From an uncultured Elusimicrobia bacterium (GTDB taxonomy: Bacteria; Elusimicrobiota; Elusimicrobia; Elusimicrobiales; Elusimicrobiaceae): DNA of 33,176 nucleotides. A program made the position numbers and the translations under genes. Under the pieces are notes generated by a model. That model made no database searches, was not told the DNA's origin, and saw nothing but the letters and a program-made list of their open reading frames with translations. The stretch spans positions 1 through 33,176 of the forward strand of contig CAMZGO010000017.1 of assembly GCA_947306425.1 (NCBI GenBank), in the 5' to 3' direction. The first letter of the stretch is position 1; the number at the start of each line of letters is the position of its first letter. Shown in pieces: positions 1 through 33,176 of the stretch.

Positions 1-198
1 TGTATCCGAACGAAGGAGCAACACCCTATAAATGTAAAAGACGAAGCAAATACCCACTCAATAATTAAAGTTTTGCAAGTATTTTGCATTTATAGTAGGC
101 GCTCCGTAGTGAGGTATACCTAGAGTGGCCGGCAGGCCCGTGTATCCGAACGAAGGAGCAACACCCTATAAATGTAAAAGACGAAGCAAATACCCACT
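1..198. repeat. Two identical 58-bp direct repeats, 140 bp apart
   Basis: Positions 1-58 and 141-198 are identical and begin TGTATCCGAACGAAGG. The 82 bp between them (59-140) is unique here, but its part 81-120 is an imperfect inverted copy of the repeat: reverse-complemented it shares GGAGC and CTATAAATG in the same order. Each unit could therefore fold into a hairpin. The 140-bp period is not a multiple of three and no ORF with a start is maintained, so this is not a coding repeat. The first copy begins exactly at base 1, so more units may lie to the left. The second copy ends on the first T of the -35 box of the promoter at 198-225. I do not recognise the family. Confidence 0.85.
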
Positions 199-225
199 TG
201 ACAAATCGGAAAAAACCCTTATACT
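198..225 (+). promoter_or_regulatory. Near-consensus sigma70-type promoter of a small RNA unit
   Basis: TTGACA at 198-203 and TATACT at 220-225 are separated by 16 bp. The predicted start is near 232, just upstream of a base-paired segment that begins at 234. The -35 box abuts the end of the second 58-bp repeat. Confidence 0.75.
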
Positions 226-231
226 ACTAGT

Positions 232-400
232 ATATCCGCGGAGGCCGTTTCGGGCGGGTGTTGTGGAAGGTGGCAGCGGTGCCCCTGCATAACATTAAGC
301 CCCCTTGAAGATGTAGAGCCGGCGGATTAAAAGGAAATGTGTATAATGACTGTAATGTCTATAACTAACTAACCCTCGCTGATGCCGAGGGTTATTTTTT
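232..400 (+). ncRNA. Candidate structured small RNA, family unknown
   Basis: A strong promoter (198-225) and a strong terminator (371-400) frame about 165 nt without a convincing gene. By eye the 5' part folds into a long rod. ATCCGC (234-239) pairs with GCGGAT (322-327) and GGC (243-245) with GCC (318-320). GUGUUGUG (258-265) pairs with CAUAACAU (288-295), counting two G-U pairs. GG(U)GGCA (269-275) pairs with UGCCCC (280-285), leaving a GCGG loop. The size and rod shape recall bacterial SRP RNA, and GGAAGGUGGCAGC at 265-277 resembles the SRP domain IV 3' strand, but the 5' strand needed to pair with it is missing. It could be a divergent SRP RNA, another housekeeping RNA or a regulatory RNA. 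The G+C of this segment is visibly higher than its surroundings, as expected for a structured RNA in an AT-rich genome. Confidence 0.55.
371..400 (+). terminator. Intrinsic terminator of the small RNA unit
   Basis: AACCCTCG (371-378) and CGAGGGTT (386-393) form an 8-bp stem with a 7-nt loop, followed by A and six T (395-400). Confidence 0.85.
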
Positions 401-428
401 GCCATTAAACCTACTCTTTATATATAAT
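399..428 (+). promoter_or_regulatory. Putative promoter of the GT-C-like gene, leaderless
   Basis: TATAAT lies at 423-428 with a possible -35 TTGCCA at 399-404 (18-bp spacer). The expected start, 7 nt after the -10, is the A of the ATG at 435. No Shine-Dalgarno sequence precedes that ATG, so the mRNA would be leaderless. Confidence 0.5.
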
Positions 429-434
429 ATAAGT

Positions 435-2417
435 ATGCAAAATTTACAATCCTGGGCAAAAAATTTTAATAATAAACTATTGTCTTTTTCTTTTTCCGTA
501 TTAGGACTCTGTTTTATCGGTTTCTTGATTTATGTTTTAACTCAGGAAGGATTGGACCTTAATTTTATACATAATAATTTTGCCGTTCCGGACTATTTAT
601 TCGTAAGCGAAAGGGCAGAACGTCTAACATACATAATAAACACACTGCTTTTTATACCACTATTTTGGTTATCTTTTAAAGCGGTGGAAAAATACATAAA
701 AATCAAAGATGATATAAAATTTCTAAATATTTCTTCCTCATTAATAACTATTATTTTGGTTATGGCTTTATTTGCAGGTATCCCTTATGCTTTACACTTT
801 TATTTTGATGTTGATTTATTCCTAATAATTAGTAATTTTATACTGATTATTTTACTTTTGTTTACCTCTTGTGCTTGTTATTACTTTAAAGACAGAGCAT
901 TTTTTAACACTAAAACATTTTTAGTTTTATCTTTAATATTCCTTTTCGTTTATATATTCAAGATATTGGATGCTTTCCCAACTGAAATTATGGACCAGTC
1001 TTTTATTGAAGCATTTCATTTTGAGGCCTTTTCCTACCCAATTTATAAAGCAGAAAACGGCCTTATTTTAGGGGCTGATTTTAAAAATATCTACGGATAT
1101 TACCCGTATTTTTATGCTTTTTTTGCTAATATTATAGGGCCTTTAAATACTATGAAAATAACCTCCCTAACGGCAATTTTACTATTAATTACTTGGGCTT
1201 GCGGAATTTTTTTCATATATAAAATTACAAAAAATAAATTATTTGCTCTTTTAATAAGTATTGTTTTTGTTTATTTAACCGGCGGAAATTGGAGTTATTA
1301 TCTACAATTTGCACCTCTTAGAATTATCGCTTTTGCGATATTGCTTTTTTTAGCAACAATATACACGCAAAAACAGAGAAAATATTTAATATTTTTAGGA
1401 TTTTTCTGTTCTTCTTTGGCATTGGTCTGGAACTTTGAAACAGGACTCATAAATATCATTGCTTGGACCGCTTTCTTGTGCTATTTTGAACTTAATAATT
1501 CAACCATAAAAGAAAAAGCATATTTTTTAAATTTACTTAAATATCTGTTTTATGCGGCCATTTCCTTAATTTTAAGTCTTTTGGCATTTAAATTTATACC
1601 CTATCTTCTTATAGGCAAAACCGTTATGTTATGGGATATTTTATTTGTACAAAATATGTTTTACAAGCAGGGCTTTATGATGGCAAAAATTATACCGTCA
1701 CACCCTTGGTTTTTGCCGCTGATTATATATATGATTTCTTTAATTTTATGTCTTAAACCGATTTTGAATAAACAAAAAAATACGGATAGAGATTTGCCCC
1801 TTCTTTTATTCTTGTCCGTATTTGGCCTTGGTATTTACACTTATTATCAGGGAAGAAGTTTTATCAGTAATTTGATTACGGTTTTATTCCCGGCAATTTT
1901 AATTCTACCGATTTTACTTAAAAAGATATATCAACAAATACCATATCTAAAAACAAAAAGTACTGAAAATGTCAAAAATTTATTTTATATTTTACACTTT
2001 ACTGTTTTTGAAACAATCGCCTTTGGCGCAATGCTGTTACTATTTTGTGTATTTATTATAAATACACCCCAAAGACATAAAGTTAAACAAGATTGGCCTT
2101 TACAATCAAATGCAGCATCTTTATCAAATCTAATAAAAGATAAAAATCCGATAATATTTACTTTGGATTCTGCTTATTATTACAAGGCCTTAAATAAAAA
2201 GGATATTTTCCCTGTTGCAGCACCTATTGATTTTTTCTTTAAACAAGATTATTATAATTTATTTTCCTATTTGGACCGGAACAAAACATCTATTGTATTA
2301 GATAAAGAACAACTGGCCCGTATGAAAAAATTTGTTCCCGCCCAATTAAAGGAATTTATAAACAAAACAAAGCATACAAGAAATAATGACTTTGTTTTAT
2401 TTGAATATAAAAATTAA
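435..2417 (+). CDS. Polytopic membrane protein, GT-C glycosyltransferase-like
   Basis: This 660-residue protein has many hydrophobic segments over its first ~540 residues and a soluble C-terminal tail of ~118 residues. Around residues 195-226 it has an extracytoplasmic loop with an acidic residue in HFEAF, then YGYYPYF. That layout (acidic residue, then a YG-aromatic motif before the next helix) is typical of GT-C/ArnT/PMT-like transferases that take sugar from a polyprenyl-phosphate carrier, but I cannot identify donor or acceptor. The frame is open from a TTG at 399, inside the terminator T-run. I prefer the ATG at 435 because the frame-internal -10 box and the terminator make upstream translation unlikely. 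No partner gene for glycan assembly is adjacent. The sequence looks more AT-rich than its neighbours, which partly reflects membrane composition. It converges on the next gene with only 4 bp between the stops. Confidence 0.75.
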   Translation: MQNLQSWAKNFNNKLLSFSFSVLGLCFIGFLIYVLTQEGLDLNFIHNNFAVPDYLFVSERAERLTYIINTLLFIPLFWLSFKAVEKYIKIKDDIKFLNISSSLITIILVMALFAGIPYALHFYFDVDLFLIISNFILIILLLFTSCACYYFKDRAFFNTKTFLVLSLIFLFVYIFKILDAFPTEIMDQSFIEAFHFEAFSYPIYKAENGLILGADFKNIYGYYPYFYAFFANIIGPLNTMKITSLTAILLLITWACGIFFIYKITKNKLFALLISIVFVYLTGGNWSYYLQFAPLRIIAFAILLFLATIYTQKQRKYLIFLGFFCSSLALVWNFETGLINIIAWTAFLCYFELNNSTIKEKAYFLNLLKYLFYAAISLILSLLAFKFIPYLLIGKTVMLWDILFVQNMFYKQGFMMAKIIPSHPWFLPLIIYMISLILCLKPILNKQKNTDRDLPLLLFLSVFGLGIYTYYQGRSFISNLITVLFPAILILPILLKKIYQQIPYLKTKSTENVKNLFYILHFTVFETIAFGAMLLLFCVFIINTPQRHKVKQDWPLQSNAASLSNLIKDKNPIIFTLDSAYYYKALNKKDIFPVAAPIDFFFKQDYYNLFSYLDRNKTSIVLDKEQLARMKKFVPAQLKEFINKTKHTRNNDFVLFEYKN

Positions 2418-2421
2418 ATTT

Positions 2422-4257
2422 TTATTTTAGGGCTTCAAGTTCTGTAGTTAATTCAATCCACTTACTTTCTAAATCTGCAATTTCTTTATTTATAAAAGCA
2501 AGTTCTATGCTTAAATCACTGCTGTATTGTTTGGTTAAACATACTTCAATATTTTGCTTTTGATTTGTTAAGGTATCAAGTTTTTTCTCAATTTCCCTGA
2601 TTTGTTTTTTTATCGGTGCGGCTTGGGCACGAAGTTCAGCTGCAGTTTTGCGGCGTTCCTTTTTAATATCTGCTTTATTTTGCGCAGCACTTGCACCTCC
2701 GCCGTGTAAGACGAAGTTTTTATAGTCCTCAAGGTCGCCTTCATAATTTTGAACGGTACTGTTTGCAACAAGGAGTAAGCGGTCTGTAACTTCTTCAAGT
2801 AAATTAAAATCATGGGTAACCAAAATGACCGCACCGCTGTAATTATTTAGGGCCTCGCTTAAAGCACGGCGGGAAGTGATGTCTAAATGGTTTGTAGGCT
2901 CGTCCAATATTAAAATATTCGGGCGCGAAATTGTAATCAAAGAAAGTAAAAGGCGGCTCTTTTCCCCCCCTGAAAGGCTGCCGATTTTTGTATCCGCTTT
3001 ATTTTTTTGCAAACCGAAGCAAGCAAGATGAGTGTAAACCTCGGCCTCTTTAGATTCCGGCATTTTTTCTTTGGCAACTTCATAAGGGGTTTTATCAAGG
3101 TCAAAAACTTCCGTCTGATGTTGTGCAAAATAGCCCACTTTTATTTTACGAGCATAAGTTAATTTACCTGCCATTGTCGGTAACAAACCGGCAAGTAGTT
3201 TTGCAAGCGTACTTTTGCCGTTTCCGTTTGCACCGAGCAAAGCAATTTTATCTTCCGCACCGATAGTTAAATTAATATTTTTTAAAACTTCTACATCGTT
3301 ATAGCCGCAAGAAACATCTTCTAAAGTATATAAATAGGCATCCAAAAGTTCAGGTTCGGGGAAAGTAAAACGCACACTTTTTTCCAGCGGAATTTTTGGT
3401 GCGTCCCCCATACGCTCAAGCATTTTTAAACGGCTTTGGGCTTGCTTAGCTTTGGTGGCTTTATAGCGGAATCTATCTACGAAACTTTGTAAATGTTTAC
3501 GTGTTTCTTCATAACGTTTTGCGTCTTTAATAATTTGCTCCGTTTGATTATGGCGGGTGCGCTCATAAGTATCATAATTGCCGGTATAAGTTTTAAGTTT
3601 ACACTCGTCAACTAAAATAATTTTTTCGCAAATTTTATTTAGTAATGCACGGTCGTGGCTAATTAAAAATAAAGTTTTATCGGTTTTTTCCAAAAAACTT
3701 TCAAGCCAAATTGAGGTTTCCAAATCTAAATGGTTTGTAGGTTCGTCTAAAAGTAAAATATCAGACGGTGCGAACAAGGCCGCTGCCAAACTTGCCCTTA
3801 CGCGCCAACCCCCGGAAAGTTCCTTTAGAGGTTTCCTTAATTCCTCTTCTAAAAATCCGAGCCCGCCCAAAATTGCGCTTGCACGAGCGGATGCACTATT
3901 GGCACCCAGATTATTTAATTTATCGTAGATTTCGGCAATTTCTTCGCCTGATTTTGCGGAAGGAAGTTTAGCATACAAATCTTTTAGACGTTTATCTGCT
4001 TGCAAAACATATTCAAGCGGAGTTAGATTTGTGTCTTTAATTTCTTGTTCAACGGTTGAAATTTGTAAACCGGAACTAATGGTAATTTTACCGCCGTCCG
4101 GATAAATTTGACCTAAAATAAGACGAAATAAGGTAGTTTTACCGCAACCGTTTAAACCAACAAGGCCGGTTTTTGTACCGTCGGCAATAAAACAGGACGC
4201 ATCTTCAAAAATAGGGCGCAGGCCTATGTGATAACTTAAATCTGAAATTTCTATCAT
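2422..4257 (-). CDS. ABC-F family ATPase (YheS/Uup-like)
   Basis: The protein is 611 residues with two ABC ATPase domains in tandem and no membrane segment. The first domain has Walker A GLNGCGKTT near residue 34, signature LSGGW and Walker B LLLDEPTNHLDL. The second has GANGNGKST, LSGGEKSR and LILDEPTNHLDI. The ~80-residue linker between them is charged and helical, and the C-terminus (~530-611) is a Lys/Glu-rich coiled coil, which best resembles YheS-type ABC-F proteins. ABC-F proteins act on the ribosomal E site to rescue stalled ribosomes or confer antibiotic protection; the exact subgroup here cannot be fixed by eye. It starts 18 bp after the stop of typA and is probably co-transcribed with it, joining two ribosome-associated NTPases. 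Both ATPase sites appear intact. Confidence 0.93.
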   Translation of the reverse strand: MIEISDLSYHIGLRPIFEDASCFIADGTKTGLVGLNGCGKTTLFRLILGQIYPDGGKITISSGLQISTVEQEIKDTNLTPLEYVLQADKRLKDLYAKLPSAKSGEEIAEIYDKLNNLGANSASARASAILGGLGFLEEELRKPLKELSGGWRVRASLAAALFAPSDILLLDEPTNHLDLETSIWLESFLEKTDKTLFLISHDRALLNKICEKIILVDECKLKTYTGNYDTYERTRHNQTEQIIKDAKRYEETRKHLQSFVDRFRYKATKAKQAQSRLKMLERMGDAPKIPLEKSVRFTFPEPELLDAYLYTLEDVSCGYNDVEVLKNINLTIGAEDKIALLGANGNGKSTLAKLLAGLLPTMAGKLTYARKIKVGYFAQHQTEVFDLDKTPYEVAKEKMPESKEAEVYTHLACFGLQKNKADTKIGSLSGGEKSRLLLSLITISRPNILILDEPTNHLDITSRRALSEALNNYSGAVILVTHDFNLLEEVTDRLLLVANSTVQNYEGDLEDYKNFVLHGGGASAAQNKADIKKERRKTAAELRAQAAPIKKQIREIEKKLDTLTNQKQNIEVCLTKQYSSDLSIELAFINKEIADLESKWIELTTELEALK

Positions 4258-4275
4258 AGGTTGCCCTGCGTGGAT

Positions 4276-6111
4276 TTACTCCTCTGCTGCCTCTTCTTTG
4301 CGGGATGCTTTTCTGCGTTCGTGAATGTTTAAAATTTTCTTTCTAAGCCTAACTGAAGTCGGTGTAATTTCAACAAGTTCATCAGGTGCAATATACTCAA
4401 TGGATTGTTCTAAACTCATAATACGCGGTGGCGTTAAAACCAAAGCATCATCAGCGGCTTTGCTTCGCATATTTGACATACGTTTTGCTTTACACGGGTT
4501 TACAACAAGGTCATTATCGCGTGAGTTTTGCCCGATAATCATACCCTCATAAACCTGCACACCGGGGCCTAAAAACATTTGGCCGCCATCTTGCAAGGCG
4601 TTCAAAGCGTATGAAGTTGTAACGCCGGGTTCTTTGGCAATCAAAACACCGTTGGAACGCAGCGGCGGAACATCAACTTTTGGGTAATATCCGTAAAAAC
4701 TGTGATGCATGATACCAAGCCCGCGGGTTGAAGTCAAAAATTCATTTTTGAAACCGATTAAAGCGCGGGAGGGAATAATATATTCTAAGCGTAGGCGGTT
4801 TTCCCCCTCGCTTACCATATTTTCAAGTTTAGCACCGCGTTTACCTACAAGTTCAAAAACAGCACCTTGTACATCTGAAGAAATATCTAAAATAAGATAT
4901 TCCATAGGTTCCAAAATTTTACCGTTTTCTTCTTTATACAAAACTTCAGGGCTTGAAACGGCAAGTTCAAAACCTTCGCGGCGCATATTTTCAATTAAAA
5001 TAGTTAAGTGCAACTCGCCGCGCCCGTAAACTTTAAAACGGCCTTCGCCTTCAAGCTGTTCAAGTTTCATACCCACATTTGTTTGAGCCTCTTTTTCAAG
5101 ACGCGCTTTTAAATGGCGGCTGGTTAAAAATTTACCTTCGCGGCCGGCAAAAGGGGAGTCATTAACAAAAAAGTCCATTGAAATTGTCGGCTCATCAATA
5201 ACGAGCGGCGGCAGTGGTTCTTCCGCGCCGACCATGCACAAAGTATCACCGACCTCAACCCCCTCAAGACCGCTGATTGCGACAATATCACCGGCTTTTG
5301 CACTTTGTACTTCTTGCTTGCCAAGACCAAAAAATCTTTCAATTTTTGCAGCTTTGCCCAAAACCCTTTTACCGTTTTGTTTGAGCATGGCGACCGTTTG
5401 GCCTTGTTTGATATCACCGTTTAAAATGCGCCCGATACCGACAGCACCCAAAAAATTATTATAATCAAGCATCGTCACTTGCATTTGGAGCGGTTTAGTT
5501 TCATCGGCGACAGGTGCGGGAACATATTTTAAAATTGCATCAAAAATGGGCGCGATATCGGCGCCTGTTTTATCAATTTCATTTGAAGCCCAACCCGCGC
5601 GGCCTGAAGCATATATGATAGGGAAATCAAGCTGTGAATCATTTGCACCAAGTTCCATAAAAAGTTCAAAAACTTCGTCAACGACTTCCGAAGGCCTAAT
5701 ATGATCGCGGTCCATTTTGTTTATAACAACTATAGGTTTTAGACCAAGTGCAAGTGCTTTTCTTAAAACAAAACGTGTTTGCGGCATAGGGCCTTCAACG
5801 GCATCAACCAAAAGTAAAGCACCGTCAACCATTTTTAAAACACGTTCAACTTCGCTGCCGAAATCTGCGTGTCCCGGGGTGTCTACGATATTAACAGTAT
5901 ATCCCTTATAATTTACTGCTGTACATTTTGATAGAATCGTTATGCCGCGCTCGCGTTCAAGCGGGTTAGAGTCAAGGACAGTTTCCTGTGCTTCGTCTTG
6001 TTTTACTTTAAACTGACCTGCTAATTTTAAAAGGGAATCCACAATAGTGGTCTTGCCGTGGTCTACGTGTGCAATAATAGCCACATTTCTTACATCTTGT
6101 CTTGTATTCAT
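4276..6111 (-). CDS. typA: Ribosome-associated GTPase TypA/BipA
   Basis: The 611-residue protein (E. coli TypA is 607) is a translational GTPase related to EF-G/LepA. It has G1 AHVDHGKTT near residue 14, a switch region RERGIT, G3 DTPGH and G4 NKMD, followed by EF-Tu-like domain II, EF-G-like domains and the TypA-specific C-terminus. Its role is in 50S assembly and in adaptation to stress or cold. It is the first gene of a typA-ABC-F pair. Upstream, TATAAT on the minus strand (6173-6178 on +) is a possible -10, with no clear -35. The leader has a small CGCTT/AAGCG hairpin followed by TTATTTTTTT about 20 bp before the ATG, which could pause or attenuate transcription. A conventional Shine-Dalgarno sequence is weak (GGATT). 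Confidence 0.97.
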
Positions 6112-6192
6112 AATTTTAATCCAAAAAAATAACGCTTTAAAAGCGCCGGTGGTTTGATTTACGTCTATATATATTATATCTTTTTTTTAATA

Positions 6193-6230
6193 TAAAAGGA
6201 ACTCCCCCTATTATAGCGGGGGAGTTCTTT
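6193..6230 (-). terminator. Intrinsic terminator after the exported-protein operon
   Basis: GAACTCCCCC (6199-6208) and GGGGGAGTTC (6218-6227) form a 10-bp stem with a 9-nt loop. On the minus strand it is followed by CTTTTATA. It lies just after the stop of the gene at 6250-7191. Confidence 0.85.
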
Positions 6231-6249
6231 AAAATACCGAACTTTTAAA

Positions 6250-7191
6250 TTATGCTTTATTGCCGAAATTTGACAAATCAAAACCTTGCATAATTTTTTC
6301 CATTAAAACATCTATTTGATTTTCAATATTTTGGGCATAATTTTGCTCTATGTTTAATCTAAAGACATCGGGCAAATGCATAGGAACAAACTCAAGCGGA
6401 ACCTCGTTTTTTACTTTATATTTTGGTGCCCATTCTAAGAGAATTTTATTATATCTTTCAGCCTCTTCTATGTATTTCTTTTTGTGTGCATTTTTTTGAT
6501 ACCAATCTTCAATAACTTTTTGCACAGCTACCATGCATTCTACCTTTTCATAATTCCCTCTTCTTTGATATTCTTCTAACCATCGTTTTGCGTATGCTTT
6601 TGCATCCACAGGGGTTTGCGGTGCTAAGTGGTAGCGGTAAATAGAACCTACTAGTTTAAGCAAATTAGCGTCATAATTCTCAATCAAATATTCAAGTACC
6701 CCAACTTGACCTTCTTTAACAGCCTGAAAGGCCTGTGTTAAAAACTCGTCATTAAATAGATCTTCCGCTATCTTATAGATACCATTATCCAACAAGTAAC
6801 CATAACCACCCTCAGTAATTAATGCCTCAAATAAAGGTTTATTGTTCAAGAGCAAGGCAAAAGTAGGCATATTTACCGCGGCCATATCACGAAACTCATA
6901 GCCAAAGCCCTGCTCAATCTTAGGGTCTCTATCTGTACCATACCTAGGATAATCACATTTCCATATTCTATTAGGATCAGCACAATATGCCAGCATTTCT
7001 TTTATATATTTACCTCTATCATGTCTTTCCCCCATAGCCCACTTAAGATTGGGGGAAAGATTTTTACCTGCAAATCTTCTATAATAATCCTCATATACAT
7101 TATTATCACAATAGTTTTTATCCAAAGCATTAGCAAACATAGGAAACAATGCTAATGCGAATATAACTGCAAAAAAATATTTTATTTTCAT
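6250..7191 (-). CDS. Exported protein of unknown function
   Basis: The 313-residue protein has a clear Sec signal peptide (residues 1-22, MKIKYFF... ending AN-A) and no other membrane segment. Residues ~95-180 contain helical pairs such as LLLNNKPLFEALITEGG and VKEGQVGVLEYLIENYD, which look like degenerate ankyrin-type repeats, but I would not assign the fold from this alone. The remainder is Lys/Glu/Tyr-rich and helical. A good Shine-Dalgarno AGGAG lies 5 bp before the ATG and overlaps the end region of the upstream gene, whose stop is 11 bp away, so the two are one operon. A terminator follows. A periplasmic or surface location is expected. I do not recognise a family. Confidence 0.75.
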   Translation of the reverse strand: MKIKYFFAVIFALALFPMFANALDKNYCDNNVYEDYYRRFAGKNLSPNLKWAMGERHDRGKYIKEMLAYCADPNRIWKCDYPRYGTDRDPKIEQGFGYEFRDMAAVNMPTFALLLNNKPLFEALITEGGYGYLLDNGIYKIAEDLFNDEFLTQAFQAVKEGQVGVLEYLIENYDANLLKLVGSIYRYHLAPQTPVDAKAYAKRWLEEYQRRGNYEKVECMVAVQKVIEDWYQKNAHKKKYIEEAERYNKILLEWAPKYKVKNEVPLEFVPMHLPDVFRLNIEQNYAQNIENQIDVLMEKIMQGFDLSNFGNKA

Positions 7192-7202
7192 TTTTTCTCC
7201 TC

Positions 7203-8753
7203 TTATGCAGCAGCGTTTTGTTGCCCTGCCAATAATTCAGTTTTTTGTTTTTCTAATTCTTCCACAAATTTCTTAAACGAATTAGGTGTAAAAATAGGCC
7301 CTTGCAATATAATTGAGGCTTCTTCAGGATTAGCTACAGTATATCTGTTAACTAAGTCGTTTTCAGTTAACAAAGCCCTTGAAAATTCATCCATAGTTGA
7401 AGTATCAATATATATTTTCTTATCTGACAGATTAACTATCATTTTCTCTATAGTACCTATATCACCTTCTATGCTATCAACTGATTTTTGGATATTTTCA
7501 TCCACATCATTGATAGGACCATAAACACCTAAACTGCTTCCACGTCTAGTTTTAGTAATTTTTATAGGTGCAATGACGCCGACAGACTCTCCCTTAGAAA
7601 ATTTATAGGAACTAACCTGTCCCCATATCTCATACTCTGACCCTTTATCTGCACGTATAAAAACCATATCAGCTTCATCTTCGCCATCAACTATTTCGTA
7701 ACTACCATCTTGATTTCGTTTAACTTCCATAATTACAGTTTCATAATTCTGTCCTTCTTGTGATTTTTCTTCAGGTTCATCTTTTTTAACACCTATCTCT
7801 TGTTGGGCAGTTACCTTTGCTTGCGCGGCAATACCTTGAGGGGTTAAATCACCATCACCAGTTTGAGAAGTGTCATTGCTGCCGCGGCTGCCGCCGTTGT
7901 AAACACCTCCTGACGAACCGCCGGCAGTAGAAGAAGGTACTTCAATATTTAAGTTGATATTTTTTAGGTTTGCATAGGCCTCACTTAAAGCATTATCATC
8001 AAAACCCTTATCTTTCAAAGAAGCAGATATTGCGGAACTGCCGCCCATATTACCGACTGCACCTGTTCTGTAAGCATTTGCCTGATAGTTTTGATATGCC
8101 GGCGCAACAGGTGTATTAGCGGTATTTTTTGCTTTCTCTTTCTGTAATGTTTGTAAAATCTCAATATCATTTGCATTCGGCATACGTTTTTTGGCTGCTA
8201 AGAATTCCTGTTCCGATACAGTATTTTGCACCAATTCTCTATACGGTACATGGCCTTTTGGGGTTACTATATACTTTTCCCCTTTTGCATCTTCTATGAC
8301 TTTATAATCGTTGCCGTTAACTTTGACATAACCCTTAATCGGACTGTTTGATTTGCTGTAAGCATTAGAATAAGAATTACTTGCCGCTGAAATAGTAGAC
8401 GGTTGTGTTGAAGAAGATTTATCAGAACTATATCTTTTTGAAGATGCAAGCAAGGTGTTATCTTGTGAAGTCAAACCGGCGGAAGAACTTTCTTTATTAA
8501 ATACGTGATGATTGGCAACTTTGCCTTTTATAGCAGATGTTCTATCCTCGGCGGAAGGCCTGGAAAAACCATAAAAAGAAGCAATCCTATCGGCCAATCT
8601 TGAAATCGGATTAGCCTGATAAGGCATACCCGACTTAACGGCAAACGGGGAAAAGTCCTCCTCTTCCTGATTGCCGTAAATAAAAGGAAGCGTAAAAAAA
8701 GCGATAAGCACCACCAACGCTATTTTACCTGAATTCTTTCTTAAAAAACTCAT
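7203..8753 (-). CDS. Membrane-anchored low-complexity protein, function unknown
   Basis: The 516-residue protein has an N-terminal basic stretch and one hydrophobic helix (about residues 10-28), so it is either exported or anchored. Residues ~35-320 are rich in Ser, Asn, Ala, Gln and Gly, with a short GSSGG-type run near 280, and are probably disordered or wall-spanning. A more ordered C-terminal part (~330-505) includes a beta-rich segment (YEIVDGEDEADMVFI, YEIWGQVSSYKF) and ends in a helical, Lys/Glu-rich tail. It is the first gene of a two-gene operon with the exported protein at 6250-7191. The promoter at 8808-8835 and an AGGTGG ribosome site precede the ATG. No family is recognised; a scaffold or envelope-complex role is only a guess from the domain layout. 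Confidence 0.75.
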   Translation of the reverse strand: MSFLRKNSGKIALVVLIAFFTLPFIYGNQEEEDFSPFAVKSGMPYQANPISRLADRIASFYGFSRPSAEDRTSAIKGKVANHHVFNKESSSAGLTSQDNTLLASSKRYSSDKSSSTQPSTISAASNSYSNAYSKSNSPIKGYVKVNGNDYKVIEDAKGEKYIVTPKGHVPYRELVQNTVSEQEFLAAKKRMPNANDIEILQTLQKEKAKNTANTPVAPAYQNYQANAYRTGAVGNMGGSSAISASLKDKGFDDNALSEAYANLKNINLNIEVPSSTAGGSSGGVYNGGSRGSNDTSQTGDGDLTPQGIAAQAKVTAQQEIGVKKDEPEEKSQEGQNYETVIMEVKRNQDGSYEIVDGEDEADMVFIRADKGSEYEIWGQVSSYKFSKGESVGVIAPIKITKTRRGSSLGVYGPINDVDENIQKSVDSIEGDIGTIEKMIVNLSDKKIYIDTSTMDEFSRALLTENDLVNRYTVANPEEASIILQGPIFTPNSFKKFVEELEKQKTELLAGQQNAAA

Positions 8754-8807
8754 ACCACCTCATAGCAATAAATGCTTTTTATCATATATTTTCTGCTGCT
8801 CCCTTAT

Positions 8808-8835
8808 ATTATAGCAATTTAGAAACAAAATGCAA
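8808..8835 (-). promoter_or_regulatory. Promoter of the 8753-6250 operon
   Basis: On the minus strand, TTGCAT (8830-8835) and TATAAT (8808-8813) are 16 bp apart, with an extended -10 (TTGCTATAAT). The start codon lies about 55 bp downstream. Confidence 0.75.
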
Positions 8836-8913
8836 GCACTTTTTAACGTGTTTTTAATTTCCCCAACTGCCCTCAATATTATTTTGACATTTTTATGAAA
8901 ATTTGTAAAGGGT

Positions 8914-8960
8914 ATTTGGACCTATTCTTAGGTTAATTTGGACCTATAAAAATATAGGAC
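8914..8960. repeat. Direct repeats ATTTGGACCTAT plus an inverted copy
   Basis: ATTTGGACCTAT occurs at 8914-8925 and again at 8936-8947, exactly 22 bp apart, about two helical turns. The second copy runs into CCTATA-AAAA-TATAGG (8943-8958), a palindrome containing an inverted half-site. The region lies between the divergent promoters of the 8753 operon and the tRNA-Ser gene, so it could be an operator. Confidence 0.5.
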
Positions 8961-9004
8961 CTTTGTTAATATTTTGACTCTGTACTTTTAATTTTACACA
9001 TTAT

Positions 9005-9033
9005 TTGGCGCGCTTTGTGATATTTTATATAAT
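9005..9033 (+). promoter_or_regulatory. Promoter of tRNA-Ser
   Basis: TTGGCG (9005-9010) and TATAAT (9028-9033) are separated by 17 bp; the mature tRNA begins 14 bp downstream of the -10. Confidence 0.7.
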
Positions 9034-9046
9034 ATAAGTAGAGTTT

Positions 9047-9135
<89 letters not shown>

Positions 9136-9142
9136 TTGAAAG

Positions 9143-9168
9143 CCCCTACGCAAAGCGTGGGGGTTTTT
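9143..9168 (+). terminator. Intrinsic terminator of tRNA-Ser
   Basis: CCCCTACGC (9143-9151) and GCGTGGGG (9155-9162) form a stem with one bulged T and an AAA loop, followed by G and five T (9164-9168). Confidence 0.8.
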
Positions 9169-9170
9169 GA

Positions 9171-9545
9171 ATGGCGGAGATTATGAAAGCAAACTGCTTT
9201 GCTTTCATAGGGATTTGAAGGGCGGAGCCATATCCGAGTTTGAGCGCGAGCCTTTTAGGCGAACGCGAAAGGCGAGGATGGCGAGCCCCGGGGTGGAGGA
9301 AAATTCCGTCAGGAATTTTACCGTAACCCAAATTCCTCCCTCACAAACTCTTAGCGGGGTTTTAAATTTTCAGGGAGTGGAGCGACTTAAACTGTGAGGG
9401 CACAGCGCCCCGCTGCTTTAAGTCGCGTCGGAATTTGAAGCCCGCAGCGATGTGTGAGTTTTGCCGAAGGCAAAGGCGAACACCGCGAGGGCAGGTCCGA
9501 GCAAAATTTCCGTCAGGAATTTTACCGTAAGCCAAATCCCTCCAT
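9171..9545. repeat. Repeat array with tRNA 3'-end-like pieces
   Basis: This ~400-bp gene-free stretch follows the tRNA. It starts with a 12-bp perfect inverted repeat, TATGAAAGCAAA / TTTGCTTTCATA (9182-9209). Two related units then follow. Each opens with a reversed T-arm-like piece (GGGATTTGAAGGGCGGAG near 9210; GGAATTTGAAGCCCGC near 9429). Each contains the same 23-bp core beginning TTCCGTCAGGAATTTT (9304-9326 and 9508-9530). Each ends with a forward T-arm-like piece (CAAATTCCTCCCTC near 9329; CAAATCCCTCC near 9533) that matches the tRNA-Ser 3' half. The spacing of these ends is about 205-212 bp. Short ORFs here are not convincing. It may be a miniature tRNA-associated repeat family. Confidence 0.6.
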
Positions 9546-9606
9546 CCTTATCTAATCAAAAAAAGTTAAACTGATACATTTTTCCGTCGTGGGGTTTAAA
9601 TGCCTC

Positions 9607-9637
9607 TTGACAACCTTTTTTTTTTTTTTTCTACAAT
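9607..9637 (+). promoter_or_regulatory. Pilin promoter with a T15 tract in the spacer
   Basis: A perfect -35 TTGACA (9607-9612) and a good -10 TACAAT (9632-9637) are 19 bp apart. The spacer is ACC, 15 consecutive T (9616-9630), then C. A spacer of 17 is optimal, so loss of two T would strengthen the promoter and slippage could vary its strength. Confidence 0.65.
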
Positions 9638-9686
9638 ATATATAGTAAGTAATAAAAACGCCATAAAAGTTAAATTAGGAGATTGT

Positions 9687-10205
9687 ATGAAAAATAAATC
9701 AGGCTTTACTTTAATTGAGTTATTAGTTGTTGTTTTAATTATCGGCATACTTGCCAATATCGCTTTGCCCAAATATAGAATATTTAAAGAAAAAACGCGT
9801 GCCACGTCAGCCATACAAGCTCTCCACATGATTACTGATTCTATGGAACGATATTATCTAATTCACAATGAATTCCCACCATCTACTGGGTACAGTAATT
9901 GTAAAGATCTTAGTCAGTACCTAGATATAGATTTTAATGGTATCAAGTATTTTGATCAATGTTTTTATGACAACTATACTGTACATGCGGATCGTTGGTT
10001 AAGTAAAGTTTCAACAACTAACAGATACCATATAGTAAAAAACTATAGTTATAAAGATAGTCCTTGGCGCAACAAAGGATTCATTTGTTGGATTTATGGA
10101 CCAGATAATACCTTAGCAGCAGATGTTTGCCGGAATTTATGCGGAGTCAAAGATTTGTTTCGTGTAACATGGGGTTCTGAATTAGGTTGTTATATAAAAC
10201 CATGA
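9687..10205 (+). CDS. Type IV pilin-like (pseudopilin) protein
   Basis: The 172-residue protein has a textbook class III leader: a short basic peptide MKNKSG, then FTLIELLVVVLIIGILANIA. Prepilin peptidase would cut after Gly6 and methylate Phe7, and Glu11 (the +5 Glu) is present. The hydrophobic N-terminal helix is followed by the alpha-spine (residues ~30-60) and a Cys-containing globular domain with six or more Cys, which probably form disulfides. It is expected to be assembled or secreted through type IV pilus or type II secretion machinery, none of which is nearby. The frame is open upstream from 9600, but the ATG at 9687 is the start because AGGAG (9677-9681) precedes it and the leader begins there. 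Orphan pilin-like genes are typical of Elusimicrobium. Major pilin, minor pilin and pseudopilin cannot be told apart here. Confidence 0.92.
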   Translation: MKNKSGFTLIELLVVVLIIGILANIALPKYRIFKEKTRATSAIQALHMITDSMERYYLIHNEFPPSTGYSNCKDLSQYLDIDFNGIKYFDQCFYDNYTVHADRWLSKVSTTNRYHIVKNYSYKDSPWRNKGFICWIYGPDNTLAADVCRNLCGVKDLFRVTWGSELGCYIKP

Positions 10206-10220
10206 TTTTTATCAAACTAA

Positions 10221-10257
10221 AAAACACCCGCGGGATTTAACTCCAACGGGTGTTTTT
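10221..10257. terminator. Bidirectional terminator between pilin and rplY
   Basis: AACACCCG (10223-10230) and CGGGTGTT (10247-10254) form an 8-bp stem with a 16-nt loop. T-rich tails lie on both strands (TTTTTA on +, TTTTTTAG on -), so it can serve both convergent genes. Confidence 0.8.
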
Positions 10258-10290
10258 ATTGTTTTTAACTTAAAAAATAATTCGTTAAAA

Positions 10291-10965
10291 TTATTTCTTT
10301 TCTGCCGGTTTAACAGCGGCACCTTCCTCTTCTTTCTTACCTTTTGTGGCAGAAAGTTCAGGTTGTGCGGCTTCAGTTCCGGCGGCAGCAGCAGGTGCTG
10401 CGGTGGCTTCTTCGCGCGGCATCATGATGTGGACAATCATCTTATCAGGTTCACCTAAGAAAGTTACACCTTTCGGGGCAACGATATCGGCTAAATTAAT
10501 ATGTTTATCCAAAGTTAAGCCGGTAATATCAACGGTAATTTCATGCGGAATATCGGCAGGTAAACATTTAATTGCGACTTCCCTAACAGTATGGTCAACA
10601 ATGCCGCCGTTTTCTTTAACCCAAGTACATTCGCCTGTTAAGACGATTGGTACAACGGTTTCAAGAGGTTTATCCATAGAAATTCTTTGGAAATCAACGT
10701 GTATCGGATTATCAGTTACAACATGATATTGAACTTCTTTGATAATAGCATTTTCATTGCCTTTAGGTAAGGCAATTTCAACTATAGCATTACTGCCTGC
10801 TTTTTGAATTTCAGCCAAATCTTTTTGAGAGATGGTTATAGAAATCGGTTCTAAACCTTCACCATACAAGACCGCAGGAATATTCTTTTGGGCCCTTATC
10901 TTTGAAAGTTCCCCGCGAACACCGGCCTTTTCTCTAGGCTGAGCATTAATTTTTACTTTTTGCAT
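10291..10965 (-). CDS. rplY: 50S ribosomal protein bL25, long (Ctc/TL5) form
   Basis: The 224-residue protein binds 5S rRNA in the large subunit. It starts MQKVKINAQPREKAG and has the N-terminal L25 beta-barrel (~1-95) with IPAVLYGEG and NPIHVDFQRI, then the TL5/Ctc C-terminal beta domain (~100-185) with VKENGGIVDH and INLADI. A ~40-residue Ala/Glu/Lys tail ends it. The length matches the two-domain CTC form, not the short E. coli L25. A strong GGAGGAAG ribosome site precedes the ATG. It is the last gene of glmU-prs-rplY, an order known in many bacteria (often followed by pth, which is absent here), and a terminator follows. Confidence 0.96.
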   Translation of the reverse strand: MQKVKINAQPREKAGVRGELSKIRAQKNIPAVLYGEGLEPISITISQKDLAEIQKAGSNAIVEIALPKGNENAIIKEVQYHVVTDNPIHVDFQRISMDKPLETVVPIVLTGECTWVKENGGIVDHTVREVAIKCLPADIPHEITVDITGLTLDKHINLADIVAPKGVTFLGEPDKMIVHIMMPREEATAAPAAAAGTEAAQPELSATKGKKEEEGAAVKPAEKK

Positions 10966-10997
10966 TTTGTACTTCCTCCAACTATTTTTATTAAAAT

Positions 10998-11948
10998 TTA
11001 ATTAAACATTTCACTTATTGAACGGCCATCATGGTTACGGCTGATAGCATCTGCCAAAATATGGGCAATAGACAATACCTGTATTTTGGGGCTTTGCTTG
11101 CGTGTTTCAGGCAAAGTATCGGTAATAAAAAGTTTTTCCAAGGCAGAGGCTTCAATTTTATCAACACCGTCACGTGATAAAACACCGTGTGTAGCAACGG
11201 CAAAGACTTTTTTAGCTCCGCTTTCTTTAACTTTATTTGCAACTACAGTTAATGTACCGGCAGTATCAACGATATCGTCAACGATAATAGCTGTTTTATC
11301 TTTTACATCACCGATTAAATTGTAAACAACCGCTTCATTTTTCTTAGGGCGTCTTTTATCAATAATAACTAAACCTGCGTCCATACGGGCGGCAAAGCGC
11401 CTTGCACGTTCCACACCGCCAACGTCAGGAGATACTATAACCAAATCTTTAGGTTTATTTTTAAGGAAATAATCTAAAAATACGCCGCGCGCTCTTAAAT
11501 GGTCCACCGGAATATCAAAGAAACCTTGTATTTGACCGACGTGTAAATCCATAGCCATAACTCTATCTGCGCCTGCATGGGTAATAAGGTTTGCCACAAG
11601 TTTTGCGGTTATAGGAACACGGGGGCTGCTTTTCCTATCAGCACGGGCATAACCATAATAAGGTACAACAGCAGTAATACGTGCCGCTGATGCACGTTTT
11701 AATGCATCAATAGAAATCAAAAGTTCCATTAAATTTTCATTAACGGGCGTGCAGGTGGGTTGGATAACATAACAATCTGCACCGCGCACACTTTCAGTAA
11801 CCTGAACATCAATTTCGCCGTCGGCAAAACGCTCAACGCGCATAGCGCCAAGTTCTTTGCCGAGATGTTTTACAATCTTTTCCGCCAAAGTGCGGTTTGC
11901 ATTGCAAGTGAAGATTTTTAATTCCCTCGGTACAATAGGGTCATTCAT
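10998..11948 (-). CDS. prs: Ribose-phosphate pyrophosphokinase
   Basis: The 316-residue class I PRPP synthase makes 5-phosphoribosyl 1-diphosphate from ribose 5-phosphate and ATP, feeding purine, pyrimidine, NAD, His and Trp synthesis. Visible motifs are the N-terminal NANRTLAEKI, the ATP/Mg site DLHVGQIQGFFDIPVDHL (residues ~130-147) and the PRPP loop IVDDIVDTAGT (~217-227). The RKSSPRVPITAKL segment near residue 100 supplies substrate-binding residues. The length is standard. It starts 2 bp after the glmU stop and is followed 32 bp later by rplY, so all three are expressed together from the promoter before glmU. Confidence 0.97.
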   Translation of the reverse strand: MNDPIVPRELKIFTCNANRTLAEKIVKHLGKELGAMRVERFADGEIDVQVTESVRGADCYVIQPTCTPVNENLMELLISIDALKRASAARITAVVPYYGYARADRKSSPRVPITAKLVANLITHAGADRVMAMDLHVGQIQGFFDIPVDHLRARGVFLDYFLKNKPKDLVIVSPDVGGVERARRFAARMDAGLVIIDKRRPKKNEAVVYNLIGDVKDKTAIIVDDIVDTAGTLTVVANKVKESGAKKVFAVATHGVLSRDGVDKIEASALEKLFITDTLPETRKQSPKIQVLSIAHILADAISRNHDGRSISEMFN

Positions 11949-11950
11949 TT

Positions 11951-13333
11951 TTATTTTCCTTTCTTGTTTTTGAGATTAACTTGCCGCGCCCTTGCTATCG
12001 CCAAGGATGTGGCAGGTACATCTTCTGTTATAGTTGAGCCGGCACCGATTTTCGCGCCCGCGCCCACCTTAACAGGTGCAACAAAATTTGTATTTGAGCC
12101 CACAAAAACATCATCCCCGATTATCGTTTGATGTTTATGTTTGCCGTCGTAATTACAGGTTATTGCGCCGGCACCTATATTAACACCTGCGCCCATAACA
12201 GTATCCCCTATATACGAAAGATGCGGCACTTTTGAACACGAACCGATAACGGATTTTTTTATTTCCACAAAACTGCCGATTTTGGCTTTATTTTCTACAA
12301 CAGTTTGAGGGCGGAGTTTGGCAAAAGGCTCAGTTTGAACACCTTCTTTTAAATGACTGTCCAAAATATAGCAGGACATTTTGACTTCAACATTGTTTTC
12401 AAATTTAGAATTTTCTATCCAGCAATTGGGGCCTATTTTGCAATTTTCGCCAATAACTGTTTTGCCGTAAATATAACAATTTGGATAAATAACAGTATCA
12501 GCACCTATTTTAACGGCCTTATCAATATAAGTATTTTGAGGGTCAATTAAAATTACGCCGTTTTCCATAAGTTTATTATTGATTCTTTCGCGCATTGCCT
12601 GCGCTGCTTCCGCAAGTTGTTTTTTAGAATTTATACCCATCGCTTCTTTATAATCTGTGGCTTTAAAAACTTCCACTTTTTTGCCTTGTTTTTGGAGTAA
12701 AGACAAAGTATCGGTTAAATAATATTCCTGTTTTGGACCTTGCGGTTTTAAAAATTTTAAAACTTTTTCAAGGTCCTTAACCTCAAAAACATACATACCG
12801 GAATTTACTTCTTTTACCGGTGCAGTTTTAGAGTCCGTTTCACTTTCTTCAACTATTCTGACTAAATTATTTTCTTTAATAATGCGCCCATAACCTTTTG
12901 GGTTTGGTACCTCTACGGTTAAAACAGTGCAAGAAGCCTTTTTTGCATTATGATGTTTAATAAGTTGTTTTAAAGTTTCGGCTTTTATTAACGGTGCATC
13001 CCCTGCTAAAATTAAAACTTGTTTATATTTTTTAAGCGCGGGCATAGCCGCTTTTACCCCAGAGCCGCTGCCGTTTAAAACTTTTTGCAAGGCAAATTTT
13101 AAATCTGCCTTAATACCCCAAGCGGCATAATTATTTTTAACTGTTTGTTGCAAAATATCAGCCTGATGACCGCATAAGACAATATTTGCAGACGGCTTTA
13201 AAGTATCTGCCGTTTGTAAAATATGGGCCAACAAAGGTAACCCAAAAATTGTATGTAAAGGTTTAGGTGTGGCGGATTTCATTCGTGTACCCTTGCCGCC
13301 TGCAAGGATTAAAACTGATAAATTGGCTACCAT
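11951..13333 (-). CDS. glmU: Bifunctional UDP-GlcNAc pyrophosphorylase / GlcN-1-P acetyltransferase
   Basis: The 460-residue protein carries out the last two steps of UDP-GlcNAc synthesis for peptidoglycan and envelope sugars. The N-terminal uridyltransferase domain (1-~230) has LAGGKGTRMKSATPKPLH and the AGDAPLI metal site. The C-terminal left-handed beta-helix (~250-450) has hexapeptide repeats and the acetyltransferase core CNYDGKHKHQT. This matches E. coli GlmU (456 residues). Ribosome site AAGGAG precedes the ATG. It is the first gene of glmU-prs-rplY, expressed from the extended -10 promoter at 13369-13397. Confidence 0.97.
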   Translation of the reverse strand: MVANLSVLILAGGKGTRMKSATPKPLHTIFGLPLLAHILQTADTLKPSANIVLCGHQADILQQTVKNNYAAWGIKADLKFALQKVLNGSGSGVKAAMPALKKYKQVLILAGDAPLIKAETLKQLIKHHNAKKASCTVLTVEVPNPKGYGRIIKENNLVRIVEESETDSKTAPVKEVNSGMYVFEVKDLEKVLKFLKPQGPKQEYYLTDTLSLLQKQGKKVEVFKATDYKEAMGINSKKQLAEAAQAMRERINNKLMENGVILIDPQNTYIDKAVKIGADTVIYPNCYIYGKTVIGENCKIGPNCWIENSKFENNVEVKMSCYILDSHLKEGVQTEPFAKLRPQTVVENKAKIGSFVEIKKSVIGSCSKVPHLSYIGDTVMGAGVNIGAGAITCNYDGKHKHQTIIGDDVFVGSNTNFVAPVKVGAGAKIGAGSTITEDVPATSLAIARARQVNLKNKKGK

Positions 13334-13368
13334 AGTTCTCCTTACTCTTGCCTTAAATTTATAGATAA

Positions 13369-13397
13369 ATTATAGCAAATTTTAAAACTAAGTGCAA
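13369..13397 (-). promoter_or_regulatory. Promoter of glmU-prs-rplY
   Basis: On the minus strand, TTGCAC (13392-13397) and TATAAT (13369-13374) are 17 bp apart, with extended -10 TTTGCTATAAT. Confidence 0.75.
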
Positions 13398-13410
13398 AAT
13401 GAAACTTAAA

Positions 13411-13440
13411 AGTACCCGCACTTTGTGTAGTGCGGGTATT
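13411..13440 (-). terminator. Intrinsic terminator after the 13471-14421 gene
   Basis: TACCCGCACT (13413-13422) and AGTGCGGGTA (13429-13438) form a 10-bp stem with a 6-nt loop, with CTTTTAAG following on the minus strand. It separates this gene from glmU. Confidence 0.8.
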
Positions 13441-13470
13441 TTATAGAAAAATAATAGTTTATTTTATTTC

Positions 13471-14421
13471 TTAATTTGATTTTGCTTCCGCTCTTAAACG
13501 CTCGGCTAAATTGTGTAAATAGACAACTCTTTTCTCCGTATCTAAATCTTTCCATTTATTTGAGCGTGTATATATACTGCAAATTACATTATCCATATTC
13601 GGGTTACGAGAAATATAATATTCTATATCTATAACATCATATAGTATTTGTGCACAACCCTCACTTTGGCTATAAAAAGTGGTAAAGTCATCATAGCCGT
13701 GTTTGTTAAATAAAGCAGCATATCTAAAAGGATTTTTAAGGAATTCATATTTCATCAAATCTGCTGATAAATTTGGGTCAATCATCGGCATTTCGGCGGG
13801 AGGAATTAATAAAGCACCTAATACAAGACCTATTAAACCACCGCCGATAGTAAGCCATGTAAATGAAACTGAAGATACTACAAATTCTGATACAAACCCC
13901 AAAGCCACCCCCAAAAGACCACACACTGTAACACATGCAGCCCGTTGTAACCTATCATTAAAGAAGAAATCTTCTGTCTGTCTAGCTCTTTCCATATCTC
14001 CAAGTAAAAGAGTATAAAAATTAGCTTCATATCTTTCTTCTTCGCTAGAAAAACCATTATATTCCTTGTTTGTTTTTGCTTTTAATTTGGCTTCTGATTT
14101 TAATTTCTCAATGTATAACTTGTAATTTTCCAGTTCTTGTTCATTGGTGTTTTTAGTAAAATCTTTGATAGCTTGTTTATAATTTTCTTCTGCTTCTGCA
14201 TAACGTTGTTTTAATTTTTTTATGCTAGGTATGCCTTCATAATTCTTTGTTGTTTTTAATTCTCTGGGTTCCGGCATAGAGGAAGATATTTCTTCTCTTA
14301 ATTCATTTAATTCTGCCATATCTAAAGTGGTGGAAAATTCCGCCGCTTGCAAGACAGGGGTAGCGGTAATTAACATAATTACTGCCATTGTTAAACTAAT
14401 AATTTTATTTAGTATTTTCAT
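13471..14421 (-). CDS. Exported protein with a hydrophobic hairpin, unknown function
   Basis: The 316-residue protein has a signal peptide (residues 1-27, ending VLQA-AEF) and a long charged, coiled-coil-prone region (~35-150) with regular Glu/Lys/Tyr spacing. Two adjacent hydrophobic segments (~160-185 and ~190-212) are Gly-rich (TIGGGLIGLVLGALLIPP). The C-terminal ~100 residues are soluble with three Cys. The hairpin could insert into a membrane from the outside or anchor the mature protein. An AAGGAG ribosome site precedes the ATG, and the gene has its own terminator, so it is probably monocistronic. I do not recognise the family. Confidence 0.72.
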   Translation of the reverse strand: MKILNKIISLTMAVIMLITATPVLQAAEFSTTLDMAELNELREEISSSMPEPRELKTTKNYEGIPSIKKLKQRYAEAEENYKQAIKDFTKNTNEQELENYKLYIEKLKSEAKLKAKTNKEYNGFSSEEERYEANFYTLLLGDMERARQTEDFFFNDRLQRAACVTVCGLLGVALGFVSEFVVSSVSFTWLTIGGGLIGLVLGALLIPPAEMPMIDPNLSADLMKYEFLKNPFRYAALFNKHGYDDFTTFYSQSEGCAQILYDVIDIEYYISRNPNMDNVICSIYTRSNKWKDLDTEKRVVYLHNLAERLRAEAKSN

Positions 14422-14502
14422 TTTTACTCCTTATAAATATTAAACAAATTTATACTTTGTATCACAAGAGCATTTAGACCTACTTAAAAGCACCCAAAAG
14501 AC

Positions 14503-15651
14503 CTATTTCGTTTGCAAATAAATCAGAGGGTCTAATGCTTGTGTTCCGGAACGGACCTCAAAATACAAGGCCGGCTTTCCTTGCCCCATAGCAGTTCCTT
14601 GCATATCATAACCGCAAGTACCGATAATAGCCCCGCTTTGTAATACTTGCCCTTGATATGCTTTAATTTCTTGTAAAAATCCATATATGGTAAAGAAACC
14701 GAGACCATGGTCCACAATTACCACCTGCCCGTACGAACGGAACTGTCCTGCAAAAATTACTTTACCGCTTTCCACCGCTTTTACGGGAGTACCGGCAAGA
14801 GATGCAATCTTTATACCGTCCCTAAAAATCCAAGTTTTTAATTGATTATTATATTCTTTACCGAATTTGCTTATAACCTGCCCGTTAAGCGGCCAAGGTA
14901 AAGATTTTTGGGCAATATTCAGCCCCTTTTCTTTCTGCGTTTTAATACCTTGTTTTCGTTCTTGGACGGCGCGCTCGCGCTCCGCCTGTTTTAAAAGTTT
15001 TTCCATTTGAGAGGCACTGTTTTTAAGTTCTTCAAGTTCCTTTTTGGCTTGTTTTAATTTTTCGCGTGCATTAGATAAATCCTTTTCTTTATCTTTATGG
15101 GTAGCCTCTAATTTCTCTTTTTCAGCCTCAAGGAGGGTTTGCTGTGAAAGCAATTTCTTTTGTTCTTGTTCTGTCAATTTTAGGTCTTTTTCATTTTGTT
15201 CCAAGGATGCTTGGAGATTTTTAAAATATGCGGCTTTTGCTTTTAATAAAGAGTTTAAAAGTAAATTTCTGGTTACTGTTTTACCCGTATAAAAATCTGA
15301 CTGCAAAATATTTTCTACTATTGTTGAGGTTAATGTCTCCTGCATCAAGGTCTGCCACATAGGCAAAGTGCTTTGCATAATTTCATACTTACTTTGCAGA
15401 AGTGAAGTTTTACTTTTTACTTCTATTAAATTGCTTTTTATTTCTTCGGTCTTTTTGCCTGTTTGTTTTTCTCTTTGGGTCAGATTTTTAAGTTCTTGTT
15501 CTAATTTGCGTTGTTTATTTTGGTATTCTTTAAGCTGCTTTTCTTTTAAGGTAGCCTGTTCTTTTATTCCTTGCAAATCTTCCTTTGAGGCAGCCTGCGC
15601 TGCCCCAAAACAAAAGACAAAGCAAAAAACGGTTACTAAAATTTTCCCCAT
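14503..15651 (-). CDS. envC: EnvC-like murein hydrolase activator (degenerate LytM/M23)
   Basis: The 382-residue protein has a signal peptide (1-20, ...GAAQA), a long coiled coil from ~22 to ~240 broken by a helical segment near 95-150, and a C-terminal LytM domain (~255-380). The LytM domain carries YGQVVIVDHGLGFFTIYG and ends LYFEVRSG. The metal-binding residues of active M23 peptidases are not in place: the final HxH motif is replaced by LYFEVR and the first His is missing. That matches EnvC, which activates amidases instead of cutting peptidoglycan itself. Its start overlaps the end of ftsX by 16 bp with AGGAG inside ftsX, so the two are translationally coupled. That is consistent with the known mechanism in which FtsEX pulls on the EnvC coiled coil at the division site. 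Confidence 0.88.
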   Translation of the reverse strand: MGKILVTVFCFVFCFGAAQAASKEDLQGIKEQATLKEKQLKEYQNKQRKLEQELKNLTQREKQTGKKTEEIKSNLIEVKSKTSLLQSKYEIMQSTLPMWQTLMQETLTSTIVENILQSDFYTGKTVTRNLLLNSLLKAKAAYFKNLQASLEQNEKDLKLTEQEQKKLLSQQTLLEAEKEKLEATHKDKEKDLSNAREKLKQAKKELEELKNSASQMEKLLKQAERERAVQERKQGIKTQKEKGLNIAQKSLPWPLNGQVISKFGKEYNNQLKTWIFRDGIKIASLAGTPVKAVESGKVIFAGQFRSYGQVVIVDHGLGFFTIYGFLQEIKAYQGQVLQSGAIIGTCGYDMQGTAMGQGKPALYFEVRSGTQALDPLIYLQTK

Positions 15652-16406
15652 TTAGCCAAACTCCTGCCAAATAAAAGGCAAAACAGAAAACATACAATCT
15701 GCATAAGAGTAAACGGGTTATAAGGTGTTAAAGGTAACATCTTTAAGAAAATGAGCAAAATATATATGAACCCAAAAGCAAACCCATAGGCGAATATTGA
15801 AGCCCCTACTGCATAAAAACGCTCGGTAACAGTAACGGGCAAATATTTGACCTCTACAAAAAAACCAAATGCAAGCAAAGCAAAAGCACAAGCAATAAAA
15901 ACAATATCTATAACTTTGAGAAGTGCCAGCAAATACAAAGCCAAAGCGCTTTCTTTCTCTTGAAAATAGGCTTGGGCATCCTCGCTCATAGCGGAAACAT
16001 GTTCCTGCGCCCAAGCAGCCGGGTTTAAAAATGCCTTTCTTGATAATTTGATTTCATAAAAATACGGTAAAACATCTTGCGGCAGAAAGGATTGCAAATC
16101 CAAACCGGAATTGCCTTGTTTTAAATAGCCTTTTATATCTTCTTCGCTTAAAGTTTTGACTTCGCTGACTTCAGGTAAAAAATATAATTTACCTGCAAAC
16201 TGCTTTGCTTGTGCCGGGTTGGCATTTTTTAGGACAACAGCAATTTTAAAATCATCTTTTATTAAATCAAGCGTAAAGGAAATACGTTCCCTGCAAAGCA
16301 AAATCATTTGCAAAAGCAAAGCCACCGCAAACACCATAAAAAATATTTTTATTGCTTTTGCACCATATTTTGTTTTTATTTTATAAACATTTTTTGACTG
16401 CTCCAT
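15636..16406 (-). CDS. ftsX: FtsX-like cell-division permease subunit
   Basis: The 256-residue membrane protein has one N-terminal helix (~20-40), an extracytoplasmic loop (~48-160) and three more helices (~163-190, ~203-225, ~235-252). The loop shows the FtsX pattern: FKIAVVLKNA, LPEVSEVKTLSEEDIKGYL and a downstream region leading to YFYEIKLS. The short cytoplasmic VGAS after helix 2 corresponds to the FtsX RxxGAS segment. It is somewhat shorter than typical FtsX (about 300). FtsX with the ATPase FtsE transmits ATP hydrolysis to the periplasmic hydrolase activator EnvC, which is encoded next. The usual ftsE gene is not adjacent; glgA lies upstream, its stop 1 bp before the ftsX ATG. Confidence 0.85.
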   Translation of the reverse strand: MEQSKNVYKIKTKYGAKAIKIFFMVFAVALLLQMILLCRERISFTLDLIKDDFKIAVVLKNANPAQAKQFAGKLYFLPEVSEVKTLSEEDIKGYLKQGNSGLDLQSFLPQDVLPYFYEIKLSRKAFLNPAAWAQEHVSAMSEDAQAYFQEKESALALYLLALLKVIDIVFIACAFALLAFGFFVEVKYLPVTVTERFYAVGASIFAYGFAFGFIYILLIFLKMLPLTPYNPFTLMQIVCFLFCLLFGRSLAKWGKF

Positions 16407-16407
16407 T

Positions 16408-17868
16408 TTACCACCTGTTCCCTAAACGGAGGGCTTCTTCGTACAAACGCAAATATGCAGCGGAAGAACTATCCCAAGAAAAGTCTTTCAACATAGCATT
16501 TTCGCGCAATCTGGCAAAGGCCCTTTTATTATTATACACCTCAAAGGCACGGTTTAAAGTATAGATGAGGGAGTTAGTCTCAAAATTATCTACAAAAAAG
16601 CCGGTCGCCTGCCCCAAAGAATCTGTATTTGTAAAGCCGTTTACAGTATCGGCAAGGCCGCCGGTTTTGGTTGCTACCGGTATGGTACCATAACGCATAG
16701 CAATCATTTGGCTTAAACCGCAAGGTTCAAAACGGGAAGGCATTAAATAAAAATCCCCGGCTGCATAAACTTGATGGGCTAAATTTTCATCAACAACACC
16801 GCAAAAAGCGATATTACGCGGATTTGAGGCCGCCAAATTTTTTAAAGTATTTTCGGCTTTAGGATCCCCTTTTCCCAAAAAGGCAAATTGCATTTTACCG
16901 GCCATTGCTGGTACGGCAGATACAGCCAAATCAATACCCTTTTGATATGTCAAACGGGATACCATCACACAGAGCGGAATATTTTCATTAACATCAAGGC
17001 CTAGTTCCTTTTGAAGGGCTGTCTTACAAAGCACTTTACCGCGCAAACTCTCTTCATCATAACCCATCGGTATAAGACTGTCGTTTTGAGGGTCCCATAC
17101 ATCCGTATCAAGCCCGTTTATAATACCGCTAAAAGCAGGCCCCTTTGAACGTAATACACCTTCAAGGCCGAAACTGTTGCGCCCGTTTATAAGTTCCTTC
17201 GCATAAGTAGGGCTTACCGTCGTAACACGGGTACTGAATACAATGCCTGCTTTCAAAAAACTTATACCGCCCCAATATTCAAATTTATCAGGTGTAAAAT
17301 CGGGGCCGTAAAAGCCGGCTTTATCAAAAGTTGACTTAGGATAATAGCCCTGATAGGCAATATTGTGTATCGTAAAAACAGTTCTTGTACGGGCAAAATA
17401 TGCATCGGTTTTATATACCGTTTCAATATAAGCCGGAATTAGGCCCGTTTGCCAATCGTGTGCGTGTATAATATCAGGTTTAAAGCCGATAAATTTGCAT
17501 GCTTCCAATACCGCGCGGGAAAAGAAAATAAAGCGTTCATCATTATCACTGTAATCTTTATTATGTTCATTATAAAGGCCGGGCCGGTCAAAATATCTGC
17601 CGGAATTTATGAAAAATACCAAAGCATTACCCCATTTGAGATAATATAGACGTGCCGGCTCAACATGATTTCCAACAGGTACCAAAAAAGAACCCGGAAC
17701 GGCTTTTAAAGAAGCAGTATTTTTTACTTTTCTGTAATAAGGTAGCATTAAAAGCACTTTTGCACCGCGTGCGCGGGAAAATTCTTGTGTTATTGCACCT
17801 ACAACATCGGCTAAACCGCCGGTTTTGCAAAAAGGGTACGCCTCACTAGCCGCTAAAACAATATTCAT
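16408..17868 (-). CDS. glgA: Glycogen synthase (ADP-glucose type)
   Basis: The 486-residue GT5 enzyme (E. coli GlgA is 477) adds glucose from ADP-glucose to the growing alpha-1,4-glucan. The N-terminal KTGGLADVVGAI (residues ~15-26) binds ADP-glucose, and HAHDWQTGLIP is the conserved Rossmann loop. PSRFEPCGLSQMIAMRYG contains the catalytic Glu-x7-Glu-type region, and TKTGGLADTV the second KTGG-like motif. The ATG overlaps the scpB stop by one base (TAATG), so the two are translationally coupled. Other glycogen genes are not in the window. Its place in a segregation/division operon is unusual and probably reflects transcriptional convenience, not function. Confidence 0.95.
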   Translation of the reverse strand: MNIVLAASEAYPFCKTGGLADVVGAITQEFSRARGAKVLLMLPYYRKVKNTASLKAVPGSFLVPVGNHVEPARLYYLKWGNALVFFINSGRYFDRPGLYNEHNKDYSDNDERFIFFSRAVLEACKFIGFKPDIIHAHDWQTGLIPAYIETVYKTDAYFARTRTVFTIHNIAYQGYYPKSTFDKAGFYGPDFTPDKFEYWGGISFLKAGIVFSTRVTTVSPTYAKELINGRNSFGLEGVLRSKGPAFSGIINGLDTDVWDPQNDSLIPMGYDEESLRGKVLCKTALQKELGLDVNENIPLCVMVSRLTYQKGIDLAVSAVPAMAGKMQFAFLGKGDPKAENTLKNLAASNPRNIAFCGVVDENLAHQVYAAGDFYLMPSRFEPCGLSQMIAMRYGTIPVATKTGGLADTVNGFTNTDSLGQATGFFVDNFETNSLIYTLNRAFEVYNNKRAFARLRENAMLKDFSWDSSSAAYLRLYEEALRLGNRW

Positions 17869-18671
17869 TATTTTGTTCCTCCGTCTTGGTTTGGTTCCTG
17901 GTTTTCTTCCAGCATTTCTGTTTGATTTTGTTCTTCTGTATTAACTAATTCATCTTCCGCAACATTATCTTCCAAAGGCAAAATATTATCTTTGGAAGGC
18001 GGTAAAACCTGATCAAAGGGTAAATCGCTTTGTATTTCCTTAGGACCTTTTGCTGCAAAGGTTTTTATGTCGGGCAATTCACTTAGATGATTAAGCCCAA
18101 AAACCCTTAAAAATTGTTCCGTAGTGGCATAAACAAGCGGGCGGCCGGCAACTTCTTTTTTACCGGCTATTTTAACAAGGCCTCTGTCCAAAAGTTTTTC
18201 AAGCGGGCCGCTTATATCAACACCGCGTATAACCTCAATTTCGGCACGGGTAACCGGTTGCTTATAAGCAATTATTGCAAGCGTTTCCAAAGCAGCAGGA
18301 GATAAGCGGGCAGACATTTTTTCATTATAAAGTTTCCTTACCCATCTGCCATATTCCGGCTTAGTACACATTTGAAACCCGCCGCCGATTTCAAGCACCT
18401 GCACTGCACTGCCGGCATTGGCATAATCGGTTTGAATTTCCTTGATAATATCACGTGTCAATGCCAAATCCCCTATCTCAGCTACTTGATTTACTTTAGA
18501 TGCACTTAAGGGTCTATCGGTAATGAACAACAGGGTTTCAATAATATTTTTGAAATCCGTACGGGACAAAATGCTTTCTTCCGGTTTAGGTGTTTGATTT
18601 TGTTGTTCGGTATTAATTTGTTCAGGTTGAATTTCTTTTGATTCTTCGGATTTGGGGGCGATATTATCCAT
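17868..18671 (-). CDS. scpB: Segregation and condensation protein B
   Basis: The 267-residue protein has the two winged-helix domains of ScpB (~38-185): ETLLFITDRPLSASKV, LEIGGGFQMCTKPEYG, LSPAALETLAIIAYKQPVTRAEIE and VDISGPLEKLLDRGLVKIAGKKEVAGRPLVYATTE are characteristic in order. An acidic, Gln/Pro-rich N-terminal extension (1-35) and a C-terminal acidic tail (~190-267) flank the core and look disordered. ScpB forms the kleisin-associated dimer with ScpA and SMC in condensin. It directly abuts scpA with no gap and overlaps glgA by one base. Confidence 0.96.
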   Translation of the reverse strand: MDNIAPKSEESKEIQPEQINTEQQNQTPKPEESILSRTDFKNIIETLLFITDRPLSASKVNQVAEIGDLALTRDIIKEIQTDYANAGSAVQVLEIGGGFQMCTKPEYGRWVRKLYNEKMSARLSPAALETLAIIAYKQPVTRAEIEVIRGVDISGPLEKLLDRGLVKIAGKKEVAGRPLVYATTEQFLRVFGLNHLSELPDIKTFAAKGPKEIQSDLPFDQVLPPSKDNILPLEDNVAEDELVNTEEQNQTEMLEENQEPNQDGGTK

Positions 18672-19433
18672 TTAATTTTCCTCCGCTTGTTCTAAAAGTT
18701 TATGGTAATCATCATTTTTGTGTTCTTGGTTTAAATAAATCCTTATTTCCCCGTTTTGTTTATCTTGACGGGCGTAAATTTTATTTATTTTCAAAAGTTC
18801 AAGCACCGCCATGAAACAGGTTATAACACCGCGTTTTTTTGTTTCCCCAGCAAAAATATCATCAATCAAAACCCAGGGGCGTGAAGTAACTAAAGCAAGA
18901 ACTTTATCCATCTTCTTGTCTATAGGAAATTCCTCAATTTTTAAAAGATCTGCATTTTGCCTTTCTTCAAGGCGGGCAAAAGCACGTTTAACAGCTGCAA
19001 GCAAATCAAACAACTGAACATTTATTACCTTTTCACCCTGGTCAAAAACAGGTGCCTGCTTATAAAAATTATCTTTAAATTTATCAAAATTATCTTGCAA
19101 AAAACCGGAGGCCTGTTTAAACTTTTCATATTCAACTAATTTGGCAATAAGTTCCTGTGCAGGATCAGGGCCCTGATCCTCAGTAGACGGAACTTGGCTC
19201 GGTAAAAGTTGGCGTGCTTTAATTTGCATTAATGTGCTTGCCATAACTAAAAATTCACCGGCAACATCCAAATTAAGTTGCTTCATCAGGTCCAAATACT
19301 CTAAATATTGCGTAGTAATGGCGGAGATATTTACCTCATAAATATCTAGATTATCTTTTTTAATTAGATGCAGCAGAAGATCCAAAGGGCCTTCAAATAC
19401 ATCAAGTTGTATTTTTAGAGTATCTGTTTCCAT
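18672..19433 (-). CDS. scpA: Segregation and condensation protein A (kleisin)
   Basis: The 253-residue kleisin bridges the SMC ATPase heads of the condensin complex. The N-terminal motif DVFEGPLDLLLHLIKKDNLDIYEVNI (~11-36) is the hallmark, followed by the helical SMC-neck-binding part (ASTLMQIKARQLLP) and a C-terminal winged helix (~170-240). The length is standard. It starts immediately after the trpS stop and ends one base before the scpB start. The order site-2 protease-trpS-scpA-scpB is frequent in other phyla. Confidence 0.97.
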   Translation of the reverse strand: METDTLKIQLDVFEGPLDLLLHLIKKDNLDIYEVNISAITTQYLEYLDLMKQLNLDVAGEFLVMASTLMQIKARQLLPSQVPSTEDQGPDPAQELIAKLVEYEKFKQASGFLQDNFDKFKDNFYKQAPVFDQGEKVINVQLFDLLAAVKRAFARLEERQNADLLKIEEFPIDKKMDKVLALVTSRPWVLIDDIFAGETKKRGVITCFMAVLELLKINKIYARQDKQNGEIRIYLNQEHKNDDYHKLLEQAEEN

Positions 19434-20492
19434 TTAATAAATTCTTATTGCCTTTTTAACTTCAGCCAAAGTTTTGGCAGCACTTGCCCGTGCCTTTTCT
19501 GCCCCTTCTTTAAGTATCTTATCTAAATAAGTTTTATTTTTAAGAAGTTCTTGTTTCTTTGCATTAAAATCTTCAAAAGAAGGCCGCATATATTCAAAAA
19601 GTTCTTTTTTACACGCCACACAACCAAGTGCACCCGTTCTACATTCTTGGCAGCGTTTTTCAAAACCGGGATTATAAAGTTTGTGGAAAGTAAAAACAGT
19701 ACAACCCTCGGGATTGGCAGGGTCGGCGGCGCGTTTTTTGTTTGGGTCCGTAAACATAGACATAACTTTTTTGCGCAAAACCTCAATATCTTCCCCAACT
19801 TCTATTGTATTGCCGTAGGATTTTGACATTTTACGCCCGTCCAAACCCGTTACTTTGGGTACTTTGGTAAAAAGTGCCTTTGGCTCTACCAAAACATCCG
19901 TATTAAATTGTTCGTTAAACCTTCTTGCAATTTCGCGGGTAATTTCAAGATGTGCGCTTTGGTCTTGTCCTACAGGAACATAAGTTGCTTTATGTATCAA
20001 AATATCAGTAGCCATTAGAACCGGGTAGCCAAGAAAACCAAAAGATGCAATCTCGGACAATTCTTTTTCAGTCAGCATAGAAAGTTTTTCAGCGGCAGTT
20101 TTATCATCACCCAAACGGCCGGCATATTTCTTTTTAAAAATTTCCACAAGTTGTTCTTTGTAGGTCGGGTTTCTAAGTAACCAGCCCAGAGGTGTTATCA
20201 TGGCAAGTAAAGTATTAAGCTCGGAAACTTCCGGAACATGAGACTGCACAAATATAGTGCATTTTTCCGGATTAAGCCCGGAAGCAAGCCAAGTGACAAC
20301 CATATCAAGAGTATTTTGGGTTAAATTTTCGGTAGCATCGCTTGCTGTTGTAAGAGCATGTAAATCAGCAACAAAAAAATAACAATTATGGGTATTCTGT
20401 AAATTAAGCCAATTATTTAGTGCACCGAAAAAATTTCCTAAATGTATCTTACCCGTAGGGCGCATACCGGAAACTATAATTTTAGAGTCCAT
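19434..20492 (-). CDS. trpS: Tryptophanyl-tRNA synthetase with a Cys cluster
   Basis: This class I aminoacyl-tRNA synthetase is 352 residues from the preferred start. Motifs are SGMRPTGKIHLGNFFG (the HIGH equivalent) and GRKMSKSYGN (KMSKS at ~221). The frame is open to a TTG at 20510, but a perfect GGAGG (20501-20505) sits 8 bp before the ATG at 20492, so I take that start. Residues 264-294 contain C-x16-C-x2-C-x6-C-x2-C. The last C-x6-C-x2-C and the upstream Cys match the [4Fe-4S] ligands described in Thermotoga TrpRS (C-x22-C-x6-C-x2-C), with the spacer 3 residues shorter. It overlaps the end of the site-2 protease gene by 11 bp. Confidence 0.96.
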   Translation of the reverse strand: MDSKIIVSGMRPTGKIHLGNFFGALNNWLNLQNTHNCYFFVADLHALTTASDATENLTQNTLDMVVTWLASGLNPEKCTIFVQSHVPEVSELNTLLAMITPLGWLLRNPTYKEQLVEIFKKKYAGRLGDDKTAAEKLSMLTEKELSEIASFGFLGYPVLMATDILIHKATYVPVGQDQSAHLEITREIARRFNEQFNTDVLVEPKALFTKVPKVTGLDGRKMSKSYGNTIEVGEDIEVLRKKVMSMFTDPNKKRAADPANPEGCTVFTFHKLYNPGFEKRCQECRTGALGCVACKKELFEYMRPSFEDFNAKKQELLKNKTYLDKILKEGAEKARASAAKTLAEVKKAIRIY

Positions 20493-21117
20493 TAAAACTT
20501 CCTCCGACAAAAGATAGTATTAAATTAAAAACAAAATAAAAAACAGGTACTATAATTTTTGAAAATGCGCCCGTAAAAATTAAAAATATTACAAGCAGCA
20601 TCCCATAGCGCTCAAAACGCATATATCTATCAGCTGCTTGAAGCGGAAGAAAACGCGCAACAATCTTACTGCCGTCAAGCGGCGGTATGGGCATCAAATT
20701 AAACATAGCCAAAAGTAAATTAATGAGTATTGCATAAATCAATACTTTTATTAAAACTACAAAATTAGGCGAAAACATAAAAGTTAATTTCAAAAGCAAA
20801 ACGGAAATTAAAACCAAAAGCAAATTAGATGCCGGCCCGGCAAAAGCCACTTTTGCCATGTCATTACGTATATTGTTCAAGTTATAAGGATTTATCGGCA
20901 CCGGTTTCGCCCAACCGAATAAAGGCCAACCCATAATTAAACAAAAAAAAGGCACAAATACGGAACCGACCAAATCAATATGTTTAAGCGGATTAAAAGT
21001 AAGCCGGCCGAGAATATAAGCAGTATCATCACCGTTACGGCAAGCAACATAACCATGCGCGTATTCGTGCAGGATAATTGAGAAAAACAATATGGGCAAA
21101 TATACAATAGCGTCCAT
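20482..21117 (-). CDS. Site-2 protease family (M50) membrane metalloprotease
   Basis: This 211-residue, six-helix-type integral membrane protein has HEYAH at residues 17-21 (the HExxH zinc motif) in the first helix. A later NLMPIPPLDGSKI supplies the third ligand Asp in the PxxDG motif. It is the short, PDZ-less S2P class (YwhC/Rip-like), which cuts membrane-embedded substrates; the substrate is unknown. The operon order with trpS and scpAB is typical of this subgroup in many bacteria. The promoter -10 lies 7 nt upstream of the ATG, so its mRNA should be leaderless. It is the first gene of a seven-gene operon. Confidence 0.92.
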   Translation of the reverse strand: MDAIVYLPILFFSIILHEYAHGYVACRNGDDTAYILGRLTFNPLKHIDLVGSVFVPFFCLIMGWPLFGWAKPVPINPYNLNNIRNDMAKVAFAGPASNLLLVLISVLLLKLTFMFSPNFVVLIKVLIYAILINLLLAMFNLMPIPPLDGSKIVARFLPLQAADRYMRFERYGMLLVIFLIFTGAFSKIIVPVFYFVFNLILSFVGGSFNGL

Positions 21118-21123
21118 AATAAC

Positions 21124-21152
21124 ATTATAGCATTTATGGGGTATACTTATAA
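21124..21152 (-). promoter_or_regulatory. Leaderless promoter of the S2P-trpS-scpAB-glgA-ftsX-envC operon
   Basis: On the minus strand, extended -10 TGCTATAAT (TATAAT at 21124-21129) has a weak -35 TTATAA (21147-21152) 17 bp upstream. The start 7 nt after the -10 is the A of the ATG at 21117. Confidence 0.6.
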
Positions 21153-21228
21153 TTTAATTGTACTTAATAAAGTACCCTCATTACATAAAGATTGAAGTGT
21201 GGAATTTACAGATATTACCTTAAACTTA

Positions 21229-22695
21229 TTACTTCTTTTTTACATCTTCGTAAAGAGCGTAAAAACCGCGGCCGCCTTGTTTGACGTGATATAAAGCATC
21301 ATCTGCACATTTAAAAAGGTTACTCATTTCATCACTATCAGTCGGAAAAACGGCTATACCCTGGCTGATTGAAAGTTTGACTTCCTTACCGCCGCTTAAA
21401 TCGGCCGGAAGGGAAATTTCTTTAACCCTTTTTAAAAGACGGGCGGCAATATGTTTGGCTTCTTCCCCTGTAGTACGGGGAAGTAATATAACCATCTCAT
21501 CCCCGCCGTAACGGCAAGGCAAATCTGTTTGACGCAAACTTTCTTTAATAATTGTACTTACGGATTTTAAAGCTTCATCTCCAAAAAGATGCCCGTAAGT
21601 ATCATTTATTTGCTTAAAGTAATCAATATCTAACAGTATAAGCGAAAATACTAAATTGAAACGTTTTGAACGGTAAATTTCCTGTGCTAAATTTTCCTTA
21701 AAAAACCGCCTTAAAGCAAGCCCTGTTAAATCATCGTAATTGGAAAGTTCCTGTACCTTTTCAAAAAGACGGGCATTATCAATAGCCAAAGCAATTTGCG
21801 AGGAAAACTGTTTCAAAGATAAAACTTCCCCTTTCTTTATCGGTGTCCTTGAAAGCACATTATCAAAACACATAAATCCCAAATTTTTGCCTTGTACCGA
21901 AAGCGGTATCATCAGGCGTATATCGGAATTTGAAGCATCAGCTACAAGTTTCTTTTTAATATTAGGTCCTATTTCCAATGTCTTAACTTCTCCGGACAAA
22001 TCAACGGAATATCCCTCAATAATATCATTGGTTTTAGGATCACAAAGATAAAGTGAAGTCCTGTCAAACCTAAAGGCATCTTGTATACTTAAAAGTATTT
22101 CCTGCAAACTATCACTAAGACGTAAAGATGTGGCAAAAACAGCAGATAATTTATTTAGGGCTTCAGCCCTTTTAAGCTGCGCACTGTGATACATATCAAC
22201 TTCCGTTAAGTTAATACGGGAAGAAAGTTCCCTGGCTAATTCAATTAAAATTTCTTTTTCGCTTTCGGTAAAGGGTTTATTCTTTTTTAAACGCTCTACA
22301 CGGAAAACACCTAGAGAACTTGGCATTGAAACACCTGTTTTCATAGTCCTGATACTGTTTTGCGGTCCGCGCCATTTAAGCAGGACATACACGGCAGGAT
22401 AATCTAAAGAAGGACTATCCATAACACCGTCTTGCAAAAGCTTAATAATTTCCGGTGAATTTTTATCAACAAAAATATCTTCCTGCAAATTATATACTTT
22501 TTTCCCTTCGCACATTATTTTTAAAGAAAGAACGGATTTTTTATCAAGCCAATCATAATAAAAAACTCTGTCTGCGCCAATATAATCTTCTATCAAAGGC
22601 ATAGCATTGGCGAGCAAAGATTGCATATCCCCAAAATGTTCCGAAAGGGCTTGATAAAAAGAATAAAGCAAATTAGTTCTTTTATTTGTTTCCAT
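21229..22695 (-). CDS. GAF-GAF-GGDEF diguanylate cyclase, cytoplasmic
   Basis: From the ATG at 22695 (1 bp after the upstream stop) the protein is 488 residues. The frame also opens at 22731, inside the upstream gene; neither start has a good ribosome site, so coupling is likely. Two GAF-like domains (~15-170 and ~180-315) precede the GGDEF domain (~320-485). The cyclase has YDDLTGLALRRFF, LDIDYFKQINDTYGH and RYGGDEMVILLPR. The active-site GGDEM is intact apart from the common F-to-M change. RQTD five residues before GGDEM is the canonical RxxD inhibitory site for c-di-GMP. No membrane segment or signal peptide is present. It probably makes c-di-GMP from two GTP in response to a signal sensed by the GAFs or by its operon partner. 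Confidence 0.93.
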   Translation of the reverse strand: METNKRTNLLYSFYQALSEHFGDMQSLLANAMPLIEDYIGADRVFYYDWLDKKSVLSLKIMCEGKKVYNLQEDIFVDKNSPEIIKLLQDGVMDSPSLDYPAVYVLLKWRGPQNSIRTMKTGVSMPSSLGVFRVERLKKNKPFTESEKEILIELARELSSRINLTEVDMYHSAQLKRAEALNKLSAVFATSLRLSDSLQEILLSIQDAFRFDRTSLYLCDPKTNDIIEGYSVDLSGEVKTLEIGPNIKKKLVADASNSDIRLMIPLSVQGKNLGFMCFDNVLSRTPIKKGEVLSLKQFSSQIALAIDNARLFEKVQELSNYDDLTGLALRRFFKENLAQEIYRSKRFNLVFSLILLDIDYFKQINDTYGHLFGDEALKSVSTIIKESLRQTDLPCRYGGDEMVILLPRTTGEEAKHIAARLLKRVKEISLPADLSGGKEVKLSISQGIAVFPTDSDEMSNLFKCADDALYHVKQGGRGFYALYEDVKKK

Positions 22696-22696
22696 A

Positions 22697-23899
22697 CTAA
22701 TCACTGTAAAGGCGAAGTATTTCTTGAACATCCCTATCGGCCTTTTTCAACTCCTGTTTCAAAAGTTCGGGCGTATATTTGCGCATTAAAATAGCGCTTG
22801 AAACAGCCCCCATAACATTTGCCATTATTTCCATAACCGCACCTGTTACAATATGATTCGGCAAAGTTCGTGCGGAAGCAATAATATTAGTATAATTTTG
22901 GACTCTTTGAGGTGATGCTAAAAGGAAATTTTCAAAAGCGCCTTCAAATGCAGGAAAAACTTCCGCCTTTGAAGCATAAGATACTTGTTTATCGGGCCTT
23001 GTAAGCCATTTTAAAAGGGTATATGCGGCTTTGCTTTCTTTGCTTTCCCTCAAAATACCAAGATTAGTACCGCCTAAATAATTAACAATTTTTTTAGCGG
23101 TTTTTGGAATAGGAAGGGTCTTGACTTTAAAACTTTCCCTCTCAAACATAGAAATATTTTGCCGTCTTGTAATAATTAAACTTGATTTACCGGCTGAAAT
23201 ATTCCCAATGGAACTGCGTTCCCTTAAAATAGGCATATATCCCTTTAAAGCCAAATCAATAAAATCTTGCATACCTTCTTGGAAAGCAGTGCTGCTAAAA
23301 CCGGAATTTTGCATATCCTGCGTAAACAATTCCGCACCTCTGCCCCATAAGCAAGGCAGCACAGCCCTATGAGATAAAGAACCCCGCCAATCACTGTTTT
23401 GGACGGGAAAATAATCATCCACGTCATTAAAATGTTCCTTTAATTTGGAACAAATATCCAGCATACCTTGCCAAGTGGAGAGTGCTTCTTCAGGGTTAAC
23501 GGTAACAGCCTTTAGGTGGTCCTCCCTATAATGCAAAGCGGTAATATCAAGCCACCAAGGGAAAGAATAAATTTCCTTAGTTACATTAGAAAAACAATGA
23601 GGGCGCAACGGGTCAATGACTTCGGAAACTGAAATATTTTTATCAAACTTTTTAAGAGGTTCAAGTAATTTAGCAGTGGCTAAAATCTCCGTCCAATAAT
23701 GCGGAAAAGCAATCAAATCAGGGCAGCCCTCTTTTCCAATATCGTGTTTAAGAGTAAAAATTTTAGTCCATAAAGTACGCCGGTTAATAATTTGAACATC
23801 CAAATTTATGTCCGGATTTTGGCGGAGGAAATCCCGCAAAAATCCGTTCATTACATCGGCGGTTTCTAACCCTGTATCGGGCAGCATCCAAAAAATCAT
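22697..23899 (-). CDS. Solute-binding-protein-like protein without signal peptide
   Basis: The 400-residue protein resembles family 1 extracellular solute-binding proteins of ABC sugar importers. MIFWMLPDTG is like the mature N-terminal beta strand of such proteins, followed by PDLIAFPHYWTEILATAKLLEPL and YLGGTNLGILRESKESKAAYTLLKWL. The C-terminal helices (GAVSSAILMRKYTPELLKQELKKA) match the family pattern. There is no signal peptide or lipobox: the ORF starts at the first strand and its ATG overlaps the tsaD stop (ATGA), so no upstream extension fits. It would therefore be cytoplasmic, unlike the family. The next gene, 1 bp downstream, is a cytoplasmic GAF-GGDEF protein, suggesting an intracellular ligand sensor for it. 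No ABC transporter genes are nearby. Confidence 0.85.
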   Translation of the reverse strand: MIFWMLPDTGLETADVMNGFLRDFLRQNPDINLDVQIINRRTLWTKIFTLKHDIGKEGCPDLIAFPHYWTEILATAKLLEPLKKFDKNISVSEVIDPLRPHCFSNVTKEIYSFPWWLDITALHYREDHLKAVTVNPEEALSTWQGMLDICSKLKEHFNDVDDYFPVQNSDWRGSLSHRAVLPCLWGRGAELFTQDMQNSGFSSTAFQEGMQDFIDLALKGYMPILRERSSIGNISAGKSSLIITRRQNISMFERESFKVKTLPIPKTAKKIVNYLGGTNLGILRESKESKAAYTLLKWLTRPDKQVSYASKAEVFPAFEGAFENFLLASPQRVQNYTNIIASARTLPNHIVTGAVMEIMANVMGAVSSAILMRKYTPELLKQELKKADRDVQEILRLYSD

Positions 23900-24909
23900 T
23901 TACTAATCCAACTCCTTAAAGACATATTCGGGTTTATTTTTATACTTTTATTCATTTTAGCATAATTTAATTTATGAAAAGCACACAAAGCCAACATTGC
24001 TGCATTATCGGAAGTTAACCCGCGCCCGGCAAAACGTACATTATAGCCAAGTTTTTGACCTTCGTCAAGCATTTTTTCTTGCAATTTTTTATTAGCGCAA
24101 ACACCGCCGCCGATAACAATATTTTTTATACCGTATTTTTCCGCTGCACTTATGGTTTTATATACCAGGGTATCGGTTACGGCCTCCTCAAAAGCAAGGC
24201 AGACATCAGCGGGATTATAGTCTTTATGGTCCCTAAGATAATAACTGACTGCAGTCTTAATACCGCTAAATGAAAACTCAAAATTTCCTTTCATAAAAGG
24301 ACGCGGAAATTTTACAGCGCCAAGTGTTCCCCTCAAAGCCAAAGCCGAAACTTGCGGCCCGCCCGGATAAGGTAATTTCAAAAGTTTGGCAACTTTGTCA
24401 AAAGCCTCGCCGGCGGCATCATCACGGGTCTTGCCAAGCAGTTTATATTTACCGTAGGCAGCAACTTTCCAAAGTTCCGTATGACCGCCGGAAACAATTA
24501 AAGAAATTAAAGGAAAGTTTAAAGGTTTATTTGCTAAATTACCCTCAAACTCAGCCGCATATAAGTGCCCCTCCAAATGGTTTACACCCATAACAGGTAC
24601 ATTATACAAAGCGCCCAAGGTTTCTGCCGCGACACGCCCGACTAAAAGCCCCCCGGGTAAACCCGGACCGTTGGCAAAAGCAATGGTTGTCGGAGTAATT
24701 TGTTTATCTTTAAGTGCCGCCAATACAACACTTGCGACTTTTGCGGCATGGGCCCTGCTTGCAAGTTCCGGAACTACACCGGCATATTTTTTATGTAAAT
24801 CAATTTGGGTATAAATAATATTAGATAACAATTCCCGTCCATTTTTTAAAACGGCGGCAGACGTCTCATCACAAGTAGTTTCAATGGCAAGGATATAACT
24901 GTCTTTCAC
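23896..24909 (-). CDS. tsaD: tRNA N6-threonylcarbamoyladenosine transferase TsaD
   Basis: This 337-residue protein (Kae1/Gcp/YgjD, ASKHA fold) transfers threonylcarbamoyl to A37 of ANN-decoding tRNAs. It begins ILAIETTCDETSAAV and carries the metal-binding HLEGHLYA near residue 110. SGGHTEL and GGGVCANKKL near residues 130 and 260 are diagnostic, and the length is standard. It starts 2 bp after the ctpA stop and overlaps the solute-binding-like gene through ATGA. The partners tsaB, tsaC and tsaE are not in the window. Confidence 0.97.
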   Translation of the reverse strand: MKDSYILAIETTCDETSAAVLKNGRELLSNIIYTQIDLHKKYAGVVPELASRAHAAKVASVVLAALKDKQITPTTIAFANGPGLPGGLLVGRVAAETLGALYNVPVMGVNHLEGHLYAAEFEGNLANKPLNFPLISLIVSGGHTELWKVAAYGKYKLLGKTRDDAAGEAFDKVAKLLKLPYPGGPQVSALALRGTLGAVKFPRPFMKGNFEFSFSGIKTAVSYYLRDHKDYNPADVCLAFEEAVTDTLVYKTISAAEKYGIKNIVIGGGVCANKKLQEKMLDEGQKLGYNVRFAGRGLTSDNAAMLALCAFHKLNYAKMNKSIKINPNMSLRSWISK

Positions 24910-24911
24910 TA

Positions 24912-26240
24912 TTATGCCTCTGTAACTTCTTTTGTTTTGCTATTCTTTTCTGAAAGTTCCTTAATATTTAACGAACCTAAAACCTTACGGGCTTTTAAAA
25001 GTTCCACAGCCCGGTTTAATTGCTCATCTTTAACTTCATTGCCCTCGGTTTTGGCTGTTTTTTGGGAAGGAGAATAAATTAAAGTAGTCCTTTGCAAAAT
25101 AGCTGCTTTGGCAGTAGCCAAGTCAAAATTTACCACCATATCCGGTACTATACCACCGGTAGTATTGGGGCCTTTCTTTTTAAAATCCCTATGTATCATA
25201 CGTCCAAGCGGTGTATAATATTTGGCTACAGTAAGTTTTAAAGCAGAGCCGTCCTCTAAAGTACTTACTTGCTGAACACTGCCTTTACCAAAAGTTCTGG
25301 CACCGATTAAAAGAGCGCGCTCATGGTCCTGCAAAGCGCCGGCAACAATCTCACTACCAGAAGCAGAACCTTCGTTTACAAGCAGTACAACAGGCAAATC
25401 AGGATAGAGAGCAGTTTTAGCACTTTTATACTCTTTAAAATATTCCTCTTTTCTGCCTTTAGTGTAGACGATTAATTTATTATCTCCTATAAATATTTTA
25501 GCCAATTCAATAGCGCTGTCCAAAGTTCCACCGGGATTAAAACGCAAGTCCAAAATCAAACTTTCCATACCTTGTTTTTTAAGGTCTGCCAAAGCAGTTT
25601 TAAAATCGGCAATGGTGTGGCCTGAAAAGTCTTCAATATAAACATAGCCGATTTTATCTTCAACCATCTTAGGATACACTACCTGCGGTACAATTCTTGC
25701 CTTTTTTAAAGTAAATTTTTTGGTTATATCTTTGCCGTTCTTGCCTTTGCGTTTAACGATAATTGTAACCTTTTCCCCCACAAGGCCGCGAAGCATATCT
25801 ATTGCTTTTTGGGAGGGAATATCTTTGACAAGTTGATCATCAATTTTAATAATTTGATCCCCCGGTTCAACCCCTGCTTTATAAGAGGGACTGCCCGGCA
25901 AAGGCGTAACAACTGTTAATTCCCCCTCTCTGCCTAACAAACGCAAACCTACCCCGCCGAACTCGCCGCGGGTTTCTTCTTTAATACGTTTGGTGTTTGT
26001 TATATTTATAAATTCTGAAAATTCATCCAAATTATTTACCATGCCGTATAAAGCGTTTAAGATAAGTTCTTTAGGTTGTGTTTCTTCCACATAACTATCA
26101 TCAATTTTTGCCATAACATCAACCATAATTTTAAGCTGGTCAAGGCCATTATCCACCCCGGAATAAGCAAATGGGAATAAACTACCCATAAAGAAAGCAG
26201 TGATTATAAAAATTACATATTTGTTAACTTTTCTTTTCAT
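24912..26240 (-). CDS. C-terminal processing peptidase (S41)
   Basis: The 442-residue protein has an N-terminal basic segment and hydrophobic helix (~7-27) that makes it exported or membrane-anchored. A PDZ domain (~90-180, GLRLLGREGELTVVTPLPGSPSYKAG) selects C-terminal peptides. The S41 protease domain follows, with the catalytic Ser in NEGSASGSEIVAGAL and the Lys in ARTFGKGSVQ; both catalytic residues are present. A Lys/Glu-rich tail of ~60 residues ends the protein. CtpA-type proteases trim lipoproteins, photosystem proteins or peptidoglycan hydrolases, and I cannot name the substrate. It leads the ctpA-tsaD-SBP-GGDEF operon. Confidence 0.95.
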   Translation of the reverse strand: MKRKVNKYVIFIITAFFMGSLFPFAYSGVDNGLDQLKIMVDVMAKIDDSYVEETQPKELILNALYGMVNNLDEFSEFINITNTKRIKEETRGEFGGVGLRLLGREGELTVVTPLPGSPSYKAGVEPGDQIIKIDDQLVKDIPSQKAIDMLRGLVGEKVTIIVKRKGKNGKDITKKFTLKKARIVPQVVYPKMVEDKIGYVYIEDFSGHTIADFKTALADLKKQGMESLILDLRFNPGGTLDSAIELAKIFIGDNKLIVYTKGRKEEYFKEYKSAKTALYPDLPVVLLVNEGSASGSEIVAGALQDHERALLIGARTFGKGSVQQVSTLEDGSALKLTVAKYYTPLGRMIHRDFKKKGPNTTGGIVPDMVVNFDLATAKAAILQRTTLIYSPSQKTAKTEGNEVKDEQLNRAVELLKARKVLGSLNIKELSEKNSKTKEVTEA

Positions 26241-26349
26241 TAAAAGCGCACCTCTTACATTATCTCTTTACATTGTAACAAATTTAGGGCTGTTAAAACT
26301 ATTATTTTATAACACAGGAATTTTCCGTGCAGTGCAGAACGGATTAATA

Positions 26350-26817
26350 CTAGGTATTAGAACTAGTACACCAATTTATTTCTTGTTTTGTTCTGCCAAA
26401 ATATTTGTATGCTAATTTGTTTTTAAGCAGTAATTTTGATAGGTCTATTTCTTCGCCGAATAAGATATTTTTTACCTCGCAAAGTAAGCGAAAATATTTG
26501 TCACGCTCGCAATTCTTTAAAATAATACTACCAACTGATAGGAAATCTTGTGTTAATTTCTTGGCTCTTTTGGCGGCGGCTTTTTCGCATTTATTTGCTG
26601 TTTTTATTTCAGGTGTATCAATATCTTTTACCCGCACTGATATATTACTGCAAAATATAGGGTAACCGCAAGGCAGATTTACTTTAAAAGTATCGCCGTC
26701 ATAAACAGAAACAATTTTGACATCATAAAAATCTTGTACAGGTTTTGCAAACAAAATACTAGCAACGAATAATAAACAAATAATTATCAGTGTCTTTTTA
26801 GAAATAAAAACGGCCAT
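26350..26817 (-). CDS. Exported staphylococcal-nuclease-family nuclease
   Basis: The 155-residue protein has a signal peptide (residues 1-24, ending LFA-KPVQDF) and a single SNase/thermonuclease OB-fold domain. The catalytic set of S. aureus nuclease is preserved: DGDT at 40-43, then Arg62, Asp67 and Glu70 in VRVKDIDTPE (the R35, D40 and E43 positions), and Arg110 in DKYFRLL (the R87 position). It should be a Ca2+-dependent secreted or envelope nuclease. The frame is open to 26880, but that extension would push the signal peptide inward, so I take the ATG at 26817; no start has a strong ribosome site. It lies upstream of ctpA, separated by ~110 bp with no clear terminator. Confidence 0.87.
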   Translation of the reverse strand: MAVFISKKTLIIICLLFVASILFAKPVQDFYDVKIVSVYDGDTFKVNLPCGYPIFCSNISVRVKDIDTPEIKTANKCEKAAAKRAKKLTQDFLSVGSIILKNCERDKYFRLLCEVKNILFGEEIDLSKLLLKNKLAYKYFGRTKQEINWCTSSNT

Positions 26818-26880
26818 AATTATTTTATGCCTATACAAATCCATAAAATAAAAATAGCCGTAGCCCTCTAAAGAGGACAT

Positions 26881-27011
26881 TTGGTATAAATCAAAAGGTT
26901 AATTAGGCCCTTTGATTTATACCTTACGTACTATTTTTGGATTGTTCTGCGTCTTATGGAGTTTTTACCTCCACAAGGCGAAATCTTTTTTATAAAAGAT
27001 TCCAAAAATAG
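26881..27011. repeat. Inverted-repeat cluster with a three-way-junction potential
   Basis: First, GGTATAAATCAAA (26883-26895) and TTTGATTTATACC (26911-26923) form a perfect 13-bp inverted repeat. Second, CTATTTTTGGA (26931-26941) and TCCAAAAATAG (27001-27011) close a region with two inner arms: CGTCTT...TGGAG / CTCCA...AAGGCG (26950-26961 / 26969-26980) and AATCTTTT / AAAAGATT (26982-26989 / 26994-27001). Neither hairpin is followed by a T-run. On the minus strand it would lie in the leader of the nuclease gene. The rest of the gap to 27250 holds a small GTCG/CGAC hairpin near 27020-27035, AT-rich sequence and the promoter at 27171-27199. Confidence 0.6.
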
Positions 27012-27170
27012 AATGAAAGTCGCAAAAAAACGACCGTATATTGTAATTATATCAAAATTGAAAGGCAAAACGAACAAAGTTAATGCAGTATTGTGCTAAA
27101 ATAAAAAATCAAAATTTACCAAAAAAATTTGCCGGCAAAAAATCACAAACTAACAATTTCCTTTTCCGAG

Positions 27171-27199
27171 TTGCTTTTTTTTGCGTGCTTTGCTATCAT
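27171..27199 (+). promoter_or_regulatory. Promoter of the multi-PAS gene
   Basis: TTGCTT (27171-27176) and TATCAT (27194-27199) are 17 bp apart with an extended -10 (TTTGCTATCAT); the spacer starts with a T run (27175-27182 is T8). A ribosome site AGGAG (27237-27241) follows. Confidence 0.65.
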
Positions 27200-27250
27200 A
27201 GTAATATAGCCGCATTATCAAATGTTAAATATTAACAGGAGTTTTTATTT

Positions 27251-30200
27251 ATGCCCAAAAGCCAAGGAAACAATTTAATGAATATTATTAAAGCGGTTTT
27301 TACCCCCGTTAAAGAAGGTAAACCCGTAAATGAAAGCGCTGCCGTATTATTAAAATTATTAGAAAATTTGCCCGCCGCAGTTTATGCCAGAGATGAAGAA
27401 AATAATTTAATAATTGCTTCAAAACAAGCAAAAGAAATACTTGGCCTTACAAAATCAAAAAGCAAAAGTGTGATGTCTAAAGAATCAATTAATAAGGATG
27501 AGGAACTTGATAAAACCATTTTAAACAGAGAAATCCCTTTTGAGGAAAACATTACCTATATTAACACCGGAGGCCATACAAGAATTGCAACTATTAAAAA
27601 AAGCCCTCTTTCTTTAACAGGTAAAAAAGCAAATGCCGTATTAACAGTTTTAACCGACAATACAGACCGTTTAACAAAGGAAAACGAAATAGCGAACTCT
27701 AAAGATCTTCTCAAAAGTATTTTAGATAATGCCCCTATGGCTATTTATACGCGCGGTGCTTCCGGCGGGCTTATTTTTTGGAATAAAAAAACAATGGAAA
27801 TTTTTGAAGATGATGAAGAAACCATCGCCAACCCCGGGGCCCATCCTTTGCAAGATGAAGCTGAAGCGGAAAAATATAAAACCAGAGAGGCAGAAATTTT
27901 ACAGGAAGGTAAAGTGGTCATATACCCGCAGGAACCCTATACTACCAGAAACGGACATAAACTTATGCTCCACATAACCAAGATTCCTATATACGCTTCC
28001 GGTGAAATGCCGGAGTGTGTTCTGACTATTGCACAAGATATTACAGAGCGTTATTTGCAAGAACAGGAAAACAACAAAAACCAAAATCTTATTCAAACAA
28101 TTTTGAATAATGCCCCGCTTGCCATTTATGCGCGTGATAATGAAGGAAATATGATTTTCAGAAATAAAACTTCCAGCGATATACATGGTTATCAGTTGGG
28201 AGAATTACCCAATGAAACACCTGAGCAAGTTGAGTTTTATAAACATCGTGAAAAGAGCATTTTTAAAGGTAAAAAACCCGTTGTTTTAGGGGAAGAAGAA
28301 TATACAGGTAACGACGGTAAAAAGCGTATAATCCGCGCAATAAAAGCACCGATATATGACAAGAAGGGCGATCCGCTTATGGTTGTTACTATTTCCGAAG
28401 ATGTAACAGAAAAGCATAAACAAGAACTTGAAGTGCTGCATACAAAAAATTTCCTGAATGAAATCATTGACAACCTCCCTGTTGCTTTGTATGCTAAGGA
28501 CTATAACGGCAAGTATATATTATGGAATAAGAAAAGCGCAGATGTTTTTGGCAAAACGGCAAAAGAGGTTTTGGGGCAAGCACATTATAATGATTCTTTA
28601 AACCCGGAACAAAAAGAATTTATACAAATGCAGGATAAAAATGTCTTTGACATGAAACAGGAACTTGATATTCCGCAAGAACTTATTTCCACCCAAAACG
28701 GCGGAATCAAAATTATGCATACAGTGAAAAAACCTTTGTTCTATGAAGACGGCAATCCGCATTGTTTACTTGGAATTTCAGAAGATATAACCTTAAAAAC
28801 AAAAATGGAAAAACAGGTCTATGAAGCAAAGACACAATACTCTTTGCTTGTGGAAAATTGCAGGGAAGGCATTTTGATTATTGAACAAGGTAAAATATCT
28901 TTTGCAAATAAAACTTTGCTTTCAGCCTTAAATTATACTGCACAAGATGTAGAAAATAAAAACTTTTTGGATTTTGTAACCCAAGAAAACAAAACTTTAG
29001 CGGAAGAATTTTATGATAAAATTAATTCTCAAACCGCGGCCCAAGATTTCGTTACTTTAAAATTTCAAGCGAAAAATGAAGATATTGTTGAGTTTGAAAC
29101 ATCAGGCGTGCGTGCCAAATATTTAGGTAAACGCATAGTGATTCTATTCTTAAGAAATATTACACGCGAGATGAACCAAGCAAGCGAAGGCCAGAAAATT
29201 AAGGACACAAAATTTAAACTTGCCTTTGATTCTTTGCAAGAACCGCAAGTTATTTTACAACAAAACGGGTATGTCTACGAAATGAACCAGGCCGCACGCC
29301 GTTTATTCGGCTTTACTTTAGAAGATAGGCCCGTATACGGAAGTATTTTTATCGCCCCGGGTTTCCCGCTCAAAGCACGCCGCGCTTTAGTACAGGTAAA
29401 ACCGCTCGATTTTGAAGCAATAATAAATTTTGATCGTATTAAAAAAACAGTTCCGGAAGTTGTAAAAGAAGGACGTTTAAAGGTATCAGTAAAGATGAAG
29501 CCGTTTAATATACGTATCGGTTTAAACGGTAAACGTACGGCAGATTTCCTTTTGGAACTTAAAGCGATAGACGAGAGTGTAATAACCCCGGAAGATGTTT
29601 CCCCTTTACTTACCGGCCATGATATCTTGGCATATAAGGACAGTGTCCTGCTTTGTTCAAAACAGGGTGCAATACTTAAATGCAATAAAGAGGCAGAAGC
29701 CCTTTTGGGTAAAGACAGTGAGTTTTTAAAAGAACATACCTTATATGATATCTTTGATGAACAAAGCCGCTTATATTTGAAAAAAGATACCGAAGAACTT
29801 TATAATCAGGGTACTTTATCAAACAGGGAGTATGTCCTTGCCAAGAATTACGGAGGCCTTACTTTGGATTGTGAAGCAGTTCTCGCTAAGGGAGAAAATT
29901 TCCTCCTTTCCTTAAGGAACAATACAAGTAAAAGGCAACTTTTGGAAGTGCTTGATGAAAGGACTTCCCATAATGAAGCTTTAAAAAGATGTTTGGGCGG
30001 TGTCTTGCTGGAATGTATGTTGAAAGAAAAAGACGGTGTAAATATCTTTACGCCTTTTACAGTTATTTCGCCGGAAGTTTGCACTTTAAGCGGTTATAGC
30101 CGTCATGAACTTGGGCATTTAAATTTGGTTGATATGTTTTCTAATCAATCTATGAATGAAAAAGAGCGCAGCCAAATTATTGAGTATTTAAGTAAAAAGG

Positions 30201-31618
30201 CTGCCCTTTTAAAGGAAGGTAAAACTATTAGCTTTGAGGCTAAAGTCTATTTTAAAACACGTACGACAATATGTCTGTTTACCTTAACTTTATACAAAAC
30301 TGCAGGGGAAGACAGGGTCGTAATAGTTTTAAAAGAGGTAGCCAAGGAAAAAGAAATTGCGGAAAACTTAACACAAGCAAGTAAAGAACTTGAAGGCATA
30401 AAAGAGTGCCTTGAAAGTGTTTATTTAAAACTTGATAAAAAGGGTAAAGTAATTTCTTGCGGAATCGGCAAAGGTAAAGATTTGGCAGGGCTGCGTTCCA
30501 AAGATATTTTAAACAAAAATTTAGCAGACTTTTTGCCAAAGCAAAATGCAAAAAACATTTTGACGCATCTTAAATTAACGCTTAAGGACAATATTCTAAA
30601 CAAAGGGCGCTTCTCCTTGTATGAGGGTGATCAGGAACATTTTTATGAATATACCATCTCTCCTCTGTTAGGGGAAGATAAAGTGCAAATGTTTATAAAC
30701 AGCGTTGATATTCATCATGGTTTTGAAGAAAAGGTTAAGCACTTATATATGCTTTTAAACCGTGCAGGTACTTCCTTTGTGGATAATATGGATGCAATTT
30801 TGCAGTACGGTAACAGCACCTTTAATTCGGATGCTGCCTTAATTTGCCATTTCAGCGGGGAAAATAAGGATAAGATTTTGATTAACTATGTTACTGATAA
30901 TAAAATAGGCATACAACAAAACAAAGAATTTAAAGTCGGCCTATGCCTTGACGAAATCCGGCAAGAAAAAGTTCTTGTAATGAATGATTTAAGTCCGCTT
31001 ACTTGCAAGAATTGTTTGCATGAAAAATACAAATTACAATCCTTGCTTGCCGCACCTTTAACCATTAAAGGAAAGGTAGAAGGTGTTATGTGTTTTGTAA
31101 GTACAGACAAAAATAAAATGAAACTTGGTGAAGAAGAGGAAAATCTTATTTCTTTTATGTCCAATTTAATGAGCATGGCCCTTGAAACAAGACAAGCCAA
31201 AAAAGCAACCAGCAATAGTTTGGCCACAATGCGCCATTTGATGAAAACATTGGACGTTCCTGCTTTTATTACCGATGATGAATTGCGTATAAAAAATGCA
31301 AATGACACCCTATTCTCTATGTTTGAAATATATGACTTGGCGGAAATTGATGATAGGGAAATCTTCCAACTATTTGCCTTTGATGTCCAAAAAGCAAAAG
31401 AAGATTTTTATAGTTCCTATAAAACTTCAAAAGGAGGAGTGTTTGACTTTATGTTTGAAGTCAAATTGCCTGATTTAAAACGAACAAATTTACTTTGGCA
31501 CGTAGTGGAAATCAAAGATGGACGCGGTAAAGTGCGCGGATATTTATTTGCGTCAGAAAGCATAAAGGATTTGGATTTTCTTAAACCCTTAACAAACAGC
31601 CGTTATCACGGTTTTTAA
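27251..31618 (+). CDS. Giant multi-PAS/GAF protein without output domain
   Basis: The 1455-residue soluble protein has no signal peptide or membrane segment. I count about ten PAS-like domains and one GAF. PAS1-4 (~33-525) are near-repeats sharing NAPMAIYTR/NAPLAIYAR/NLPVALYAK cores, each ending in a TxxxDxTE-type connector. More diverged PAS5-9 follow (~528-1160), then a GAF (~1160-1320) containing ICHF and CKNCLHE, and a last PAS (~1325-1455). No histidine kinase (HisKA/HATPase), GGDEF, EAL, HD-GYP, PP2C or receiver domain is visible. It may be a scaffold or sensor that works through partner proteins. Cys residues near the GAF could bind a metal or cluster, but this is not shown. Shine-Dalgarno AGGAG is 9 bp before the ATG. 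Confidence 0.88.
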   Translation: MPKSQGNNLMNIIKAVFTPVKEGKPVNESAAVLLKLLENLPAAVYARDEENNLIIASKQAKEILGLTKSKSKSVMSKESINKDEELDKTILNREIPFEENITYINTGGHTRIATIKKSPLSLTGKKANAVLTVLTDNTDRLTKENEIANSKDLLKSILDNAPMAIYTRGASGGLIFWNKKTMEIFEDDEETIANPGAHPLQDEAEAEKYKTREAEILQEGKVVIYPQEPYTTRNGHKLMLHITKIPIYASGEMPECVLTIAQDITERYLQEQENNKNQNLIQTILNNAPLAIYARDNEGNMIFRNKTSSDIHGYQLGELPNETPEQVEFYKHREKSIFKGKKPVVLGEEEYTGNDGKKRIIRAIKAPIYDKKGDPLMVVTISEDVTEKHKQELEVLHTKNFLNEIIDNLPVALYAKDYNGKYILWNKKSADVFGKTAKEVLGQAHYNDSLNPEQKEFIQMQDKNVFDMKQELDIPQELISTQNGGIKIMHTVKKPLFYEDGNPHCLLGISEDITLKTKMEKQVYEAKTQYSLLVENCREGILIIEQGKISFANKTLLSALNYTAQDVENKNFLDFVTQENKTLAEEFYDKINSQTAAQDFVTLKFQAKNEDIVEFETSGVRAKYLGKRIVILFLRNITREMNQASEGQKIKDTKFKLAFDSLQEPQVILQQNGYVYEMNQAARRLFGFTLEDRPVYGSIFIAPGFPLKARRALVQVKPLDFEAIINFDRIKKTVPEVVKEGRLKVSVKMKPFNIRIGLNGKRTADFLLELKAIDESVITPEDVSPLLTGHDILAYKDSVLLCSKQGAILKCNKEAEALLGKDSEFLKEHTLYDIFDEQSRLYLKKDTEELYNQGTLSNREYVLAKNYGGLTLDCEAVLAKGENFLLSLRNNTSKRQLLEVLDERTSHNEALKRCLGGVLLECMLKEKDGVNIFTPFTVISPEVCTLSGYSRHELGHLNLVDMFSNQSMNEKERSQIIEYLSKKAALLKEGKTISFEAKVYFKTRTTICLFTLTLYKTAGEDRVVIVLKEVAKEKEIAENLTQASKELEGIKECLESVYLKLDKKGKVISCGIGKGKDLAGLRSKDILNKNLADFLPKQNAKNILTHLKLTLKDNILNKGRFSLYEGDQEHFYEYTISPLLGEDKVQMFINSVDIHHGFEEKVKHLYMLLNRAGTSFVDNMDAILQYGNSTFNSDAALICHFSGENKDKILINYVTDNKIGIQQNKEFKVGLCLDEIRQEKVLVMNDLSPLTCKNCLHEKYKLQSLLAAPLTIKGKVEGVMCFVSTDKNKMKLGEEEENLISFMSNLMSMALETRQAKKATSNSLATMRHLMKTLDVPAFITDDELRIKNANDTLFSMFEIYDLAEIDDREIFQLFAFDVQKAKEDFYSSYKTSKGGVFDFMFEVKLPDLKRTNLLWHVVEIKDGRGKVRGYLFASESIKDLDFLKPLTNSRYHGF

Positions 31619-31636
31619 TTAAGGGGACGTACTAAT

Positions 31637-31665
31637 TTGACTTTGTGCGGTTATAATGTTATCCT
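31637..31665 (+). promoter_or_regulatory. Putative promoter of gdhA
   Basis: TTGACT (31637-31642) and TATCCT (31660-31665) are 17 bp apart. A perfect TATAAT at 31652-31657 is an alternative -10 but has no good -35. Confidence 0.5.
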
Positions 31666-31698
31666 TTATACAGAAGCATAATTATTGGAGAGGTGTTT

Positions 31699-33042
31699 AT
31701 GTCAAATTACATTGAAGAAGTGATGGAACAAGTTAGGAAAAAGGACCCGTCTGAAGCCCTTTTTCATCAGGCAGCAGAAGAGGTTTTAACATCTTTAAAA
31801 CCCGTAATTGATGCAGAACCCAGATATAAAAAATATTCAGTTTTAGAACGTATGATTGAGCCGGAACGCGTTATAATGTTCCGCGTACCTTGGCTTGACG
31901 ATAAAGGCGTGATGCGCGTAAACCGCGGTTACCGCGTACAATTTAACAGTGCCATAGGGCCTTATAAGGGCGGTATGCGCTTACACGAAAGTGTTACTCT
32001 TGCAAGTTTAAAATTCTTAGGTTTTGAACAAACATTTAAAAATTCTTTAACCGGCTTGCCTATGGGCGGCGGTAAAGGCGGTTCTGATTTTGATATACGC
32101 GGCAAAAGCGAAACGGAAGTTATGCATTTTTGCCAAAGTTTTATGTCTGAATTATACAGGCACATAGGCGAAAATACCGACGTTCCCGCAGGTGATTTGG
32201 GCTGTGGTGCGCGCGAAGTTGGTTATATGTTTGGGCAATATAGAAAACTTGCTAATAAATTCGTCGGGGTATTTACCGGCAAAGGCGTAAGTTTCGGGGG
32301 CAGTTTAATCAGGCCGGAAGCAACCGGTTTCGGCGTTGTATATTTCGCCCAAGAAATGCTTAAACTTAAAGGCGAAGATTTTAAAGGCAAAGTTTGTATT
32401 ATTTCAGGAACGGGTAATGTCGGCATACATACGGCACAAAAACTTATGGAACTCGGTGCAAAAGTTGTCGGCTTCAATGATTACGACGGCGCTGTTTACG
32501 ACAAAGACGGCCTTGATGCTGAAAAACTTGCCTTCCTTAAGGACCTTGTTTTCGTAAAACGCGGCAGTCTAAAGGAATATGTAAAGAAATTTCCGCGGGC
32601 AGAATTCCATGAAGGAAAAAAGACTTGGTTTATTCCTTGTTACGCTGCTTTCCCGACTGCTTGCGAAAACGAACTTAAAGATGAAGATGCCGCAACATTA
32701 ATAAAGAACGGTGTCAAACTTGTTTGCGAAGGCGCAAATATGCCTTGTACATTAGGTGCAGTTAAACAATTTCAAGAAGCAGGTGTTTTGTATTCCCCCG
32801 GTAAAGCTTCAAATGCCGGCGGCGTGGGTGTATCAGGGTTAGAGATGACACAAAATTCCATCCGTTTATCTTGGAGCAGGGAGGAAGTTGATGCCCAACT
32901 CCATAAAATTATGGTACACATTCATAATTCTTGCGTTGAAGCCGCAAAAGAATATGGTATGCCCGGCAATTATTTAGCCGGTGCAAATATTGCTGGCTTT
33001 AAGAAAGTTGCCGAAGCCATGATTGCACAAGGCTTAGTTTAA
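31699..33042 (+). CDS. gdhA: Glutamate dehydrogenase, NAD(P)-dependent
   Basis: The 447-residue enzyme (E. coli GdhA is also 447) interconverts 2-oxoglutarate plus ammonium and glutamate. Conserved parts are GPYKGGMRLHESVTLASLKFLGFEQ (substrate-binding Lys region, ~88-112), LTGLPMGGGKGGSDFD (active site ~118-133) and DVPAGDLGCGAREVGYMFG. The Rossmann segment ISGTGNVGIHTAQKLMELGAKVVGFND binds the cofactor. NADP versus NAD cannot be decided by eye. The frame opens at a GTG (31693), but the ATG at 31699 is better spaced from GGAGAGG (31687-31693). It has its own promoter and terminator. Confidence 0.96.
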   Translation: MSNYIEEVMEQVRKKDPSEALFHQAAEEVLTSLKPVIDAEPRYKKYSVLERMIEPERVIMFRVPWLDDKGVMRVNRGYRVQFNSAIGPYKGGMRLHESVTLASLKFLGFEQTFKNSLTGLPMGGGKGGSDFDIRGKSETEVMHFCQSFMSELYRHIGENTDVPAGDLGCGAREVGYMFGQYRKLANKFVGVFTGKGVSFGGSLIRPEATGFGVVYFAQEMLKLKGEDFKGKVCIISGTGNVGIHTAQKLMELGAKVVGFNDYDGAVYDKDGLDAEKLAFLKDLVFVKRGSLKEYVKKFPRAEFHEGKKTWFIPCYAAFPTACENELKDEDAATLIKNGVKLVCEGANMPCTLGAVKQFQEAGVLYSPGKASNAGGVGVSGLEMTQNSIRLSWSREEVDAQLHKIMVHIHNSCVEAAKEYGMPGNYLAGANIAGFKKVAEAMIAQGLV

Positions 33043-33065
33043 AAAATATACTTTATACATTGTAT

Positions 33066-33108
33066 AAACGCGCTATGTGTGTTGAACATATAGCGCGTTT
33101 GTTTATTT
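33066..33108 (+). terminator. Intrinsic terminator of gdhA
   Basis: AAACGCGCTAT (33066-33076) and ATAGCGCGTTT (33090-33100) form an 11-bp stem, followed by GTTTATTT. It lies 23 bp after the gdhA stop. Confidence 0.85.
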
Positions 33109-33176
33109 AATTAAATAAAACGGCCTAATGGTGAAAAATGTTGCTAATACCGTATCAAAAATGATGGAATGTTATT

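What the first reader, a model, noticed from the sequence alone, without database searches (positions are those of the whole stretch)
9607..9637. T15 tract in the pilin promoter spacer: possible phase variation
A perfect -35 and a good -10 are held 19 bp apart by a run of 15 T. Slipped-strand changes in such tracts switch promoter strength in other bacteria (for example the poly-T tract of the sabA promoter in Helicobacter pylori). Here two fewer T would give the optimal 17-bp spacing, so a surface pilin could be switched on and off.
Basis: partly seen in the sequence, partly recalled or inferred. Interest (0 to 1): 0.7.

Follow-up and report, generated by a model that had tools for sequence, protein, structure and literature searches.

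The report
Slippery-promoter family of pilin genes
A run of 15 T's sits inside the promoter of a pilus gene in an uncultured gut bacterium, and about fifty sister pilus genes in the same genome carry the same kind of promoter, which looks like a large set of slippable surface-gene switches, although no switching has yet been seen.

Summary
In detail: TTGACA (9607-9612), ACC, T15 (9616-9630), C, TACAAT (9632-9637), spacer 19, ahead of a type IV pilin (9687-10205). It is not a single curiosity. The window lies in an Elusimicrobium-type MAG (1.44 Mb) with 108 N_methyl hits. All 55 T>=12 runs in that genome lie in this promoter architecture: 50 directly before a pilin, 3 cut by a contig end, 2 before paralogous exported proteins. 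Relatives carry up to 81 such promoters. The T run is the fastest-changing part where it can be measured: in one relative, 17 near-identical promoters have T7 to T12, while their 75-bp leaders hold one indel. Native non-T promoters peak at a 17-bp spacer; 0 of 49 T-tract promoters here sit at 17 or 18. The best reading is a multi-gene contingency-locus family: slipped-strand changes reset promoter strength pilin by pilin. This is inferred. No reads, isolates or transcripts were available, and tract length in this genome is tight (46 of 52 sites at T14-T16). The sabA analogy is imprecise, because that tract lies beside the -35, not in the spacer. A side finding: other pilins in the same genome have an unlisted pseudoknotted RNA leader instead, and at one orthologous locus the two modules are exchanged.

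The parts
9607..9612 (+). -35 hexamer TTGACA
   Evidence: recurs in the genome
9613..9615 (+). linker ACC (class A linker; ACG or AGC in most class A paralogues)
9616..9630 (+). T15 tract, the proposed slippable element
9632..9637 (+). -10 hexamer TACAAT; spacer to the -35 is 19 bp
9638..9686 (+). 5' leader (start of transcription inferred near 9644) with AGGAG at 9677-9681
   Evidence: inference from spacing
9687..10205 (+). type IV pilin-like gene, 172 aa, prepilin start MKNKSGFTLIE
   Evidence: Pfam N_methyl PF07963 E=1.8e-8
10220..10257 (.). inverted repeat AAAAACACCCG...CGGGTGTTTTT between the converging pilin and rplY: probable two-way terminator
   Evidence: self-match in inverted orientation
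9005..9033 (+). tRNA promoter TTGGCG-17-TATAAT: housekeeping comparison with a 17-bp spacer
9047..9134 (+). tRNA-Ser(CGA), left border of the pilin insertion site
   Evidence: next to rplY with no pilin in relative G005
10291..10965 (-). ribosomal protein L25/TL5 (rplY), right border of the insertion site

Best explanation
The T15 tract is the spacer of a sigma-70-type promoter and works as a homopolymer contingency element. Slipped-strand mispairing during replication adds or removes T's, which changes the -35/-10 distance and so the strength of the promoter. It is one of about 55 such promoters in this genome. Nearly all drive separate type IV pilin genes whose N-terminus is conserved and whose C-terminal part is very diverse, so the cell line would shuffle which pilins are made. 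In the assembled genome class A promoters (linker + T15, including the window's) mostly sit at 19-20 bp and class B (no linker) mostly at 15-16 bp, on either side of the native 17. Most alleles would thus be weak or off, and one or two slips would turn a gene on. SHOWN: the architecture, its repetition and association with pilins, native spacing near 17, faster length change of the T run than of the flanks in a relative, T runs outside the reading frame. INFERRED: slippage within a population, the effect on transcription, pilin switching as the advantage.
For: (1) 55 T>=12 runs in the genome: 50 directly before an N_methyl pilin, 3 cut by a contig end, 2 before exported paralogues. (2) 46 pattern matches versus 0 reversed controls in the own genome; 19 of 90 family genomes, up to 81 per genome, controls 0. 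(3) Non-T consensus promoters of the same genome: 9 of 33 at 17 bp (the largest class) and 5 at 18; T-tract promoters with T>=13: 0 of 49 at 17 or 18. (4) Relative G033: 17 promoters almost identical outside the tract have T7, T9 (2), T10, T11 (3), T12 (10), while 75 bp of leader hold one internal indel in one copy; 87 of 136 pairs differ in T length, 16 of 136 by any leader indel. (5) Tandem pair in G044: 299 bp at 95.3%, one gap; the two tracts are T12 and T13. (6) Orthologous locus in G012 and here: T15 versus T14 with near-identical flanks. (7) The T run stays a pure homopolymer while the flanks diverge to about 30-40% pairwise identity. (8) 51 of 54 T-tract pilins have an in-frame stop between T run and start, so it acts on transcription if at all. 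(9) Similar designs are proven elsewhere: vlp A-tracts, opc C-tract, fim C-tracts.
Against: No read-level, strain-level or expression data. Tract length in this genome is tight (T14 12, T15 29, T16 5 of 52 sites), and 4 of the 8 cross-species locus pairs compared have the same length (only three pairs were read closely). The 19-20 bp class recurs in relatives with a shorter run and longer linkers (G042: linker 5 + T12 + 2), which suggests that total spacing is itself constrained. In genus g2 most promoters sit at 16 bp, a workable spacing, with no need of switching. The transcription start is not known.
Confidence: 0.6

Rival explanations
1. Fixed structural promoter. The T tract is a stiff A-tract spacer that sets the promoter strength of a co-regulated pilin family; length is held by selection, and slippage is only a nuisance.
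For: Tight, species-specific lengths: mode 15 in G000, 12 in G036, G044 and G033; 16 bp is the commonest spacing in relatives (47 of 92 listed strings outside G000, G036 and G044); purity of the tract is also what an A-tract function would need.
Against: Both 15-16 and 19-20 bp classes keep consensus boxes in one genome with 0 of 49 at 17-18, hard to reconcile with one optimal geometry; length classes T7-T12 among otherwise near-identical promoters.
Confidence: 0.25
2. Activator-dependent long-spacer promoter. The 19-20 bp class is opened by a regulator that twists the spacer, as MerR-type regulators do.
For: 19-20 bp with good boxes in 28 of 49 sites here and in other species.
Against: A pure T15 spacer offers no dyad operator, which MerR-type sites need (recalled, not from a call); 16 of 49 sites have 14-16 bp instead.
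Confidence: 0.08
3. Assembly effect: tract lengths in the MAG are unreliable and the apparent uniformity or variation is technical.
For: 10 of 42 contig ends lie within 200 bp of a T-run site or cut pilin start, about 0.7 expected; two ends (C3 right, C11 right) lie inside a T run.
Against: The architecture recurs in 19 of 90 family genomes with 0 reversed controls; breaks are also expected from ~50 similar repeats.
Confidence: 0.07

Closest known systems
Mycoplasma hyorhinis vlp genes (A-tract promoters of a surface lipoprotein family)
   Same: A multi-gene surface family in which every gene has its own homopolymer in the promoter region; indels switch transcription (review passage, PMC10502178).
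   Different: Few genes (seven known variable lipoproteins are mentioned in an abstract listing), lipoproteins; here about 50 type IV pilins of an uncultured Elusimicrobium-type bacterium, and switching unproven.
Neisseria meningitidis opc (C-tract promoter)
   Same: Homopolymer in the promoter tunes transcription; 5 of 17 clones shifted length in the cited experiment (PMC6389960 passage).
   Different: Single gene, poly-C; not a pilin family.
Bordetella fim2/fim3/fimX C-stretch promoters
   Same: Fimbrial subunit genes with promoter homopolymers (fim2 C10-C15, fim3 C13-C18) that vary between strains and change transcript (PMC1891110 passages).
   Different: C-tract, works with an activator; a handful of genes; chaperone-usher fimbriae (recalled), not type IV pilins.
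Helicobacter pylori sabA T-tract
   Same: Promoter T-tract, T5-T22 among strains, commonest T13-T17; alters RNA polymerase binding (PMC4081817 passages).
   Different: Tract is adjacent to the -35 and shifts UP-like elements; it is not the -35/-10 spacer.

Membership tests
Promoter-spacer homopolymer contingency (phase-variable) locus | Homopolymer between -35 and -10 | tested here: met
   family
Promoter-spacer homopolymer contingency (phase-variable) locus | Tract length changes much faster than flanks | tested here: met
   Met between paralogues in relative G033, with one tandem pair of G044 in agreement; in the own genome mostly +/-1 around T15
Promoter-spacer homopolymer contingency (phase-variable) locus | Length varies within one population or between isolates of one species | not testable with these tools
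   one genome per species, no reads
Promoter-spacer homopolymer contingency (phase-variable) locus | Length determines transcription | not testable with these tools
   no transcript data; native optimum of 17 bp inferred
Promoter-spacer homopolymer contingency (phase-variable) locus | Controls a surface-exposed structure | tested here: inconclusive
   N_methyl pilin and four PF00437 secretion/pilus ATPase hits in the genome; surface exposure itself is inferred
sabA-type T-tract rheostat | Tract upstream of and next to the -35 | tested here: not met
   tract lies 3 bp downstream of the -35; sabA geometry
Translational (frameshift) contingency locus | Tract inside the reading frame | tested here: not met
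   51 of 54 T-tract pilins have an in-frame stop between tract and start; the window copy has an open frame through the tract (ORF 9600-10205) and so is one of the 3 exceptions
Type IV pilin (prepilin) | N-terminal cleavage/methylation motif and hydrophobic helix | tested here: met
   PF07963 E=1.8e-8, residues 1-23
MerR-type long-spacer promoter | Dyad operator within a 19-20 bp spacer | tested here: not met
   spacer is ACC-T15-C, no dyad in the T run

The most novel reading that the evidence does not exclude
Elusimicrobiaceae run a pilin repertoire with two exchangeable 5' control modules: slippable T-tract promoters (about 50 in this genome, up to 81 in a relative) and an undescribed ~240-nt pseudoknotted terminator leader in which each copy has its own ~10-bp kissing helix. 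Pilin bodies move between the modules: close C-terminal relatives often lie under different modules, and at an orthologous locus one species has a T15 promoter and the other the RNA leader. This would be a pilin diversification system that joins homopolymer phase variation, RNA attenuation and cassette exchange.
Probability: 0.4. Interest if true: 0.9.

Novelty: new variant of a known kind. Interest (0 to 1): 0.72.

Why it matters
Homopolymer promoter switches are known to me mostly from pathogens and mostly one or a few genes at a time. If true, a gut-type bacterium with a 1.4-Mb genome devotes about fifty loci to such a switch for one class of surface fibre, in a phylum for which my searches listed no paper on pilin phase variation. 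The prediction is directly testable in existing metagenomic reads, and fifty parallel loci in one genome would allow slippage rate, spacing and expression to be related with unusual power.

Tried and rejected
Frameshift switching: rejected for the family (51 of 54 in-frame stops); the window copy is one of the 3 without such a stop. sabA-type geometry: rejected. MerR-type promoter: unlikely (no dyad). Pure chance of a long T run: the count of T>=12 runs is within low-order Markov expectation, so I argue from position only. Same-species second assembly: a genome contigs pattern scan returned only rumen MAG RUG13237, contigs CADAFA010000017 and 71, which by contig number and position equal G012, another species of the genus (my inference). 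Viral contigs: 0 matches. Herlemann 2009 (E. minutum genome) is not held, so what it says of pilins is unknown to me. Promoter type on the pilin tree: 31 changes versus 35.0 in shuffles, 54 of 500 as low, weakly resolved tree; 3 of the rows labelled non-T are contig-cut and may be mislabelled. Sites without a TTGA[CT] or GTGA[TG]T -35 (for example C18:170, C4:66190) are outside the spacer counts. In one search I entered listed strings only and left out those with a distant second TANAAT. TANAAT misses TACAGT or TAAAGT forms seen in G072 and G013, so prevalence counts are lower bounds. Structure prediction was not run.

Full report
WHAT IS THERE. The finding's coordinates are exact: TTGACA 9607-9612, ACC, T15 9616-9630, C, TACAAT 9632-9637, spacer 19 bp. 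Downstream lie an AGGAG at 9677-9681 and a 172-aa pilin at 9687-10205 whose first 23 residues match N_methyl PF07963 (E=1.8e-8). T15 is the only run of 9 or more of any base in the window. The pilin stands between tRNA-Ser(CGA) (9047-9134) and rplY (10291-10965, minus strand). In relative G005 tRNA-Ser and rplY are neighbours with no pilin between them. In G012 a different pilin (31% identity) converges on rplY and the contig stops just downstream of where the promoter would be. The pilin is therefore probably an inserted or exchangeable unit.

ONE OF ABOUT FIFTY. A DNA search of the own genome with window 9300-10400 listed 50 places, most of them the promoter-to-pilin-start segment and some of them other repeats; 40 of 139 candidates were scored. 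The genome (1,437,240 bases, 21 contigs; the window is contig C17) has 108 PF07963 hits. Of 55 T>=12 runs, 50 are followed within 200 bp by such a pilin, 3 are cut by a contig end, and 2 precede paralogous exported proteins of 452 and 468 aa with the same T15-CTACAAT. The number of runs is not itself remarkable (Markov expectation 7-54 by order); their confinement to these promoters is. TTGACN{1,6}T11N{1,8}TANAAT occurs 46 times, reversed control 0.

SPACING. Consensus promoters without a T run in this genome (33 of 41 matches) have spacers 13:4, 14:3, 16:3, 17:9, 18:5, 19:6, 20:1, 21:2, peaking at 17; not all of these matches need be real promoters, since the reversed control also had 25. The window's tRNA promoter also has 17. 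The 49 T>=13 promoters with a recognised -35 fall into linker classes: no linker, T13-T15, 14-16 bp (16 sites); linker of 2-4, T14-T16 or T19, 19-25 bp (33 sites); none at 17 or 18. T length over the 52 sites scanned: T6, T7, T9 and T13 one each, T14 12, T15 29, T16 5, T19 2.

RELATIVES. The pattern is present in 6 of 18 genomes of the genus, 19 of 90 of the family with up to 81 sites (G036) and 58 (G044), controls 0; with T>=9, 38 of 340 genomes of the phylum, concentrated in two genera of the family. The named record nearest to hand is rumen MAG RUG13237, uncultured Elusimicrobium sp.. Sites with T>=9 are followed by a pilin ORF in 48 of 50 (G000; the other 2 are cut), 34 of 38 (G036), 21 of 24 (G044) and 7 of 10 (G012). 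Modal T length differs by species: 15 in G000, 12 in G036, G044 and G033.

LENGTH CHANGE. G033 is the clearest case: 17 promoters TTGACCCG-Tn-[C/G]TTACAAT with T7, T9 x2, T10, T11 x3, T12 x10. In 75 bp of aligned leader, 32 columns carry substitutions but only one internal indel occurs, in one copy. 87 of 136 pairs differ in T length, 16 of 136 by a leader indel. In G044 a tandem pair (299 bp, 95.3%, one gap) has T12 and T13. Between species, eight locus pairs that share 250 bp or more of matching DNA gave T15/14, 13/14, 15/14, 18/7, 15/15, 15/15, 16/16 and 14/14. I read only three of these closely: the first is clean; in the 13/14 pair the promoter surroundings differ; in the 18/7 pair the G012 copy has lost its start region. 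In G000 T-length difference does not grow with flank divergence (0.47-0.72 of pairs over the well-filled bins), as expected if length saturates quickly, but also if it is held near T15.

MECHANISM. Steps shown: boxes, tract, pilin target, family, native 17-bp preference, fast length change in relatives, tract outside the frame (51 of 54; the window copy is one of the 3 with an open frame). Steps inferred: slippage in living populations, effect on transcription, pilin switching. The proven relatives in design are vlp A-tracts, opc C-tracts and fim C-stretches. I saw passages of PMC4081817, PMC1891110, PMC10502178, PMC6389960, PMC11868660, PMC8809381 and PMC11257099, and only search listings or starts of abstracts of the rest. 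Searches for Elusimicrobium or Elusimicrobi with pilin, phase variation or type IV pil listed no paper on pilin phase variation in this phylum; I judged most of them by title and abstract.

WHAT SPEAKS AGAINST. Lengths in the own genome are tight; the 19-20 bp class recurs in other species with shorter runs and longer linkers, which hints at constraint on spacing; 16 bp, a usable spacing, is commonest in relatives (47 of 92 strings). A fixed A-tract promoter remains possible (0.25). Contig ends gather at these sites (10 of 42 within 200 bp; about 0.7 expected), which shows that the assembly struggles there.

DIVERSITY AND EXCHANGE. Among the T-tract pilins the commonest residue has a mean frequency of 0.88 over positions 1-30 and 0.31 over 111-172. 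Promoter type hardly follows the protein tree (31 changes, shuffled mean 35.0). C-terminal bodies are up to 74% identical between a T-tract and a non-T locus (C4:113530 and C4:119431). At one orthologous locus G012 has a T15 promoter (L138) and G000 an RNA leader (L080) between the same upstream flank (87% DNA) and the same pilin body (79% aa over 124 residues).

SIDE FINDING: AN RNA LEADER. Many non-T pilins of G000 have a leader of about 240 nt that ends in an intrinsic terminator. On 17 aligned leaders a named structure of 64 pairs in 8 helices has 84.5% of cells paired and 163 cells with changes on both sides (shuffled 58.8, sd 6.4; none of 500 as high); the covariation score is 0.429 against at most 0.177 for slid versions. 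The structure was derived from one of these sequences. The terminator loop pairs with an upstream junction: 21 of 21 leaders that a motif rule could extract have 7 or more contiguous Watson-Crick pairs (8-13), against 17 of 420 mismatched combinations; in relatives 7 of 8 against 0 of 56. No Rfam family fits the leaders in 22 sources at E<=1. The window's only Rfam match is the tRNA, and the one pilin described here is of the T-tract class.

VERDICT. Observation confirmed; interpretation partly supported; the feature is a member of a genome-wide promoter class found in part of the family. New variant of a known kind; interest 0.72.

Noticed in passing
L077, L066, L071, L088, L092, L099 and others (upstream of non-T pilins); also L268, L269, L272, L276 in relatives: About 240-nt structured RNA leader with strong covariation and a copy-specific 8-13 bp kissing helix between a junction and the terminator loop (21 of 21 in cis versus 17 of 420 mismatched); no Rfam match. 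Probably an undescribed pilin attenuator.
   Followed up: yes
L138 (G012) versus L080 (G000 C10:900-2250): Same locus and same pilin body, but a T15 promoter in one species and the RNA leader in the other: exchange of the control module.
   Followed up: partly
L261 (C1:254195) and L262 (C4:94461): Two paralogous exported proteins (452 and 468 aa) have T15-CTACAAT promoters like the pilins, with a TTGCGG-like -35 19 bp away.
   Followed up: partly
whole genome G000 and relatives G021, G037: 108 N_methyl hits in a 1.44-Mb genome; first-look candidates reach 238 and 257 in two relatives without T9+ matches to the pattern.
   Followed up: partly
window 9172-9340 and 9423-9541: Intergenic repeat units between tRNA-Ser and the pilin that recur elsewhere in the genome (for example C11:30508, 92%; C3:98041-98405; C13:10091).
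   Followed up: no
contig ends C3 right, C11 right, C10 right, C9 left, C7 left, C11 left, C18 left, C21 right, C19 right, C1 right: Contigs end at T-tract promoters or cut pilin starts far more often than chance; two ends lie inside a T run.
   Followed up: partly
G044 loci L202, L210, L212 and others: A repeated GTCATTGCGGGCGTGGACCCGCAATCCAG-like element lies just downstream of the T-tract promoter.
   Followed up: no
L123, L126, L130, L134 (G012): T-tract promoters joined to pilin sequence whose start region appears lost: decayed copies or misassembly.
   Followed up: no
window 6250-7191 and 7203-8753: Two minus-strand proteins (313 and 516 aa) with no Pfam match at E<=0.01.
   Followed up: no

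What the first reader, a model, noticed from the sequence alone, without database searches (positions are those of the whole stretch)
27251..31618. 1455-residue PAS/GAF array with no effector
About ten PAS domains and one GAF occur in one soluble chain, with four near-identical N-terminal PAS repeats, but no kinase, cyclase, phosphodiesterase or phosphatase. Proteins with so many sensors normally end in an output domain, so a partner or a scaffolding role is implied. It has its own extended -10 promoter and is not in an operon.
Basis: partly seen in the sequence, partly recalled or inferred. Interest (0 to 1): 0.7.

Follow-up and report, generated by a model that had tools for sequence, protein, structure and literature searches.

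The report
Detached ten-PAS sensor without an output
A large gut-bacterium protein is made only of sensor domains, and in the lineage that carries it a conserved signalling kinase has lost its own sensor, so the two probably work together as a sensor and a kinase made as separate proteins, although their contact has not been shown.

Summary
The 1455-aa ORF is real and is under purifying selection. It contains ten PAS domains and one GAF domain and no output domain. Pfam on 29 orthologs and AlphaFold models covering all 1455 residues leave no room for a cryptic effector. The four N-terminal PAS repeats are 25-36% identical, not near-identical. The protein is specific to Elusimicrobiaceae: single copy, rarely next to any kinase or regulator, with a variable PAS number.

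The host genome (1.44 Mb) has five histidine kinases. One, a soluble 261-aa HisKA-HATPase protein, has no input domain. Its locus (outer-membrane-barrel-like gene followed by kinase) is conserved across the order. In relatives without the array the kinase carries its own GAF-PAS sensor (~520-540 aa). In nearly all genomes of the three genera with a typical array it is cut to ~250-285 aa, starting just before the phospho-accepting helix.

Best explanation: the array is a detached, multi-input cytosolic sensor that controls this kinase in trans. The kinase's domain loss and its co-occurrence with the array are shown. The partnership is inferred: the transition may be a single event on the tree, and the one g4 genome keeps a divergent array without the kinase. 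The array's GAF has a nearly invariant Cys3-His motif that could hold a metal or Fe-S centre.

The parts
27251..31618 (+). 1455-aa PAS/GAF array, no output domain
   Evidence: AGGAG ribosome-binding-like sequence at 27237-27241
27171..27199 (+). possible promoter TTGCTT-17-TATCAT with TG before the second hexamer
   Evidence: read; not above chance in scan
27332..27661 (+). PAS1 (residues 28-137)
   Evidence: AlphaFold model; Pfam
27728..28042 (+). PAS2 (residues 160-264)
28109..28405 (+). PAS3 (residues 287-385)
28472..28789 (+). PAS4 (residues 408-513), the most conserved domain (62% mean identity over 29 orthologs; W425 and H490 invariant)
28856..29161 (+). PAS5 (residues 536-637)
29234..29569 (+). 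PAS6 (residues 662-773)
29633..29926 (+). PAS7 (residues 795-892)
29993..30340 (+). PAS8 (residues 915-1030)
30413..30709 (+). PAS9 (residues 1055-1153)
30758..31186 (+). GAF domain (residues 1170-1312)
   Evidence: Pfam GAF_2 E 2.4e-8
30944..31021 (+). conserved Cys/His motif in the GAF: C1232, C1252-x2-C1255-x-H1257
   Evidence: 93-100% conserved in 29 orthologs
31247..31561 (+). PAS10 (residues 1333-1437), last domain; the protein ends 18 residues later
31693..33042 (+). neighbour: glutamate dehydrogenase; next to the array also in two close relatives, not in the other loci of the genus read
26350..26880 (-). neighbour, divergent: SNase-domain protein

Best explanation
The protein is a soluble multi-input sensor without its own output, made of ten PAS domains and one GAF in a row joined by signalling-type helices. 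It most likely acts in trans on the soluble sensorless histidine kinase encoded elsewhere in the genome (G000:C16:34610-35392, 261 aa). Ligand- or redox-driven changes in the PAS/GAF chain would be passed by protein contact to the kinase's dimerisation helix and set its autokinase or phosphatase balance. The kinase would then phosphorylate a response regulator not encoded beside it. Shown here: architecture, absence of output, conservation under purifying selection, loss of the GAF-PAS input from an otherwise order-wide kinase, and co-occurrence of that loss with the array. Inferred: physical contact, direction of control, the ligands, and a metal or Fe-S centre in the GAF.
For: No output domain in 29 orthologs or in the models. 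The own genome has five histidine kinases: four have input, receiver or other long N-terminal regions and only P0002 is bare HisKA+HATPase. The phospho-acceptor His is at residue 17-32 of the short kinases against 301-303 in the two long relatives of the family, with the catalytic boxes kept. The locus is orthologous over the order: a ~285-aa barrel-like gene precedes the kinase in nearly all 30 long-kinase loci and in the short-kinase loci read. The long GAF-PAS form is found in most f2 genomes, g3 and g5; the short form in g1, g2 and g6. Array: all 57 g1/g2/g6 genomes of the family sample; no full array in g3, g5 or f2. Array dN/dS about 0.04-0.10.
Against: No direct evidence of contact. The array and the short kinase are unlinked: within 8 kb of 70 arrays only one has any histidine kinase and one a response regulator. 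Both changes may fall on one branch, where genomes also shrank, so they may be a single coincidence. The g4 genome G020 keeps a divergent array (about 26-28% identity, GAF Cys motif absent) with no ortholog of the kinase. G041 (g2, 66% complete) has the array but no short kinase found. The array's GAF-PAS end is not detectably the kinase's lost GAF-PAS (weak profile hit). Two g6 genomes have arrays lacking the GAF region yet keep the kinase.
Confidence: 0.45

Rival explanations
1. The array acts through another histidine kinase, the membrane-bound dCache-HAMP-PAS-HisKA-HATPase protein (G000:C10), through PAS-PAS contacts. It would modulate a kinase that has its own extracellular input.
For: It is the only other protein of this genome found by the PAS_9 profile. 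A likely ortholog with the same neighbours is present in G020, the genome that has an array but lacks the short kinase.
Against: It has a complete input of its own (dCache, HAMP, PAS) and needs no detached sensor. It is not linked to the array in the flanks examined.
Confidence: 0.15
2. The array is a structural hub or scaffold that gathers several signalling proteins, for example the two GGDEF proteins, the single-domain response regulators and kinases, rather than a sensor of one kinase.
For: Length, repeated domains and a PAS number that changes between species fit a scaffold. The own genome has three stand-alone receiver proteins and two GGDEF proteins.
Against: PAS4 and the GAF Cys/His motif are conserved at specific residues, which suggests ligand or cofactor binding. 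No partner was identified.
Confidence: 0.2
3. The array regulates a non-kinase target directly (a metabolic enzyme such as the neighbouring glutamate dehydrogenase, or the transcription machinery).
For: Glutamate dehydrogenase is next to the array in G000, G002 and G011.
Against: The neighbour differs in the other loci of the genus and family that were read. No DNA-binding domain is present.
Confidence: 0.08
4. The array is a relic that lost its output domain and drifts.
For: Natural shortened forms exist in G050 and G126, and a stop-interrupted form in L163.
Against: dN/dS about 0.04-0.10 overall and low in every third; retained in all 57 g1/g2/g6 genomes of the family sample despite genome sizes of 1.0-1.8 Mb.
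Confidence: 0.03

Closest known systems
H-NOX / NosP stand-alone sensors with their histidine kinases (PMC8738867)
   Same: A soluble sensor protein without output controls a separate histidine kinase by contact.
   Different: H-NOX is one heme domain and its gene is usually adjacent to that of its target; here there are ten PAS and one GAF, the gene is unlinked, and the kinase has no input of its own.
Multi-PAS/GAF sensor histidine kinases (up to 19 PAS in one cyanobacterial kinase, PMC10468136)
   Same: Long tandem PAS array on one chain.
   Different: Those arrays belong to kinases; this family has no kinase or other output in any ortholog examined.
Chloroplast sensor kinase CSK / Hik2 (PMC6949291)
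   Same: Conserved cysteine in a GAF domain, there needed for a redox-active [3Fe-4S] cluster.
   Different: The Cys pattern was not compared directly and no cofactor is known here; CSK is itself a kinase.
Chemoreceptors acting on CheA (from general knowledge)
   Same: Sensors act in trans on a kinase.
   Different: No MCP signalling domain found in the array.

Membership tests
PAS/GAF sensor histidine kinase | HisKA/HATPase_c on the same chain | tested here: not met
   None by Pfam in 29 orthologs; none in models
PAS-controlled c-di-GMP enzyme (DosP-like) | GGDEF, EAL or HD-GYP domain | tested here: not met
   the PF24820 hit is a sensor-domain model lying on a PAS domain
Chemoreceptor | MCP signalling domain | tested here: not met
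PAS transcription factor (PpsR-like) | helix-turn-helix or other DNA-binding domain | tested here: not met
   models
Stand-alone sensor acting on a kinase in trans (H-NOX/NosP kind) | sensor chain without output | tested here: met
Stand-alone sensor acting on a kinase in trans (H-NOX/NosP kind) | gene next to its kinase | tested here: not met
   kinase near the array in 1 of 70 loci
Stand-alone sensor acting on a kinase in trans (H-NOX/NosP kind) | physical binding and control of kinase activity | not testable with these tools
   needs biochemistry or complex prediction
Split histidine kinase (input and catalytic parts on separate chains) | an input-less kinase whose orthologs carry an input | tested here: met
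Split histidine kinase (input and catalytic parts on separate chains) | co-occurrence of the two chains | tested here: inconclusive
   Holds in g1, g2, g6 apart from one 66%-complete genome and one with only a kinase fragment; g4 has a divergent array and no kinase; may be one evolutionary event
Fe-S GAF sensor (CSK/AirS kind) | conserved cysteines in the GAF | tested here: met
   C1232, C1252, C1255 93-100% conserved, H1257 93%
Fe-S GAF sensor (CSK/AirS kind) | bound Fe-S cluster | not testable with these tools
   spectroscopy needed

The most novel reading that the evidence does not exclude
In a whole family of gut Elusimicrobiota an order-wide histidine kinase lost its GAF-PAS input and its control passed to a separately encoded array of about ten or more PAS domains with a cysteine-liganded (possibly Fe-S) GAF: a histidine kinase split into an unlinked giant multi-input sensor and a bare catalytic core.
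Probability: 0.4. Interest if true: 0.75.

Novelty: new variant of a known kind. Interest (0 to 1): 0.55.

Why it matters
Multi-PAS chains are usually read as the input half of an enzyme. A family-wide, strongly conserved chain with no output, beside an orthologous kinase that lost exactly its input, would be a natural case of sensor and kinase separated onto unlinked genes, with the number of inputs free to change by PAS duplication. It gives a named pair of proteins to test. One genome that carries both matches in size that of the cultured Elusimicrobium minutum Pei191. It would also explain how small-genome gut bacteria keep many inputs with few kinases.

Tried and rejected
Cryptic effector: rejected by Pfam, NCBIfam and AlphaFold on both halves; Foldseek with the C-terminal half gave DosP, PpsR, FixL and phytochromes, all PAS- or GAF-bearing. 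Frameshifted adjacent kinase: no. The kinase's own GAF-PAS moved to the array's end: only a weak match (E 0.0026 with Z=1000), and the long kinases of G019 and G021 lack the array's Cys motif in the sequences shown; not claimed. The short membrane kinase directly upstream of the array in G017 (L006) as general partner: rejected, since no such kinase was found in G000 although its array is conserved. A fused array-kinase in the order: none found; the best distant matches of the array's end are stand-alone ~295-aa GAF-PAS proteins and other sensory proteins. Conserved gene neighbour: glutamate dehydrogenase only in the nearest clade; a secreted-protein family near the array in 12 of 70 loci, of no Pfam family. 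The 2009 E. minutum genome paper is not held.

Full report
Observation. The ORF at 27251-31618 encodes 1455 aa in one frame. Pfam finds only PAS-type families and one GAF above cut-off; no kinase, cyclase, phosphodiesterase, phosphatase, MCP or DNA-binding domain is found in it or in 28 orthologs of down to 28% identity. NCBIfam gives sensory-box matches and generic sensor matches far below their cut-offs. AlphaFold models of residues 1-660 and 640-1455 (mean pLDDT 80.3, 79.7; pTM 0.38 and 0.33, so domain arrangement is unreliable) resolve ten PAS domains, one GAF between PAS9 and PAS10, and helical linkers, with nothing left over. The first four PAS are 25-36% identical to each other, so 'near-identical' is wrong. 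The extended -10 exists as letters, but the region has no more promoter-like sites than shuffled sequence.

It is a real, selected gene. The array is single copy. In close pairs dN/dS is about 0.04-0.10 over the full length and low in each third. In a 60-genome family sample it is present in all 18 genomes of genus g1, 3 of g2 and 36 of g6, several as contig fragments; in the single g4 genome it is shorter and divergent; it is absent from g3 and g5. A scan of 84,980 species genomes found 70 relatives in Elusimicrobia-type MAGs and unnamed gut bins; four further hits are generic PAS matches. Genome G018 has 1,643,562 bp, the published size of Elusimicrobium minutum Pei191 (PMC2613244). PAS number varies at the N-terminus: about one extra in one part of g1, more in some g6. 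PAS4 is the most conserved domain, with W425 and H490 invariant. In the GAF, C1232, C1252, C1255 and H1257 are conserved in 29, 28, 27 and 27 of 29 orthologs; in two Elusimicrobium-type sequences the last two positions read A and C. The pattern suggests a metal, Fe-S or redox centre (inference; a precedent is the GAF domain of CSK/Hik2, PMC6949291).

Where is the output? Flanks of up to 8 kb around 70 arrays hold one histidine kinase and one response regulator in all. The own genome has seven HATPase_c proteins, of which two are GyrB and MutL by sequence, leaving five histidine kinases; it has six receiver domains and two GGDEF proteins, and the PAS_9 profile hits only the array and one kinase. 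Four of the five kinases have Cache-HAMP-PAS, HAMP, receiver or other long N-terminal regions; the fifth (P0002, C16:34610-35392) is HisKA plus HATPase only.

The fifth kinase has an informative history. Across the order its ortholog is a protein of about 520-545 aa with an N-terminal GAF (Pfam) and a PAS-like segment before HisKA (inferred from the sequence and from PhoR- and PnpS-type matches). This long form is found in most of the f2 genomes and in g3 and g5. In g1, g2 and g6 the match starts at about residue 273-296 of the long form and the frames are about 247-284 aa, apart from read-through frames; one 66%-complete g2 genome has none and one g1 genome only a fragment. In G000 the barrel-like gene ends 8 bp before the short kinase, so no hidden 5' part exists. 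That barrel-like gene precedes the long kinase in nearly all of 30 loci and is detected by a profile built from the short-kinase loci, so the loci are orthologous. Catalytic boxes are kept. Thus a conserved kinase lost its input in the lineage that carries a conserved input-only protein.

Mechanism and limits. The simplest reading is that the array supplies the input in trans, as H-NOX does for its kinases (PMC8738867). This is inference. The coincidence may be one event on the tree, in a lineage whose genomes also shrank. G020 has a divergent array, without the GAF cysteines, and no short kinase; this is either decay after partner loss or evidence against the pairing. Two g6 genomes with shortened arrays lacking the GAF region keep the short kinase, so if the pairing is right the contact probably lies in the N-terminal PAS1-PAS6 part, where conservation peaks. 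The array's GAF-PAS end is not demonstrably derived from the kinase's lost GAF-PAS.

Verdict. It is a new variant of a known kind (sensor acting on a kinase in trans), with moderate confidence.

Noticed in passing
L030:1051-1836, L099:5748-8911 (G000:C16): Operon-like order: barrel-like protein, sensorless histidine kinase, 158-aa protein of no known family, AI-2E family transporter; the barrel plus kinase pair is conserved over the order.
   Followed up: partly
P0001 residues 1-20 and orthologs in A2: A short N-terminal motif (M-x-K-N-hydrophobic-F-S-F-F-S-K) is conserved in many g2 and g6 arrays and looser in g1; possibly a membrane or partner binding peptide.
   Followed up: no
L230:3180-6191; L231:3653-6898; L163:989-5776: Natural variants of the array: 1003 aa ending after PAS6, 1081 aa lacking the GAF region, and one with an in-frame stop in the GAF; the first two genomes keep the short kinase.
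   Followed up: partly
L007:5834-7084, L020:1061-2416, L163:5854-6558: Secreted, often Cys-rich proteins of no Pfam family lie directly downstream of many arrays outside the window's clade.
   Followed up: partly
L223:2648-3535, L225:2408-3286, L228:2405-3280: Stand-alone ~295-aa GAF-PAS proteins without output in f2 genomes, among the best distant matches of the array's C-terminal part.
   Followed up: no
window 21229-22731 (-): GAF-GGDEF protein, one of only two GGDEF proteins in this genome.
   Followed up: no
L006:6340-7224 (-): Membrane histidine kinase of 294 aa directly upstream of the array in G017; not found in the window's own genome.
   Followed up: partly
L028:691-1839: Receiver domain fused in front of a histidine kinase, between a HAMP kinase gene and a response regulator gene: looks like a phosphorelay operon.
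   Followed up: no
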